From: Halobacteriales archaeon QS_6_71_20
GTDB taxonomy: Archaea; Halobacteriota; Halobacteria; Halobacteriales; Haloferacaceae
DNA length: 64,000 nt
Assembly (NCBI GenBank): GCA_003020945.1
Contig: PXRU01000003.1
Coordinates: 1-64,000, forward strand
Direction: 5' to 3'
In this document: in pieces, positions 1 to 64,000 of the stretch
Layout of the letters: every line of letters begins with the position of its first letter
Numbering within the stretch: position 1 is the first letter of the stretch
The notes under the pieces: model-generated
Seen by the model: only the letters and a program-made list of their open reading frames with translations
The model's database searches: none
What the model was told of the DNA's origin: nothing
Position numbers and translations under genes: made by a program

Positions 1-1
1 C

Positions 2-190
2 GCCGAGGGACGGTGGACCGACGACCCCGTCGCGAGTCGGTATCTCGCGGCCCCCGACCGCGACGGCGGTCGGCGACGCCCGCGGACCGACCGCGCGTTC
101 CGGCGGACGGTCGACGCGGTCGAGCGACTCGGCGACGGCCGGCGACCGCCCGAGTCGGGGGTCGAGGGCGGGCAGGAGGTGGAGGGGTGA
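2..190 (+). CDS. C-terminal fragment of a haloarchaeal DUF7269-like membrane protein (truncated by window edge)
   Basis: Frame 2 reads AEGRWTDDPVASRYLAAPDRD...RRTVDAVERLGDG...EG then TGA at 188-190; overlaps the GTG of the next gene by 4 nt (GTGA). WTDDxVA motif resembles DUF7269 next to DUF58. Confidence 0.55.
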   Translation, partial: AEGRWTDDPVASRYLAAPDRDGGRRRPRTDRAFRRTVDAVERLGDGRRPPESGVEGGQEVEG

Positions 191-1767
191 GCGGCCCGGC
201 GTCGACCCGCATTGCCGACCGGGTCGCCGGCGCGGTCCGACACGTGTTCGACCCGCGCACACACGACGACTCCGACGGCGGTGCCGTTCGTACCGACGGC
301 GGACAGGCAGACGGAACGAACGGAGCCAACAGAGCTGATGAAATCGACGGAGCGGACGGAGCAGACAGAGCCGACGAGACGGATAGAGTCGGCCGAGCGG
401 GCGGAGCCGACGGGTCGCCACCCGAGTCACGGGGAGAGACGGTCCGGTCCACGGGGCGGTGGCGCGGCGTCGTGGCCGTCGTCCTGCTGGCGGCGGCCGT
501 CGGCGTGCTGGCGCAGCAGCCGGCGCTCCTGCTGGTCGCCGGCGCCGCCGTCGTCCTCGCCGCCTACCCGCTGGTCACGGCGACCCCCGACCCGAAGCTG
601 TCGGTGTCGCGACGGGTCACTCCGGAGTCGCCGGGCGACGGCGAGCGCGTACAGGTGCATACGACCGTCCGCAACGAGGGGTCGGCGACGCTCCCCGACG
701 TCCGGGTCGTCGACGGGGCGCCGCCGACGCTCCCGGTCGTCGGGGGGTCGCCGCGCCGTGCGACGGCGCTCCCGCCCGGCGGGAGCGCGACGGTCGAGTA
801 CGAACTGCGGGCCCGGCCGGGCCGCCACCGGTTCCGGCCGGCAACGCTGCTGTGTCGCGACGCCGCCGGCGCGGTCGAGGTCGAGACGACCGCCGTCGCC
901 GAGAGCCCGATCGCGTGTGCGGACCGGCTCCCCGACCTCCCGCTGCGCGCCCGGAGCCGCCGCCGAACCGGCCCGCTCGTCACGGACGAGGCCGGGAGCG
1001 GCCTGGAGTTCCACTCCGTCGCCGAGTACGAGCGGGGCGACCCGGCCGCGGGCATCGACTGGCGACGGTTCGCCCGCACCGGCGAGCTCGCGTCGGTGCG
1101 CTATCGGACCGAGCGGCTCGCGGACGTGGTGGTGTGTGTCGACGCCCGGCCCGAGGCGTACCGCGCGCCGTCGCCGACGGAGCCGCACGCGGTCGCCAGG
1201 GCCGTCGACGCCGCGGGTCGCCTCGGCGACGCGCTCCTCGACGCGGGCCACCGCGTCGGGCTGGCGGCCGTCGGGCCGCACGCGTCGCTGCTGGCGCCCG
1301 GGAGCGGCCCCGACCACGCCGACCGGCTCCGCCGGCAGCTGGCCACGGCGCCCGCCTTCTCGCTGATCCCGCCGGAGCCGGCATCGCCGGAGGCGGACGG
1401 GGCGGGAGTGAGGAAGCCGGAAGCGGATGGGGTGGAGGAAGAGAAACCGGAGGCGACGCCGTCGCTGGACCGCCGGCTCGCCGAGATCCGGGCGCTGGCC
1501 GGCTCGAACGGACAGGTGCTCCTGTTGAGTCCGCTGTGTGACGACGCGGCGCCGCGGGTCGCGCGGCTGCTGGGCGAGGAGGGCGCCGCGGTGACCGTGA
1601 TCAGCCCCGACCCGACGACCGGGCGGACCGCCGGCGGGCGGCTGGCACGGCTGGAGCGGGCGCGACGGCTGCGCGCGCTGCGCGACGCCGGCGTCGCGAC
1701 CGTCGACTGGGGGGCCGACGCGCCGCTCGGGGCGGCGCTGTCGGCCGCCGGGGAGCGGTCACGATGA
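187..1767 (+). CDS. DUF58 domain-containing protein
   Basis: ORF with TM segments, then EYERGDPAAGIDWRRFARTGELASVRYRTE (DUF58 signature). GTG at 187 is in frame and coupled to the upstream stop. Confidence 0.85.
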   Translation: MSGPASTRIADRVAGAVRHVFDPRTHDDSDGGAVRTDGGQADGTNGANRADEIDGADGADRADETDRVGRAGGADGSPPESRGETVRSTGRWRGVVAVVLLAAAVGVLAQQPALLLVAGAAVVLAAYPLVTATPDPKLSVSRRVTPESPGDGERVQVHTTVRNEGSATLPDVRVVDGAPPTLPVVGGSPRRATALPPGGSATVEYELRARPGRHRFRPATLLCRDAAGAVEVETTAVAESPIACADRLPDLPLRARSRRRTGPLVTDEAGSGLEFHSVAEYERGDPAAGIDWRRFARTGELASVRYRTERLADVVVCVDARPEAYRAPSPTEPHAVARAVDAAGRLGDALLDAGHRVGLAAVGPHASLLAPGSGPDHADRLRRQLATAPAFSLIPPEPASPEADGAGVRKPEADGVEEEKPEATPSLDRRLAEIRALAGSNGQVLLLSPLCDDAAPRVARLLGEEGAAVTVISPDPTTGRTAGGRLARLERARRLRALRDAGVATVDWGADAPLGAALSAAGERSR

Positions 1768-1777
1768 GGTCGGACGC

Positions 1778-2506
1778 GTGACCGACCCGGAGGCCGCCGT
1801 CGGCGCCGAGCGGTTCGACGGACTGCCGTCGCCGACCGGCGGCGTCGTCGCGCTCCTCCTCGTCGCGCTCGCGCTCGGCCTGCTCGCCGGAACGCCGCTC
1901 CAGCGACGGCTCCTCGCGGGAGGGACCGTCGGCGCCGTCGTGACCCTGCTCGGCGGCCGGCTCTGGCGGCGGGGCCGACCCGTCGCCGGCGTCGCCGCGA
2001 CCGCGGGCGGCTGTCTCCTGCTCGCGCTCGCGGTCGGAGGGGCCGCCTCCCGGCCGGCGCGCGTCGTCGACCGGCTCGAACTCCTCCCCGGGCTCGTCGG
2101 GCTGTGGACGCTCGCGGCCGCGCTCGCGCCGCTGCGGCGCGGGCGGAGCCGGCTGCTCGTCGACGCCGGCGCCGGGCTGGCGGGGGTGGCGGTGCTCGTC
2201 TGCGGGGTGATCGAGGGCGCGTCGACGCCGGCGCTCGTGGCCGCAGGAACGACGACGGTGCTGGCGTGGGACGCGGCCGGCAACGCGGTGTCGGTCGGCG
2301 GGCAGGTGGGCGGCCGCGGCGCCACCGCCCGGGCCGAGCTGGTCCACGTCACCGCGAGCGGGGCCGTCGGCGCGGTCGCCGTCGCGGCCGTCCTCGGGGT
2401 GACGCGCCTCGGCGTCGAGCGGCTCCCGCTGGCGGCGCTCGTGGCGCTCCTGCTGGCGGGCGTCGTGCTGGCGCTCGTCACGGACCGCGGACGGCGCGTC
2501 GGATGA
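1778..2506 (+). CDS. Haloarchaeal multi-TM membrane protein (DUF7519-like)
   Basis: 242-aa hydrophobic ORF directly after DUF58; GTG start; position typical of DUF58/MoxR clusters. Confidence 0.6.
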   Translation: MTDPEAAVGAERFDGLPSPTGGVVALLLVALALGLLAGTPLQRRLLAGGTVGAVVTLLGGRLWRRGRPVAGVAATAGGCLLLALAVGGAASRPARVVDRLELLPGLVGLWTLAAALAPLRRGRSRLLVDAGAGLAGVAVLVCGVIEGASTPALVAAGTTTVLAWDAAGNAVSVGGQVGGRGATARAELVHVTASGAVGAVAVAAVLGVTRLGVERLPLAALVALLLAGVVLALVTDRGRRVG

Positions 2507-2515
2507 GCCCGCGAC

Positions 2516-3469
2516 TCAGGCGTCCAGCTGGGGAACGGGGACGTCCTCGAGGACCGCGGCGACGACCGCCGCCGGCTCGGCCCCCTCGATCCGGGCGTCG
2601 GGGGTCACCACGATCCGGTGGGCCAGCACCGGCGCCGCCATCGCCTTCACGTCGCCCGGCGTCGCGTACGCTCGGCCCTCGAGGACGGCCCGCGTGCGGA
2701 CCGCCTCGAAGAACGTCTGAACGGCCCGCGGCGACGCCCCGGTGTCGACGCGCTCGTGGTCCCGCGTGGCGCGGGCGACGTCGACCAGATACTCCCTGAC
2801 CGGGCGTGCGACACGGACGGACTCCGGCGCCGCGCGGAGGCGGTCGAGCCGCTCGGACGAACACACCCGCTCGACGGACGGCGACCGCGACGAGCGCGCG
2901 GCGCGGCGGTCGATCAGTTCGAGCTCGCCGTCGCGGTCGGGGTAGCCGAGGCTCGTCTCGATCGTGAAGCGGTCCGTCTGGGCCGCCGGGAGCTCGAAGG
3001 TGCCGTCCGCCTCGACGGGGTTCTGTGTCGCGATGACGACGAACGGCTCCGGCAGCGGGTGCGACTCCCCGTCGACGGTGACCTGCCGCTCGGCCATCGC
3101 CTCCAGCAGCGCGGCCTGCGTCTTCGGCGGCGCGCGGTTGATCTCGTCGGCGAGCACGACGTTGGCGAAGACGGGGCCGGGCTGGAACTCGAACTCCCGG
3201 GTCGCCTCGTCGAACACGTTCGAGCCGACGACGTCCGCCGGCAGCAGGTCCGGGGTGAACTGCACCCGGGAGAAGGAGACGCCGAGGGCGTCCGCGAACG
3301 ACCGCGCGGTGAGCGTCTTCCCGGTGCCGGGAACGTCCTCGAGCAGGACGTGTCCGTCCGAGAGGATGCCGACCAGCACCGTTTCGAGCGTCTCCCGGTC
3401 GGCCACGACGGCCCGCGCCACCCGGTCGACGACCGCCGAACAGTGCCGCCGAACCGTCTCCGGATCCAT
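2516..3469 (-). CDS. MoxR-family AAA+ ATPase
   Basis: VLLEDVPGTGKT Walker A, VLADEINRAPPKTQAALLEAMAERQVT, ATQNPVEADGTFELPAAQTDRF. Confidence 0.95.
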   Translation of the reverse strand: MDPETVRRHCSAVVDRVARAVVADRETLETVLVGILSDGHVLLEDVPGTGKTLTARSFADALGVSFSRVQFTPDLLPADVVGSNVFDEATREFEFQPGPVFANVVLADEINRAPPKTQAALLEAMAERQVTVDGESHPLPEPFVVIATQNPVEADGTFELPAAQTDRFTIETSLGYPDRDGELELIDRRAARSSRSPSVERVCSSERLDRLRAAPESVRVARPVREYLVDVARATRDHERVDTGASPRAVQTFFEAVRTRAVLEGRAYATPGDVKAMAAPVLAHRIVVTPDARIEGAEPAAVVAAVLEDVPVPQLDA

Positions 3470-3530
3470 GCCGGCCGCTCGGTCGGTCGCGGGATTGTTA
3501 TGCCGACGCTACGCGCCCGCGGACGGCGAC

Positions 3531-4403
3531 TCAGGCGGGGTCCGTCGAGAACGGCGCCGCGAGCGGGTCGACGCCCGTCCAGCCCGCCTCGCCGTCGAAC
3601 CGGTCGGCGGCCTCGTCGAGGCGGTCGAGCAGGTCCGGCACCGCTGCGTTGCCGTCGAGCCGGACGGCCGCGGCGGTGTCGACCGACGCCCCCCCGTGGA
3701 CGACGCGGACCCCCACGCCGTCGGGACGGATCGCCGTGAAGGCGTCCTCGTCGGTCGTGTCGTCGCCGACGTACACTGGGCGCCTGCCGGCGGACGCCGT
3801 CGCCGACAGCGACCGCATCGCGTCGCCTTTGTCCCACGCCACCGCCGGGCGGAGCTCCCGGACGCAGTTCCCCTCGGTCACGCGAACGCCGCCGACGCCG
3901 TCGGCGACGCGCTCGACCGCCGCGAGCACCGTCGGCACCGACTCCTCCGGCGTGGTCCGGAAGTGGACGGTCGCGGTGACGCCCTTGTTCTCGACCGCAC
4001 AGCCCGGCACGTCCGCGAGCCGGTCGACGAGCGTCGCACAGAGCCGGTCGATCGCCTCGCGGCAGTCGGCCGCGACCGGGTGGACGGCGACGTCGCCGTC
4101 GTAGCCGAGTTCGAGCCCGTGGTTGCCGGCGTACACGACGCCGTCGACCCCGACCCGGTCGGTCAGGTCCGACAGCGCCCGCCCGCTCACGACCGCCAGC
4201 GAGACGCCCGGCCGCGTCGCCAGCCGCCGGAGCGTCCGGTCGACCCCCGGGGCGAGCGCGGCCGCCGTCGGGTCGTCGACCAGCGGCGCGAGCGTCCCGT
4301 CGAAGTCGAGCCCGAGCAACAGCCCGTCGGCGGCCGTGACCGCCTCCGCGAGCGCGTCGGGGAGCGCCGCCGCCCCGGAGCGGGGCCGCTCGCCCGCCGT
4401 CAT
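3531..4403 (-). CDS. otsB: Trehalose-phosphatase
   Basis: LLLGLDFDGTLAPLVDDP (HAD motif), VYAGNHGLEL, VYVGDDTTDEDAF; ATG at 4403 in the ORF track frame. Confidence 0.92.
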   Translation of the reverse strand: MTAGERPRSGAAALPDALAEAVTAADGLLLGLDFDGTLAPLVDDPTAAALAPGVDRTLRRLATRPGVSLAVVSGRALSDLTDRVGVDGVVYAGNHGLELGYDGDVAVHPVAADCREAIDRLCATLVDRLADVPGCAVENKGVTATVHFRTTPEESVPTVLAAVERVADGVGGVRVTEGNCVRELRPAVAWDKGDAMRSLSATASAGRRPVYVGDDTTDEDAFTAIRPDGVGVRVVHGGASVDTAAAVRLDGNAAVPDLLDRLDEAADRFDGEAGWTGVDPLAAPFSTDPA

Positions 4404-5935
4404 CGGCCGGCCCCTCCGTCCTCGCGCAGTCGCGCGACCCCGCCGAGCACGTCGTCGATCCATCGGTCGATATCGAACGCCCGACAGCTGTCCAGCAGTG
4501 ACGCCATCCGCACGCGGCGTTCGCGGTCGGACATCGCGAGCGCGTCGGCGAGCGCCGCCGCGAACTCGTCGGGGGCCTGCGGCGTGATCGACACCGCGTC
4601 GTCGCCGACGAGGTCGTGGACGCCCGCCTGGCGGCTCAACACGAGGACGCCGTCGCCGTCGGCCTGGGCGGCGACGTACTCCTGGGCGACGAGGTTCATC
4701 CCGTCGCGAACGGGGCTGACGACGCCGAGGTCGGCGTTCCGGTATAGCGTGTACAGCTCCCGGTCGGCGAGCCGGTCGGTCGTGTAGACGACCGGCCGCC
4801 AGTCGTCGGTCCGGAACCGAGCGTTCACCCGGTTGACCGCCTCGACGACCTCGGTCTGGACCTCCCGGTAGGCGGGGATCCGGGAGCGCGACTCCGAGCC
4901 GATCTGGACGAAGGTGAACTCCCCCTGCCACTCCGGGCGGGTCTCCAGCAGCCGCTCGATGGCGGCGATCCGCTCGGGGATCCCCTTCGTGTAGTCGAGA
5001 CGGTCGACGCCGACCCCGACGCTGACGTCCTCGTCGATGTCGTACTGCGCGCGGAGCCGGCGCCACCGCTCGTCGGCGCCGTCGTCGGTCGACAGCTCGG
5101 GGATCCGTTCGGTGTCGACGCCCAGCGGGTGCGCCTCGACGGTCGTGACGCCGTCCCGGTGGAAGACGCGACCGGCGCTGCGGTCGACGGTCGCCCGCGG
5201 CAGCGCCGCCTCCACGCAGTTGAAGAAGTGCTGCCGGTAGCGCTCCGTGTGGACGACGAACAGGTCGTTGCCGACGAGCCCGCGGAGCAGCTCGGCGCCG
5301 TGGGGGCACGCGCGGAACGTGTCCCAGTCCGGCCACGGGATGTGCCAGAAGTGGGCCACGAGCACGCTCTCCGGCACCCGGGACGCGAGCAGCTGCGGGA
5401 CGAGCCCGAGGTGGTAGTCCTGCAGCCAGATCACGTCCTCGCGGTCGGCGCGGTCGGCGGCGGCGTCGGCGAACCGCTCGTTCACCGAGCGGTAGGCGTC
5501 CCAGTACCCCCCCTCGCTTCGGACCCGGCTCAGGGTGCCGTGACAGACCGGCCACAGCACGCGGTTGCTGAAGCCGTAGTAGTAGCCGTCGACCTGCTCG
5601 CCGGTGAGCCAGACGCGCCGCAGCGGGTAGCCGTCCGACGCCTCCGGCGGCACCGACACCCGGTCGTCGTCGTCGACGACCTCGGCGTCGGCGTCGCCGT
5701 CGCCCCATGCGATCCAGCTGCCGTCGATGCGGCGGACGACGTCGTCGAGTCCGGCCGTCAGCCCGCCGGTGGGCCGGTCGACCTCGATCCCGTCGTCGCC
5801 CCAGCGGTGACGGTACGGCTGCCGGTTCGACACCACGATCACCTCGACGTCGTCCCCCAGACCCGCCCGTTCCGTTCGCTCCCGATCCCCCTCGCCCGAG
5901 CGCCGCCGGTCGGAGCCCCTCGCTGGCTCTGACAT
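4400..5935 (-). CDS. otsA: Alpha,alpha-trehalose-phosphate synthase (GT20)
   Basis: VIVVSNRQPYRH, WLQDYHLGLVPQLL, GVDRLDYTKGIPERIAAIE, VSPVRDGMNLVAQEYVAAQ; overlaps otsB start. Confidence 0.95.
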   Translation of the reverse strand: MSEPARGSDRRRSGEGDRERTERAGLGDDVEVIVVSNRQPYRHRWGDDGIEVDRPTGGLTAGLDDVVRRIDGSWIAWGDGDADAEVVDDDDRVSVPPEASDGYPLRRVWLTGEQVDGYYYGFSNRVLWPVCHGTLSRVRSEGGYWDAYRSVNERFADAAADRADREDVIWLQDYHLGLVPQLLASRVPESVLVAHFWHIPWPDWDTFRACPHGAELLRGLVGNDLFVVHTERYRQHFFNCVEAALPRATVDRSAGRVFHRDGVTTVEAHPLGVDTERIPELSTDDGADERWRRLRAQYDIDEDVSVGVGVDRLDYTKGIPERIAAIERLLETRPEWQGEFTFVQIGSESRSRIPAYREVQTEVVEAVNRVNARFRTDDWRPVVYTTDRLADRELYTLYRNADLGVVSPVRDGMNLVAQEYVAAQADGDGVLVLSRQAGVHDLVGDDAVSITPQAPDEFAAALADALAMSDRERRVRMASLLDSCRAFDIDRWIDDVLGGVARLREDGGAGR

Positions 5936-6256
5936 GCCGGCAGTCGTTCGCTCCCGAAGGTGAGACTGCGCCCTTCGCGTGCCTGTCGCTTATGAACACC
6001 CCCGTCGCCTGCGGCGAGTATTCCACGGATAACCGGTCGAGAGAAGCGAGGCGGCCGAGCGGACGCGGTTCCGACGTCGAACGGACGCCACGGGACCGGG
6101 AGGCGGCGGTCGGTCGCCCCGGCGGACGGGGCCGCGGCACCGACGGGTGCACATGCGGACCGACGCAGAGGGAGGTACGGCCCCACCCTCGTCCCTCGGT
6201 TTCACTTTCACTCCGCATGGCTCGCGTACAAGTGGGAACGCACAGAGTGTGGAGAT

Positions 6257-6442
6257 ATGAGCACTACATCGGTCGTCGCGACGCCGGAGCGGGTCGAGGT
6301 GGAGACGGGGACGCGAGCACGCATCGACGTAACGGAGACGCACGTCGAGGAGGTGGAGTCGTTCTGTCGCCGAAACGACTGCGCGGTCCACTTCGAGCGC
6401 CGCGGCGGCAGGACGGAGTTGGTCGTGCTCGCGGGGGAGTGA
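6257..6442 (+). CDS. Small hypothetical protein (61 aa)
   Basis: Complete short ORF MSTTSVVATPERVEVETGTRARIDVTETHVEEVESFCRRNDCAVHFERRGGRTELVVLAGE with plausible halophilic composition. Confidence 0.5.
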   Translation: MSTTSVVATPERVEVETGTRARIDVTETHVEEVESFCRRNDCAVHFERRGGRTELVVLAGE

Positions 6443-6514
6443 GGCGACGGCCGGTCGGCGGGCGGGTCGCCCCGCCTTCGACGGCGAGGCATCGCCTCCC
6501 CGCCGGCGGCGACC

Positions 6515-7846
6515 TCACTCGGGGACGCTGTCCGGGCGGTCGTACCGGGCGTCCTCGGGGTCGTCGACCACCTCGATCCCGCGGTTGTTCACCGCGTACG
6601 GGTCGAGGCCGACCTCCTGCATGAACTGCTTGTAGAGGCGCTCGGCCGTCTCGCCGTCCTTCTGTTTGTCGGAGGCGTGGTCACACAGCTCCACGAGCGT
6701 CTCGGGCACGTCGTTCTCGTGGACGATCCAGTGGTTGATGAGGTCCGAGAGCCGGCGGATGGGCGAGGTGAAGTGGCCGTAGATGTCGAAGTTGAGCGCG
6801 TGGTGGCCGCCGAACGGGTCGTTCATGTACTTCGCGCGCGGCATCACCTTCAGCACGGCGCGCTGGATCTTGTTGAGCTGACGGTCCGGCGCCTCCTCCA
6901 GGGCGGCGTTGACCGCCTTGCGGGGGTCGTCGCCCCACGCGTCGCCGGGGATGGAGACGCCGTCGAGCTCCTGGATCTCCCTGAGCGCCTCGTTCCACTG
7001 CTCGGGCGTCGGCTGCGGGTGGACGCGATACATCGCCTCCACCCCGCGGTCCCACATCAGCTCGTGGGTGACCGCCTTGTTCGCCTTCAGCATGCACTCC
7101 TCGATGACGGTGTGGGCGCGGTCGCGGCTGGGGTTGAGTACGAGCGAGCCGTCGGCCTTGCGCTGCTCGTGGAGCCGGTCGGCGATCTCGTACGCGAGGA
7201 CGGCCTCCTCGTGGAGGGGGGCGTCCGGCTCCTCCAGGCGCGACTCGCACTCCTTGTAGGTGAGCCGCTCGTCGGACCGGATGACCGACTTGTAGATGTC
7301 CACCTCGTCGAAGCTCAGCGTCTCCTTGTCGATGCGCATCTCGACGGTGTGTGCGAGGCGGTCCTCGTCGGGGACCAGCGAGCAGACCGTCTCCGCCAGG
7401 ATCGGCGGGAGCATGTGGACGGTGTACCCCGGAAGGTACACCGTGTTGCCGCGCTCGACGGCCTCCTCCCACATTGCCGAGTCCGGGTGGACGTAGTGGC
7501 TCACGTCGGCGATGTGGACCCACAGCTGGTACGTCTCCTCATGTTCCTCGACGGAGATGGCGTCGTCGAAGTCCTGCGCGTCCGCGGGGTCGGTCGTCCA
7601 CGTGGTGCGGTCGCGGAGGTCGCGCCGGTCGTCGATCGCGTCCCGGATCTCCGACTGCACGCCCTCGGTTCGGTCCTTCGCTTCGCGGACCACCTCGGGC
7701 GGGAACTCGTCGCGGAGCTCGAACTCCGCGAACAGCGACTCGCGCTTGTCGGCGAGCGCGTCCGCGAGGCCCTGCGTGACGGTGACCGGCCCCCGGTCCT
7801 CGGCGGTTCCCTGAGCCGGCTCCTCGTCCTGCTGTGCATCGCTCAT
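6515..7846 (-). CDS. RNB-domain exoribonuclease (RNase R/II family)
   Basis: TTDPADAQDFDDAISVE, LWVHIADVSHYV, FDIYGHFTSPIRRLSDLINHW; ATG at 7846 (MSDAQQDEEP). Confidence 0.92.
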   Translation of the reverse strand: MSDAQQDEEPAQGTAEDRGPVTVTQGLADALADKRESLFAEFELRDEFPPEVVREAKDRTEGVQSEIRDAIDDRRDLRDRTTWTTDPADAQDFDDAISVEEHEETYQLWVHIADVSHYVHPDSAMWEEAVERGNTVYLPGYTVHMLPPILAETVCSLVPDEDRLAHTVEMRIDKETLSFDEVDIYKSVIRSDERLTYKECESRLEEPDAPLHEEAVLAYEIADRLHEQRKADGSLVLNPSRDRAHTVIEECMLKANKAVTHELMWDRGVEAMYRVHPQPTPEQWNEALREIQELDGVSIPGDAWGDDPRKAVNAALEEAPDRQLNKIQRAVLKVMPRAKYMNDPFGGHHALNFDIYGHFTSPIRRLSDLINHWIVHENDVPETLVELCDHASDKQKDGETAERLYKQFMQEVGLDPYAVNNRGIEVVDDPEDARYDRPDSVPE

Positions 7847-7903
7847 GCCCCGGGGTACGCGGGTGTGGTACCTGAGGGTTTCGGGCACTGCGTCGGCGAA
7901 GGA

Positions 7904-8206
7904 GGGAGCGAAGCGACCGACTGAGCCGACGGATGAACGGCGGCGAGGTCCGAAGGGCCGAGCCGCCAACTGAAAGCGCAAGCCGGAGGAGAGCGAAGCG
8001 ACCGACCGAGCCGACGGGAGGACGGCGGCGAGGTCCGTGGGCCGAGCCGCCGACTGAAAGCGCGGGCCAGGGGAGCGAGCGAAGCGAGCCGCCAACCGAG
8101 AGTGCGGGCCGGAGGAGAGCAAAGCGACCGACTGAGCCGACGGATGAACGGCGGCGAGGTCCGTGGGCCGAGCCGCCGACTGAAAGCGCGGTTCAAGGAA
8201 GAGCGG
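7904..8206. repeat. Imperfect ~85 bp tandem repeat array, three full units plus one internally deleted unit
   Basis: Anchor aagcgaccga/aagcgagccg at 7911, 7996, 8082 (shortened unit) and 8122; conserved ggcggcgaggtccg..ggccgagccgcc.actgaaagcgc core. Confidence 0.85.
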
Positions 8207-8235
8207 AGAGAGCGAGACGAGCGGACGGGCGGCGC

Positions 8236-8568
8236 TCAGTCGCGCCGTTCCTCGGGGTCCTCGGCGTCGGCCTCCCGGTCCCCGTAGCGTCGGCGTACCT
8301 CCGCCTGGTACGCCCGGACGAACGCCTCTCGACCGCCGTCGGCGGCGGCTTCCACGTCGGTCAACACCGCCTCCAGGCCGTCGCGCGGCTGGTGGGAGAG
8401 CCCGCGGTGACACTCCTTGCAGAGGTACTCGAACTCCTTGCCCCGCCGGTTCCAGCGGTCGCCCTGTTTGTCGTACTCGCGGGCCTCCTCGCGAGACAGC
8501 GACTCCCCACAGGCGATACAGACGACGGTCGACCGGTCGCCGTCCCGGTCCCGCCGGGAACCCCACAT
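8236..8568 (-). CDS. Haloarchaeal zinc-finger protein (DUF7562-like)
   Basis: CIACG...CKECH pairs; ATG at 8568 (MWGSRRDRDGDRSTVVCIACGES). Confidence 0.65.
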   Translation of the reverse strand: MWGSRRDRDGDRSTVVCIACGESLSREEAREYDKQGDRWNRRGKEFEYLCKECHRGLSHQPRDGLEAVLTDVEAAADGGREAFVRAYQAEVRRRYGDREADAEDPEERRD

Positions 8569-8735
8569 ACGACGTACTGCGATACGGTCGAACTTAGCGT
8601 TTGTCGTCGACACAGCCGGGGCGGAATCCGCGGCCCGCGACCGGGGGCGTCGCCGGTCGTGAGCCGACGGAGCGACCGGCCGCGTCCCGCCGGCCGAGCG
8701 GTCGATTTATCCGGCGGACGCGCCCAACGACCGGT

Positions 8736-9227
8736 ATGGAGGTCAAGTCACGCCACCATCTCCGAAGCGACGCCGTCTCGGAGATCCGCGACGCGCTCGG
8801 GAACCGACTCGGGGTCGACCTCGGCGGCGACTCCTTCGAGCTGGTGGAGCTGACGGACTCGCCGTTCGACCTCGTGCTCGTCGACGGCGACCCGAACGTG
8901 CTGTACCACGAGGCGGACGGCGAGCGGGAGCCGTTCGTCACCGTCCGGGGCGCCAACGCCCACCCGCCCGAGCGCGGCGTCGTCACCGTCGACGCCGGCG
9001 CCGTCTCGTTCGTCTCCGACGGCGCCGACGTGATGCGCCCGGGGATCACCGAGGCCGACGAGTCGATCGCCGCGGGCGAGCCGGTCATCATCGCCGAGGA
9101 GACCCACGGGAAGGTGCTCGGGGTCGGGCGCGCGCTCGTCGACGGCGCGGAGATGGTCGGCGACTCCGGGAAGGTCGTGCGCTCGCTGCACCACGTCGGC
9201 GACGACCTGTACGAGTTCTCCGTCTGA
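8736..9227 (+). CDS. PUA-domain RNA-binding protein
   Basis: C-terminal PUA pattern VTVDAGAVSFVSDGADVMRPGITEADESIAAGEPVIIAEE..GKVLGVGRALVDG; ATG 8736. Confidence 0.85.
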   Translation: MEVKSRHHLRSDAVSEIRDALGNRLGVDLGGDSFELVELTDSPFDLVLVDGDPNVLYHEADGEREPFVTVRGANAHPPERGVVTVDAGAVSFVSDGADVMRPGITEADESIAAGEPVIIAEETHGKVLGVGRALVDGAEMVGDSGKVVRSLHHVGDDLYEFSV

Positions 9228-9237
9228 AGCGGCCCGC

Positions 9238-10086
9238 TCAGTCGTCGGCAGCGTCGCCGTCCGCGTCCGCATCCACACCCACATCCGCGTCCGTGTCCGC
9301 GTCAGCCCCCGTATCGAGCGTCCCCGTCTCTCCCGTATCCTCCGTCCCCTCCGCGCCGTCGTCGGACGCCTCGCCGTCCGTCTCCCCGCCGAGGTCGTCG
9401 TCCGCCGGCTCGTCGGCGTACTCCTCCATGAGGATCTCCTGGCCCCGGCGCGCCTCCTCGAACGTCTCCCGGAGGTCGGCGATCGGCGTCTCCGTCGCGT
9501 CGACGCGAAGGTCGTCGTAGTAGGTGCCGACCTCCCGCTCCTCGGTCGTCTCCACCTTCAGCGCGGCCGACTGTACCGGGAGGTGGTCGCGCTTGTCGCC
9601 GCCCGCCTCGTGGCCCGCCGCGAGGGCGTCGACGAGCCGCTCGGAAAGCGGCGCGTCGCCGAACGCGTCCGACTCGTAGGTGCTCGCGACCGCCTCGACC
9701 ACCGCCTCGCCGGTGAGAAGGTTACCCGCGACAGTGTAGTTCTCGCCGCTCGTGTGGCCGTACCAGTCGTTGCACTCCCCGCCCGAGAAGGCGAACGTCC
9801 CGTCGGCGTCGACGCCGTGGAGCTGGCGCTGTTCGGCCCCCTCGTCGGCGTTCAGAAGCGACTGCAGGGCGTCCTCGACGGCGAGGCCGTCGTCGAGGTA
9901 CTCGATCCCCTTGCGCCCCAGTTCCACGTTGACGAGCGACTGCGTCGCCACGGCGCCGTGCTCGGAGGCGAACGGACACAGCGTGCCGACGCCCGGCAGG
10001 CGGGTGGTGACGGCGACCCCGAAGCGGGTCCGTCGGTCGCCGTCCTCGTCGGTGTACTCCTCGCGGACGCAGATGCTGAACGTCAT
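9238..10086 (-). CDS. DUF1028 family protein (putative Ntn-hydrolase fold)
   Basis: MTFSICVREEY...GVAVTTRLPGVGTLCPFASEHGAVATQSLVN; Asp-rich low-complexity tail. Confidence 0.85.
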   Translation of the reverse strand: MTFSICVREEYTDEDGDRRTRFGVAVTTRLPGVGTLCPFASEHGAVATQSLVNVELGRKGIEYLDDGLAVEDALQSLLNADEGAEQRQLHGVDADGTFAFSGGECNDWYGHTSGENYTVAGNLLTGEAVVEAVASTYESDAFGDAPLSERLVDALAAGHEAGGDKRDHLPVQSAALKVETTEEREVGTYYDDLRVDATETPIADLRETFEEARRGQEILMEEYADEPADDDLGGETDGEASDDGAEGTEDTGETGTLDTGADADTDADVGVDADADGDAADD

Positions 10087-10280
10087 TCGGGTCGGGGTCG
10101 GACCGGTCGCCGCAAAAGTCCGCGGGTCCCGGAACGCGCCCGTCGCCGACGGCGAGGCGTGCGGGCGCGCCGAGACGGCGCGCCTCGCCGGGGAGTGCGA
10201 GGTCGGCCCCCGGCGTCGGACGGACGTGGGCGGGGCGTCCGACGTACAGACTTATACGTGGAGGCGATTTGTTGGGGTAC

Positions 10281-10637
10281 ATGGGCATCATGAGCAAGAT
10301 CCTGGGCGGCGGGGGGACCCACAGCGCCGAGGACTACGTCGAGCTGGACCTCGACGACTTCGAGAGCGCCCGCGGCGGCGCCGGCATGCGGGTCCACATC
10401 GCGGAGATCGGCGACCAGCGCGACGTGATCGATATCAAAGACGCCGTCTACGACGGCGACTTCGTCATCGCCGACATCACCCGCCACTCGACGTCGGACC
10501 AGACGGTGGAACGGATCATCGACGAGCTCCGACAGGTCGCCGAGGAGGTCGACGGCGACATCGTCCAGAAGGGCGACGACCAGCTCGTCATCACGCCCAC
10601 CGGCGTGACGGTGAGCCGGGAGAAGCTCGGGGAGTAA
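10281..10637 (+). CDS. sepF: Archaeal SepF cell-division protein
   Basis: MGIMSKILGG...DYVELDLDDFE...VRIAEI-like core, GDFVIADITRH; TATA-like tttatacg region upstream. Confidence 0.88.
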   Translation: MGIMSKILGGGGTHSAEDYVELDLDDFESARGGAGMRVHIAEIGDQRDVIDIKDAVYDGDFVIADITRHSTSDQTVERIIDELRQVAEEVDGDIVQKGDDQLVITPTGVTVSREKLGE

Positions 10638-10718
10638 CGCCCCGCATCGCGGCCGTCCGCCCGTCCGGGCCGGCGGTCGGGTCCCCGCTTGGCGGGGAGA
10701 CCGCTCGCCGCGGCCGCC

Positions 10719-11735
10719 TCAGCCGTCGAACTCCGTCAGCTCCGGCTCCAGCGACTCCTCCTCGACCGGCTCCGACTCGCGTGCCGCCCGGTAGGCGGCG
10801 CGGTAGGCCCCGATCTTCCGCAGGAGCAGCAGCGCGAACACGCCGTCGAACAGCAGGATGTAGACGAGCGACGCCGCAAGCGGCGGCAGCCCGATCACGG
10901 CGTTCAACAGCGCCGAGCCGACGCCGACGGTGGAGTTGTACGCCGCGTGGATGAGCGCCGCGATCAGCAGCCCCTTGACGACGATCGGCCCGCGGTGCTC
11001 GGGGTTGAACTTCGCGAGCCCGAGGTAGTAGCCGGCGAACGCCGAGTAGATGACGTGGCCCGGTCCCGCCAGCGCCCGGGTGAACGCGATGCCGCCGCCG
11101 GCGCCGATGAGGCCCACGCCGAGGTCGAGTTCGGTCCCCCCGACCCCCCGGGAGATGTACAGCGCGTTCTCGATGAACGCGAAGCCGAGCCCGGCCATCG
11201 CGCCGTACACCGTGCCGTCGAGCACGGAGTCGAAGCTGTCGTGGGAGTAGGCGTACAGCCGCACCGCAAGCAGCTTCACCGTCTCCTCGACGGGGGCGAC
11301 GACGAGAAAGAAGAACGCGATCGTCCCGACGAAGCCGAGCGCCCCGAAGTACGGCTGGGCGATCGAGTTGAGGACGGCCGCGAAGTTCGCGGTCAACACC
11401 CCGAGAAGGAACGTCGCCACCAGCAGCCCGAGCGGCTCGCTGGTGGTGATGTCCGAGCGGTAGACGTACGCCGCCAGCGCCAGCGCCGGGAGCGCCGACA
11501 GCACGGTCAAAACCCCGATCGGCAGCTCTGAGACGGCGGTCAATCCCCCGATCGCGAGCAGGAGCGCGAACGCGAGGAGGATCGTCCCCCACCGGGCCGA
11601 GCCCGCGAGGAGCCGGTAGATGGCGACCGCGAGGCCGTCGAACGAGGTCCGCTCCTCCCAGGTCGCCACGTCGTACAGGTCCGCCGAGGCGTCGGCCGAC
11701 GCCTCGACAGGGTCGGTCCGCTCCTTCTTGGCCAT
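10719..11735 (-). CDS. PrsW-family intramembrane metalloprotease
   Basis: VVAPVEETVKLLAVRLYAY, GAMAGLGFAFIENALY, HAAYNST; multi-TM. Confidence 0.88.
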   Translation of the reverse strand: MAKKERTDPVEASADASADLYDVATWEERTSFDGLAVAIYRLLAGSARWGTILLAFALLLAIGGLTAVSELPIGVLTVLSALPALALAAYVYRSDITTSEPLGLLVATFLLGVLTANFAAVLNSIAQPYFGALGFVGTIAFFFLVVAPVEETVKLLAVRLYAYSHDSFDSVLDGTVYGAMAGLGFAFIENALYISRGVGGTELDLGVGLIGAGGGIAFTRALAGPGHVIYSAFAGYYLGLAKFNPEHRGPIVVKGLLIAALIHAAYNSTVGVGSALLNAVIGLPPLAASLVYILLFDGVFALLLLRKIGAYRAAYRAARESEPVEEESLEPELTEFDG

Positions 11736-11937
11736 CGTGTGTCAGTTCGGTTTCGGTCCGAGCCCTTGTGTCTTTTCGCGGTGATATCGTCGTTCGTCCC
11801 CGCTCGTCGCCAGGCGGTCCTCGCCGGCACCGTCCGGGTCGCGGCCGGCCGGGCGCGTCCGCCCCGCGTCCGCGGTCGGCGGGTCGCGTCGCGGTCGGGA
11901 CCAGTACGTTTGACACCTCGCCCGCTCAAGCCGGCGT

Positions 11938-12312
11938 ATGCACTTCGACCCCCGCGAACAGGCCGCGCTGCGCGCGGTCGGGCTCGACGACGACGAGCTC
12001 CGGACCGCCTCCGAGCTCGTCGGCGACGCCGTCGAGGACGCCGCGGCCGACCTCGCCGACTTCTTCGACGGCGGCGGCACGTACCACTCGGACATGGACA
12101 CCGCCCACGGCGACGGCGGCGTCCGCGAGCACGACGTCGACCACCTCGACGTATACACTCACTCGGCGGACCTCCGGGGCTACCTGAAGTTCGAGCGCTG
12201 GGGTGTCCCGGTCCAGGACGGCCGCGTGCTGAACGAGGAGTGCGTTGAACTCACTCTCGGCGACACCGTCGACGACCGCGTCCGGTTCGCCCGCGACCCG
12301 GAGGCGCTGTGA
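11938..12312 (+). CDS. Conserved haloarchaeal protein (DUF7532-like)
   Basis: MHFDPREQAALRAVGLDDDELRTASELVGDAVEDAAADLADFF; overlaps the next start. Confidence 0.7.
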   Translation: MHFDPREQAALRAVGLDDDELRTASELVGDAVEDAAADLADFFDGGGTYHSDMDTAHGDGGVREHDVDHLDVYTHSADLRGYLKFERWGVPVQDGRVLNEECVELTLGDTVDDRVRFARDPEAL

Positions 12313-13769
12313 GCGACGACGGCGTTCGCGTCCGCGTTCGAGGGATCTACGCGACGGCACTCACGCGCTCGCTGCTCGACGCCGGCCACGAGGTCGTGCA
12401 GCCGAGCCCGCCGATCCGCCGGCGGTTCGACGCCGACCTGCCGGCGGCCGACCACGACGCGAGCGTCGGGACGACCGACGACCGCCAGGGCGTCGGCGTC
12501 GCCGGCGACCCCGACGCCGTCGCCGCCGTGCGCGATCACCTGTCCGGGGTCGGGCGCGACGCCCTCGCGTGGGACGACCCGACGCCGCGGGGGGCGGTGT
12601 TCGACGGCATCGTCCGGGAGACGGTGGGCGGCGGCGCCGTCGTCGATCTCGGGGAGTCGGGCGCGGAGGGGTACCTCCCGTTCGACAACGCCGAGGGCCA
12701 CGTCGGCGAGGACGACCGCCTCCGGGTGCAGGTGCTCGACCCTGCCGCGCCGTGGGCGGACGACCGGCCGGTGCTCGACACGCGGGTCCGCGCGATGGCC
12801 GGCCTCGCGACGCTGGTGCCCGGCCGCGATGGCGTCCGCGTGACCGGCGCCGACGATGCCGACGCTCGGGAACTCGCCGGGATGACCAACCTCCTCTCGG
12901 TGGACGTGCCCGACGGCTGGGGGGTCGAGTGGTCGCGCGACGCCCGCGACGCGGGGATGGACGCGCTGGGCGACGCGCTCGCCCGGGCCGCCGACCGCGC
13001 CCGGACGCTGGACGACGCCCTCGAGGAGCCGCGGGACGAACCGGGAGTCGTCGCCGCGCCGACAGCGGGCGCGTGGGTGTGGTTCGGCCGCGAGTGCCGG
13101 TTCGCGCTCGACGACCGCCGCCGTGAGGTGACGAGCACGATGCCCGGTCACCACCGCACGAAGGCCGCCTCGCGGTCGGCCTCCGCGGGCGTCGACCTCG
13201 CGGAGGCGCTGTGTTCGTTCGACGGCGAAGGGGACGACAGGACTGCGGCGCGGGGCGAGGAGGGGGTCGACTTCCCGTTCGGCGTCGTCGCCGACCAGTT
13301 CGGCCCCCGGGAGGGCGACCGCGTCCGTATCGGCCACGGGAAGCCCGACGGCCGGCTCGTCCACCTCGGCCGCGGCGAGGTGACGGCCGTGGACCCGAGC
13401 GACGGGTCGGTGACGCTGGAACGCGAGATGACCGCCGGCGGCAGCTACGACGCGCTCGACGCCCGTCGGGAGGCGGGCGACGTGGCGATCACGACGTTCC
13501 GGGAGGGGCGGTGGTGGTATCCGACCGTCTACCGCGACAACGAGGGCGTCCGGAAGGGGACGTACGTGAACGTCTGTACCCCCGTCGAGGCGTTCCCCGA
13601 GACGGTGCGGTACGTCGACCTCCACGTCGACGTGGTGAAACACGCCGACGGCCACGTCGAGCGGGTCGACGACGACGAGCTGGACGCGGCCGTCGAGCGC
13701 GGCGAACTCGCCAAGCGGCTGGCCGAGAAGGCCCGCGGCGTGGCGACGGCGCTGGAGCGGGCGCTGTAG
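12309..13769 (+). CDS. FAU-1 family RNA-binding protein/putative RNase (RNase E/G-like S1 plus DUF402)
   Basis: VRVRGIYATALTRSLLDAGHEVVQPS, GYLPFDNAEGHVGEDDRLRVQV, DUF402-like C-terminus WWYPTVYRDNEGVRKGTYVNVCTPVE. Confidence 0.85.
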   Translation: MSDDGVRVRVRGIYATALTRSLLDAGHEVVQPSPPIRRRFDADLPAADHDASVGTTDDRQGVGVAGDPDAVAAVRDHLSGVGRDALAWDDPTPRGAVFDGIVRETVGGGAVVDLGESGAEGYLPFDNAEGHVGEDDRLRVQVLDPAAPWADDRPVLDTRVRAMAGLATLVPGRDGVRVTGADDADARELAGMTNLLSVDVPDGWGVEWSRDARDAGMDALGDALARAADRARTLDDALEEPRDEPGVVAAPTAGAWVWFGRECRFALDDRRREVTSTMPGHHRTKAASRSASAGVDLAEALCSFDGEGDDRTAARGEEGVDFPFGVVADQFGPREGDRVRIGHGKPDGRLVHLGRGEVTAVDPSDGSVTLEREMTAGGSYDALDARREAGDVAITTFREGRWWYPTVYRDNEGVRKGTYVNVCTPVEAFPETVRYVDLHVDVVKHADGHVERVDDDELDAAVERGELAKRLAEKARGVATALERAL

Positions 13770-13785
13770 CGGCGGACCCCCCGCC

Positions 13786-14106
13786 TCAGAAGTGGCCCGA
13801 CGACTCCTCGCCGTACTGCAGGTCGCCGCCGCGGCCGCCCTCGACGGTACTCGAACCCATGTCGCCGGAGTCGGGCACCTTCACGTGCACCTCGCTCACC
13901 TCGTCGAAGTCCATGATGAGGTCGCGTTTGATGTTTCGGGCGGTGATGTCGGAGATACCACAGCCCGAACAGGTGCCGCCGAGCTCGACGACGACGACCC
14001 CCTCCTCGGGGTCGGCCTCGCGCACGACGCTCGTCCCGCCGTGCATCTGGATGATCGGCATCTGCCCGACCATCCACGTCTCGACGCGCTCGGCGAGGTC
14101 GCTCAT
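13786..14106 (-). CDS. NifU-family (Nfu-like) Fe-S scaffold protein
   Basis: [25 protein letters not shown] CxxC motif; ATG at 14106. Confidence 0.85.
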
Positions 14107-14273
14107 CACCCGACCTTGAGCGCCGGAGGATTGAAAGCTTGCGGTTCCGCGACCCTCGCCGCCGCCGGAAGAAACTCCCTCACGGTCGTTGCGGACGGAT
14201 CCGGCGGACGCGGGGGTCGCGCGCCCGGCCGGCGGCCCGTCCCCCGGACCGACGGCTCGCGGTCGGGGAAAGG

Positions 14274-15734
14274 TCAGTCGTCGCGCCGGAGTCGACGCAG
14301 CGCCAGCGCCAGCGACGACCCGAGGCCGGCGACCGCGCTCCCGGCGCCGAAGCCGGGACCGGCCGCGCGCGACGCCGTCGGAGTCGGACTCTCCGTCGAG
14401 GACGGCGTCGCCGTCGGTGTTACCGACGGTTCGGTCGTCTCCCCGGGCGTGGCGTCGGCCGTCGCCCGCGCGGCGTCCGCCGACAGCCGGGAGCGGTCGC
14501 CGCCGGTCCCCGGCGCGTCGGGGAACGTCCACAGGCCGGCCGGGGCGCCGCGGGTGCCCATCGACGGCGCGACGAGGAACTCCCCGGGAACCGCGGGCGT
14601 CGCCGCCCAGAACCGTGCGGCCTCGGGGTCGGCCCACCACGTCTCCTCGACCGGGTTCGCCGGCTCCGAGACGTCGTGACGCTTCACGCCGCCCTGATAC
14701 CAAGCGGTGTACAGCGTGTCCTCGCGGACGGCGAAGTTGTGGGCGGTGGTCCACGTCCCGCCGAACGTCGGGTCCGGCGTCGGCGGCGGGGCGACGCTCG
14801 ACAGCCGCACAGGGTTGTCGGGCGCCGACACGTCGTACAGGTCGACGCCGCTGGGGCCGCCGACCACGTCGCCGTCCCGCTCGACGGCCCACGTCTCCCG
14901 GCCGACCGCGAGCACGTCGCCGCCGGGGAAAAGCAGCGAGTGGTGGTGGTTGCCCGGCGGCACGACCCCCTCACGCGCCCGGGGGGCGCGCAGGTCGGCG
15001 GGGTCGCCGGCGTCGACCGTCCCGACGTGGACGGGCTCGCTCGGCGTCGACACGTCGAGGAGGTACGTGCCGGCGTCCCAGTACGAGAGGGCGGCGACGC
15101 CGTCGCGCACGGTGACGTCGTGGAGCGTCCGGAGCCCGCCGGCGACGTCCGCCCAGGCGTCGTCGCGGTCGAACAGCGACCACCGGGCGACCTCCGTGTG
15201 GGCGGCCACGTCGACGACGACCAGCGGGTTGCCCCGGGCACCGTTGCCGGTCAGATAGCAGTGGCGGCCGTCGAGGAAGCAGTTGTGGATCGGGAACGCC
15301 GTCCCGTGAAAGCCCGTCTCGACGGGGTCGGCGGGGTCGGAGACGTCGACCACGAGCACCCCGTGGGGGCTCTCCCGCCCGGGGTGTGCCGGGCCGACGG
15401 CGACGAGCCGGTCGCCGGATAGCTTCACGTCGTGGACGAGGCGGAACGGGCCGTCCTCGCGGTCTGCGAGCGGGTCGCGGCGCTCGGCGAGGACGGCGGG
15501 GGCGGCGGGGTCGGAGACGTCGACGGTCGCGTAGCCGTCGCCGAGCGCGAGGAAGGCGGTCCGGCCGTCGTCGGAGACGACCGCCTCCCGCGTGCCGTCG
15601 ACCTCGACGGCGCCGATCGGGCCGTAGCCGTCCTCGTCGTCCGATCGTGCGCTCACGACGCCGGCCGCGGGCGACCCGATGACGCCCGCGCCGAGCGCGG
15701 CCGCGCCGGCGCGGAGCGCGTGGCGTCGTCGCAT
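14274..15734 (-). CDS. LVIVD beta-propeller repeat secreted/anchored protein
   Basis: Repeats of [57 protein letters not shown]-terminal signal and C-terminal RRLRRDD anchor-like end. Confidence 0.85.
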
Positions 15735-15848
15735 ACTACAGGCTGGGTCTCGACCGGCATAGGCATAGCGGCAGGGTGAGAACCGATCGGCGCGGCGAGC
15801 GGAGTGAACGTCGGACTGACGGCTCCGGGGGCGGGGAGCAGCGAGCGA

Positions 15849-16811
15849 CTACGCCGACCGCTCGCCCGTGCCGCCGGTGATCGCGGACGCGAGCGCCCCG
15901 ACGACGACCACGTCGTCGCCCATCTCGGTGAGGCGGACGTCGGGGACGTTGGCGAAGGTGCTCTCCCGGAGGCGCTCGCGGACCGGGTCGAGCACGACGT
16001 CGGGGTTGTTGAGCGCGACCGCGCCGCCGACGCGGACGACGAGCGGGGCGTACGCGTTCGCGAGGGTCGTGAAGCCGATCCCGTTCCAGTCGGCGAAGCG
16101 CTCGACCGTCAGGTCGGCCAGCGGGTCGTCGCCGCGCGCCTCGAACACCTCGACCGCCGAGAACTCCGGGGAGTCCAGCGGCAGGTCAGTCGGGACCGAC
16201 TCCGCCTCCGCGAGGTGGCGGGCGTACTCGGGGACGTTGTTGCCCGAGCAGTACGCCTCCCAGTGGCCATCGCGGCCACAGCCGCAGGTCATCGCCCCGT
16301 CCGGGTCCACGACCACGTGCCCGATCTCGCCGGCGTTGCCGTCCCACCCCGACAGCACGTGACCGTCGACGCAGACGCCGGCGCCGATCCCCGAGGAGAT
16401 GGTGACGTACGCCATGTCGTCGGGGTTGCGGTCGCTGTGGAAGCGCTCGCCGATGACGCCCGCGACGGTGTCGTTGTGGAGGTGGACGCGGTCGGTGTCG
16501 AGCAGTTCCGAGAGCGGGCCGACCAGCGGGACCCTGCCGACGTTCGGGAGGTTCGCGGGGCCGTCGATGACGCCCTCGGCCAGGTCGAGCGGGCCGATGG
16601 AGGCGACGCCGGCGGCGGCCGCGTCCGACGGGTCGACGTTCGCGTCCGCACACGCCGCGCGGACGACGTCCAGGACCGCCTCCGTGACCGCGATCCCAGA
16701 GTCGCGGGGGGTTTCGGCCTCCGTCCGTGTGATCACGTCCGCGCCGTCGTCCCCGACGACGGCACGGAGGTTCGTGGCCCCGAGATCCACCCCTACGTAG
16801 TAGGCCATCAC
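15849..16811 (-). CDS. ROK family protein/glucokinase-like
   Basis: YYVGVDLGATNLRAVVGDDG, GIGAGVCVDGHVLSGWDGNAGEIGHVVVDPDG, CGCGRDGHWEAYCSG. Confidence 0.92.
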   Translation of the reverse strand: MMAYYVGVDLGATNLRAVVGDDGADVITRTEAETPRDSGIAVTEAVLDVVRAACADANVDPSDAAAAGVASIGPLDLAEGVIDGPANLPNVGRVPLVGPLSELLDTDRVHLHNDTVAGVIGERFHSDRNPDDMAYVTISSGIGAGVCVDGHVLSGWDGNAGEIGHVVVDPDGAMTCGCGRDGHWEAYCSGNNVPEYARHLAEAESVPTDLPLDSPEFSAVEVFEARGDDPLADLTVERFADWNGIGFTTLANAYAPLVVRVGGAVALNNPDVVLDPVRERLRESTFANVPDVRLTEMGDDVVVVGALASAITGGTGERSA

Positions 16812-16869
16812 CCGGGCGTTCGCGCGGCCGCACTTACCGGTGCCGCTTCCCGCGCCGCCGGTCGCCCGG

Positions 16870-17313
16870 TTACTCCTCGCGGACGAACGTCACCGGACAC
16901 GGCGACGAGAGGATGATCTGCTGGGCGGTCGACCCGAACACGGCCTTCCCGGTCGGCGACCGCTCGCGGCCGCCGACGAACACGCGGTCGGCGCCGACGC
17001 GGTTCGCCAGGCCGGCGACCGCGTCCCCGGGGTCGCCGACGACGCCCTCGACGCCGTAGTCGACGCCGGCCGCCTCCAGTGCCTCCGTCACGCGCCGAAC
17101 GGCCTCCAGTCGGCGGGCCACGTCCGACGGCGTGCCGTCGGCCCCCTCCAGCTGCGAGAGCGCCTCGTTCACGTCCGACTGCGAGGCGAACGCGTGGGTC
17201 GCGATCACCCGCGCACCCGTCGCCGTCGCCAGTTCGATCGCCTCCTCGGTCAGTCGGTCGAGCCGGTCGTCGTCGTCGCGCTTCACCGTCAGCAGGATCG
17301 TCTCGATGCTCAT
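16870..17313 (-). CDS. Universal stress protein (UspA family)
   Basis: GDPGDAVAGLANRVGADRVFVGGRERSPTGKAVFGSTAQQIILSSPCPVTFV. Confidence 0.92.
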   Translation of the reverse strand: MSIETILLTVKRDDDDRLDRLTEEAIELATATGARVIATHAFASQSDVNEALSQLEGADGTPSDVARRLEAVRRVTEALEAAGVDYGVEGVVGDPGDAVAGLANRVGADRVFVGGRERSPTGKAVFGSTAQQIILSSPCPVTFVREE

Positions 17314-17546
17314 AGGACATGTAGGGCGCCGAACGTGAAAAGCCTGACGAACCGTTTACTACGTATCGAATAAATAATTCCGGCCCGCGGGCGGTTCGGG
17401 TTCGGCCGGTTCGTTTCGGACCCGGGTCCGAGCGAGAGAGTCGGGGTGGCGCGACGGGGGAAAGCCACGGCCGCGGACTGACGGGGGCGGTTCACGGGAC
17501 GGCGGCGAGCCGAGTCGCGACGGCTCGGGAGGGCGCGGACGGCGAC

Positions 17547-17930
17547 TCAGTAGTCCGGGGCGTCGTCCTCGACCTCTCGCTTGAGCGACTCGCGGCGGGA
17601 CTTGGCGTCGCGGCCGGTTGCCTCCAGCAGGAAGTCGTTCTTCGCGTCGACCGCGTCGGCGGCGGCGTCGGCGTTCCCCTCGGCGATGACTTCCTCGGCG
17701 GGGCGCTCCTCGAAGTGGACCGCGAGCTTGTCCTTCTTGCCCGAGTAGGAGGCCGCGCCGGCGACGACGCGCTCGAAGACGGGGTTCACGGGGTCCTCGA
17801 CGGCGTACAGCTCGTGACCGTCGTGCTCCTCGGTGCCCGAGACGGGACCGAACCGCTCCTCGATCTCCGCCTTCAGGTCGGGCATCCGGTCGTCGAGATG
17901 CTCGCCGCGACGCATCTTGTACTGCTTCAT
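17547..17930 (-). CDS. DUF5611 family haloarchaeal protein
   Basis: MKQYKMRRGEHLDDRMPDLKAEIEERFG...YSGKKDKLAVHFEERPAEEVIAEGNADAAADAVDAKNDFLLEATGRDAKSRRESLKR. Confidence 0.8.
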   Translation of the reverse strand: MKQYKMRRGEHLDDRMPDLKAEIEERFGPVSGTEEHDGHELYAVEDPVNPVFERVVAGAASYSGKKDKLAVHFEERPAEEVIAEGNADAAADAVDAKNDFLLEATGRDAKSRRESLKREVEDDAPDY

Positions 17931-18044
17931 GGCCGGTCGTTTGCCCGGGGACGGTAAACACGTTTCGTCAGACGGCCGTTCCGGAGTGTGTGCCCGACGA
18001 ACACGACCGGTCGGGGGACGGCGCGGCCGCCGTGACGGGGCCGG

Positions 18045-19206
18045 CTACCGGATCTCCCGCTCCTCGATGTAGCCGCGCCTGCAGTCGGGACAGATGTCGC
18101 CCGCGCGCATCGAGGAGGCGCCGACCCGCTCGCGGTTGCCGCAGTCCGGGCAGACGTATGCGGTGTCGACCCGGTCGGAGCTGGTGGTCAGTTCGACCTG
18201 CCGCGACGGCGACCCGCCGGCGGAGCGGTCGGCCCCCGAGGTGGACGGGTCGTCGACGCCCGCGGCGTCGGGATCCGTCCCGTTGCGCCGGGCGTCGCCG
18301 GCCGCCGCGTCGGCCGCGTCCGCGTCGGCCTCGATGAACTCCACGTCCTCGCCGTCGGCGACCTCGGCGTCGACCTGCGGGGAGAGGTTCCCGTCGACGG
18401 AGACGCCGGCGTCGGCCCCGTCGAGTTCGGCGTCGTACCCCTCGTCCTCGCCGTCCTGCTCGGGCCACCCGCCGGGCCCCTCGCCGTCGATGAACTCCGC
18501 GTCGTCGTCGGCGGGGTCGACCGCCCCTGTGTCGTCCGCGTCGGGGTCGACCTCGCCGCGGGCCTGTCCCGCCGCCTCACCCTCGTCGGACGACTCCCCG
18601 CCGCCGAGGAACTCCACGTCCGCCGACTCCCCCTCGGCGGGGGTGTGCGGCGCGTCGGCCACGCCCGCTCCCGAGCCGCCGGGCTTGCGGTCGGCGTTCG
18701 GCCATTCCCTCGCCCCCCCCTCCGGGGCGTCGCCCGCCCCGCGGCGGGCGTTCGAGTCGGGCCACTCGCCGAGAGCCTGGCGCGCCACGTCCGGCAGGCC
18801 CGGGGGACGCCCACCTCGGGACTGGGGGCGTTCGCCGACGAGTGGGCGGCGCGTCGGACTCCGCGTTCGGGATGACGGGGCCGTTATCGCCGTCCCCCGT
18901 CGGTGCCGAGTCGGGGACCGGCGTCGCGTTCGCGTCGGCGGTTCCGGCGCTACCGGCGTCCCCGACGGGGGATGGGTCGCCGACGGCGTCCGCGCGCCCC
19001 GTCGGTGCGGCGCCGCCGCCGGACTCCTCGAGCAGCTGGTCGACCGAGGTGACCTCCTTGTTCTCGGAGACGATCCGCGTCTCGCCGCAGCGGCGACACT
19101 CCTTCACCTCCGTGATCGAGATGATGACCTCCTCCCCCCGTTCCTCGCGGTCACGCTCCGTCCTCGGCTCCGTGAAGTCGTGGCCGAGGAGACACCTGAG
19201 TCCCAT
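18045..19206 (-). pseudogene. Two-zinc-ribbon haloarchaeal protein (DUF7093-like), split by an apparent frameshift near 18835-18855
   Basis: N-terminal half MGLRCLLGHDFTEP...CRRCGETRIVSENKEVTS...VIPNAESDAPPT in one frame; C-terminal half ERPQSRGGRPPGLPDVARQALGEWPDSN...VCPDCGNRERVGASSMRAGDICPDCRRGYIEEREIR in the +1 frame. Confidence 0.7.
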
Positions 19207-19307
19207 TATCCCTCCCATCCGGCCAATCGTATAAAAGGGTTCGCTCGCGTCGGACGCGCGGCACGCGCGCCGGTACACGTAAGCCGTCGCCGGGCGATCG
19301 GACGCGC

Positions 19308-19607
19308 ATGAGAGTGCCGCCCGAGTTCCGCGACAGGGAGGAGACGGAGGTTGCGGTGCTCGACGCGCTCGTCGGCCGGGCCGAGGACGGAATGACCGTC
19401 CTCGAACTCCGGTCCGGCGTCGACGCGACGATCGACGAGGTCGAGGCCGCGCTCTCCTCGCTGAAGGAGGCCGGCCTGATCGAGGTGGAGCGGGCCGACG
19501 AGCGCGTCCGCATCTACCCCGACCGGCGGGTCGTCCCGGACCCGAGCGAGCAGGTCGACGACGACCCCGGCCTGGTCGACGTCATCCGCGACCGGCTCGG
19601 CCTGTAG
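19308..19607 (+). CDS. Small winged-helix protein (DUF6432-like)
   Basis: LDALVGRAEDGMTVLELRSGVDATIDEVEAALSSLKEAGLIEVERADERVRIYPD. Confidence 0.75.
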   Translation: MRVPPEFRDREETEVAVLDALVGRAEDGMTVLELRSGVDATIDEVEAALSSLKEAGLIEVERADERVRIYPDRRVVPDPSEQVDDDPGLVDVIRDRLGL

Positions 19608-19689
19608 CCGCCGGTCGTTGGCAGAAGCCGGGCGCGGCGCCGCCCGGCCTTCCGGACGCCTTTTGCTGTCGGCGGGTGTGGAATGGAGT

Positions 19690-20793
19690 ATGAGTCTCGT
19701 CGCCGACGTTCACGCGGACCACGGTGCGACGTTCGCCGAGCGCGGCGGCCGCGAGGTCGTCGCCGACTACGGGCGGCCCGACAGCGCCGTCCGCGCCGTT
19801 CGCAACGGCGTCGGAGCGATCGAGATGGGGTACGGCGTCGTCGTCGTCGAGGGCGACGACCGCGTCGAGTTCGTCGACAACGCCGTCTCCAACCGCGTCC
19901 CCGCCGCCGACGGCGACGGCTGTCACGCGCTGCTGCTCGGCCCGCAGGGCGCCGTCGAGACGGAGCTGTTCATTTACAACGCCGGCGAGCGCCTCCTGCT
20001 GTTCACGCCGCCGGACCGTGCGGCGCCGCTCGTCGACGACTGGTCGGGGAAGGTGTTCATCGACGACGTGGAGCTGCGCGACGCCAGCGACGAGTTCGGC
20101 GTGTTCGGCGTTCACGGCCCGACGTCGACCGAGAAGGTCGCGTCCGTCCTCAACGCCGCCGGCTCCCCCGAGCCCGAACTCACCTTCGTCCGAGGCCGGA
20201 TGAACGACGTGGGCGTCACCGTGATCGCCGCTGACGCCCCGACCGGGGAGGAGGGGTACGAGGTCGTCTGCGCCGCCGAGGACGCCCGGGACGTGTTCGA
20301 CACGCTGCTCACGCGGGGGCTGAACGCCGCCCCGTTCGGCTACGCCACGTGGGAGACGCTCACCGCGGAGGCGGGGACGCCGCTGTTCGACAGCGAGCTT
20401 CGGGAACGACTCCCGAACGTCGCGGGGCTCCGCTCGGCGGTCGACTTCGAGAAGGGCTGTTTCGTCGGCCAGGAGGTCGTCTCGAAGGTCGAGAACCGCG
20501 GTCGCCCCAGTCGGCGGCTCGTCGGCCTCCGGCCGGCGGCCGTGCCGGAGCCGGGCGCCGCGGTGTGCTCCGGCGACGCCACCGTCGGCGAGGTGACGCG
20601 CGGCGTCCGCTCGCCGACGCTCGACGCGCCGATCGCGCTCGCGTATCTCGACTTCGACGCCGACGACGCCGACCTGACAGTGCGGGTCGACGGCGACGAG
20701 GTCGCCGCCGACCGCGTCGACCTCCCGTTCGTCGAGGGGAGGGCGCGCTCGGGGCGGCTCCCGACGTACCCCGAGGCCGCCGAGCAGCGGTAG
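19690..20793 (+). CDS. YgfZ/GcvT-family folate-binding (aminomethyltransferase-like) protein
   Basis: FEKGCFVGQEVVSKVENRGRPSRRLVGL matches the K-G-C-x-x-G-Q-E motif of YgfZ/CAF17; ATG 19690. Confidence 0.88.
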   Translation: MSLVADVHADHGATFAERGGREVVADYGRPDSAVRAVRNGVGAIEMGYGVVVVEGDDRVEFVDNAVSNRVPAADGDGCHALLLGPQGAVETELFIYNAGERLLLFTPPDRAAPLVDDWSGKVFIDDVELRDASDEFGVFGVHGPTSTEKVASVLNAAGSPEPELTFVRGRMNDVGVTVIAADAPTGEEGYEVVCAAEDARDVFDTLLTRGLNAAPFGYATWETLTAEAGTPLFDSELRERLPNVAGLRSAVDFEKGCFVGQEVVSKVENRGRPSRRLVGLRPAAVPEPGAAVCSGDATVGEVTRGVRSPTLDAPIALAYLDFDADDADLTVRVDGDEVAADRVDLPFVEGRARSGRLPTYPEAAEQR

Positions 20794-20877
20794 ACCGGCC
20801 GACCGATCGGCGGCGGTGATCGGGGCACTCAACGAGGTCGACCGATCGGGGATGGCCGTCGGAGTTGCCGGAGCCGG

Positions 20878-21957
20878 CTACGAGAACAGCTTTCGCAGGT
20901 GCTCCCGGGAGAAGAAGGAGCTCGGCTCGTCCATGTGGACGCCGATCTCCCCGGAGAGCGCCCACAGGCCGGCGCGCTGAACGGGCTCCGGGAGCGAGTA
21001 CGCCCGCCGGATCCAGTGGCCGAAGCGGATCTCCCGGTTCAGTTCCTCGCGCCACCCGGACTCGTACCGCGGGAGTGTGGTCGGGTCCTCCGGGTCGATC
21101 GTCTCGGCCGCCACGTCGGCCGCGCGCATCCCGTAGAGGATGCCGCCGCCGGTGAACGGCTTCGTCTGAGCGGCGGCGTCGCCCAGCAGGAACCCGCGGT
21201 TCGCGACGGTCCGTTCGGGCGGGCCGATCGGGATCGCGCCCGAGCAGAAGCGGTCCGTCTCGACGTCGTACTCGTCGGTGAGCCGGGCGAACAGCTCGTT
21301 CACCTCGTTGCCCGGCGGGGCGGCGAGGCCGTACTCGACGCCCGCGTCGCCGCGGGGGATGCGCCACGCGAAGAAGCGCGGCGCGGTGAGGTGCACGTCG
21401 ACGTAGTCGCCGTGGTCGCGCTCGTCGGTGAACGCGAGCACGCCGTGGATCGTCTCCGTCGGCTCCGGGAGATCGAGCCCTCGGCGGACCCTGGAAACGG
21501 GGCCGTCGGCGCCCGCGACCATCCGCGCCTCGAACGTCTCCTCGCCGCCGTCGACGCTGGCGGTCACCTCGACCCGGCCCGGCCGCTCCTCGACGGCCGT
21601 GACGGTGTGGCCCTCGCGCACGTCCGCACCGGCCGACCGGGCCGCGTCCGCGAGCGTCCGGTCGAGTTCGACGCGGTCGATCACGTTCGACACCGCCTCG
21701 CGCTTGTAGAACCGGCGCGACGGCGACCCCGGCCCGCCGACGTGGAAGTCCGCGCCGTACACGCGGTTCTGTCGGAGTCGCGCCGCGGCGCCGTCGGGGA
21801 GGTAGTCCCAGACGTCCGTCGAGACGTGCCCGGAACACGCCAGCGGCTCGCCGACCGTCCCCTTCTCCAAGGCGAGCACGTCGTAGCGCGCCTCGGCGGC
21901 CCGGCGAGCGAAGCGCGCCCCCGCCGGGCCGACCCCGACCACGACGAAATCGTACAT
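20878..21957 (-). CDS. Geranylgeranyl reductase family FAD-dependent oxidoreductase
   Basis: MYDFVVVGVGPAGARFARRAAEARYDVLALEKG, MVAGADGPVSRVRR, FLLGDAAAQTKPFTGGGILYGMRAA; ATG 21957. Confidence 0.9.
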   Translation of the reverse strand: MYDFVVVGVGPAGARFARRAAEARYDVLALEKGTVGEPLACSGHVSTDVWDYLPDGAAARLRQNRVYGADFHVGGPGSPSRRFYKREAVSNVIDRVELDRTLADAARSAGADVREGHTVTAVEERPGRVEVTASVDGGEETFEARMVAGADGPVSRVRRGLDLPEPTETIHGVLAFTDERDHGDYVDVHLTAPRFFAWRIPRGDAGVEYGLAAPPGNEVNELFARLTDEYDVETDRFCSGAIPIGPPERTVANRGFLLGDAAAQTKPFTGGGILYGMRAADVAAETIDPEDPTTLPRYESGWREELNREIRFGHWIRRAYSLPEPVQRAGLWALSGEIGVHMDEPSSFFSREHLRKLFS

Positions 21958-22074
21958 ACCGGTCGGTACGTGCGGACGATGATATATCTCGTGGATGGGG
22001 GATCTCGCGGATGGAGGCCCCGCCGGCTTCGTCGACCCCCCGCGACCGCGGCGGCGACCGACGATGTGCCCAGT

Positions 22075-22146
22075 CGTCTCGGCCTCACCACCCCAGTCGT
22101 GTCCGGCTTCACCACTCCAGTTGAGTCCGGCCTCACCACCCCGGTC
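22075..22146. repeat. Three tandem 24-bp imperfect repeats
   Basis: cgtctcggcctcaccaccccagtc / gtgtccggcttcaccactccagtt / gagtccggcctcaccaccccggtc. Confidence 0.9.
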
Positions 22147-22410
22147 GGTCCGGCCTCCCGCAGGGCCGTCCTCCGCTGCGGGCTCGTCTGTTGCGTACAG
22201 GCGACTCCGCTCGGCGCCGCGTGGGGGTGTCGCGCTCCCGCCGTGTTCCACGCGGGTATCGGTCACGTCATACGCCGGCTGGTCCCGTGATCGCACAAGA
22301 GGTCTTGGACCGAGGGGGTCGGCGTTCGAAGCGGCCTCCGATTCGAGGGCCCGCCACGACGCCGTCGCGATGACGGACTGTTTTTCCACCTCGGGCTGAG
22401 AATCGAAAGT

Positions 22411-24042
22411 ATGGCGCAGAACACGGACGACGGCGTGCGACGACGACGGGTGCTCGCGGCCGCCGGGACGGGCGTGGCGGCGGCGCTCGCCGGGTGCGGG
22501 GGAGAGACCGGCGACGGGAGTACGTCGGAGTCGACCGAGGGAACGACGGACGAGGCGACGGCGACATCGGAACCGACGACCGAGTCGGGCGCGTCCGGGC
22601 GCGTGACGCTGCTGCACGACACCCACGTCCACGGTCGGTACGGCGGCGCCGACGACGCCGCGAACGTGGAGCACTACTTCGGGCTGATGACGGATCTGGC
22701 GGCCGAGGCGGACGGCGAGCCGCTCCTGCTCGGCTCCGGCGACGACCTCGCCTCGTCGGTGCTGTCGGCGGCGTTCGACGGCAGCCACGTCGTCGACGCG
22801 TTCGACGCGGGCGGCCTCGGCTACGACACCTTCGGCAACCACGACTTCGACATGGGTCCCGGGACCGCCCGCGAGCGGGTCGCCGACAGCGACTTCACCT
22901 GGCTGAGCGCGAACGTCGTCGAGGCGGGCACAGAAGCGGTGTTCGCCGGCGAGCAGGGCGCGAAGCGCCACGCGCTCGTCGACGCCGGCGGCGTCACCGT
23001 CGGACTCACGGGCGTCATCCACGCCGACGCGCCCGACGTGACCTCGATGGGCGAGGCGGCGGAGGTGCAGGACCCGACTGAGTCCGTCCGCACGGCCGTC
23101 GGTGAACTCCGCGACGGCGGCGCCGAGGCGGTGGTCGTGCTCTCGCACCTCGCCGGCGCCGACGCGGTCGCCCTGGCGGAGTCGGTCGACGGCATCGACG
23201 CCGTCGTCGGCGACCACGCGGCGAACCTACTCGACGAGCCGCGGGTCGTGAACGGCACCGTCTGCTCGTTCGTCGGCGACGGCTACGACTACGTCGGCGA
23301 GGTCGACCTCGTGGTCGAGGACGGCGCGGTCGCCGACCACGCGTTCCGGCGCCACGACACCGCCGCCGCCGTCGAGGACGGACTGGAGCCGCATCCCGAC
23401 GTGGCCGAGGTCGCGACGAGCTACCGGTCGGAGCTGGACGCGGAACTCGGCGCGACGATCGGCGAGACGACGGAGCCGCTCGACGTGCGCCAGTCGGTCG
23501 TCCGGAAGCGGGAGTCGAACTTCGGCAACTACATCGCGGACACGATCCGGGCGGCCGCCGACGCCGACATCGCCCTGACCAACGGCGGCGGGATCCGCAC
23601 GGACCGCGTGTACGAGGCCGGCGAGATCACCAAGCGGACGGTCGTCGACGTCCTCCCGTTCCCGAACAACGTCGTCAAGCTCGAGGTGAGCGGGGAGACG
23701 CTGCGGGCCGCGCTGGAGCACGGCGTCGGCGCCGTCGAGGAGTCGTCGGGGCGGTTCCCGCAGGTGAGCGGGATCGCGTACACGTACGACCCCGACGCCG
23801 AGCCGGGAAGCCGGATCGTCGAGGCGACCGTCGGCGGCGAGCCGATCGACGACGGCGCGACGTACGAGCTCGGCACGAACGACTTCGTCGCCGGCGGCGG
23901 CGACGGCTACGGGGGGCTCGCGGCCGCGGAGACGCTCGTGGGCGCCAACGACGGCGCGCTGCTGTCGACGGCCGTCATCGACGCGATCGAGGCCGACGGG
24001 ACTATCTCCCCGACCGTCGAGGGACGGATCACCGTCGAGTGA
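22411..24042 (+). CDS. 5'-nucleotidase/metallophosphatase lipoprotein (UshA-like)
   Basis: Lipobox ALAGCGGETG; LLHDTHVHGRYGG, FGNHDFDMG, RKRESNFGNYIADTIRAAADADIALTNGGGIRTD, TNDFVAGGGDGY. Confidence 0.92.
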   Translation: MAQNTDDGVRRRRVLAAAGTGVAAALAGCGGETGDGSTSESTEGTTDEATATSEPTTESGASGRVTLLHDTHVHGRYGGADDAANVEHYFGLMTDLAAEADGEPLLLGSGDDLASSVLSAAFDGSHVVDAFDAGGLGYDTFGNHDFDMGPGTARERVADSDFTWLSANVVEAGTEAVFAGEQGAKRHALVDAGGVTVGLTGVIHADAPDVTSMGEAAEVQDPTESVRTAVGELRDGGAEAVVVLSHLAGADAVALAESVDGIDAVVGDHAANLLDEPRVVNGTVCSFVGDGYDYVGEVDLVVEDGAVADHAFRRHDTAAAVEDGLEPHPDVAEVATSYRSELDAELGATIGETTEPLDVRQSVVRKRESNFGNYIADTIRAAADADIALTNGGGIRTDRVYEAGEITKRTVVDVLPFPNNVVKLEVSGETLRAALEHGVGAVEESSGRFPQVSGIAYTYDPDAEPGSRIVEATVGGEPIDDGATYELGTNDFVAGGGDGYGGLAAAETLVGANDGALLSTAVIDAIEADGTISPTVEGRITVE

Positions 24043-24069
24043 CGCCGCCGGCGACGACCCGGGCGTGCG

Positions 24070-25086
24070 CTACGGGACGACGGCCAGCCCGCGCGCGGCC
24101 TGCTCCCGGACGTCCTCGGGCCACTCGATGTCGACCGCAGCCCAGGAGTCCCCCGAATCGACCGTGCGGTACAGCCCTCGGTTCGACAGCGCGTAGAACT
24201 CCCCGGGGTCGCCGGCGGCCAGCACCGGCCGCGTGACGCCCGCCCCGAGCGGGAGGCCGCGGCCGTCGAGCCGTTCCCACTCCGTCTCGCTTCGCTCGTC
24301 CTCGCGCCGGCGCCGATAGACGTACGTCTCAGCGCGCTCGGCGGTGTGCGCCTCCCGCGCGGACCGGGCCGCCGACAGCAGTGTCAGGTCCGGGTCGCCC
24401 GCGTCGACGGCGACGCTCCAGCAGTAGGTCCGGTCGAGCCCCGCCTGCGGGTGGTTCCACGTCTCGCCGGCGTCGGCCGTCTCCGCGTAGCCGTCGCCCG
24501 CGGCGGCCGATGCGCGGCCCGGCGCCTCGGGATGGGTCGCCATCGCGTGAGTGTCCCGGCGCGACCCGGGGACGCGGTCGGTCCACGTCCCGCCCGCGTC
24601 GTCGGTGGCGACGAGCGCGCCCGCCTCGACGGCGACGTAGACGTGCGCCGGGTCGCGGGGATCGACCTCGATCCACCGGACGTGGTGGGTGTGCGGCCGC
24701 GGGGGGAACGACCACTCGTCGCTGGAAGGGAGGTCCACGAGGCCGTCACGGCGGGTCCACGTGTCGCCGCCGTCGGTGGAGCGGTAGACGCGCGACGGCT
24801 CCGTGCCGGCCCAGATCACGTCGGGGTTCGCGGGCGAGACGGCGACAGCCATCACCGCGTCCTGCTCGATGGCGGCGGCGCCGACGCGCTCGAACGTCGC
24901 TCCGCGGTCAGTCGAGCGCCACAGTCCGGACCCGAAGCTGCCGACGACCACGCGGTCGGGGGCGTCGGGGTGGACGGCGACGCACTCCAGCGCCCGCCCG
25001 TCGAGCGCCTGCGGCGTCCTCGCCGTCTCGGCGTCGGGGTCGACGACGAGGAGCCGGTCGCGCATCGCGGCGTACACGGTCGCCAT
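24070..25086 (-). CDS. BNR/sialidase-like beta-propeller protein
   Basis: GLWRSTDRGATFERVGAAA, RVYRSTDGGDTWTRRDGL, YAETADAGETWNHPQAG, LYRTVDSGDSWAAVD repeats; ATG 25086. Confidence 0.85.
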   Translation of the reverse strand: MATVYAAMRDRLLVVDPDAETARTPQALDGRALECVAVHPDAPDRVVVGSFGSGLWRSTDRGATFERVGAAAIEQDAVMAVAVSPANPDVIWAGTEPSRVYRSTDGGDTWTRRDGLVDLPSSDEWSFPPRPHTHHVRWIEVDPRDPAHVYVAVEAGALVATDDAGGTWTDRVPGSRRDTHAMATHPEAPGRASAAAGDGYAETADAGETWNHPQAGLDRTYCWSVAVDAGDPDLTLLSAARSAREAHTAERAETYVYRRRREDERSETEWERLDGRGLPLGAGVTRPVLAAGDPGEFYALSNRGLYRTVDSGDSWAAVDIEWPEDVREQAARGLAVVP

Positions 25087-25180
25087 ATCGGAGCGTCGGC
25101 CTCGCGCGGCAAATCCCTGCCGCCGGACCGACACGAAAGCGATCCGTCGTCCCGCGGAGTCACGCGCACCGGGTTCGTGC

Positions 25181-25278
25181 GCGGTTCCGCCGAGACGCTC
25201 GCTTCGCTCGACTCCTGTTCGTGCGCGGCTCGGCCCGACGACCTCGCCGCGGTTCCGCTGAGACGCTCGCTCCGCTCG
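25181..25278. repeat. Two 30-bp direct repeats (28/30 identical) in the uvrA 3' intergenic region
   Basis: gcggttccgccgagacgctcgcttcgctcg at 25181-25210; gcggttccgctgagacgctcgctccgctcg at 25249-25278. Confidence 0.85.
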
Positions 25279-25287
25279 CGTCTCGCT

Positions 25288-28275
<2,988 letters not shown>

Positions 28276-28517
28276 TACGCGTCACCCCGTCGGACGGGTG
28301 TCGGTCGGGGGGCCCCGGCTCCTCCACTCATTGAGACCGATCTGGGGTCGGAACCACTTAACGGGCGCGTCATCGAGCCCGCGCGTCGGTCGCGGAACGG
28401 CGACGGCGGGATCGGGACGCTCGCGGTCCGAACGCGGCCGTCCGGGCCACGCAGGGTGGGACACCACCCATGGCCGCGGAAGATTCATAAGCGCGGGAAG
28501 TGTTAACACGGTTGTCA

Positions 28518-28691
28518 ATGCCAGACACGAAGCGCGGACGCGAACGACAGGGTCTGAAGAAGCGCGAGCAGCTGGAGGTGAAGCTCGCCGAACGGGACGT
28601 CGAGACGCTCGACGACGACACCCTGCCGGAGTACCCGCCGGAGGACGGGGGGTCCGACCTGCTGTCCGCGCCGCCGCGGAACGAAGGGTAG
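28518..28691 (+). CDS. Small conserved haloarchaeal protein (57 aa)
   Basis: [45 protein letters not shown]..., TATA-like attcataa upstream. Confidence 0.65.
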
Positions 28692-29104
28692 CCGCGCCCC
28701 GGGCCGCGGGAGGCCGTCTCCCGGCGAGCTCCGGCGAACCCGTCGCCGATTACCGGAAACAAGACCTACGCGACCGTTCGCGTCGGCGCGCAACTCGGCC
28801 GAGACAGTCGCTGGCGCCGAGGTCACGAACGGGACGAACACGCTCGCCGTCGCCCGGGACCCCGATCCCGAGGACGCCTTCGCCGTCGGTGCCGTCCGCG
28901 TCCACTGGAGGGTGTCCGCGGACGGCGACCCCGGCGTGTCGATCGACACGCGGTATTTAAATTCGGAGTTCAGTCGTCGCGCGACCGTCACAATTGGCGT
29001 GCGCTTTGTCACCGCTTGTCACCCCAGATGGCTATACTGTACCGCGGTTCGCTGCTGATCTCGGGATCCGGCCGAGTCGAACCGCAGCCACACCGAACCC
29101 GAGC

Positions 29105-29115
29105 ATTTATATAGA
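29105..29115 (+). promoter_or_regulatory. Probable TATA box of the thermosome gene
   Basis: catttatatag about 30 nt upstream of the ATG at 29141. Confidence 0.6.
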
Positions 29116-29140
29116 ATCACAACCTCATTTACTCCTGTAC

Positions 29141-30817
29141 ATGAGTCAGCGACGAATGCAGGGTCAGCCCATGATCATCATGGGGGAGGACTCGCAGCGG
29201 GTGAAGGACAAGGACGCACAGGAGTACAACATCTCGGCGGCCCAGGCCGTCGCGGAGGCCGTTCGCTCGACGCTCGGGCCGAAAGGGATGGACAAGATGC
29301 TCGTCGACTCGATGGGCGATGTGACCATCACGAACGACGGCGTCACCATCCTCCAGGAGATGGACATCGACAACCCGACGGCCGAGATGGTCGTCGAGGT
29401 CGCCGAGACGCAGGAGAGCGAGGCCGGCGACGGCACGACAACGGCCGTCGCGACCGCGGGCGAGCTCCTCAAGAACGCCGAGGACCTCCTCGAACAGGAG
29501 ATCCACCCGACGGCGATCATCAAGGGCTTCCACCTCGCGAGCGAGCAGGCCCGCGAGGAGGTCGACGACATCGCCGAGGTCGTCGACCCCGAGGACGGCG
29601 AGGTCGTCCGGAAGGTCGCCGAGACGTCGATGACCGGCAAGGGCGCGGAGCTGGAGAAGGAGGTCCTCGCGGACCTCGTCTACCGCGCCGTCGAGCAGGT
29701 CACCGTCGAGGCCGACGACGGCAGCCACGTCGTCGACCTGGAGAACGTCGCGATGGAGACCCAGACCGGACGCTCGGCCGGCGAGTCCGAGCTGCTGCAG
29801 GGCGCGGTCGTCGACAAGGACCCGCTCCACGACGAGATGCCCTCAGCGGTCGAGGACGCGAAGGTGCTCCTGCTCAACGACCCGATCGAGGTCGAGGAGG
29901 CCGACGTCGACACCCAGGTGTCGATCGACTCCCCGGACCAGCTCCAGTCGTTCCTCGACCAGGAGGAGGACCAGCTCAAGGAGAAGGTCAAGCAGATCGA
30001 AGCCACCGGCGCGGACGTCGTCCTCTGTCAGAAGGGCGTCGACGACCTCGCGCAGCACTACCTCGCGAAGGAGGGTATCCTCGCGGCCCGCCGCGTGAAG
30101 AAGTCCGACCTGGGCTTCCTGAAGAACATCCTCGGCGGCAACGTCGTCTCCGACATCGACGCCGCCAGCGAGGCCGACCTCGGCCACGGCTCGGTGTCGC
30201 GTGACGACGCCGACGAGCTGTTCTACGTCGAGGGCGGCGACGACGCCCACGGCGTCACGCTGCTGCTGCGCGGCTCCACCGACCACGTCGTCGACGAGCT
30301 GGAGCGCGGCGTCCAGGACGCGCTGGACGTCGTCTCCACGGCCGTCTCCGACGGCCGCATCGTCGCCGGCGGCGGCGCCATCGAGGTCGAGCTGGCCTCC
30401 CGGCTCCGCGACTTCGCCGACTCCGTCGAGGGACGCGAGCAGCTCGCCGTCGAGGCGTTCGCCGACGCGCTGGAGCTGGTGCCGCGCGTCCTCGCGGAGA
30501 ACGCTGGCCTCGACTCCATCGACACGCTGGTCGACCTCCGCGCCGCCCACGAGGGCGGCGACGAGCGCGCCGGCCTGAACGTGTTCTCCGGCGAGATCGA
30601 GGACACCTCCGACGCGGGCGTCGTCGAGACGGCCCACGCGAAAGAGCAGGCGCTGTCCAGCGCCACCGAGGCCGCGAACCTCGTCCTCAAGATCGACGAC
30701 ATCATCGCCGCGGGCGACCTCTCCACCGGCGGCAACGACGACGAGGAGGCCGGCGGTCCCGGCGGCGGCATGGGCGGCGGTATGGGCGGCATGGGTGGCA
30801 TGGGCGGCGCGATGTGA
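29141..30817 (+). CDS. Thermosome subunit (group II chaperonin)
   Basis: [41 protein letters not shown]-terminal [17 protein letters not shown]. Confidence 0.98.
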
Positions 30818-31060
30818 CGCCGGCGTAGGCACACCCGTATCCCCATCCGACCGCCGCACCGCTTCCGACCGAACACTCGACTTCTTTCGCGCGCTCGACT
30901 CCGACGAGCCTCGCAGTCGCCGCTCGCCGCCCCCGTCGAGGGAGCTCCGATCGGGACAACTGCGTCCGCGGAACGCGCTCGCGTCGCCGACGACACCGTC
31001 GCAAAAGACGATCGTCAGTCCGCGTGAGGACCGAACGGGGCAGCGGGCGGTCGTCGCACG

Positions 31061-31363
31061 TTACGCGTCGGCGTCGCCTGCCGCGTCGCCGGTGTCCTCG
31101 CCGCCGGCGATGCCGGAGACGGCGTCACCGAGGTCGTCGACGTTCCCGTCGACGAACGACCGGATCTCGTCGTGGATGTCGCCCACGAACTCCGGCACGG
31201 GGCCGGGCAGGTCGGTCGGCGGGCCGGCCTGGGCCTGGGAGTCGGTCGAGCCGTTCGCGCCGGCGTCCGCGGGGGCGTTCCCCGGGGCCGCGGCGGCGAC
31301 GCCGGTCACTGCGATCAGGGCCGCGAGTGCGATCGCGGCGAGCTTGGTTCGGGTCATCTGCAC
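31061..31363 (-). CDS. Small secreted/signal-peptide hypothetical protein
   Basis: MQMTRTKLAAIALAALIAVTGVAAAAPGNAPADAGANGS signal-like N-terminus. Confidence 0.65.
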   Translation of the reverse strand: MQMTRTKLAAIALAALIAVTGVAAAAPGNAPADAGANGSTDSQAQAGPPTDLPGPVPEFVGDIHDEIRSFVDGNVDDLGDAVSGIAGGEDTGDAAGDADA

Positions 31364-31672
31364 TCGTCCGTGTGTACCGAGGAGTAAAGATGGGTGACGG
31401 CACGAAACCCGATTTCGGCCGCTTCGAGCCTCGATAAGCCCGATTAAGCCCGATTAATCCGGCGCCACAGTGGATCGACGGGGGGAGCGACCGGACCGAC
31501 GAGGTGGCAACACCGGTCTCGGCACGCGGTGCGGGACGCGCGGAGTGCGACCGCCGGGAACCGGTGCGACCGTTGAGGTTGAGGTGACGTCGAGAGTCGA
31601 GGTGGGGCGCCGGACGGCCGACCACGGCGCCGTACCGGAGGCTTCTAACCGTCGCGGGCAATTCTTGCGGGC

Positions 31673-32665
31673 ATGGAGACGCTGCTGCTCAACGGCGACG
31701 ACGTCCACGAGAACGCCGAGATGGCGGAGCTCGTGCCGGCCATCGAGTCGGCGTTCGCGGCGTACCAGCGGGGGGACGCCCAGATGCCGCCCAAGAGCTA
31801 CATCGACCTCCCCGAGTACGACGGCGACTTCCGCTCGATGCCGGCGTACCTCGATGCGGGCGACTGGGACGCGGCGGGCGTGAAGTGGGTGAACGTCCAC
31901 ACCGACAACGAGGAGCTGTACGATCTCCCGACGGTGATGGGGACGATGATCTACTCGGACCCGAGCAACGCCTTCCCCCTGGCGCTGCTGGACGGCACGG
32001 AGCTCACGATGAAGCGCACGGGCGCGGCCGCCGCCGTCGCCACCGACCACCTCGCGGTCGCCGACGCGACCTCACTGGGCATTGTCGGTGCGGGTGCCCA
32101 GTCGTACACTCAGCTGGAGGCGATCTCCACGGTCCGCGACGTCCGGGAGGTGGTGATCTCGGACCTCGACGAGGAGCGCGTCGCCCGGTTCGTCGACGCC
32201 TTCGAGGACCGCTTCGACGTGCGCGCCGGCCCGGTCGAGGAGGCGGCCGCCTGCGACGTACTGTCGACGGTGACGCCCGTCGAGGAGCCGCTCGTCCCGC
32301 GGGAGGCGGTCGGCGACCGCACGCACGTCAACGCGATGGGCGCCGACGCCGAGGGGAAACACGAGTTGGCCGACGAGCTGCTGGTGGACGCGAAGCTGGT
32401 CATCGACGACTACGAGCAGACCACCCACTCCGGGGAGATCAACGTCCCCTACGCCGCGGGCGTGCTCACGGACGACGACATCTACGGCCAGATCGGCGAG
32501 ATCGTCGTCGGCGAGCGGGCCGGCCGGACGGCCGACGACGGGGTCACGGTGTTCGACTCGACCGGGCTGGCGATCCAAGACGTCGCGGCCGCCCACGTCG
32601 TGTACGAGCACGCCGACGAGCGCGACAACGGCTACTCCTTCGACCTGCTCGGGCTCGCCGAGTGA
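31673..32665 (+). CDS. Ornithine cyclodeaminase/mu-crystallin family (alanine dehydrogenase-like)
   Basis: KWVNVHTDNEELYDLPTVMGTMIYSDP...TGAAAAVATDHLAVADATSLGIVGAGAQSYTQLEAI. Confidence 0.9.
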   Translation: METLLLNGDDVHENAEMAELVPAIESAFAAYQRGDAQMPPKSYIDLPEYDGDFRSMPAYLDAGDWDAAGVKWVNVHTDNEELYDLPTVMGTMIYSDPSNAFPLALLDGTELTMKRTGAAAAVATDHLAVADATSLGIVGAGAQSYTQLEAISTVRDVREVVISDLDEERVARFVDAFEDRFDVRAGPVEEAAACDVLSTVTPVEEPLVPREAVGDRTHVNAMGADAEGKHELADELLVDAKLVIDDYEQTTHSGEINVPYAAGVLTDDDIYGQIGEIVVGERAGRTADDGVTVFDSTGLAIQDVAAAHVVYEHADERDNGYSFDLLGLAE

Positions 32666-32738
32666 GCACGGGCGGCGACCGTCGCGCCGTTCGATGGAAA
32701 GGTATAGGGGTCGAAGCGGCCGAACTGGAACACAGCAG

Positions 32739-35450
32739 ATGTCCGAGGAGGGATACGACCACACGGCGGTCGAACGACGGTGGCAGGAGGCGTGGGCGGA
32801 GGCCGACGCCTTCCGAACGCCGGACGACGCCGAGGACCCGACGTACGTGCTGGGGATGTTCCCCTACCCGTCCGGAAAGCTCCACATGGGTCACGTCCGC
32901 AACTACACGATCACGGACGCGTACGCCCGCTACCGGCGGATGCGCGGCGACGACGTGCTCCACCCGATGGGGTGGGACTCGTTCGGCCTCCCCGCGGAGA
33001 ACGCCGCCAAGGAGCGCGACTCCGACCCCCGCGACTGGACGATGGACTGCATCGACACGATGCGCGGGCAGATGGAGTCGATGGGGTTCGGCTACGACTG
33101 GGACCGGGAGATCACCACCTGCGAGCCGGAGTACTACCGCTGGAACCAGTGGCTGTTCCGGCGGTTCCACGAGGAAGGGCTCGTCGAGCGCCGCGCGGCC
33201 GACGTGAACTGGTGTCCCTCCTGTGAGACGGTGCTGGCCGACGAGCAGGTCGAGGGCGAGGAGGAGCGCTGCTGGCGCTGTGACTCGCTGGTCGAGCAGC
33301 GCGAGCTGGACCAGTGGACGCTCGGCATCACCGAGTACGCCGACGAACTGCTGTCGGCCATCGACGACCTGGAGGGGTGGCCCGACAGCGTCCGCGAGAT
33401 GCAGCGCAACTGGATCGGCAAACAGGAGGGGTCGGTCGTCGAGTTCGAGGTCGGCGAGGCCCCCACAGACTCGGGGAGCGGCGACGACGGGGAGCCGCGG
33501 ACCTTCGGCCCGGTCGAGGCGTTCACCACCCGCCTGGACACGGTCTTCGGCGCGACCTTCTTCGCGCTGGCGCCGGACCACCCCATCTCCGAGGAGCTGG
33601 CCGCCGAGGACGACGCCGTCCATGAGTTCGTCCACAACGAGGCCGACCCCGACGGCGACGAGCCGAACGGCGTCGAGACGGGGCTGACCGCGACCAACCC
33701 CGCCACCGGCGAGGAGGTGCCCGTCTTTGTCGCCGACTTCGTCCTCTCGGACGTCGGGACGGGCGCGCTGATGGGCGTCCCCGGCCACGACGAGCGCGAC
33801 CACGCGTTCGCCCGGCGCATGGGCGTCGACGTCGTCCCCGTCGTCGCCCCCGAGCCGGACGTCGAGGGCGCCGACCCCGAGGTCCCCGACGTGAGCGAGG
33901 GCGCCTACACCGAGGACGGCGTCTTAGTCAACAGCGGCGAGTACGACGGCCTCACCAGCGCCGAGGCGCGCGAGGCGCTCACCGGGGCGATCGACTCCGC
34001 CGACTTCCACACCCAGTACCGCCTGCGCGACTGGCTCATCTCCCGCCAGCGCTACTGGGGTACCCCGATCCCGGTGATCCACTGCGACGACTGCGGTCCG
34101 GTGCTGGTGCCCGAGGAGGAACTGCCGGTGGAGCTGCCGGAGTTCGTCAACACGACCGGGAACCCGCTGGACGCCGCCGAGGAGTGGAAACACACGACCT
34201 GCCCCGACTGCGGCGCCGACGCGGTGCGGGAGACGGACACGATGGACACGTTCGTCGACTCCGCGTGGTACTTCCTGCGGTACGTCTCCCCCGACCTGGA
34301 GGAGGCGCCGTTCGACGTCGAGCGGGCGGACGACTGGATGCCCGTCGACCAGTACGTCGGCGGGCTCGAACACGCCGTGATGCACCTGCTGTACGCGCGG
34401 TTCGCGACGAAGGCCGTCTCCGATATGGGAATGTTGGAGCACCGCGAGCCGTTCACGAACCTGCTGGGGCATGGAATGGTGCAGCTGGACGGCGAGAAGA
34501 TGTCGAAGTCGAAGGGCAACACCGTCTCCCCCCAACGGATCGTCGGGGAGTACGGCGCGGACACGGCGCGGCTGTTCATGATGCAGGCCGCCCGTCCGGA
34601 CACGGCGTTCGACTGGTCCGAGGAGGGCGTCAGGTCGACGCATCGGTTCCTGGGTCGGCTGGCCGAGACGGTGCGCTCGTTCGTCGACCGGGAGTCCGAG
34701 CCGGCCGGCGACGACGACCCCACGGCGGCGTACGTCCGCAGCGAGGTGGACGCCGCCGTCGCGGTCGCCACCGAGAACTTCGACGACCTGGGGTTCGACC
34801 TGGCGACGCGGGAGGCGCAGTCGCTGGTCGCCACGTTACGCGGCTACCGCGAGTACGTCGACGAGGTGCACGCGCCCACCGTCGAGCGCGGGCTGCAGGT
34901 CGCGCTCAGGCTGCTGGCGCCGGTCGCGCCCCACCTGACCGAGGAGCTGTACGCCGAGCTGAACGGCGAGGACGCCGGACTGCTGGTCGACGCCGAGTGG
35001 CCGACCGCGGACGTCGACACCGACGAGGCCCGCCGGCGGCGCCAGTTAGTGGAGAACACCCGCGACGACGTGCGTAACATCGTCGACGTGGCCGGCATCG
35101 AGGACCCCGACCGCGTCGACGTGGTCGTCGCCCCCGAGTGGAAACACGAGGCGCTGGCGGTGGCGCTCGACAGCGACGCCGACAACCTCGTCGGCGAGCT
35201 GATGGGACGCCCCGAGATCCAGCGCCACGGCTCCGACGCCGCCGACTACGCGAAGGACCTCCAGGCGGAACGGGAGGCGCTGCGGCCGGCGCTGTCGCCC
35301 GAGCACGAGCGCGAGGCGCTGGAGGCGGCCGCCTGGCTGGTGGAGCGGGAGTTCGGCGCCCCGGTCCGCGTGCTCGCCGCCGAGGAGGCGGACGACGACG
35401 TGGCGTCGACGGCGGAGCCGGGTCGCCCGGCGATCGAGATCGTCGAGTAG
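32739..35450 (+). CDS. leuS: Leucyl-tRNA synthetase
   Basis: MFPYPSGKLHMGHVRNYTITDAYARY, QRYWGTPIPVIHC, GEKMSKSKGNTV; ATG 32739. Confidence 0.98.
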   Translation: MSEEGYDHTAVERRWQEAWAEADAFRTPDDAEDPTYVLGMFPYPSGKLHMGHVRNYTITDAYARYRRMRGDDVLHPMGWDSFGLPAENAAKERDSDPRDWTMDCIDTMRGQMESMGFGYDWDREITTCEPEYYRWNQWLFRRFHEEGLVERRAADVNWCPSCETVLADEQVEGEEERCWRCDSLVEQRELDQWTLGITEYADELLSAIDDLEGWPDSVREMQRNWIGKQEGSVVEFEVGEAPTDSGSGDDGEPRTFGPVEAFTTRLDTVFGATFFALAPDHPISEELAAEDDAVHEFVHNEADPDGDEPNGVETGLTATNPATGEEVPVFVADFVLSDVGTGALMGVPGHDERDHAFARRMGVDVVPVVAPEPDVEGADPEVPDVSEGAYTEDGVLVNSGEYDGLTSAEAREALTGAIDSADFHTQYRLRDWLISRQRYWGTPIPVIHCDDCGPVLVPEEELPVELPEFVNTTGNPLDAAEEWKHTTCPDCGADAVRETDTMDTFVDSAWYFLRYVSPDLEEAPFDVERADDWMPVDQYVGGLEHAVMHLLYARFATKAVSDMGMLEHREPFTNLLGHGMVQLDGEKMSKSKGNTVSPQRIVGEYGADTARLFMMQAARPDTAFDWSEEGVRSTHRFLGRLAETVRSFVDRESEPAGDDDPTAAYVRSEVDAAVAVATENFDDLGFDLATREAQSLVATLRGYREYVDEVHAPTVERGLQVALRLLAPVAPHLTEELYAELNGEDAGLLVDAEWPTADVDTDEARRRRQLVENTRDDVRNIVDVAGIEDPDRVDVVVAPEWKHEALAVALDSDADNLVGELMGRPEIQRHGSDAADYAKDLQAEREALRPALSPEHEREALEAAAWLVEREFGAPVRVLAAEEADDDVASTAEPGRPAIEIVE

Positions 35451-35485
35451 CGGCGGCCCCGGACCGCGGCCCGGCGACGGGCCCG

Positions 35486-35882
35486 CTATCGCCGGTCGCG
35501 GTCGTTCCAGTCGAGGTCCACGTCGCGGCGCGCGTCCGGGCCGGCCGCGAACGGGCCGAAGCCGTACACGACGAGCAGCACCGCCAGTGCCGGCAGGAGG
35601 TTGCCGACTAACGGGAGCAGGACGAACGGCACGTCGACGAAGACGGCCCTGGGAGCGAACGCCGCAAGCAGCGCGACCCACGCGGCGGGGAACACGACGA
35701 GTCCCCCGGCGGCCTCGACACGGCGGGCGCGGGTCGTCGCGTCCGCGGGCGCCGAGAAACGCGAGCACGCCGGCGGTCGCCACCCCGGCGTGAGCGGCCG
35801 CGAGCCCGAAGGCGGCCGCGGCGACCGCGCGGTCGCGGGGCGTTCCGGGCGCGGACTCGGTCGCCGACGGGGAGCGGGACAC
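35486..35882 (-). pseudogene. Small membrane protein, apparently frameshifted near 35725-35760
   Basis: N-terminal TM AVAAAAFGLAAAHAGVATAGVLAFLGA in one frame, C-terminal TMs TTRARRVEAAGGLVVFPAAWVALLAAF...LLPLVGNLLPALAVLLVVYGFGPFA in the +1 frame; possible GTG at 35882. Confidence 0.5.
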
Positions 35883-35977
35883 GCCCGGACGCAGGGGGGC
35901 CGGACGCAAATCGGCGTCGACTCCGGACGCGACGGCGTGACCGCCGGATTCAAGCTCGGGCCGCGCCAGCGACGGCC

Positions 35978-36487
35978 ATGGGTGAGGCGGCCGCACGCGT
36001 CCAGGCGCTCCTCCGGGAGCGACTCGCCCGCCGGCTCCCCGAGTCGAACTGGCGGACCGAGCACCGCGTCGGCGACACGCCGGTCGACGTGGCCGGCGAC
36101 GGCGACGCGCTCGTGCTCGTGGAACTGGAATGGCGGCGCGCGGACCCCGCGAACAACACGGTGAAACTGCTCCGCGAGCTCGTGGAGACGGAGCTCTCGG
36201 CCTCGTATACGGCCGTTCACGTCGTCCAACTGTTCACGCGCTACTACGACCTCCAGTCCGGCGGCGTGAGCACGAAGCGGCGCAACGCCGAGTTCGTCGG
36301 GGAGCGCGTCGTCGACACGGTCGCGGCGGCGACGTTCGCCGGCGTCACCCTCGACCTCGACCCGCCGAAGCGGGGCGGTGACCTCCCGGAGGGCTGGCGC
36401 GATGCCGTCGGCGACGCGGCGGACCGGATCGTCCGGGAGGTCGGCGGGGCGCGAGCACGGGACGGGGGAGGCCAGAACACCGAGTAG
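35978..36487 (+). CDS. Hypothetical protein with nuclease-like VELEW motif
   Basis: 170-aa ORF RRLPESNWRTEHRVGDTPVDVAGDGDALVLVELEWRRADPANNTVKLLRELVETE; fold assignment uncertain. Confidence 0.6.
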   Translation: MGEAAARVQALLRERLARRLPESNWRTEHRVGDTPVDVAGDGDALVLVELEWRRADPANNTVKLLRELVETELSASYTAVHVVQLFTRYYDLQSGGVSTKRRNAEFVGERVVDTVAAATFAGVTLDLDPPKRGGDLPEGWRDAVGDAADRIVREVGGARARDGGGQNTE

Positions 36488-36637
36488 CGGACGGGAGTGG
36501 GGTGAGGCGAGAAACGGGGGAGTGGAGCAAAGAGAGAGCAGAGCGAACCCGCGAGCGTGACGCCCACGGAGGCCGGGAGAGCACGTCGTCGCGGACCGAC
36601 GGGCAACGGTTTTCTGCGGTCGCCCCGCAGACCCGGT

Positions 36638-37282
36638 GTGAACGTCACCGTCATCGACTACGGAGTGGGGAACCTCCGCAGCCTCCGTCGCGGGCTCGAA
36701 CGCGCCGGCGCGGACGTGGTCGTCTCCAGCGACCCCGACGACATCCGCGAGGCCGGCGCGCTCGTGCTCCCCGGGGTGGGCGCGTTCCGCGAGTGCGTCG
36801 CCAACTCCGAGCCGTTCCACGACGTGCTCGTGGAGAAGGCCGAGGACACGCCGATCCTCGGCGTCTGCGTCGGCCTCCAGCTCATGTACGACGAGAGCAC
36901 CGAGGGCGCGCCCGACGGCGACATCGTCGAGGGGCTCGGCCTCATCGGGGGGCGCGTCGAGCGGCTCCCCGACGGCGTGAAGGTGCCCCACATGGGGTGG
37001 AACGAGCTCACGCCCGAGCGCGACCACCCGCTACTGGACGGGATCGGCGAGGGCGATTACGCGTACTTCGTCCACTCCTACTGCGCGGCCGTCACCGACC
37101 GTACCATCGCCTCCTGTGAGTACGGCCGCCGCTTCGCGGCCGTCGCCGCCAACGAGGCGGGCAACGTGATGGGGACGCAGTTCCACCCCGAGAAGAGCGG
37201 GGAGACCGGGCTGGCGATCTTGAGCAACTTCGTCGACTACGCCGAGGCGTACCACGCCGGCGAGGTCGCGACCGCAGACTGA
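36638..37282 (+). CDS. hisH: Imidazole glycerol phosphate synthase subunit HisH
   Basis: VTVIDYGVGNLRSLRRGLERAG, LPGVGAF, ILGVCVGLQLM, MGWNEL, GTQFHPEKSG; GTG 36638. Confidence 0.95.
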   Translation: MNVTVIDYGVGNLRSLRRGLERAGADVVVSSDPDDIREAGALVLPGVGAFRECVANSEPFHDVLVEKAEDTPILGVCVGLQLMYDESTEGAPDGDIVEGLGLIGGRVERLPDGVKVPHMGWNELTPERDHPLLDGIGEGDYAYFVHSYCAAVTDRTIASCEYGRRFAAVAANEAGNVMGTQFHPEKSGETGLAILSNFVDYAEAYHAGEVATAD

Positions 37283-37304
37283 CCGGCCGTCCCCGACCGG
37301 CGGC

Positions 37305-37742
37305 TCACTCCACGTCGATGGACGTTCCCTCGCCGGACCCGACCCCGGGTCTCGGAAGGGTGACGGTCAACACCCCCCGCTCGTACGACGCCTCCGCCTC
37401 CGATTCGAGCACGTCGCCGGGGAGGGAGATGCGGCGCGTCGCCGAGCGCGACCGCCGCTCGCGCCGGTGGTAGCGGATGTCCGAGTCGCCGCCACCGTAC
37501 TCCGTCTCCTCGTCGGAGTCGGCTCGCAGCGTCAGCTCGCGTCCCGAAACCGCGAGGTCGATGTCGTCGGCGTCGTAGCCGGGCAGGTCCGCGGCGACGA
37601 CGAACTCCTCGTCGCGCTCCAGCACGTCGACGTTCACTTCCGTCCGGACTCGACCCTCCAGCGCGGTCCCGACCTCGTCCAGCTCCTCGCCCAGCCGGTC
37701 GAACAGTTCCGTGACGTCGTCGAACGGCATCCGTTCCGTCAT
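37305..37742 (-). CDS. Hsp20/alpha-crystallin family small heat-shock protein
   Basis: EFVVAADLPGYDADDIDLAVSGRELTLRA...RRISLPGDVLESEAEASYERGVLTVTLPR; ATG 37742. Confidence 0.92.
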   Translation of the reverse strand: MTERMPFDDVTELFDRLGEELDEVGTALEGRVRTEVNVDVLERDEEFVVAADLPGYDADDIDLAVSGRELTLRADSDEETEYGGGDSDIRYHRRERRSRSATRRISLPGDVLESEAEASYERGVLTVTLPRPGVGSGEGTSIDVE

Positions 37743-37989
37743 ATCAACGAATAGACCGTTCGTCGGCTTCAATCTGTCGGGGGAACGGGGTCGGAATATG
37801 CGAGGGTTCAAATCCGGGGACGGGGGCAGACGGCGCGTGCGGTGACGACGGCCCCCGGCGAACAGCGGGTGTGCGACACCGGCGTCGGGGCGCGGCGGAG
37901 CGGAGGTGTCGCCTGTTCGCACGCGGATCCGGGAGCGACCGCCACGCGGTCTCGGAGAACCGGGCTCCGTCGTTCCAGGGATAGCCCGG

Positions 37990-38838
37990 TCAGTACACGA
38001 CGTGTTCGGTGTCGTAGGACCCGAGGACACGGACCCAGCCGTTCGACGCGATCTCCTCCACGTCGGCCAGCGCCGCCCGCGCCCGCTGCTCGTACAACCC
38101 GGCCTCGAAGTCGATGTGGAACAGGTAGTCGCCGAGCCGCTCGCCGCTGGGCCGCGACTCGATCCGCGAGAGGTTCACGTCGCGCTCGGCGAACGCCTCC
38201 AACAGCTCCAGGAGGAGTCCGGGGTAGTTCGCGCCGGGGTACACCACGACGGAGCTCTTGCCGCCGGCCTCCGTCCGCTCGTCGCCGGGGGCGACGACGA
38301 GAAAGCGGGTCGCGTTCGAGGAGCGGTCCTGGACGTCCTCCGCGAGCACCCGTAGCTCCACCTCGTCGCCGTCGCCCGCCGCGTTCGCGGGGTGGCCGAT
38401 CCCGGCGACTGAGGGGTCCTCGCGGGCGCGCTCGACGCCGCGGGCCGTGGAGGCGACGGCCTCCCGGCGGGCGTCGGGGTACTCCCGCTGCAGGTAGTCG
38501 CGACACTGCGCCAGCGCCTGCGAGTGGGAGGCGACCGTCTCGAACGTCTCCGCCTGCGCCAGCAGCGCGTGGCGGATCGGCGTGACGATCTCCCGGACGA
38601 CGGAGACGTCCGCCTCCGTGAGCGCGTCGAGGCTCTCGGCGACGCTCCCCTCGATGCTGTTCTCGACCGGGACGACCCCGCGTTCGTACTCCCCGCCGGC
38701 GACGGCGTCGACGATCGCCGTGACCGACTCGCGGAAGGCGACGTCGTCGGCGACCGCCCGCGCGGCGCGGTGTGAGTACGTCCCCGCGGGACCGAGCGTG
38801 ACTGCCTGCACACACCGGGGTGTGCCGCCGTCCCGCAT
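37990..38838 (-). CDS. pheA: Prephenate dehydratase
   Basis: AVTLGPAGTYSHRAARAVADD, VPVENSIEGSVAESLDAL, NATRFLVVAP, ACT domain RIESRPSGERLGDYLFHIDFE. Confidence 0.95.
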   Translation of the reverse strand: MRDGGTPRCVQAVTLGPAGTYSHRAARAVADDVAFRESVTAIVDAVAGGEYERGVVPVENSIEGSVAESLDALTEADVSVVREIVTPIRHALLAQAETFETVASHSQALAQCRDYLQREYPDARREAVASTARGVERAREDPSVAGIGHPANAAGDGDEVELRVLAEDVQDRSSNATRFLVVAPGDERTEAGGKSSVVVYPGANYPGLLLELLEAFAERDVNLSRIESRPSGERLGDYLFHIDFEAGLYEQRARAALADVEEIASNGWVRVLGSYDTEHVVY

Positions 38839-38915
38839 AAGAACACCGGGTCCGACGGTCGGGGCCACGAGACACAGCCACGGCCACACGCCGCTGACAC
38901 GCCGACTCCCCCCGG

Positions 38916-39236
38916 TCAGAAGCGCTCGCGGAGTTCGGCGCGCAGGTCCTCGACGTCGAGGTCCTTCTCGGCCAGTAACACGAGCAGGTGGTAGACGAGG
39001 TCCGCCGCCTCGGCGGTCAGCTCCTCGCGGTCGTCGTCTTTCGCCGCGACGATCGTCTCGGTCGCCTCCTCGCCGATCTTCTCCAGCACGGCGTTTTCCC
39101 CCTTCTCGTGGGTGAGCAGCGACGCGGTGTACGACCCCTCGGGGAGGCGTTCCTTGCGGTCCTCGATGGCCGCGAACAGCGCGTCGAGCGTCTCGTCGTC
39201 GCGGGCGTCCACGCCCTCGGCGCCGTCGTCGGTCAT
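38916..39236 (-). CDS. hisE: Phosphoribosyl-ATP pyrophosphatase
   Basis: LPEGSYTASLLTHEKGENAVLEKIGEEATETIVAAKDDDREELTAEAADLVYHLLVLLAEKDL. Confidence 0.95.
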   Translation of the reverse strand: MTDDGAEGVDARDDETLDALFAAIEDRKERLPEGSYTASLLTHEKGENAVLEKIGEEATETIVAAKDDDREELTAEAADLVYHLLVLLAEKDLDVEDLRAELRERF

Positions 39237-39856
39237 GCGTCCGCCTCCCCGCCGTCGGCCGCCGGCGCGTCGGCGTGGCTGCCGGCGAACAGCGCCAGGT
39301 CGTGGACCCGGGAGTCGGGCGTCAGCTCCGGGTGGAAGGAGGTGGCGACGACCGGTCCCTGGCGCACGGCGACGGGGTCGCCGTCCCACTCGGCGAGCAC
39401 CTCGACCCCGTCGCCGACGTCGTCGATAACGGGCGCGCGGATGAACACCGCGTGGAACGGCTCGTCGAGCTCGGTCACGTCGAGCGGTGCCTCGAAGGAG
39501 TCCGCCTGTCGTCCGAACGCGTTGCGGTCGACGGTCACGTCGAGCACGTCCAGCGTCGCGACGCGGTCGTCTTTCGCGTCGTCGGAGGCGACGATCAGCC
39601 CCGCACAGGTGGCCAACAACGGCTTCCCCGCGGCGACGTGCGCCCGGATCTCCTCGTCGATCCCCTCCTGACGAAGCAGCCGGGAGATCGTCGTCGACTC
39701 CCCGCCCGGCATGAGGAGCACGTCGCAGTCGGGCACGAGCCCGGCGTCGCGTATCTCCGTCACCTCGACGGCGACGTCGTGGCCCGCGGCCGCCCGGCGG
39801 ACCGCCTCGGCGTGCTCGGAGACGTCCCCCTGAACGGCGATAACGCCCACGTTCAT
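39233..39856 (-). CDS. pdxT: Pyridoxal 5'-phosphate synthase glutaminase subunit
   Basis: MNVGVIAVQGDVSEHAEA, LLMPGGESTTISRLL, PLLATCAGLIV, ATSFHPELTPDSRVHDLAL. Confidence 0.95.
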   Translation of the reverse strand: MNVGVIAVQGDVSEHAEAVRRAAAGHDVAVEVTEIRDAGLVPDCDVLLMPGGESTTISRLLRQEGIDEEIRAHVAAGKPLLATCAGLIVASDDAKDDRVATLDVLDVTVDRNAFGRQADSFEAPLDVTELDEPFHAVFIRAPVIDDVGDGVEVLAEWDGDPVAVRQGPVVATSFHPELTPDSRVHDLALFAGSHADAPAADGGEADA

Positions 39857-39948
39857 ACTCGAAAACGGCGGCCGGCGAGTGAAAAGCTGTCGCTCACGCG
39901 GTCGGCGACCGGATGGAGTGGAGGCAGATGGCGGTCGTCGCCCGTCAG

Positions 39949-40110
39949 TCAGAACGCGAACCCGAGGATCAACACGAGGATCCCGAACAGGAGCCCGAAG
40001 GCGACGACCGTCTTCGGGTCGATCCGGATGGCGTTGCGGTCCTCGGCGTCGAAGTAGCGGACGAGTCCCGCGCTGGACATGAGACCTCCGCTGTTCTGGC
40101 CGCTGCTCAT
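39949..40110 (-). CDS. secG: Preprotein translocase subunit Sec61-beta/SecG
   Basis: [53 protein letters not shown]. Confidence 0.92.
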
Positions 40111-40246
40111 GTCCGCACCCATGCGGGTAGACCGCGTAAGCCTTTCGACCGACGGTGAGCGACGATCGGATCGTCGAGCGACCGCGCTCCCGGTCGGTGG
40201 AGAGGGAGTAATCCTTATGCGCCGGCCGTCGAAACGGGCGGTCGGC

Positions 40247-40513
40247 ATGAGCGTTCGACTCAAGGACTTCCACGCGGACTGGTGTGGCCCCTGCAAGACC
40301 CAGGACCCCATCCTCGAGGAACTCGAGGACGACTACCCCGACGTGAGCTTCGAGAAGGTCGACGTCGAGGAGGAACAGGAGATCGCCAACCAGTACCAGG
40401 TCCGCTCGCTTCCGACCCTGATCGTCGAGAACGACGACGGCGTCGTCGACCGCTTCGTCGGCGTCACACAGCGCGAAGACTTGGAGGAGGCGCTGTCGCA
40501 AGCCGACGCGTGA
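40247..40513 (+). CDS. Thioredoxin-fold protein
   Basis: [35 protein letters not shown]. Confidence 0.92.
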
Positions 40514-40580
40514 GCGGCGGGGGGAACCGAGTCGTACCGACTCGCAACCGTTAACACGGACGGCGCCGCTTCACATACAC

Positions 40581-40730
40581 ATGGCAAGCTTCGACGCGGC
40601 CGAGCGCCGCACGCTCGAGAAGATGGTCTGTATGCGGTGTAACGCGCGGAACCCCGAGCGCGCGGACAGCTGTCGGAAGTGCGGCTACGGCCGCCTCCGA
40701 CCCAAGGCGAAGGAGCCGCGGACCGCCTGA
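40581..40730 (+). CDS. rpl40e: 50S ribosomal protein L40e
   Basis: Manual translation [49 protein letters not shown]; below the ORF-track length cutoff. Confidence 0.93.
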
Positions 40731-40821
40731 CCGCGCGGCCCGACTCGGATCGACTCCGAACCGACCCAACGTCTCCGTCCGACGCGACCCCGGGAGCCTC
40801 GCGGCCGCCGCGACGACGCGC

Positions 40822-41448
40822 TCACTCCTCCGGGTACTTCGGCTCGCGCCGCTCCGCTCGGTCGAGCGCGCGCTCGATCACGTCGCGGACCGACTCCCCT
40901 CCGGCCTCGGCGTGGAACGGGTCGCCGTGGCCGGCGTACAGCGACTCGACGGAGTCGGGGAGCCGGTCGAGCAGGTCGTGGAGGCTCCCGACGAGCCGCT
41001 CGCGCGACTGGCCCGACAGGTCCGTGCGGCCGAACGAGCCGTCGTCGAACGCGCCGTCGTTGTACACGACCACGTCGCCCGAGAACAGCGCCGTCTCCCC
41101 GACCAGCGACACGTGGTCGGCGGCGTGGCCGGGCGTGTACACGACCTCGCACTGCTCGTCGCCGACCCCGAGCTCGTCGCCGTCGACGATCGCGTGGTCG
41201 CGCCGAGGGTGGTCGCCGTGGGCGTACAGGTCGGCGTCGAAGGCGTCGAGGACGGAGTCAAGCTCGCCGACGTGGTCGCGGTGCTGGTGGGTCAAAACCA
41301 CCCTGTCGAGTTCGTCGGTGTGGTCGGCGAGCACGTCGACGACGCCCGGCATCGTCCCGGCGTCGACGAGCGTCGGCGTCGCGCCGTCGACGAAGTAGGC
41401 GTTACACGTGAACTCCTCGGCGTCGACCGTGACGGTGACCGCGTCCAT
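40822..41448 (-). CDS. MBL-fold metallo-hydrolase
   Basis: RVVLTHQHRDHVGELD, YTPGHAADHVSLV, LFSGDVVV, LYAGHGDPF. Confidence 0.92.
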   Translation of the reverse strand: MDAVTVTVDAEEFTCNAYFVDGATPTLVDAGTMPGVVDVLADHTDELDRVVLTHQHRDHVGELDSVLDAFDADLYAHGDHPRRDHAIVDGDELGVGDEQCEVVYTPGHAADHVSLVGETALFSGDVVVYNDGAFDDGSFGRTDLSGQSRERLVGSLHDLLDRLPDSVESLYAGHGDPFHAEAGGESVRDVIERALDRAERREPKYPEE

Positions 41449-41573
41449 ACCCACACCTCATCGGCCGGAGTGAAAAGCCGACCCCACCCGGCGGGGAGCG
41501 ACACGCCGAAAGTTCAACTGTCCGACTGCTTCCCGCAGATATATCATCGGGAACTCGCTATACCCGATCGAAC

Positions 41574-41744
41574 ATGGGCTTCGGGAGCTACGACGAGTCC
41601 GAACAGGAGAACCAGCAGCTCGACTCGGATCTCGACGAGGACACCGTCGACGGCGGTGAGGCGGACCACGACGGCGACGTGGAGTTCGAGATCGGCGCCT
41701 CGAACGACGAACTCCTCGACAAGCTCGAGGAGATCAAGGACTGA
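41574..41744 (+). CDS. DUF5786 family small acidic protein
   Basis: Manual translation MGFGSYDESEQENQQLDSDLDEDTVDGGEADHDGDVEFEIGASNDELLDKLEEIKD*; not in the ORF track. Confidence 0.85.
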   Translation: MGFGSYDESEQENQQLDSDLDEDTVDGGEADHDGDVEFEIGASNDELLDKLEEIKD

Positions 41745-41837
41745 ATCGGCGATCGCAGTCGTGTCCCGCCGTGCTCGACGGAGGACGCGCGGTCGGAGCC
41801 GGGCGGCGTCGCGGCGCGACGACCGGAGCGTGAGACG

Positions 41838-42488
41838 GTGAAGCCCGGGACCCGCGCGCTGGGTCTCGCCGTCTCCGCGAGCCACCGCGACGACCCCGCT
41901 CGCGCGACGGTCGCGGGCGCGGTCGTCCGGGTCGACGGGGCCGTCGACGGCCTCTCGTTTTCGACGTGTTCCGTGGGCGGAACGGACGCGACGGCCGCCG
42001 TGATCGACTGCTTCGACCGGCTCGGCCGCGAGGACGTCCGCCACCTGTTGCTGGCGGGCGTGGCCCCCGCGTGGTTCAACGTGATCGACCTCGCCGAGGT
42101 GCGGGAGGCCACCGACCGGCCGACGCTCGCGGTCTCGTTCGAGACCAGCGAGGGCCTCGCGTCGCACCTCCGCGAGCGGTTCGCCGGCGACGAGCTGGAC
42201 CGACGGCTGGCGACGTACGCGTCGCTTCCCGAGCGGGTTCCAGTGCGCCTCGACGCCGCGGACGGGGCGGACGACACGGACGCCGCGGCCGACCCGACCG
42301 CCGCGGCCGAGCCGGAGCTGTGGGTGCGCGCGGTCGGCGCGGACGCCGACGAGGCGCGTCGGGTCGTCGGGGCACACACGCCGGACGGTCGCACGCGGCC
42401 GGAGCCGCTCCGCGTCGCCGCGGTCGCCGCCCGCGCCGGGCGGTCGTACGCCGACCGCGAGACCCGCGACGGGGGAACGGACGGGTAG
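41838..42488 (+). CDS. DUF99 family (endonuclease V-related) protein
   Basis: LGLAVSASHRDDPARATVAGAVVRVDGAVDGLSFSTCSVGGTDAT..LAGVAPAWFNVIDLAEV. Confidence 0.8.
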   Translation: MKPGTRALGLAVSASHRDDPARATVAGAVVRVDGAVDGLSFSTCSVGGTDATAAVIDCFDRLGREDVRHLLLAGVAPAWFNVIDLAEVREATDRPTLAVSFETSEGLASHLRERFAGDELDRRLATYASLPERVPVRLDAADGADDTDAAADPTAAAEPELWVRAVGADADEARRVVGAHTPDGRTRPEPLRVAAVAARAGRSYADRETRDGGTDG

Positions 42489-42518
42489 GTTTACCACTGC
42501 GGCGGGCGACGATCGGAC

Positions 42519-43127
42519 ATGACCGAGCAGTCGCTGGACGACGACCTCCACGTGAACGAGTGCGAGCGCTGTCCCGCGCTCGTGGACTCGCGCTCGCGCA
42601 TCGTCAACGGCGTCGGCCCGACGGACGCCGACCTCGTGTTCGTAGGCGAGGGGCCCGGGGCGACCGAGGACGAGCGGGGGGAGCCGTTCGTCGGCCGCTC
42701 CGGGACGGTGCTCGACGACGCCCTGCGCGACGCCGACCTCGCCCGCTCGGACGTGCGCATCACCAACTGCGTGAAGTGCCGTCCGCCGGAGAACCGCGAC
42801 CCGACGGCCGCGGAGCTCGACAACTGCCGCGGCTACCTGGCCGAGGAGCTCGCGCGCGTCGGTCCCGAGCTCGTCGTCACCCTGGGGAAGGTGCCCTCCG
42901 AGCACCTGCTGGACGAGTCGGTCGCCGTGACGAACCGGACGGGCGAGGTGTTCGACGCCCGCGTCGGCGGGACGTCCCACCGGCTGCTGGTGTGTCTCCA
43001 CCCGGCGGCGACGCTGTACGACCGGAGCCAGGCGACGGCGTTCGAGGAGACGATCCGGCGGGCGGCGTCGCTGGCCGGACTGAGCGAGGGCGACCCCGAC
43101 GGGCAGTCGTCGCTGGGCGACTACTGA
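42519..43127 (+). CDS. Type-4-like uracil-DNA glycosylase (Fe-S)
   Basis: CERCPALVDSR...LVFVGEGPGATEDERGEPFVGRSGTVLDDAL, ITNCVKCRPPENRDPT, LVCLHPAATLYD. Confidence 0.92.
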   Translation: MTEQSLDDDLHVNECERCPALVDSRSRIVNGVGPTDADLVFVGEGPGATEDERGEPFVGRSGTVLDDALRDADLARSDVRITNCVKCRPPENRDPTAAELDNCRGYLAEELARVGPELVVTLGKVPSEHLLDESVAVTNRTGEVFDARVGGTSHRLLVCLHPAATLYDRSQATAFEETIRRAASLAGLSEGDPDGQSSLGDY

Positions 43128-43819
43128 GCGTCGTTCGGCGGCGTCCCCGACTCCGCCCTCGCCGGCCTCGGACGCCACAGCGCGCCGACCGCGAGGCCGA
43201 ACAGCAGTCCCGAGAGGTGGCCGCCGTTGACCTCCACGGGGGCGTGCGGGAGGCTCGCGAGGAGGTTGCCGCCGACGGCGACGACCGAGGACAGGCCCAC
43301 GAGCGCGGCGACGACGTCCAGTTCCGTGAGCCGCCCGCGGAACCGGAGTCCGCGGACCAGCGCGAACCCGCCGAGCGCGTAGCCGAGGCCGCTGATCCCG
43401 TAGAAGGCGACGTTCGACTCCGGGCTGTACGTCAGCAGCACCGCGTAGCCGACCCCGAGCGTGAGGACGGCGCCCGTCGCCACGAACGTCCAGTACCCCC
43501 GCGGCGAGAAGTGCCGCTCCTGCGGGGCCAACGCCAGCAACACGAGGACGTTCGAGAGGAAGTGCGGCGCTCCCCGGTGGAGGAACAGCGAGAGGAGGTA
43601 CACCGAGTCGTCGCCGTGGAGGTAGAGGAACGCCGTCAGCGCCCGCACCGACGCGGCGCCCGTGAGGGAGGTCCCGACGACCTGCAACAGGAACACGACC
43701 GCGGTGAGCGACACCAGCGTCAGCGTCGTCCCGGTTCGGGCCGACCGGTACTGCCGGACCAGCGACGAGGCGAACGCGTTCCAGTCGTCGCCCCGCTCCG
43801 ACAGCCCGTCCGTCCCCAT
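43121..43819 (-). CDS. Rhomboid-family intramembrane serine protease
   Basis: HFLSNVLVLLALAP, FYGISGLGYALGGFALVRGL (GxS-like), GGHLSGLLFGLAVGAL. Confidence 0.85.
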   Translation of the reverse strand: MGTDGLSERGDDWNAFASSLVRQYRSARTGTTLTLVSLTAVVFLLQVVGTSLTGAASVRALTAFLYLHGDDSVYLLSLFLHRGAPHFLSNVLVLLALAPQERHFSPRGYWTFVATGAVLTLGVGYAVLLTYSPESNVAFYGISGLGYALGGFALVRGLRFRGRLTELDVVAALVGLSSVVAVGGNLLASLPHAPVEVNGGHLSGLLFGLAVGALWRPRPARAESGTPPNDAQ

Positions 43820-43937
43820 CGGGTTCGCCTCGGGGACGGGGGCCCTTAGCTTGGCGGGTCCCGGACCCCGGAGACGGCGCGGCCGCTGGCGGAGGAAGGC
43901 GGGGCGATCCGCGAGAAGTCGCGTCGGGTCGGCGCCG

Positions 43938-44528
43938 TTACTTCCCGCCGCGGTCGCCGCGGGAGATCGACGGGCGGGTCTTCTCGGTGCCCTTGCCGCG
44001 CCCGGTCAGGCCGCGGTTGCTCGTGCCGGCGTTCGTGAGGCCGCGGAACGCGCGACCGCGCTGGGAGTCGTCGCAGATCCAGTTCAGGTCGTCGTCGCTC
44101 TCGATCGCGGGGTGCTCGGGGTCAACGAGGATCGCCTCGGTCCACTTCTGGGAGCCGTCCTGGCCGACCGGGTAGGAGGCGAGCACGCGGAGGTTCGGGT
44201 ACTTCCGCGAGACGCGCTCCTCGGCGATGCGCTGGATCGACTTGCGGCGACCTATTCGGTTGACGCCCTGCCGCTTCGAGCGGCGGCCCGCCGTGTGGCG
44301 CTGCTTGCGCGCGCCGCCCTTGCGGACGGAGACGCGCGCCATCACGACGCCCTGCTTGGCCTTGTAGCCGAGCTCGCGCGCCTTGTCGAGGCGCGTGGGT
44401 CGGTCGATCCGGACGATCGCGCCCTCCTCGCGCCAGTCCTGTTTGCGCTGCCACTGCAGCTCCGCGAGCTTGCCCTCGTCCTGGTCGCGCCAGGCTTCCT
44501 TGATGTGGGAGTAGAAGCTTCGTGCCAT
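43938..44528 (-). CDS. rpl15e: 50S ribosomal protein L15e
   Basis: MARSFYSHIKEAWRDQDEGKLAELQWQRKQDWREEGAIVRIDRPTRLDKARELGYKAKQGVVMARVSVRKGG. Confidence 0.97.
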   Translation of the reverse strand: MARSFYSHIKEAWRDQDEGKLAELQWQRKQDWREEGAIVRIDRPTRLDKARELGYKAKQGVVMARVSVRKGGARKQRHTAGRRSKRQGVNRIGRRKSIQRIAEERVSRKYPNLRVLASYPVGQDGSQKWTEAILVDPEHPAIESDDDLNWICDDSQRGRAFRGLTNAGTSNRGLTGRGKGTEKTRPSISRGDRGGK

Positions 44529-44707
44529 CGGTGGTCTCTGCGGGCGCTTACGATTCGACCGGACGGGCGACCCCGACCGCTCACATGTCGTCCCGGCGAA
44601 CCGGGTGCCCGCTGGCGGCCCACCTGCCAGCGAGTTACCCACCGTTCCGCGCTGGCGCTGTTAAGGGCTACGTTTCTCGGCGGCGCCTCGCCCTGGACGC
44701 GGCGGCG

Positions 44708-45625
44708 CTACGCCTCCGGCCCGACGAACGCGCGCACGGACTCGAACTCCCCGTCGAGGATCGCGCCGGCGACCGCGCCGGCGTCGACGTCGGGCGCCTC
44801 CGTCGGGTACTTCCGGTGGAAGTAGCCGAGGATGTTCTCCACGTCGCGCGCGAGGAGTTCGTCGGCGTTCTCGTGGTCCGTGGGAACCGACTGGGGCCAG
44901 TCGAAGATCACGACCCCCTCGTCGCTGACGGCGACGTTGTACTCGGAGACGTCCGCGTGGACGTACCCCCCGCGGTACGCCAAGTCCATCTCCCGGAGGA
45001 CCAGATCGAGCACGCCGACCACCTGCTCGGAGCGCAGCGCCGCGTTCGCCAGCTCCGGCCCCGGGAGCTTCTCCATCACGATCGCGTGGCGGTTGTGGTC
45101 GATCGGCCGGGGCACCGACACCTGCGGGTACAGCTCCTCCAGGGCGGCGTGTTCGCGCTCGGCCGCCTTCCGGGCGGTGTACTGCCAGGAGACGTGGTCG
45201 CGGTCGGCGGTGTAGTCGCGCTCTCTGTTCACCGCCCGGAAGTTCGTGTACCCCTCGCGGTGGAACTTCAGCGCGAGCGGTCGGTACGATTCCACCTCGT
45301 ACACGTCGCTTTCCTTGCCGACGCCCAGCGACGACCCCATCCCCGTCACCGTCTCCCGCTCGGCGAACGTGTGGAGCGCGAGCGCGTCGTACCCCTGAAA
45401 GGTGAGCTGGTACCCCTCGTACTGGATCGTCTTGCGCCGGATCAGTCCCATGTCCGAACAGCGGTCGATCCGGTAGTCGGCGTCCTCCTCGGAGAGCCCG
45501 GCGTACTCCGGGATCTTCTCGACGTTCACCCACTCGGAGAAGCGCATGCCCTGCTCGACCCCCGAGAGGAGATAGAAGTCCTCGGGCTCGAGTTCGGCCA
45601 TCGTCTCCGCGACGTTTCCGACCAT
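44708..45625 (-). CDS. RIO2-type serine/threonine kinase
   Basis: LGVGKESDVYEVES, VHADVSEYNVAVSDEGVVIFDWPQSVPTDHENADELLARDVENILGYFHRKY. Confidence 0.95.
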   Translation of the reverse strand: MVGNVAETMAELEPEDFYLLSGVEQGMRFSEWVNVEKIPEYAGLSEEDADYRIDRCSDMGLIRRKTIQYEGYQLTFQGYDALALHTFAERETVTGMGSSLGVGKESDVYEVESYRPLALKFHREGYTNFRAVNRERDYTADRDHVSWQYTARKAAEREHAALEELYPQVSVPRPIDHNRHAIVMEKLPGPELANAALRSEQVVGVLDLVLREMDLAYRGGYVHADVSEYNVAVSDEGVVIFDWPQSVPTDHENADELLARDVENILGYFHRKYPTEAPDVDAGAVAGAILDGEFESVRAFVGPEA

Positions 45626-45738
45626 CGCGTGTCCGTGGGCGTCGGGGAGTGAAAAGGCGTTCGTGGCGACCACGGGGGAGCGATGTGGGTCGTGCCGCCA
45701 GCCCGGACGATATCGAAGTTTCCGACGGGTTACACCGC

Positions 45739-45854
45739 GAAAGCCCCTGTCGGTCCGCGGTCGGTGCGGGCGGCGCGCTCCTCGGTCGGTCGCTTCGCTC
45801 CCTCCCTGTGGTGCTCCCCGCTCCGCGCCGTCCCGCGGACCGACGGCCCCTTTC
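45739..45854 (-). repeat. Extragenic palindromic element, copy B (22-nt imperfect terminal inverted repeat)
   Basis: Left arm gaaagcccctgtcggtccgcgg (45739-45760), right arm ccgcggaccgacggcccctttc (45833-45854), complementary except near the cccc/gggg box. Confidence 0.8.
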
Positions 45855-45977
45855 GTTCCCGCCCCGTAGTCGGGCGGGTCCAGCGTCGCGGCCCTCCGCC
45901 CAGCGTGTACGACTGCGAGTCGCCGAAGCCGGAGCGCCGACCGGCGGTTCTTTGTCTCGGGGCACCGGAGCAGCGGT

Positions 45978-46814
45978 ATGACCGATCCGGACGCCACGGG
46001 CCCCCTCGCCGACCGCGAGTGGCGGCTGGTCCGCGAGGAGTCCCGACCCGGCCCGCTGAACATGGCGCTGGACGAGGTGGCCGCCGAGACCGCCGCCGAG
46101 GGCGGCCCGCGAACGGTTCGGCTGTACCGCTGGGAGCCCTCCTGTCTCTCGATGGGGTACACACAGGACTCCGACACGGTGGACTGGGACCACTGCGCCG
46201 ACGCGGGGGTCACCGTCACGCGACGTCAGACGGGCGGCGGCGGCATCTACCACGACCACGCCGGCGACGTCTCCTACTCGATCGCCGCCCCGGCCGACGA
46301 GCTCCCCGGACAGCTCCTCGACGCGTATCACCTGCTGTGTGAGCCGGTGCTGTCGGCGTTTCGCGCGCTCGGTGTCGACGCCGACTACGCCGACGCGGAG
46401 CGCCCGGCGATCCATCGACCCGCCTGCTACCTCCGCGGCCTCCACCCCGCACACGACGTCTGTGCCGACGGCGGCACCGGTCGGAAGCTCTCGGGTAACG
46501 CCCAGTACCGGCGGGAGGCGAGCGTCATCCAGCACGGCTCGATCACGTTCGAGTCGAAGCCCCGCGACCACCTCGCCGTCTTCCGCGACCACGGGGTCGA
46601 GGAGTCGGCGTTCGCCGACCGCGTCGCCGGGATCGCCGACCTGACCGACGCGACCCGCGGGGCGGTCGTGACCGCCTTCGAGGACGCCCTGGCGGCGTGG
46701 GCCGACGCCGAGGCGGGCGCGTGGACCGACGCCGAGCTCGACCGCGCCGAGGAGATCGCCGACGGGAAGTACCGCAGCGACGACTGGGTGCGCGAGCGCC
46801 CCGGCGGACGGTAG
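45978..46814 (+). CDS. Lipoate-protein ligase family protein
   Basis: PGPLNMALDEVAAETA, VTVTRRQTGGGGIYHDHAGDVSYSIAAPADELPG, GRKLSGNAQYRR. Confidence 0.92.
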   Translation: MTDPDATGPLADREWRLVREESRPGPLNMALDEVAAETAAEGGPRTVRLYRWEPSCLSMGYTQDSDTVDWDHCADAGVTVTRRQTGGGGIYHDHAGDVSYSIAAPADELPGQLLDAYHLLCEPVLSAFRALGVDADYADAERPAIHRPACYLRGLHPAHDVCADGGTGRKLSGNAQYRREASVIQHGSITFESKPRDHLAVFRDHGVEESAFADRVAGIADLTDATRGAVVTAFEDALAAWADAEAGAWTDAELDRAEEIADGKYRSDDWVRERPGGR

Positions 46815-46960
46815 GTAGGGATCGACCGCTTGCGGCGTTCTCACGGAGCAGTTCGGGCATGGAGACTCCAGTGGTCAGGGATGGGGACGGAATGGGCCGT
46901 GGCTCCCGGGGCGGTCCGCGGTGTCGTCGTTCGACGCACTACCCCGGTCGCCGACGACGG

Positions 46961-47509
46961 CTAGAAGCCGAACGTCTCGGGCTCGTCGCCGAGCTCCGCC
47001 CGGACCGCGCCGTGGAGTTCGGAGACGGGCGGGGTGTCCCGCGTCGGGTCCAGCCAGTGCTCGCCGAGCCATCGGTACCGGATCTCGCCGTCCTCGTCGA
47101 CGAGGAAACACGAGCGGCGCGACCGGCGGAACACCCCGAACGTCCGGTAGGCGACCCCGAACGCCTCCGACACCGCGAGGTCGGTGTCGGCGTACAGCGG
47201 GAAGCCGAGCTCCAGACGGTCGATGAACCGCCGGTGGAGCCGCGGGCCGGACTTCGAGACGCCGACGACGCGCACGTCGTCGCCCGAGGCGAACCAGCCG
47301 AAGTCGCGGAACGCGCACCACTCCTCGATACAGTCCGGGCTGAAATCGACCGTGTAGAAGCTGAGCAACACGGGGCGGTCGAGCAGCTCCGAGAACGGCG
47401 TCTCCCGCGTTTCTCCCTCCGGCGTGACCAACGTCGCCGCGAACTCCGGCGCCGTGTCGCCCACCGCGAGCGGGTCGTCGGGCGTCGCGGGCGGGTCCTC
47501 CCCTGACAT
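46961..47509 (-). CDS. Peroxiredoxin/redoxin-domain protein
   Basis: LAVGDTAPEFAATLVTPEG, LLSFYTVDFSPDCIEEWCAFRDFGWF, FLVDEDGEIRYRWLGEHWLDPTRD. Confidence 0.85.
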   Translation of the reverse strand: MSGEDPPATPDDPLAVGDTAPEFAATLVTPEGETRETPFSELLDRPVLLSFYTVDFSPDCIEEWCAFRDFGWFASGDDVRVVGVSKSGPRLHRRFIDRLELGFPLYADTDLAVSEAFGVAYRTFGVFRRSRRSCFLVDEDGEIRYRWLGEHWLDPTRDTPPVSELHGAVRAELGDEPETFGF

Positions 47510-47609
47510 GCGATCGGGTCCGCCCCGGAGGGGCTAATACTCGCCGATGTCGTCGCCTCCGCCGACCGCTTCCGAAGCCGCTTTGACCCCCGCGTCGCCA
47601 GCGGTGGGT

Positions 47610-48464
47610 ATGAGCGCAGACAGCGACCCGGCGCTGCGCGTCGGGGCACACGAGTCCATCGCGGGCGGCACGTTCAACGCCGTCGACGCGCTGGTCGAGG
47701 ACGGCGGCAACTGCGGCCAGATCTTCACCCACTCGCCGCAGGTGTGGCGGGAGCCGAACATCGACGACGAGGAGGCCGAGCGGTTCCGGGATCTCAGCGA
47801 CGAGCACGGCGTCGGCCCGTGGGTCATCCACTCGTCGTACCTCGTCAACCTCTGCACGCCGAAAGACGACCTCCGCGAGAAGTCGATCGAGTCCATGCAG
47901 CGGGAGGTCGACGCCGCCGCCACGCTCGGCATCCCGTACGTGAACGTCCACCTCGGCGCCCACACCGGCGCGGGCGTCGAGGGCGGCCTCGACAACGCGG
48001 CGTCGGCGCTCGACGAACTCGACGTCCCCGACGGCGTCACCGTCCTCATCGAGTCCGACGCCGGCTCCGGCACGAAGCTCGGCGGCGACTTCGAGCACCT
48101 CGCGGCCGTGCTGGAGCGTTCCCGGCAGGACCTCGATGTCTGTCTGGACACGGCCCACGCGTTCGCCGCCGGCTACGACCTCTCAACCGAGGCCGGCGTC
48201 GAGGAGACGGTCACCGAACTGGATGAGGTCGTCGGGTTGGAGCACCTGCAGTGTGTCCACCTCAACGACTCCAAACACGAGTGCGGGACGAACAAGGACG
48301 AACACGCCCATATCGGCGAGGGGCTGATCGGCGAGGAGGGAATGCGCGCGTTCGTCAACCACCCGGACCTGCGCGACGTGCCGCTCGTGCTGGAGACGCC
48401 CACCGAGGACGGGAAGTCGTTCGCCTGGAACATCGAGCGCGTGCGGGAGCTGCGGAAGGAATAA
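47610..48464 (+). CDS. nfo: Deoxyribonuclease IV (AP endonuclease)
   Basis: [87 protein letters not shown] 47610. Confidence 0.93.
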
Positions 48465-48469
48465 TCGAG

Positions 48470-48523
48470 GGCGAGGACGCCCACCGTCGTGGCGGCGGGC
48501 GGATTGGCGGGGCGTCCCTCGCC
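48470..48523. terminator. Possible hairpin downstream of nfo
   Basis: ggcgaggacgcc (48470-48481) pairs with ggcgtccctcgcc (48511-48523) with one bulge. Confidence 0.35.
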
Positions 48524-48595
48524 GACGTACGATGACGGATTGACGGGGACTGACCCATACGTTTACTATGATGGGGAAGAGTCCATCGCACGCCG

Positions 48596-48877
48596 ATGGG
48601 TGCTCGGGTGATACGGGATCTCACGAACACCTTCGAAGGCTACGTCGGACGACAGACGATCATCGAGGCGGACGATCCGGCATACCCGTCCGGATACAAG
48701 TACTCGCTCCACTTCGGGACGCTCGACGGGGACACGATACTCCGATACGACAACTCTCACGAGGACACGAAGGGACACGAACGCCATACCGCCGACGAGG
48801 TCGAAGAGATCGAGTTCCCCGGAACGATCGAACTCCTCGACCGCTTCGAGGAGGAAGTCACCGAACGACGACAGTGA
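48596..48877 (+). CDS. TumE-like (DUF6516) putative toxin
   Basis: YVGRQTIIEADDPAYPSGYKYSLHFGTLDGDTILRYDNSHEDTKGHERHTADEVEEIEFPGTIELLDRFEEEV. Confidence 0.8.
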   Translation: MGARVIRDLTNTFEGYVGRQTIIEADDPAYPSGYKYSLHFGTLDGDTILRYDNSHEDTKGHERHTADEVEEIEFPGTIELLDRFEEEVTERRQ

Positions 48878-48902
48878 ACTGCCCGACGCCGCCACCCTAC
48901 TA

Positions 48903-49334
48903 ATGACTGACACCGAACCGACTCCCGGCGACCGAACGCTCCACGTCTACGTGGGAGAGGCGAATCGACTCCGCGAACAGACGAGAGACATGCTCCGGGC
49001 CGCCGAGGAGGGCGAGGCGTCCGAGGACCTCGGCCACGCTCACGTGCTCAACTTCGAGTCCGAGTCCGAGCTCGCCCGGCTCCTCAGCCCGACGAACCTC
49101 GCGCTCCTTCGGGCGATCCGCCAGCACGACCCCGAGAGCATGCGCGACGCTGCGGGGACCGTCGACCGCGATTTCAAGGACGTACACCGTAATCTCACGG
49201 AACTCTCCGAGCTCGGCGTCATCGAACTGGTCGAGGAGGGCCGTTCGAAGCGTCCGGTCGCGCGGTACGACGACATCGAGGTCCACTACTCGCTCGTGGC
49301 GGACGACACCTCGACCGAGCAGACTGGCGCGTAG
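48903..49334 (+). CDS. HVO_A0114-like HTH DNA-binding protein, putative antitoxin
   Basis: NLALLRAIRQHDPESMRDAAGTVDRDFKDVHRNLTELSELGVIELVEEGRSKRPVARYDDIEVHYSL wHTH; adjacent to the TumE-like gene. Confidence 0.75.
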   Translation: MTDTEPTPGDRTLHVYVGEANRLREQTRDMLRAAEEGEASEDLGHAHVLNFESESELARLLSPTNLALLRAIRQHDPESMRDAAGTVDRDFKDVHRNLTELSELGVIELVEEGRSKRPVARYDDIEVHYSLVADDTSTEQTGA

Positions 49335-49386
49335 CGTCGGCTTCCCCTCTCAGCGATATGCACCCGGACGACCGGCGGTGCTCCCC

Positions 49387-50067
49387 TCATCCCGACACGA
49401 TCGACGGCGTCTCAGCCGTCGCGGACGCGACTCGACCGTCCTCGATCCGGACCGTGATCCCGAGACGTAGCTCCCGCCCGGAGTCCGCCGGGAGGAGCGC
49501 GGTGTCCCGGGCGGTGTACGACCCATTGGGGAAACACGCGCCGTTCTCGGGCATGTTGTACAGCGTGTAGGTCTCGCTAAGCGTGTCGCTCGGCTCCAAC
49601 TGATCGACGGTGAGGATCGATTTCACGGCGACCAGCTCCTCCCCGTCGAGTCGCCAACACCCGTCAGTTCGGGTATCCGGGGCGCTGTGCGGTCCCATCT
49701 CGGGATGGAAGACCAGCAGGCGGCTCTCCCCGTCCGCGGACTCGGCGAGCGGATCGGAGAACGGCGGCGTCGGCCCGAACCCGAGTTCGGCCGTTCGCGA
49801 GCCCGCGTTGGTCAGTTCGAGTCGGAGTTCCGGCGGACGGTCGCGCGTCGCTCGTTCGACGACCGCGGCGGTCCAGTCGAACGAGTACGCAGAGAACGGA
49901 ACCGTCGTCGTTGTCGGTTCCGTCGAGGAGGTGGGGTCGGCCGTGGCGGTCGCCCGGTCACCGGCCGTCCCGTCGCCGGAAGTAGACTGGCCCAGACAAC
50001 CGGCCGTCCCCATCGCGAGGAGAGCACTACCCCGCAAGAACCGTCTGCGCGTCTCTCGGAGGGCCAC
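49387..50067 (-). CDS. Tat/lipobox secreted hypothetical lipoprotein
   Basis: RETRRRFLRGSALLAMGTAGCLGQ signal; Ser/Thr-rich linker then globular domain; GTG 50067. Confidence 0.7.
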   Translation of the reverse strand: MALRETRRRFLRGSALLAMGTAGCLGQSTSGDGTAGDRATATADPTSSTEPTTTTVPFSAYSFDWTAAVVERATRDRPPELRLELTNAGSRTAELGFGPTPPFSDPLAESADGESRLLVFHPEMGPHSAPDTRTDGCWRLDGEELVAVKSILTVDQLEPSDTLSETYTLYNMPENGACFPNGSYTARDTALLPADSGRELRLGITVRIEDGRVASATAETPSIVSG

Positions 50068-50198
50068 GGCGACACGACCGGTGCGGCGGGTAAGTGCTTT
50101 CGGCCGACCCGGTCGGCGGGCGAGACGCGGGGGCGCCGGAATCGGCCAGCCGCGCTGGCCACCCGGAGCTTGATACGCCGAGCCACACACCCACGCGC

Positions 50199-51728
50199 AT
50201 GGCAGTCCCCGACGCGGATCTCGACTCGACGGTCACAGACGACGCCCCCGAGGCGTATCGCGACCTCATGGAGCGGTACGAGCGCGTCTCCCACCTGGAG
50301 AGCGGGAGCGGCGTGCTCTACTGGGACCAACAGGTGACGATGCCCGAGGGGGGCACGCCAGCCCGCGGGAAGCAGTTGGCGGCGCTGTCGGCGACGACCC
50401 ACGAGAAGCTGACGAGCGGCGCGATGGCCGACGCCATCGACGCCGCCGCGGACGCCGACCTCGACGCCGAGCGCGCGGCGAACGTCCGGGAGATCCGGCG
50501 GCGCCACGAGCGGAACCGCTCGGTGCCGGAGTCGCTGGTTGAGGAGCTGACCGAGCACCGCTCGCACAGCCAGCAGGTCTGGAAGGAGGCGAAGGCCGAC
50601 GACGACTTCGGCCGGTTCGCGCCGGCGCTGGAGCGGCTGCGCGACCTGCACGTCGAGCGCGCGGCGGCGATCGACCCCGACCGGCCCGCCTACGCGGTCA
50701 TGTATGAGGACGGCGAGCCGTACCTTCCGCTGGAGCGTCTTGAAGAGATCTTCGCGGAGCTGAAGGAGAGGCTCGTCCCGCTCATCGAGGCGATCGCGGA
50801 GTCGGACCGCGAGCCGGCCTCGCCGTTCGCGGCCGCGGGGCCGTACGACGACGACACCCAGCGCGGGCTCTCGGACGCGGTCCTCGATCTGCTGGGCTAC
50901 CCCGAGGACCGCGGTCGGCTCGACGTGTCGGCGCACCCGTTCACCTCCGGCAACCAGTTCGACGCGCGGGTCACGACCCGGTTCAAGCCCGAGGACCCGA
51001 TGGACGCGTTCACCGCGACGGTCCACGAGTTCGGGCACGCCAGCTACGAGCTGGGCCTGCCGGACGGCCGCTTCGGCGAGCCGCTCGGCGCGTCGCTGTC
51101 CTCCGGCGTCCACGAGTCGCAGTCGCGGTTCTGGGAGAACCACGTCGCCCGCACCGAGCCGTTCTGGGAGGGGTTCGTCGGGGAGGCGAACGACCACCTC
51201 GGCACCGACGCGACCGCCCGCGAGGCGTACGAGGCGGTGAACCGGATCTACCCGGACAACCTGATCCGCGTGGAGGCGGACGAGCTCACCTACCACCTCC
51301 ACATCGTCCTTCGGTGTGAGATCGACCGGGCGTTCGTCGAGGGCGACATCGGCGTCGAGGAGATCCCCGGCGTCTGGAACGAGAAGATGGCCGACTACCT
51401 CGGGGTCACGCCTGACACCGACGCCGAGGGCTGTCTGCAGGACATCCACTGGAGCGGTCGCTTCGCCGCGTTCCAGGGGTACACCATCGGCTCGGTGTTG
51501 GCGGCCCAACTGGACCACGCCATGCGCGAGGACCTCGACGACGTGGACGGGAAGATCCGCGCGGGGAACGTCGAGCCGCTGTGGGAGTGGATGATCGAAC
51601 ACGTCCACAGCCACGGGCGACGGTATCCGACCGACGAGCTGGTCGAGGCGGCGACCGGCGAGCCGCTCACCGCCGAGTACTTCCTCGACTACGTCGAGGA
51701 GAAGTTCGGCGAGCTGTACGACCTGTGA
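50199..51728 (+). CDS. Carboxypeptidase M32
   Basis: VLYWDQQVTMPEGGTPARGKQLAALSATTHE, ATVHEFGHASYELGL (HExxH-like), SRFWENHVART, IRVEADELTYHLHIVLR. Confidence 0.95.
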   Translation: MAVPDADLDSTVTDDAPEAYRDLMERYERVSHLESGSGVLYWDQQVTMPEGGTPARGKQLAALSATTHEKLTSGAMADAIDAAADADLDAERAANVREIRRRHERNRSVPESLVEELTEHRSHSQQVWKEAKADDDFGRFAPALERLRDLHVERAAAIDPDRPAYAVMYEDGEPYLPLERLEEIFAELKERLVPLIEAIAESDREPASPFAAAGPYDDDTQRGLSDAVLDLLGYPEDRGRLDVSAHPFTSGNQFDARVTTRFKPEDPMDAFTATVHEFGHASYELGLPDGRFGEPLGASLSSGVHESQSRFWENHVARTEPFWEGFVGEANDHLGTDATAREAYEAVNRIYPDNLIRVEADELTYHLHIVLRCEIDRAFVEGDIGVEEIPGVWNEKMADYLGVTPDTDAEGCLQDIHWSGRFAAFQGYTIGSVLAAQLDHAMREDLDDVDGKIRAGNVEPLWEWMIEHVHSHGRRYPTDELVEAATGEPLTAEYFLDYVEEKFGELYDL

Positions 51729-51937
51729 GCGCCCCCACGGCCGCACCGCCGGACGATGACTCGGCGGGCGTCGCCGCCCCCCCGTCGGTCCGGCGACCCC
51801 TCGACGCGGGTCGCGGGTGAACCGCGATCACCGGAAAGCGTCGCCGTCGACCGCTCGATCCGTTCGCCCGGTGCCGGTTTCAGCCGTGAGAGATTCGCCA
51901 GAAGGTATATACGCTGGTGTGGTATAGCGTAGCATGT

Positions 51938-52126
51938 ATGGCGTCGGCACCGAGCCCGGATGGCGACCTGTTCGACGAGTTCCTGACCGCACGCGGCCAC
52001 GAGACGGAGCCGCGTCGATGGGAGGAGTCGTACAACAAGAAACAGTGTCCCGACTGCGGCGGCCTCCACGAGGACGCCGCCACGGAGTGCTCGGTGTGCG
52101 GCTGGCGACCCGAACCGGGCGAGTGA
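51938..52126 (+). CDS. Small zinc-finger protein (HVO_0416 family)
   Basis: DLFDEFLTARGHETEPRRWEESYNKKQCPDCGGLHEDAATECSVCGWRP; TATA-like aaggtatata upstream. Confidence 0.85.
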   Translation: MASAPSPDGDLFDEFLTARGHETEPRRWEESYNKKQCPDCGGLHEDAATECSVCGWRPEPGE

Positions 52127-52264
52127 CCGACCCGGTCCGGCGCCGGCTCCGCCCCCGGTAGCGACCAGCCCGGCCGCGCGCCGGCGTCGGAGGCCCCGAA
52201 CCGGACCGCCGGGTCGCCGACGCGACCCACGTCGTTTATGCGTCGCCGCCGTGTGTGTGTACCA

Positions 52265-54124
52265 ATGAGCGACCCGACGGTCACCCGGCTGTTCGGCGGC
52301 CCGGGCAGCGGGAAGACGACCGCGCTCCTCGACCGCGTGGAGCGTCTCATCGAGGAGGGCGCGGACGTCCGCGACATCCTCGTCGTCTCGTACACGAGGG
52401 CGGCCGCGGCCGAGGTGCGCGAACGCCTCGCCGACCGCCTCGACACCACGCCCCGCCACCTCCAGGGGAACGTCGCCACGATGCACGCGAAGGCGTACGA
52501 GCTGCTGGACCTGTCCCGCGGCGACGTGGTCGACGAGGACGACAAGGAGGAGTTCTGCGACGACTACGGCGTCGAGTTCGAGGACGAGTACTCCGGCGGC
52601 GGCCGTCGGACCGCCCGCTCGACGACGCTGGGCAACAAGGTGATCGCCACCTCACAGTGGCTCCAGCGGACGAAACGCGACGTGGCAGACTGGTACGACG
52701 TCCCGTTCCAGTGGGACGAGGAGGAGGTCCGACTCCCGCCCGACATCGACGAGAACGCGCAGGAGGGGAACAAGTACACGCCGACGTGGCCCTCCTCGGA
52801 CGACCGCCTCGACGTGCCCGAGACCATCCGCGCGTGGCGGGCGTACAAGGGCGAGAACGGGCTGGTCGGCTTCGCCGACATGCTCGAACGCGTGACGCAG
52901 CGCTCGCTGCTCCCGTCGGTCGACCACCTCGTCATCGACGAGTTCCAGGACATCACGACGCTGCAGTACGACGTCTACCAGGAGTGGAAGCCGCACATGG
53001 ACCGCTGTCTCGTCGCCGGCGACGACGACCAGGTCGTGTACGCCTGGCAGGGCGCCGACCCCGCGCTGCTGCTCGACACCGAGGTCGACGAGGACGAGGT
53101 GCTGCCCAACTCCTATCGGCTCCCCTCCGACATCCTCAACGTCGTCAACACCGAGATCCGCCACATCGAGAAGCGTCAGGAGAAGGATCTCCGGCCGCGC
53201 ACGAAGGGCGGCGCCGTCGAGGCCGTCGACTCCCCGTCGATGCTCGACCTGGTTCGCAACGTCCGCGACACCGTCCGCAGCACCGACGACGAGACGGCGA
53301 TGGTGCTGTTCCGGGCGCGCTACCAGATGTTCGACTTCATCGACGAGTTCATCTCCGAGGGGATCCCGTTCTCCTGTCTCACCGACCAGCGGATGTGGAC
53401 CGACCGGCTCACCGACTACGTCCGCGCGGTCGAGGCCGTCGAGCGCGGCGAGGTGCTCACCGCCCTGGAGGCGCGACGGCTCGCGGACATCCTGCAGGAC
53501 TCGGCGTTCGGCAGCAACGAGCGCGACGAGCTGTACGACTTCCTCGACGACGTCGAGGAGACCGCCGACGAGGACGACCTCGCGGAGATCCCGCTGTCGC
53601 CGGAGGACGTGAGCGAGTTCGTTCCGTTCATGCCCGACGGCCCCGCCGCCGCGGACATGGCCCGCAAGGTCACCAGCTTCCAGCGGAAGTCGATGAAGGC
53701 GTACTTCGCCGGCGACTACACGGAGGAGGACCCGAACCGCGTCCGCCTCGGCACGATCCACTCCGCGAAGGGCCGCGAGGCCGACCACGTGTTCGTCAAC
53801 ACGGACCTCACCGAGAAGGTGGTCGAGCAGATGGCCGCCCAGGCCGACCAGCGGGGGCTCGACGTCACCGGCCGCGACGGCGAGACGTTTACCAAGACGA
53901 CCGACCCGGTTCCCGTGCTCACCGACAACGAGCGCCGCGTGTTCTACGTCGGGATGTCGCGGGCCCGCAAGCGGCTCGTGCTCATGGAGAACCTCGTCAC
54001 CGGCGCGCCGACGCTGCCCATCTCGGTCGTCCTCCACAACGAACTGGACGAGCGCGACCCACAGGCGATCGTCGACGAGATCGTCGAGTCGACGGAGGCG
54101 CCCGACCCCGAAGTCGAAGCGTAG
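52265..54124 (+). CDS. UvrD/Rep-superfamily ATP-dependent DNA helicase
   Basis: LFGGPGSGKTTALLDRVE, VVSYTRAAAAEVRERL, VIDEFQDITTLQYDV, VAGDDDQVVYAWQGADP, GTIHSAKGREADHVFV, VFYVGMSRARKRLVLM. Confidence 0.95.
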   Translation: MSDPTVTRLFGGPGSGKTTALLDRVERLIEEGADVRDILVVSYTRAAAAEVRERLADRLDTTPRHLQGNVATMHAKAYELLDLSRGDVVDEDDKEEFCDDYGVEFEDEYSGGGRRTARSTTLGNKVIATSQWLQRTKRDVADWYDVPFQWDEEEVRLPPDIDENAQEGNKYTPTWPSSDDRLDVPETIRAWRAYKGENGLVGFADMLERVTQRSLLPSVDHLVIDEFQDITTLQYDVYQEWKPHMDRCLVAGDDDQVVYAWQGADPALLLDTEVDEDEVLPNSYRLPSDILNVVNTEIRHIEKRQEKDLRPRTKGGAVEAVDSPSMLDLVRNVRDTVRSTDDETAMVLFRARYQMFDFIDEFISEGIPFSCLTDQRMWTDRLTDYVRAVEAVERGEVLTALEARRLADILQDSAFGSNERDELYDFLDDVEETADEDDLAEIPLSPEDVSEFVPFMPDGPAAADMARKVTSFQRKSMKAYFAGDYTEEDPNRVRLGTIHSAKGREADHVFVNTDLTEKVVEQMAAQADQRGLDVTGRDGETFTKTTDPVPVLTDNERRVFYVGMSRARKRLVLMENLVTGAPTLPISVVLHNELDERDPQAIVDEIVESTEAPDPEVEA

Positions 54125-55393
54125 ATGGACGGCGGCGACGCCACCCCCGAGCCGGACCCCGGCGATGTCGCCGAGGTCGCCGACCTCGACACCGACCACA
54201 CGCCGCTGGCGGCGGCGGTCCGCGAGCGCGACGCCGTCGGCCTCGTCGTCGTCGGCGACCGCTTCGACGACGATCTCCGGTGGCTCACCCGCTTCGCCGG
54301 ACCCGACCGCGAGTACGCGTTCATCGCGACTGTCGACGACGCGGCCGACGACGGGAGCGACGCCGCCGGGGAGGGCGACGGTCTCCACACCGTCCTCTGT
54401 GCGCCCGCGCTGTTCGACGAGCAGGCGCGCCGGGAGTTCCCCGGCGACGAGGTCCGGACCGACCGACAGGGCGACGCCGCGGGGGTCCGCGCGGCGGCGG
54501 CGCTGGCCGCGCGCGGGGTCGACTCGGGGACCGTCCTCGTCCCGCGGGGGATCCCCCACGACGCCGCCGTCCACCTCGAACGGGCGGGGTACGAGGTGAC
54601 CGCGACCGACGCCGTCGCCGACGCCCGCGAGCGCAAGACCGACGCGGAGCTCGACCGCCTCCGGCGGGTCCAGCGCGCCGCGATCCGCGGGATCGCCCGC
54701 GCCGAGGCGGTGCTCGCCGAGGCGACCGTCGAGCGAAACGCCGACGACGGCAGGGGAGTGGTGCGCTGGAACGGCGGTCCCCTCTCGACCGAGCGCCTCC
54801 GCCGGCAGGTGAACGGCGTGCTGGCGGCCAACGGCGTCCGCGACGCGGGCAACACCGTGGTCGGCGCGGGGGCGACCGCGGCGGACCTCCACTACACCGG
54901 CACCGACGCGATCCGGCCGGGGGAGACGGTGCTGATCGACGCCTCGCCGCGGGGGCCGGACGGCTACCACGGCGACGTGACGCGGACGTTCGCCGTGGCG
55001 CCCGAGGGCGGCTGGGAGCGACGGGCGTACGTCGCGTGCGAGGCGGCCCGGGAGGCCGCCCTCGCGGAGATCGCCGCGGGCGTGCCTGCCTCGACCGTCC
55101 ACGAGGAGGCGGCCGCCGAACTCGTCGCGCACGGGTTCCGGGTCGACTCGTCGTCGGTGGGGTTCACCCACTCGACGGGCCACGGCGTCGGCGTCTCCCT
55201 CCACGAGGCGCCGTCGCTGTCGGCGGACCGCGAGCTGGCGGCCGGGAACGTGATCACGGTCGAGCCGGGCGTGTACGACCCCGATGAGGGCGGCGTCCGC
55301 CTGGAGGACCTCGCGGTCGTCACTGAGGAGGGGTACGAGCTGCTCGGGGAGTACCCGTTCTCGCTGGTGCCGGAGTCGCGAAAGCGGGACTGA
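54125..55393 (+). CDS. M24 family Xaa-Pro-type metallopeptidase
   Basis: ETVLIDASPRGPDGYHGDVTRTFAV, VGFTHSTGHGVGVSLHEAPSL, VITVEPGVYDPDEGGVRLEDL. Confidence 0.93.
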   Translation: MDGGDATPEPDPGDVAEVADLDTDHTPLAAAVRERDAVGLVVVGDRFDDDLRWLTRFAGPDREYAFIATVDDAADDGSDAAGEGDGLHTVLCAPALFDEQARREFPGDEVRTDRQGDAAGVRAAAALAARGVDSGTVLVPRGIPHDAAVHLERAGYEVTATDAVADARERKTDAELDRLRRVQRAAIRGIARAEAVLAEATVERNADDGRGVVRWNGGPLSTERLRRQVNGVLAANGVRDAGNTVVGAGATAADLHYTGTDAIRPGETVLIDASPRGPDGYHGDVTRTFAVAPEGGWERRAYVACEAAREAALAEIAAGVPASTVHEEAAAELVAHGFRVDSSSVGFTHSTGHGVGVSLHEAPSLSADRELAAGNVITVEPGVYDPDEGGVRLEDLAVVTEEGYELLGEYPFSLVPESRKRD

Positions 55394-55420
55394 GGTCGGG
55401 GATACCCCGCCGTGTCACGG

Positions 55421-55678
55421 CTACTTCTCGGCGTCGTCGGCCGACTCGCCGGGCTCTTTCACCACGGAGCCGGCCGCCCTCTCGGCGACCTCCCCGGGCA
55501 CGCCCTCGGGGGTCGTGAGCCGGCGGGGGAGCAGCACCATCAGCGCCGCGACGACGACGAACCCCGCGCCCAGGAGCGGCCGGCCGCCGACGGCGGTCTG
55601 GACTCCGTACACCGCGACCGGGAGCGCGAAGATGAGGGTGGCCGCGAGTCCCACCTGTTCGAGGATGCCGAGCGACAC
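55421..55678 (-). CDS. Small membrane protein (DUF7533-like)
   Basis: VSLGILEQVGLAATLIFALPVAVYGVQTAVGGRPLLGAGFVVVAALMVLLPRRLTTPEG; GTG 55678. Confidence 0.65.
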   Translation of the reverse strand: MSLGILEQVGLAATLIFALPVAVYGVQTAVGGRPLLGAGFVVVAALMVLLPRRLTTPEGVPGEVAERAAGSVVKEPGESADDAEK

Positions 55679-55716
55679 GCGGGCCGGTAGCGCGCCCGAG
55701 CGTGAAACCCTGTCGT

Positions 55717-55875
55717 TCACCTCTCGGCGAACACCGACGCGAGGAGCACGAGGAACAGTCCAGCAGCGAAGCCGGAGCGGAGCCACGCGAACGCGTCCGC
55801 ACCGACTGACGCGAGCGGGGTCCTCACAGCTCCACCCGTCACGCTATCGGAACGCTTTCCGTTCGTGGGATCCAT
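55717..55875 (-). CDS. Short single-TM hypothetical protein (52 aa)
   Basis: MDPTNGKRSDSVTGGAVRTPLASVGADAFAWLRSGFAAGLFLVLLASVFAER. Confidence 0.4.
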   Translation of the reverse strand: MDPTNGKRSDSVTGGAVRTPLASVGADAFAWLRSGFAAGLFLVLLASVFAER

Positions 55876-55884
55876 CGATCGATC

Positions 55885-56547
55885 ATGTTCACCGGAATCG
55901 TGGAGACCGCCGGCGAGGTGGTCGGCCGCGAGGAGACGCCGGACGGACTGCGCCTCCGGGTCGCCGCCGACGGCCTCGACGACCTCCACCACGGGCAGTC
56001 GATCTCGGTCGGCGGGGTGTGTCTCACGGTCGAGGAGTTCGGCGGCGCCGGCGTCGAGGGCGGGGACGGGCGGGCCGACCGGCCGTGGTTCTCGGTGTTC
56101 CTTGCGGCCGAGACGGTCGCGAAGACGTATCTCGACGAGGTGCGCGAGGGCGACGCGGTCAACGTCGAGCGCGCGCTCGCGGCGGACGATCGCTTCGACG
56201 GCCACCTCGTACAGGGTCACGTCGACACTACCGCCGAGATCACTTGGATCGAGCGGGTCGGCGAGGACTGGCGGTTCACCTTCTCGGTGCCCGACGGCTT
56301 CGGGCGCTACGTCGTCGACAAGGGGTCGGTCGCGCTCGACGGCGTCTCCCTGACGGTCGCCGAGCGGCGCGAGGACGAGTTCGACGTGGCGGTCATCCCG
56401 ACCACCTACGACCTGACGACGCTCTCGGAGAAGGCGGTCGGCGACCCGGTCCACGTGGAGGTGGACGTGGTCGCGAAGTACGTCGAGACGATGCTGGAGG
56501 GGTACGCGGAGTCGCTGCTGGACGCGCCGGCGGCGGCGGACGACTGA
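55885..56547 (+). CDS. ribE: Riboflavin synthase (alpha-type)
   Basis: MFTGIVETAGEVV, GQSISVGGVCLTVEEF, GDAVNVERAL, GHLVQGHVDTTAEI, SVALDGVSLTV. Confidence 0.95.
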   Translation: MFTGIVETAGEVVGREETPDGLRLRVAADGLDDLHHGQSISVGGVCLTVEEFGGAGVEGGDGRADRPWFSVFLAAETVAKTYLDEVREGDAVNVERALAADDRFDGHLVQGHVDTTAEITWIERVGEDWRFTFSVPDGFGRYVVDKGSVALDGVSLTVAERREDEFDVAVIPTTYDLTTLSEKAVGDPVHVEVDVVAKYVETMLEGYAESLLDAPAAADD

Positions 56548-56695
56548 GCGGACGCCCTCCCGCGGTCGGCGCGTGCCGGCGGACCGCCGTGTCCGCCGGA
56601 CGCGCGCGAGGGACGAGCGAGGAACGAACGCAGTGAGTGACGAGTGAGTCGGCTGGGGAGGGTGTGGCTGCGGTGTCGTCGCTGTGGGTGGGACT

Positions 56696-56803
56696 GAAAG
56701 GGGCTGCCGCGCTCGTGAGGCGAGACGACGCAAGCACGCGAGGGAGCGTCGGCGACCGAGGGCGCGCAGCGAGTCGCAGCCCACGAGCGCGGCAGGGGCT
56801 TTC
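56696..56803 (+). repeat. Extragenic palindromic element, copy A (22-nt imperfect terminal inverted repeat)
   Basis: Left arm gaaaggggctgccgcgctcgtg (56696-56717), right arm cacgagcgcggcaggggctttc (56782-56803); 14-bp perfect inner pairing. Confidence 0.85.
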
Positions 56804-56880
56804 GTGGTCGCCCCGCCGACGGCAGTGACGCCGTCCGAAACGGAACGAGCGCCGTCGGTGTCCGTTCGCTCGGAGCAGTA

Positions 56881-56962
56881 CGCCAGGACAGGGATTTGAA
56901 CCCTGGATTCCATACGGAAACACGCTTTCCAGGCGTGCGCCTTACCACTCGGCCATCCTGGC
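56881..56962 (-). tRNA. tRNA-Ser (anticodon GGA)
   Basis: Reverse complement GCCAGGATGGCCGAGTGGTAAGGCGCACGCCTGGAAAGCGTG...GGTTCAAATCCCTGTCCTGGC-G: 7-bp acceptor stem, D arm, CTGGAAA anticodon loop, variable arm, T arm; no encoded CCA. Confidence 0.95.
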
Positions 56963-56990
56963 TCGCGTCGATCCTATCCCGCTGTGAGTT

Positions 56991-57194
56991 TTAAGCCTGT
57001 CCCTTCCTCGTCAGGCGGTGTTCCAGGGCGTACGACGACGCCGCGACGACCGCGCCGACCCCGAGCGCGACGACGAACAGTCCCGCGAACCCGACCGGCA
57101 GCGGGACGTCGAGCAACACCGCCCCCTGCGCGGCCACGAGGAAGACGAACGCGCCGACCAGCCCCCACAGCAGCGCCGACCGTCGACGCGACAC
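56991..57194 (-). CDS. Small two-TM membrane protein
   Basis: MSRRRSALLWGLVGAFVFLVAAQGAVLLDVPLPVGFAGLFVVALGVGAVVAASSYALEHRLTRKGQA. Confidence 0.7.
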   Translation of the reverse strand: MSRRRSALLWGLVGAFVFLVAAQGAVLLDVPLPVGFAGLFVVALGVGAVVAASSYALEHRLTRKGQA

Positions 57195-57195
57195 C

Positions 57196-57603
57196 CTACT
57201 CCGGCGCGACGACCGCCTCGATCTCGACGCCGACGCCCTTCGGGAGCGCGCCCGCCTGCACCGCCGAGCGCGCGGGCGGCTCCGCCCCGAAGTAGGCGGC
57301 GTACGTCCCGTTCATCTCCTCGAAGTCGTCGATGTCCGCGAGAAACACCGTCGTCTTCAGGACGTCTGAGGCGTCCGCGCTCGCCTCCTCGACGACGGTG
57401 AGGAGGTTGTCGAGCGCCAGCTCCGTCTGCTCGGCGATCGGCGCGTCGTCGCGCAGTTCGCCGTCGGGGGTGAGGGCGATCTGCCCCGCGGTGAACAGGA
57501 GGTCGCCGTTCGTCGTCGCCTGGCCGTACGCGCCGACCGCCGCCGGCGCCTCGTCGGTGGAAACCGTTCGCTTCACGTCCGAACGTGTGGTCGGCCGCGG
57601 CAT
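57196..57603 (-). CDS. RidA family reactive intermediate deaminase
   Basis: VSTDEAPAAVGAYGQATTNGDLLFTAGQIALTPDGELR...EEASADASDVLKTTVFLADIDDFEEMN. Confidence 0.93.
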   Translation of the reverse strand: MPRPTTRSDVKRTVSTDEAPAAVGAYGQATTNGDLLFTAGQIALTPDGELRDDAPIAEQTELALDNLLTVVEEASADASDVLKTTVFLADIDDFEEMNGTYAAYFGAEPPARSAVQAGALPKGVGVEIEAVVAPE

Positions 57604-57670
57604 AAATCGAGGTGGAGTCCGGTGGCTCGCGGCGCAAAGCTCACATTTCGCCGCGCCGAGCGTGTTCCCG

Positions 57671-58099
57671 ATGGTTGAAATCGACCTCCGCCGGGTCGCA
57701 CTCGGTGGCGACACGGTGGCGACGCGGCGGGCACTCGCCGGAGCCGTGCTCCTCTGGCTGGCGTCGCTCGCAGCGTTCGCCGCCGCCGGACTGGTCCCGG
57801 GTGTCGACCTCCCGGTGCGGTTCTACCTTCCGGTCCTTGCCGTAATGTTGCTCGCGGGCGCGATGGCCGCCGCCGCCGACGCGGGACTGCTCGTGTCGCT
57901 CGGGCTGGCGACTGCCCCGGCTACGGGGTACTACCTCTCGCTTTCGGCGTTCGATCCGGGCGGCCCGGTTCGCACCTCCCTCGTCGACGCCGCCGGACTC
58001 TCGCTGCTGTTCGGCGTCCCCGTCGGCGCGGTCGGGTATCTCGCGGGCCGCACGGTCGTCGTCGCCGGGCGTCGGCTCGGCGGGCCGATGACGGCGTGA
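57671..58099 (+). CDS. Multi-TM hypothetical membrane protein
   Basis: 143-aa hydrophobic ORF; ATG 57671. Confidence 0.65.
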   Translation: MVEIDLRRVALGGDTVATRRALAGAVLLWLASLAAFAAAGLVPGVDLPVRFYLPVLAVMLLAGAMAAAADAGLLVSLGLATAPATGYYLSLSAFDPGGPVRTSLVDAAGLSLLFGVPVGAVGYLAGRTVVVAGRRLGGPMTA

Positions 58100-58102
58100 C
58101 CG

Positions 58103-58699
58103 CTACTCGTCCGTCGCTCCGATCGTGAGCAGGCGGTCGATACGATCCGGGACCCCCTGGAGGAGGAGGACTATGGGAACACCCAACAGGACCCCACCCA
58201 CGAGAACCTGAATACGATACGCGACCCGCGAAACGAGATGGTCGACGAGCGTGAGATCGGCGTCGTACGGCAGACTCGTGAGGATCGTCTCCCCGATCAC
58301 GATCCCAAGAAGGAGAGCGACTGCGAGGCCGCCGGCGACACGATGTCGTCGGTCGTCCGTCACGCTCGTCGCTGTGACGACTGCAACGACCACTGTGAGC
58401 ACGAGGTCGTTCACGAGGACGTCCCAGAAACCTGCCGTGACCGGCGGGTGGTCGGAGGAGACCCCGAACCCGACCACCACGGAAGCGAGCGCGACCGTTC
58501 CGACGGCGATCCCGATCCCGTGACGCGTCGTCACCTCACGCTCGGCCGTACGGAGACGCCGAAAGACGTAGGCCGCGAGGAGATACGCGATCCCGACCCC
58601 GGTCCACGACGAGATACCGACGCCGATACTGACGAGGAGTATCACCAGACCGAGACCGCCGATCAACAGTGACCTGTAATCCGACACGACAGTGTCCAT
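58103..58699 (-). CDS. Multi-TM hypothetical membrane protein
   Basis: 198-aa hydrophobic ORF with about six TM segments; upstream is the AT-rich island. Confidence 0.65.
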   Translation of the reverse strand: MDTVVSDYRSLLIGGLGLVILLVSIGVGISSWTGVGIAYLLAAYVFRRLRTAEREVTTRHGIGIAVGTVALASVVVGFGVSSDHPPVTAGFWDVLVNDLVLTVVVAVVTATSVTDDRRHRVAGGLAVALLLGIVIGETILTSLPYDADLTLVDHLVSRVAYRIQVLVGGVLLGVPIVLLLQGVPDRIDRLLTIGATDE

Positions 58700-58710
58700 C
58701 GGTATATCGA

Positions 58711-58733
58711 GTTTGTTTATCAGTATATAATAG
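58711..58733 (-). repeat. Inverted copy of the AT-rich ATAAACAAAC repeat
   Basis: gtttgtttatcagtatataatag; tttgtttatcagt is the exact reverse complement of actgataaacaaa at 59653-59665. Confidence 0.75.
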
Positions 58734-58948
58734 CGCGTTTTATTTATTCGAAAATTTGCCTGAAAATGAGTCGGACGATTCGCTATGTGCGTCCGCGCAG
58801 GTAACGGAGCGATCGTCAGTTTCTCCGATAACTGTCAAAAGCCACATGCTGAATACAGTAACAGTGGTCGGCAACACGGTTTCTTTATTCAGATCGACCC
58901 TCGAAACCGCAGGCAGACTCTTTGTGCTTGTGTGTGTAAACACAAACC

Positions 58949-59224
58949 ATGGGGACGAGAACCATCGGACTCAGAGATGATGTGTATGAACGTCTGAAAG
59001 CCCGGAAAAGAGAGGATGAAAGCTTCACAGACCTCGTGAACCGCCTCTTGGACGAGGAACAAACCGATTGGCGTGAGCGATTCGGGACGCTTGACGCGGA
59101 AGCCGAAGAACTCGAACAAGCAATCGAAACAGCCCGTAAGCAGACGAGTGCGGGGCTTGCAAAACGCCAACGAGAGGCGATCGAAGAGCTACCCAATACC
59201 GAGGATGCCGATGAAACTACTTGA
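58949..59224 (+). CDS. vapB: VapB-type antitoxin (DUF217/UPF0330-like)
   Basis: MGTRTIGLRDDVYERLKARKREDESFTDLVNRLLDEE. Confidence 0.88.
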   Translation: MGTRTIGLRDDVYERLKARKREDESFTDLVNRLLDEEQTDWRERFGTLDAEAEELEQAIETARKQTSAGLAKRQREAIEELPNTEDADETT

Positions 59225-59612
59225 TACAACGTTTCTCATCCATTATTGGGCCGGGCGTCAGGGCGTGAAAGACTACCTCGAACGGAACGAAGAGTTCGAA
59301 CTGGTCACTACGACGTTCAATGTCAAGGAGATCGCTGTCGGGCGCGCCCTTCAAGGGAAATTCGACCGACACGAGATACTGGAAACGTTCGAATGGGTGA
59401 ACATTATCCCATTTCAGACCGAACACGCTTTCCTCGCCGGACAGGTCGAAGCAGAACTACACCGGGACGAAAGCGTAAATCAGGACAAAATAAACTCTCT
59501 TACTGGAGATGTGTTGATCGCCGCCGTCGCCAAGGAGACGGGGGCAACTGTTGTAACAGAGAATAAAGATGACTTCGAATTCCTCGATGGCGTGTCTGTG
59601 GAGACATACTAA
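59211..59612 (+). CDS. vapC: VapC-type PIN-domain toxin
   Basis: MKLLDTTFLIHYWAGRQG, TTTFNVKEIAVGRAL, GDVLIAAVAKETGATVVTENKDDFEFL; overlaps vapB by 14 nt. Confidence 0.9.
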   Translation: MKLLDTTFLIHYWAGRQGVKDYLERNEEFELVTTTFNVKEIAVGRALQGKFDRHEILETFEWVNIIPFQTEHAFLAGQVEAELHRDESVNQDKINSLTGDVLIAAVAKETGATVVTENKDDFEFLDGVSVETY

Positions 59613-59630
59613 TATTTGTCTTCGAGACTA

Positions 59631-59666
59631 ATAAACAAACCGTATTATAATCACTGATAAACAAAT
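59631..59666 (+). repeat. AT-rich repeat ataaacaaaccgtattataatcactgataaacaaat
   Basis: Contains two ATAAACAAA boxes 26 bp apart; first 26 nt match 60317-60342 at 23/26. Confidence 0.8.
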
Positions 59667-59742
59667 CTAGCAGAGATGGGAATTTCTGTTCAACTTGCTA
59701 TTTTCGAACACAATACTGGATCAATGGACGGAGAGACTGAAG

Positions 59743-60141
59743 CTACTCGTCATGGCGTTTGCACCCGTATTCGACACCTATTGAATCGTCATTGATTATA
59801 ATTGCTTGGGTCGGTAGTCCACCGATACGGCAGGAAGGAATATCCGTCCAATTGAACATGGACCGTTCGGAGTTCCTATCAATATCGATCGCGGTTGCGG
59901 TCGGCCGTTTCGCCACGACGAGGCTCATTGATTAGTCCGAGGGAAGGTCAATAGTGGCTTCGGCGGATGTGGTTTCGTTCCGCGTCTTAACTCGGATGGT
60001 GCCGGTGACTGAGTTCGATGAGTCGTTTCGGAAGATCATTTGATAACGGGGATCGTCTCCTAAACAGCCGCCCGTTCCGGCTACAAGAACCGAAGAAACA
60101 CCAGCAAGAACCGACCGTCTGGATATCAGCCGAGTTACCAT
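59743..60141 (-). pseudogene. Tat-signal lipoprotein gene interrupted by an in-frame TAA (59932-59934)
   Basis: MVTRLISRRSVLAGVSSVLVAGTGGCLGDDPRYQMIFRNDSSNSVTGTIRVKTRNETTSAEATIDLPSD*SMSLVVAKRPTATAIDIDRNSERSMFNWTDIPSCRIGGLPTQAIIINDDSIGVEYGCKRHDE; both halves in the same frame. Confidence 0.7.
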
Positions 60142-60316
60142 ATACTCGCACATTGAGCCAATCATTAAAGCAGTTAGGAGAGAGTTCAGTATGAAGTAAA
60201 GTACCTACTGAAATGCGATCCGAGAGATCATGTTCATATCTCATACCATTATCGTGAGCTGTCGCCATGTGAGGCCTACGCCCTGTACTGAATACGATTT
60301 TCATGAATCACTCTGG

Positions 60317-60342
60317 ATAAACAAACCGTATTACAACTACTG
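60317..60342 (+). repeat. Second direct copy of the AT-rich repeat
   Basis: ataaacaaaccgtattacaactactg; first 17 nt identical to 59631-59647. Confidence 0.8.
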
Positions 60343-60360
60343 TTATTACATGGGTCCACC

Positions 60361-61572
60361 TTACGCCTCGATCTCGACCTCGTACCCCGCCTCCTCCAGC
60401 GCCGCCACGACCTCCGCGGCGTGCTCGTGGCCGTGGGTCTCCATCTCGACCTCCAGGTCGGCCGCGTCGACCGCGATGTCGCGGGAGGTGCGGTCGTGGC
60501 TCACCGCGTACACGTTCGCGTTCGCGTCGGCGATGATCCGCGAGACGCGCTTCAGCTCGCCCGGGCGGTCCTTCAGCTCCAGCGACACCTTCAGGTACCG
60601 ACCCATGCGGACGAGCCCGCGCATCACGATCGTCGTCAGCGTGTTCATGTCGATGTTCCCGCCACACAGCGCGGGGACGATCGTCTCCCCCTCCTCGTAC
60701 TCGAACGCCTCCTCCAGCACGGCCGAAAGCGCCACAGCGCCCGCGCCCTCGACGACGGTCTTCGAGCGTTCGAGCAGCAGCGTCAGCGCCTCCGCGATCT
60801 CCTCGTCGTCGACGGTAACCACCTCGTCGACGCGCTCGCGGATGTACGGGAGGGTGTGCTCGCCCACCTCCCGGACCGCGATGCCGTCGGCGATGGTGTC
60901 GACGCCGTCGAGCGCCACGCGGTCGCCCGCCGCGACCGAGCGGGCCGCCGAGTCCGCGCCCGCCGCCTGCACGCCGACGACGCGCACGTCGTCGAGCGCG
61001 CCTTTCAGCGCCGTCGCCACCCCCGAGATCAGGCCGCCGCCGCCGATCGGAACGACGACCGTGTCCACCGCGGGGCACTGTTCGGCGATCTCGAGACCGA
61101 GCGTTCCCTGGCCGGCAATCACGCGCTCGTCCTCGAAGGCGTGGACGTACACGCGGTCCTCCCCGCGCTCGATCTCGTGGGCGCGCTCCTGTGCCTCGTC
61201 GTAGTCGACGCCGTGGAGCACCACGTTCCCGCCGTAGCGCCGCGTCGCCTCCACCTTCGAGACGGGGGCGTACTTCGGCATCACGACCGTCGAGTCGACG
61301 CCCGTCCGCGAGGCCGCGAGCGCGACCCCCTGGGCGTGGTTGCCGGCGCTTGCGGTGACGACGCCCCGCTCCCGTTCCGCGTCGTCGAGGGCGGCGATCC
61401 GGTTCGTCGCCCCGCGGATCTTGAACGCGCCGGTCCGCTGGGCGTTCTCCAGTTTCAGGTGGACGTCCGCCCCCGTCAGTTCCGAGAAGCTGAACGAGTA
61501 GGTGAGGGGGGTCCGCACCGCGACCTGTTCGACGTGCTCGCGGGCGGCGACCACATCGTCGTAGCTGAGCAT
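60361..61572 (-). CDS. ilvA: Threonine ammonia-lyase
   Basis: LKLENAQRTGAFKIRGATNRIAAL, VTASAGNHAQGVALAA, PIGGGGLISGVATALK, C-terminal ACT domain; ATG 61572. Confidence 0.95.
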   Translation of the reverse strand: MLSYDDVVAAREHVEQVAVRTPLTYSFSFSELTGADVHLKLENAQRTGAFKIRGATNRIAALDDAERERGVVTASAGNHAQGVALAASRTGVDSTVVMPKYAPVSKVEATRRYGGNVVLHGVDYDEAQERAHEIERGEDRVYVHAFEDERVIAGQGTLGLEIAEQCPAVDTVVVPIGGGGLISGVATALKGALDDVRVVGVQAAGADSAARSVAAGDRVALDGVDTIADGIAVREVGEHTLPYIRERVDEVVTVDDEEIAEALTLLLERSKTVVEGAGAVALSAVLEEAFEYEEGETIVPALCGGNIDMNTLTTIVMRGLVRMGRYLKVSLELKDRPGELKRVSRIIADANANVYAVSHDRTSRDIAVDAADLEVEMETHGHEHAAEVVAALEEAGYEVEIEA

Positions 61573-61792
61573 ATCCGGCCTTGACCGGGTGCCGGTGTAT
61601 CGGTTGCGGTCGCCGGCCCGCCGGCTCACGGCGTCGAAGTGGGGAAAGAGGGGGAATGCACGCGTGCGGTGCGCACCTGTTCGGATGGTCCCCGGATGTA
61701 AAAAGGTAATTCACGCGCGGCGGAAGTGAAACCGCACGACAGCGCGAGGATAATTCGCCCGTCAGACGCGCGTCGGCCCCGTGTCTCGCGTT

Positions 61793-62290
61793 TCAAGCTT
61801 CCGGCCGTCGGCGGACCGTCACGTCGCGCTCGGCGACGCCGCGGCGGACGCGCCCGGGGAAGCCGCCGGTACCGGGCCAGGCGGCGTCGGCGCCGAGCCG
61901 TTCGGGGTCGCCGACGTACACCGCGGCCTCCCCCTCGGGGTCGCCGTCGGGGGAGACGAGCGGGACGGACACCCTCACGTAGTGCCCGTCGTCGACCCCC
62001 TCGTACCGGTCCAGCGTCGCGACCTCCTCGGTACGGAGCAGCCGCCCCCCGACCGCGGCATCGACGCCCGCCGCCCGGCCGGGCACCGGGGCATTGGTGT
62101 GCACGTCCGCCCGGCCGACGGTCGGTCCCTCGGCGTCGTCCGTCGGGGAGTCGGGCGGCGCGAGCGTCGGGTACTCCCCCTCGACGACGCGCAGGCCCGT
62201 GAGCGTCGCCGCGCCGACGAACGCGAACGAGTCCAGCAGCTCGCGCACCTGCGCCGGCTCGGTGAGCGTGCCGTAGACGAAAACGTCCAT
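61793..62290 (-). CDS. Gamma-glutamylcyclotransferase-like (AIG2/GGCT) protein
   Basis: MDVFVYGTLTEPAQVRELLDSFAFVGAATLTGLRVVEGEYPTL, LDRYEGVDDGHYVR. Confidence 0.9.
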   Translation of the reverse strand: MDVFVYGTLTEPAQVRELLDSFAFVGAATLTGLRVVEGEYPTLAPPDSPTDDAEGPTVGRADVHTNAPVPGRAAGVDAAVGGRLLRTEEVATLDRYEGVDDGHYVRVSVPLVSPDGDPEGEAAVYVGDPERLGADAAWPGTGGFPGRVRRGVAERDVTVRRRPEA

Positions 62291-62411
62291 CTCCGTGTTC
62301 GTCGAGGAGCGCCGTCGGCTTGGCCCTTCGGGCGCCCGGCGCGACCGCGGGAGCCGTGGCGGGCCGTTCCGCTTCCGGAACGGCCAAACCGCGGCCGGGC
62401 GAGGCGTCGGT

Positions 62412-63782
62412 ATGGACCGCGAGCGGCTGCTCGGCGTCTGGCGGCGCGTGCTCTCGCTCGCGTGGCCGGTGATGGCCGAGCAGACGTTCCGCACGGCGAT
62501 GCGGACCACGGACGTCATCGTCACCGCGCAGTTCTCCCCCGCCGCCGTCGTCGCGATCGGCCTCGCGGACCTGTACGCCCGCTTCCCGCTGCGCATCGGG
62601 CTCGGCCTCGGCGGCGGCGCCATCGCGCTGTCCAGCCAGGACACCGGCGCCGCGGCCGACGCGAACCGCGACGAGGCCGTGACGCAGGCGGTGCTGATGG
62701 GGGTGCTGGCGGGGCTGCCGTTCGTCCTGATCGGCGTCTTCCTGGGCGAGCCGATCGTCGCGCTGCTGGGCGCGAACGCCGACACCGCCGCGCTCGGGGG
62801 GACGTACCTCGCGATCGTGTTCGCCACCGCGCCCGCCCGCCACGTCGCGCTCATCGGCGCGCGCTCCCTGCAGGGGACCGGCGACACCCGCACCCCGATG
62901 TACGTCAACGTGTTCGCCAACGCGCTCAACATCGCCGGCTCGTTCGTGCTCGGCCTCGGGCTGGCGGGCGCCCCGCGGCTGGGCGTCGTCGGCGTCGGCG
63001 TCTCGACGGCCGCCGCGAACGTGCTCACCGCCGTCCTCCTGCTGGCGGCGATGGCGACCTCGTGGGCCGACGCGAGCCTCGTCCGCCCCCGCGACACGGT
63101 GATCGCGAGACAGCTTCTGCGCGTCTCCGCGCCGCGCGTGCTGGAGGGCTTTTCGGCGACGATCGCGGAGTTCCCGTTCAACGCCCTGCTGCTGGGCTTC
63201 GGGACGGAGGTCAACGCGGGCTTTCAGATCGGCCGCCGGATGTACCAGCAGGTGACCGGCCCGCTGTCGCGCGGCTACAACGTCGCCGCCAGCGTCGTCG
63301 TCGGACAGTCGCTGGGCGACGGCGACCCCGACGGCGCCCGGTACGACGGCTACGCCGTGACGGCGCTGGGGCTGGCCACCGTGGGCGTCATCGGGCTGCT
63401 CCTCGTCGCGCTCGCGCCGGCGTTCGTCGCGGTGTTCACCGACGACGCCGGGACCGTCCCCCACGCGGTCGCGTTCGCCCGCGTGTACGGCGCCACCGGG
63501 GCGTTCCTCGTCGGCTTCACCGTGCTCTCGGGGGCGCTCCAGGGCGCCAGCGAGACGCGCATCCCGCTTGCCGCCCGGCTCACGGGGACGTTCGGCTTCC
63601 TGCTGGGGACGACGTATCTCGTCGGCGACGTGCTCGGCTTCGGCGCCTCCGGCGCGTATCTCGGCGTCGGCCTCCAGTACGTCTGCATGGCCGCCCTCGT
63701 CGTCTGGGGGTTCCGGTCCACGGGCTGGGCGGACCGCGCCGCCGAGATGATGGCCGAACGCGGGAGCGCCGAGGGAGCGTAG
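62412..63782 (+). CDS. MATE family efflux transporter
   Basis: LSLAWPVMAEQTFRTAMRTTDVIV..., GARSLQGTGDTRTPMYVNVFANALNIAGSFVLGLG, VGQSLGDGDPDGA; 12-TM-like. Confidence 0.92.
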   Translation: MDRERLLGVWRRVLSLAWPVMAEQTFRTAMRTTDVIVTAQFSPAAVVAIGLADLYARFPLRIGLGLGGGAIALSSQDTGAAADANRDEAVTQAVLMGVLAGLPFVLIGVFLGEPIVALLGANADTAALGGTYLAIVFATAPARHVALIGARSLQGTGDTRTPMYVNVFANALNIAGSFVLGLGLAGAPRLGVVGVGVSTAAANVLTAVLLLAAMATSWADASLVRPRDTVIARQLLRVSAPRVLEGFSATIAEFPFNALLLGFGTEVNAGFQIGRRMYQQVTGPLSRGYNVAASVVVGQSLGDGDPDGARYDGYAVTALGLATVGVIGLLLVALAPAFVAVFTDDAGTVPHAVAFARVYGATGAFLVGFTVLSGALQGASETRIPLAARLTGTFGFLLGTTYLVGDVLGFGASGAYLGVGLQYVCMAALVVWGFRSTGWADRAAEMMAERGSAEGA

Positions 63783-64000
63783 CCGCCGGACCGGCGGCGC
63801 GGCGAGAGCGAGGAGATCTGCCGGCTCAGCCGGTGGACCGGCCGCTCGGAGATCGTCCCCGTGTCCGTACTGTTCACCGGGCCGTTCCGGACCAGGTGCT
63901 GAGGAGTCCGGATGCCGTGACCGGCGAACTGGGGAGCCGAACGGGTGTGTCGACGCTGCGAGACGGCTGAAGACCGGAGGTCCGGACGGCGGGTCGACGG

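Follow-up and report, generated by a model that had tools for sequence, protein, structure and literature searches.

Intergenic hairpins of about 100 bases across Halobacteriales: an apparently undescribed family in which arm covariation may stem mainly from whole-hairpin replacement

In Haloquadratum walsbyi, SMR-A is a transposase-free element of ~110 bp with prominent inverted ends and no target duplication, present in up to ~54 copies per genome and described as inserted in the near-terminal palindromes of PATE/IS605 elements (PMC3119063). The ends of PATEs and IS200-IS605 elements, also haloarchaeal, bear near-terminal palindromes that form single-strand hairpins, and in the "SwitchRepeats" of Haloquadratum, a given position holds repeats that differ in identity or orientation (PMC3119063). 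This set is the closest published lead to the hairpins reported here, from which its IS605 context sets it apart. REP/REPIN sequences, which are found with RAYT transposases, are dispersed intergenic palindromes with inverted doublets and variable stem sequence. Integron attC sites are recognized as a folded strand with conserved foot boxes, an unpaired spacer, and variable pairing arms. MITEs and the ERIC, BOX, and Correia repeats are short dispersed repeats without coding sequence, conserved both at their ends and in the sequence of their arms. Covariation within a stem is usually read as slow compensatory mutation under structural selection.

The window, that is, the whole stretch of 64,000 nucleotides that was analyzed, carries two hairpins of one family, element A (108 nt) and element B (116 nt; Table 1), which were the only copies retrieved by a relaxed pattern scan of its full length. 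The position, strand, and end boxes that the earlier note gave for element B, with boxes like those of element A, hold to the base. From both ends inward, the hairpin consists of a GAAAG/CTTTC pair, GGG facing GGG, paired arms of ~12 bp, and an imperfectly paired interior; three G-opposite-G positions between the GAAAG/CTTTC pairing and the variable arms leave the ends without a clean inverted repeat. Element B folds with z = -5.4 as DNA and -7.3 as RNA relative to shuffles, 0 of 200 of which folded as well. Its neighbors, named by inspection, are a RIO-kinase-like gene (minus strand) and a lipoate-ligase-like gene (plus strand, from 45978). A tRNA gene lies near element A (56881-56962, minus strand); at site A in two sister genomes (L278/L372 in G016 and L348 in G017), broken, duplicated tRNA-like ends CCAGGACAGGGATTTGAAC..CTCAAATCCCTG stand downstream where the window has this gene. 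Elsewhere, positions 7959-8201 of the window comprise a direct repeat of 117 nt (88% identical, 126 nt from start to start), the neighborhood of which has a 25-nt core in common with element B.

Table 1. Positions of the two hairpins and their parts within the window
Feature	Positions	Strand	Basis
Element B hairpin, GAAAG-GGG-arm(12)-interior-arm(12)-GGG-CTTTC	45739..45854	-	Sequence; fold z; 12 exact matches within own genome
Element B 5' "short module" CGCGACGCTGGACCCGCCCGACTACGGGGCGGGAAC, ending in a conserved GGGNGGGAMT-type motif that adjoins GAAAGGGG	45855..45890	-	Sequence; upstream profile
Element B outer stem, left (GAAAG; partner CTTTC at 45739-45743)	45850..45854	-	Sequence; fold
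Element B GGG/GGG internal loop	Left 45847..45849; right 45744-45746	-	632 GGG/GGG copies vs 9 paired variants, 24 genomes
Element A hairpin, ends as element B, arms CTGCCGCGCTCG/CGAGCGCGGCAG	56696..56803	+	Sequence; DNA fold z -4.2
GGGTGGGACT motif immediately 5' of element A	56686..56695	+	Sequence; positions -10 to -1 conserved
Element A 5' "long module" (approximate boundaries): GCGCGTGCCGGCGG..CCGCCGGACGCGCGC as a small hairpin, followed by CGGCTGGGGAGGGTGTGGCTGCGGTG	56569..56685	+	Sequence; sister-genome copies

In its own 2.65 Mb genome, the end pattern yields 12 exact copies, compared with 0 for the reversed-pattern control. At the family level, 71 of 173 genomes, from 21 of 28 genera, contain it; order-wide, a tighter pattern that includes part of the upstream motif retrieved copies from 133 of 251 genomes, representing 47 of 78 genera, and the controls stayed at zero throughout. 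Hairpins are mostly ~90-135 nt long and number up to 58 exact copies per genome, exceeding 50 in some genomes. The genera represented include Halobaculum, Haloarcula, Halorussus, Natrinema, Natronococcus, and Halosimplex, and a hairpin from H. gomorrense matches one in a genome of the window's genus, which suggests that this genus is Halobaculum; one large genus (g21 of the family) is almost devoid of copies. A viral origin was rejected, as end-pattern matches in viral contigs have arms paired at chance (mean 3.1 of 12), and bare-pattern matches retrieved outside haloarchaea by the genome scan likewise have unpaired arms. Literature searches by sequence and by concept found no earlier description of the hairpin sequence, in agreement with the note's suggestion of an undescribed system. 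The picture is one of a large family of ~100-base intergenic hairpins, present in about half of the sampled Halobacteriales genomes and apparently undescribed.

The cassette spans GAAAGGGG to GGGGCTTTC and sits behind a conserved GGGNGGGACT motif, which the upstream profile places immediately 5' of GAAAGGGG. There are also two longer 5' modules, a short one at element B and a long one at element A, the latter recurring upstream of hairpin copies in sister genomes. On the other side, CTTTC is followed by a short lineage-specific tail of 8-9 nt; at one locus (L373, G016), this tail has expanded to a tandem array of GCGGTCGTCGTGTTC units. With four G tracts at fixed spacing on one strand (GGG-N-GGG, GGG, and GGG), the G-rich strand could form a G-quadruplex in which the hairpin is one loop, helped by molar intracellular potassium, the quadruplex being the functional mark. 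Both upstream tracts are intact in 161 of 199 copies, in keeping with this idea; however, a regular minority, GGGTGGACT, has only two Gs in the second tract with the internal GGG/GGG still intact, and the upstream and internal tract sets do not decay together. We regard a quadruplex as improbable.

Variation also extends to the hairpin interior, which within the same ends was flipped in five copies and of a second class in five. The second class reads GGTCGTCTCAGCGACCCCTAT..ATATGTCGCTGAGCGACC with arms that are mostly CGCCCGCTCGC (L071, L101, L108, L156, and L161) and is frequent in G211, G241, and G266. If the hairpin were a structured non-coding RNA, or a 3'/5' UTR element whose stem covaries, the RNA fold score and the covariation along the stem would be accounted for. 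An RNA with a functional conserved interior is not expected to tolerate inverted interiors or interiors of an unrelated class, however, and Rfam gave no match above the gathering threshold, leaving little probability for an RNA element. Smaller nested repeats were observed as well: ~50 bp double-hairpin units, such as CAGAACGCGTAGCGTTCTG + CTCACGAGAGC..GCTCTCGTGAG, have been inserted in one sister species, either within the element or within its 5' module (L287, L249, L284, and L247 compared with their sister loci).

Arms clearly correlate genome-wide, as expected of the self-complementary dispersed element that the earlier note proposed. Across 40 copies taken without a pairing filter, mean arm pairing was 10.8 of 12 vs 6.0 (sd 0.31) with shuffled partners, and 0 of 10,000 shuffles reached the real value. 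Together with the reversed-pattern controls, the shuffles rule out generic GC-rich low complexity as the source of the family. When covariation was counted on end-anchored positions in a non-redundant set of 95 copies, each arm position from 10 to 20 was paired in 83-93 of them, with all four Watson-Crick pairs represented at nearly every arm position. Given that the GGG/GGG box is partly imposed by the search pattern, its retention was measured separately in 24 copy-bearing genomes, where 632 copies (sum of the table) have the box vs nine fully paired loci. Four of these nine are flanked left and right by outer tails and resemble fusions formed when a hairpin pair lost its center; the other five are real arm-to-arm conversions. 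Inter-arm gene conversion, one of two causes raised in the earlier note, thus occurs, but five real cases against 632 are too few for it to be what chiefly shapes the ends; at the GGG/GGG box, it is apparently not tolerated or not favored.

The other cause raised was compensatory change under selection on the hairpin. Sites were compared among eight genomes of the window's genus, probably Halobaculum, where 93 copies are spread over 42 sites, and at least two species share 26 of these. Flank identity is 93% or higher in 18 orthologous pairs; of their hairpins, eight are at least 96% identical, ten are at most 75% identical, and none falls between, a gap that stepwise compensatory drift would fill. 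The covariation is real, but it is not mainly the product of stepwise change; the difference between the arms of elements A and B appears to come mainly from replacement of whole hairpins rather than from compensation at one site.

Cassettes spread by copying from site to site and are also replaced in situ. Near-identical hairpins occupy unrelated loci in three cases in G241 (L364/L365, L366/L367, and L368/L369), where homology starts at or near GGGNGGGACT and stops at or shortly after CTTTC; exchanged hairpins at unrelated loci are sharply bounded by the junction of GGGNGGGACT with GAAAGGGG and by GGGGCTTTC. Two sites in G016, one of them the orthologue of window site A, have hairpins that are 98% identical, whereas the matched region that includes their diverged 5' modules is only 87% identical. 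Elements A and B represent two separate sites, both also occupied in G014 and G016: at site A, the window's arms are kept in G017, and G014 and G016 have another hairpin, also present at the unrelated G016 site; at site B, G014 and G016 contain a different hairpin. At one site, the interior is inverted between the same arms (G014 and G019; L246 vs L338, 93.5% identical as reverse complement). Near-identical copies in a toxin-antitoxin-rich region of G005 were traced to segmental duplication and are not general. Solo right ends (arm + GGGGGCTTTC + tail) form tandem repeats at intervals of ~55 bp immediately 3' of intact hairpins (L364-L369 in G241; L163) and look as if exchanges stack 3' ends.

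A recurrent unit is a head-to-head pair of cassettes. Close neighbors are head-to-head in 31 of 32 cases, with a spacing of 37-47 bp in many genera and wider elsewhere. Elements A and B, whose opposite orientation within 11 kb the earlier note pointed out, do not themselves form a unit: true pairs lie within ~40-290 bp. A pair has outer ends GAAAGCCCC..GGGGCTTTC, followed by the outer 8-9 nt tail, around a center CCCCTTTCAGTCCCACCCG..CGGGTGGGACTGAAAGGGG, and with this arrangement, the Gs that are mismatched inside one hairpin can pair across the two; single hairpins have only GAAAG/CTTTC in common at their two ends. Scars in which GAAAGC is joined to CCACCC (L271 vs L291) or GAAAG to TCCCGCCC (L104) suggest that a pair lost one of its hairpins, and singles partly arise in this way.

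The reading that we favor, tentatively and at somewhat under even confidence, is that element B is one copy of a Halobacteriales-wide set of exchangeable intergenic hairpin cassettes recognized as a folded single strand. The G-rich strand would be the one recognized, with the GGG/GGG internal loop and the GAAAG/CTTTC foot as its marks and the arms free to vary provided that they pair. Recognition could then lead to strand-specific copying or template exchange between cassettes, and arm covariation would be inherited from the swapped cassettes. A host role, for example near promoters, may keep sites occupied. As double-stranded DNA, the ends GAAAGGGG and GAAAGCCCC differ in motif whichever way they are read, which disfavors a transposase that binds TIRs and acts on a single hairpin; folding of the strand gives the symmetric GGG/GGG loop, making folded-strand recognition the better fit.

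The main rival is ordinary ectopic gene conversion combined with a host role. Here, no dedicated enzyme is required: cruciform hairpins break or stall forks, polyploid cells repair them by ectopic gene conversion with the conserved ends as homology, and selection keeps the hairpins as an insulator, terminator, nucleoid site, or promoter-proximal site. Breakpoints are variable, as such conversion would leave them, falling inside the hairpin (L254/L287, arms kept and interior replaced) or carrying flanks along (L243/L262 and L259/L276), and hairpins have been deleted at microhomology (L271/L291 and L260/L289). These breakpoints count against cassette recognition, as do the lack of any enzyme found and the absence of a clean insertion with target duplication among our comparisons, in which empty sites were not clean and pair flanks were judged by eye. 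A host role is further favored by the sites kept across Halobaculum and by gene context: with simple GC-position gene calls, the gene downstream of single copies is co-directional in 90 of 122 cases vs ~54% for background intergenic orientations (the copies are not fully independent), and the element end is mostly 83-163 bp before the start codon. Unswitched hairpins are also more conserved than their flanks (100% vs 88-93%; for L268/L339, 100% vs 92.7% and 88.0%), a sign that the hairpin itself is under selection, which mobility alone would not require. Given that mutually replacing hairpins are only ~65% identical, this conservation is paradoxical; either other copies serve to refresh the hairpin, or single mutations in the arms face strong negative selection. 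Homology-driven conversion alone, however, leaves unexplained why GGG/GGG is almost never homogenized or lost across the order and why one large genus nearly lacks the family. We consider this rival a serious possibility, albeit on the improbable side.

Copies are dispersed between ordinary genes, and among recurrent neighbors we found no transposase (TnpA/TnpB) and no integrase. An IS200/IS605-derived element of PATE or REPIN type, moved by a Y1 transposase, would explain the resemblance of the hairpin ends and in-place switching to PATE/SMR-A of Haloquadratum (PMC3119063). Nevertheless, no Y1 match was found in G000 (12 copies), G020 (10), or G060 (32), none is listed for G103-G105 (25-38), and TnpB numbers 0-2 in the hairpin-rich G060 and G103-G105. 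With Y1 absent and TnpB nearly absent in most copy-rich genomes checked, they are unlikely general agents, and this origin is very improbable. A ~1.6 kb repeated segment ending at a hairpin (L302:2398-4005, L303, L299-L301, L036, L070, and L086) carries a gene for an SSB-like OB-fold protein (~283-306 aa) directed away from the hairpin; such a gene, 450-620 nt behind the hairpin, was rejected as marking an autonomous version, as it occurs at only ~10 loci. Returning to folded-strand recognition, its strongest form would be a dedicated system, shared by haloarchaea across the order, in which a non-Y1 recombinase recognizes the strand by its G-G loop and both copies and swaps hairpin cassettes among fixed intergenic sites. 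We judge that form doubtful.

What is new is that arm covariation is probably not mainly stepwise compensation. It would stem largely from whole-hairpin replacement, observed directly in sister species, with structure inherited as a module. Often upstream of genes, the family supplies tens of natural replicates per genome, which can be used to ask what recognizes the G-G internal loop and whether haloarchaea have single-strand cassette exchange.

Compared with known systems by description rather than by sequence, SMR-A is similar in its size with prominent inverted ends, lack of a transposase, tens of copies, and switching; it differs in that the present hairpins are found between ordinary genes and TnpB is not one of their recurrent neighbors. 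PATEs share near-terminal palindromes, single-strand hairpins, and a haloarchaeal host, whereas the present family is not linked to Y1/TnpB content and has GAAAG..CTTTC ends with an outer inverted tail in pairs. Like REPINs, the hairpins are dispersed intergenic palindromes with inverted doublets and a freely varying stem, but they are single hairpins of ~100 nt with a G-G internal loop and whole-hairpin swaps, and Y1/RAYT is absent from most copy-rich genomes checked. MITEs, ERIC, BOX, and Correia repeats are likewise short, non-coding, and dispersed with conserved ends; their arms, however, are conserved sequence, and we know of no case among them in which whole hairpins are exchanged while a mismatch stays invariant. 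The attC site offers an analogy of working only, through its foot boxes, unpaired spacer, and varying paired arms, the present copies being dispersed rather than in cassette arrays and having no recurrent integrase neighbor.

Follow-up and report, generated by a model that had tools for sequence, protein, structure and literature searches.

Structured intergenic repeats of ~130-160 bp, such as the ERIC/IRU and bcr1-type elements, are known from bacteria, where each is confined to a single genus or family and their mobility is unclear. Integron attC sites are hairpins of variable sequence, of which one folded strand is recognised via few unpaired bases. C(GNA)G loops form unusually stable DNA mini-hairpins. 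REP elements are characterised, in the descriptions drawn on here, as bacterial palindromes of 20-40 bp whose foot bears an unpaired GTAG or CGTC tag (PMC3733652, PMC2817692). The haloarchaeon Haloquadratum walsbyi carries small transposase-free dispersed repeats termed PATE, MITE and SMR; according to the sections of that account concerning them, SMRs are ~110 bp long with inverted ends, are simple inverted repeats commonly >95% identical and target IS605 elements, and core deletions and inverted copies are reported (PMC3119063).

Here we describe a dispersed structured element of another kind, found in a window of 64,000 nucleotides of Halobacteriales archaeon QS_6_71_20 (contig PXRU01000003.1, positions 1 to 64,000). 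One full-length copy of ~245 bp occupies 56562..56806 on the plus strand. Its limits were set by a profile of 49 copies (nhmmer match 56561-56805, E 9.8e-54), by BLAST boundaries (similarity from ~56562 to ~56806) and by the related genus g13, in which the repeat ends are near-constant across species and delimit a unit of ~250 bp; a 201-bp query gave 13 matches in the own genome and extended leftward to ~56562. The element sits in the convergent gap between a gene at 55885-56547, which we take from its sequence to be riboflavin synthase and which has relatives in 39 of 40 genomes, and the minus-strand tRNA-Ser(GGA) at 56881-56962. An earlier note on this DNA had correctly placed its hairpin next to the 3' end of this tRNA, at a distance that is 77 bp and not 78. 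Further along the window, at 58949-59612 (+), two overlapping small ORFs resemble, by eye, a VapB-type antitoxin and a PIN-domain (VapC-type) toxin.

Read 5' to 3', the unit consists of hairpin H1, hairpin H2, the G-rich box CGGCTGGGGAGG, GGGTGGG and a long 3' hairpin. H1, or module 1 (GGCGCGTGCC GGCGGAC-CGCCGT-GTCCGCC GGACGCGCGCG; 56568..56608, plus strand), was recognised from aligned copies; its arms vary yet remain complementary across copies, and the hexaloop is similar to the consensus CTCCGT read from the alignment. The H2 region (56615..56649, plus strand) holds a small variable hairpin of the ACGAACGCAGTGAGT type with a GNA triloop, as seen in the sequence and in aligned copies, and is followed by a G-rich linker (56650..56695, plus strand) with the box CGGCTGGGGAGGG and GGGTGGGACT in conserved alignment columns. 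Module 2, the long hairpin (56696..56803, plus strand), comprises a foot, a GGG/GGG loop, the helix P1, inner helices and a variable tip, according to pair counts and to the match of covariance model R1 (56684-56803, 81.6 bits, E 1.7e-12). The earlier note had taken this hairpin of about 108 bp for the entire element and gave its letters and coordinates correctly, from 56696 (GAAAGGGGC TGCCGCGCTCGTG) to 56803 (CACGAGCGCGGCA GGGGCTTTC); it is indeed one rod-like hairpin, but only the 3' half of the larger unit (~56562 to ~56806). The perfect inner pairing reported there exists, over 13 bp rather than 14: the P1 5' arm at 56705..56717 pairs with the 3' arm at 56782..56794 (both plus strand), with both-side changes in all P1 pairs. 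The outer boxes, by contrast, had been called non-complementary, whereas GAAAG (56696-56700) does pair with CTTTC (56799-56803), with support from covariation; between the paired outer boxes of the foot only GGG/GGG remains as an internal loop. Further inside, the conserved boxes GCAAGCAC...GCGCAGCGAG (56730..56773, plus strand) flank the variable tip, with support from covarying pairs of helices 4 and 5. The 3' hairpin also exists alone, often as head-to-head inverted pairs. A second window copy, at 45739..45866 on the minus strand of a divergent intergenic gap, is module 2 without module 1 (R1, 62.7 bits, E 3.3e-9; nhmmer 45737-45865, E 2.6e-11).

The palindrome arms returned by a repeat search measure 31 nt and are 77% complementary, and on both strands the 108-bp hairpin folds far more stably than expected at random (RNA z-scores -4.8 and -5.3; 0/200 shuffles as good). 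A 30-pair structure was derived from 22 copies that belong to a single length class; we built R1 from this structure and re-aligned the 115 hits of the model. Among the 114 distinct copies, standard pairs fill 95.7% of cells, compared with 68.3% when the 3' letters were shuffled and only 34-46% when partners were slid by 1-3 columns; both-side changes occur in 28 of the 30 pairs (876 cells in total) and 0/500 shuffles match any observed value, figures that lean upward because the alignment is fitted to the structure and because related sequences can beat such shuffles. Despite this upward lean the same pattern is found in 160 less similar copies, where ungapped stem counts gave 69-96% Watson-Crick pairs per position, mostly with all four pair types. 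In the foot, a G-C replaces an A-U pair in 15/114 copies, and in g13 the foot types are CAAAG:CTTTG or CGAAG:CTTCG, with both sides in agreement in 63/63 copies. Covariation reaches the short inner helices (2-5 bp) between fixed loops, and unpaired boxes are kept across genera, the conservation of letters that served as search anchors being partly circular. The covariation of the element is very strong, beyond chance as in structured RNAs. Five variants (L093, L126, L169, L184, L205) keep the foot and P1 and carry an interior CCTAT...GGATAT in place of GCAAGCACC...GGAGCGCAGC; they possibly represent a second subfamily.

G.U is found in 113 cells and A.C in 25 (p 1.5e-14, with cells treated as independent); in the main stem alone the counts are 64 and 11. 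An excess of this size implies that the written strand is the one under selection, whether in the form of RNA or of single-stranded DNA; the strand that carries GGACTGAAAGGGGC is kept in one specific fold. Most apical loops are triloops, 71/123 being C-GNA-G, and none of the 123 examined is of the GNRA or UNCG type; the H1 loops are C-GNA-G in 18/46. The C-GNA-G loops favour DNA, though they are perhaps common filler hairpins of haloarchaeal intergenic DNA. Four G-tracts are kept in 178/204 copies, a count that is partly circular since part of the G-rich box served to find copies. Judged from these letters a G-quadruplex is possible, with which the foot pairing would have to coexist.

The covariance model detects 18 copies in the genome of the window and between 0 and 78 in each of 40 relatives. 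Of 394 haloarchaeal genomes, 169 carry an exact 21-base signature, and these represent 58 of 86 genera; forward and reverse copies are in balance, and a reversed control pattern has zero matches in the genomes of the class. It misses subfamilies: g13 genomes are nearly all zero by signature, yet the g13 genome G022 has 78 copies by model. The signature is present in 14 haloarchaeal plasmids, and searches for it returned no match in 242 genomes elsewhere in the phylum, in phage records or, as an exact pattern, in IMG/VR contigs. The proposal of the earlier note, a dispersed haloarchaeal repeat family, thus survived the computational checks, which found both further copies and covariation. The element matched no family of Rfam 15: for the window region and six related loci, the hits were limited to tRNA and to chance similarities. 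In the literature searched, the signature letters were unmatched and no description of such an element was found under related topics. One of the tRNA matches (RF00005; L372:329-413 in G022) lies near another copy of the element.

We judged orthology from flanks and found that gain, loss and decay of copies differ from one locus and one species to the next. At the window locus in g1, the genus to which the window belongs, the unit is complete in four genomes (G000, G006, G007, G010); in G002 and G003 module 1 persists while the 3' hairpin has decayed; in G005 module 1 is degraded and the hairpin is reduced to GGGTGGGGCTTTC; and in G009 the gap is 48 bp long and empty of the element. Copy number swings from 0 to 52 between sister species, and P1 can change wholesale between orthologous copies. 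One g13 locus carries the unit in 13 species with mostly intact boxes, while the flanking intergenic stretches align poorly. G007 and G010, which are ~95% identical, share most copies over stretches of 400 kb each; in these stretches no clean recent insertion, empty site or target duplication was found, and neither of two candidate presence/absence cases is a clean insertion. In one orthologous copy (L304 versus L324/L325; G007 ~611.7 kb, G010 ~627.5 kb) the part of the hairpin enclosed by the P1 arms is inverted. Foot types agree within a genome at 0.77 against 0.50 by chance (0/2000 shuffles), a value uncorrected for shared ancestry and dominated by G022. These observations suggest concerted evolution with gain and loss, rather than a fixed gene or simple debris. 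Two kinds of local repetition were seen besides. In the riboflavin synthase-tRNA-Ser gap of five genomes (L260, L261, L262, L265 and L266 in G007, G010, G002, G004 and G006), extra copies of the last ~20 bases of tRNA-Ser(GGA) stand in tandem next to the intact gene, each with its inverted counterpart after it (CAGGGATTTGAA...TTCAAATCCC); from their letters these tails resemble scars left by repeated integration, or hairpins derived from the tRNA. At seven g13 loci (L365, L368, L369, L370, L385, L392, L394) the 3' end of the element (GAGCGGCTGGGGCTTTGG plus ~40 bp) is tandemly repeated downstream, and at some of these loci every joint has a TTTATAA box.

With REP/BIME repeats the element shares intergenic position, many copies, hairpins, head-to-head dimers and a copy number that varies between related species. 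It differs in its size (unit ~250 bp, hairpin 108 bp), its several domains and conserved internal loops, its occurrence only in haloarchaea and the lack of any RAYT partner among the proteins searched. Its foot GAAAG:CTTTC, with flanking CT and G, contains neither GTAG nor CGTC, and the associated Y1 (RAYT) transposase of the GTAG class was not found; with neither tag nor Y1 partner, the element falls outside the REP super-families. The CGTC REPs, as far as the cited description goes, are likewise without a dedicated transposase (PMC3733652). The PATE, MITE and SMR repeats of H. walsbyi resemble it as small dispersed haloarchaeal repeats without transposase; in contrast to SMRs, copies of the present element are ~70-85% alike, covary structurally and occur class-wide. 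As for MITE features, the unit ends are by eye not mutual inverted repeats and no clean empty site revealed a target duplication. The likeness to ERIC/IRU and bcr1-type repeats, as structured intergenic repeats, is one of description, and we claim no sequence relation. With attC sites the element may share a way of working; unlike them, it is dispersed and not found in cassette arrays.

We tentatively prefer to regard the element as a non-autonomous dispersed intergenic repeat of haloarchaea, ~250 bp long, that works like REP/BIME-type repeats. Its folded single strand would arise either as ssDNA that replication exposes or as an RNA intermediate, and a putative trans-acting factor may bind it and spread or convert copies; contact would be made at the conserved foot, the GGG/GGG loop and the bases of the inner loops, with the variable stems contributing shape only. 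This explanation draws on the range of copy number (0-78 among relatives, 0 to 52 between sisters), on head-to-head inverted pairs as in BIMEs, on decayed, partial or absent orthologous copies, on strand-specific folding with DNA-type apical loops and on the agreement of foot types within genomes (0.77 vs 0.50). It draws also on genomic context, as read with a crude, home-made codon-usage gene finder: copies are intergenic, in both orientations and beside unrelated genes, and the gap classes of 162 copies (++ 50, -- 33, +- 28, -+ 51) broadly track total intergenic length in two 400-kb stretches. The same classes speak against a transcription terminator or untranslated-region element for neighbouring genes, which the strong hairpin and invariably intergenic position might recall and which we rank as the least probable explanation. 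Neighbour genes are not recurrent either: among 326 neighbour proteins no recurrent family was found beyond mostly orthologous loci, which, with the length-like gap classes, does not suggest a switch that controls any one set of genes; a role in regulating one class of genes was rejected on this ground. What counts against a dispersed repeat is that no transposase was found, that the presence of Y1 TnpA is unlinked to copy number and that clean recent insertions or target duplications were not seen. It is very improbable that the element is left over from an IS200/IS605-type transposon (PATE) or from a TnpB omega-RNA. Such remnants do occur in haloarchaea, as the cited part of the H. walsbyi account has it (PMC3119063), and subterminal hairpins would fit. 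At 30 TnpB and 30 Y1 loci, however, no shared ends were found; the full signature is present at 0/30 TnpB loci, L241 having two partial box matches only, and the TnpB/omega-RNA link was rejected. Only 1 of the 30 Y1 TnpA loci has a flanking copy and several high-copy genomes have no Y1 TnpA: PF01797 is absent in G022 (78 copies), G056, G015, G030 and G000, and has 10 matches in the zero-copy G014, so that an IS200/RAYT partner was also rejected.

Multi-copy structured non-coding RNA genes, all or some transcribed on the plus strand, whose RNA would act in trans, for instance by binding protein, and whose copy number would reflect duplication or dosage, are the main alternative, possible but doubtful. 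The internal-loop architecture is RNA-like, covariation extends down to helices of 2-5 bp, and G.U is tolerated where A.C is not. In g13 a TATA-like box stands just upstream of the unit in 23 of 62 copies, compared with 6 of 62 for a segment of the same length farther upstream, which favours transcription in that genus or insertion beside promoters; these boxes, with the element kept between diverged flanks at the 13-species locus, are more expected of a functional RNA gene than of a dispersed repeat. Against RNA genes, the 29 copies of other genera, window copy included, have no TATA-like box upstream, whole genomes of some relatives are without the family, GNRA and UNCG loops are absent and orthologous copies decay. 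A narrower version, a class-wide structured RNA family, selfish or regulatory, with a GGG-GGG-GGGG-GGGG core that could form a G-quadruplex in the molar-potassium cytoplasm and be bound by a putative host or parasite protein, seems unlikely. Functionless repeats held palindromic by mutation, through template switching between arms and gene conversion and without selection, would account for the orthologous copy with an inverted interior, for foot types homogenised within genomes and for P1 wholly changed between orthologous copies. Arm correction is strand-symmetric, however, and predicts no excess of G.U over A.C, and both the covariation of short inner helices between fixed loops and the unpaired boxes conserved across genera weigh against it; we consider it improbable.

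A previously uncatalogued structured element, very strongly covarying, thus occurs in no fewer than 58 of the 86 haloarchaeal genera sampled, at up to ~80 copies per genome. Were it mobile, archaea would have a REP/BIME-like system with a spreading enzyme yet to be found; were it transcribed, it would rank among the larger RNA families of haloarchaea. Whichever reading holds, the question of a partner protein can be put directly to the test in sister species with high and zero copy numbers.
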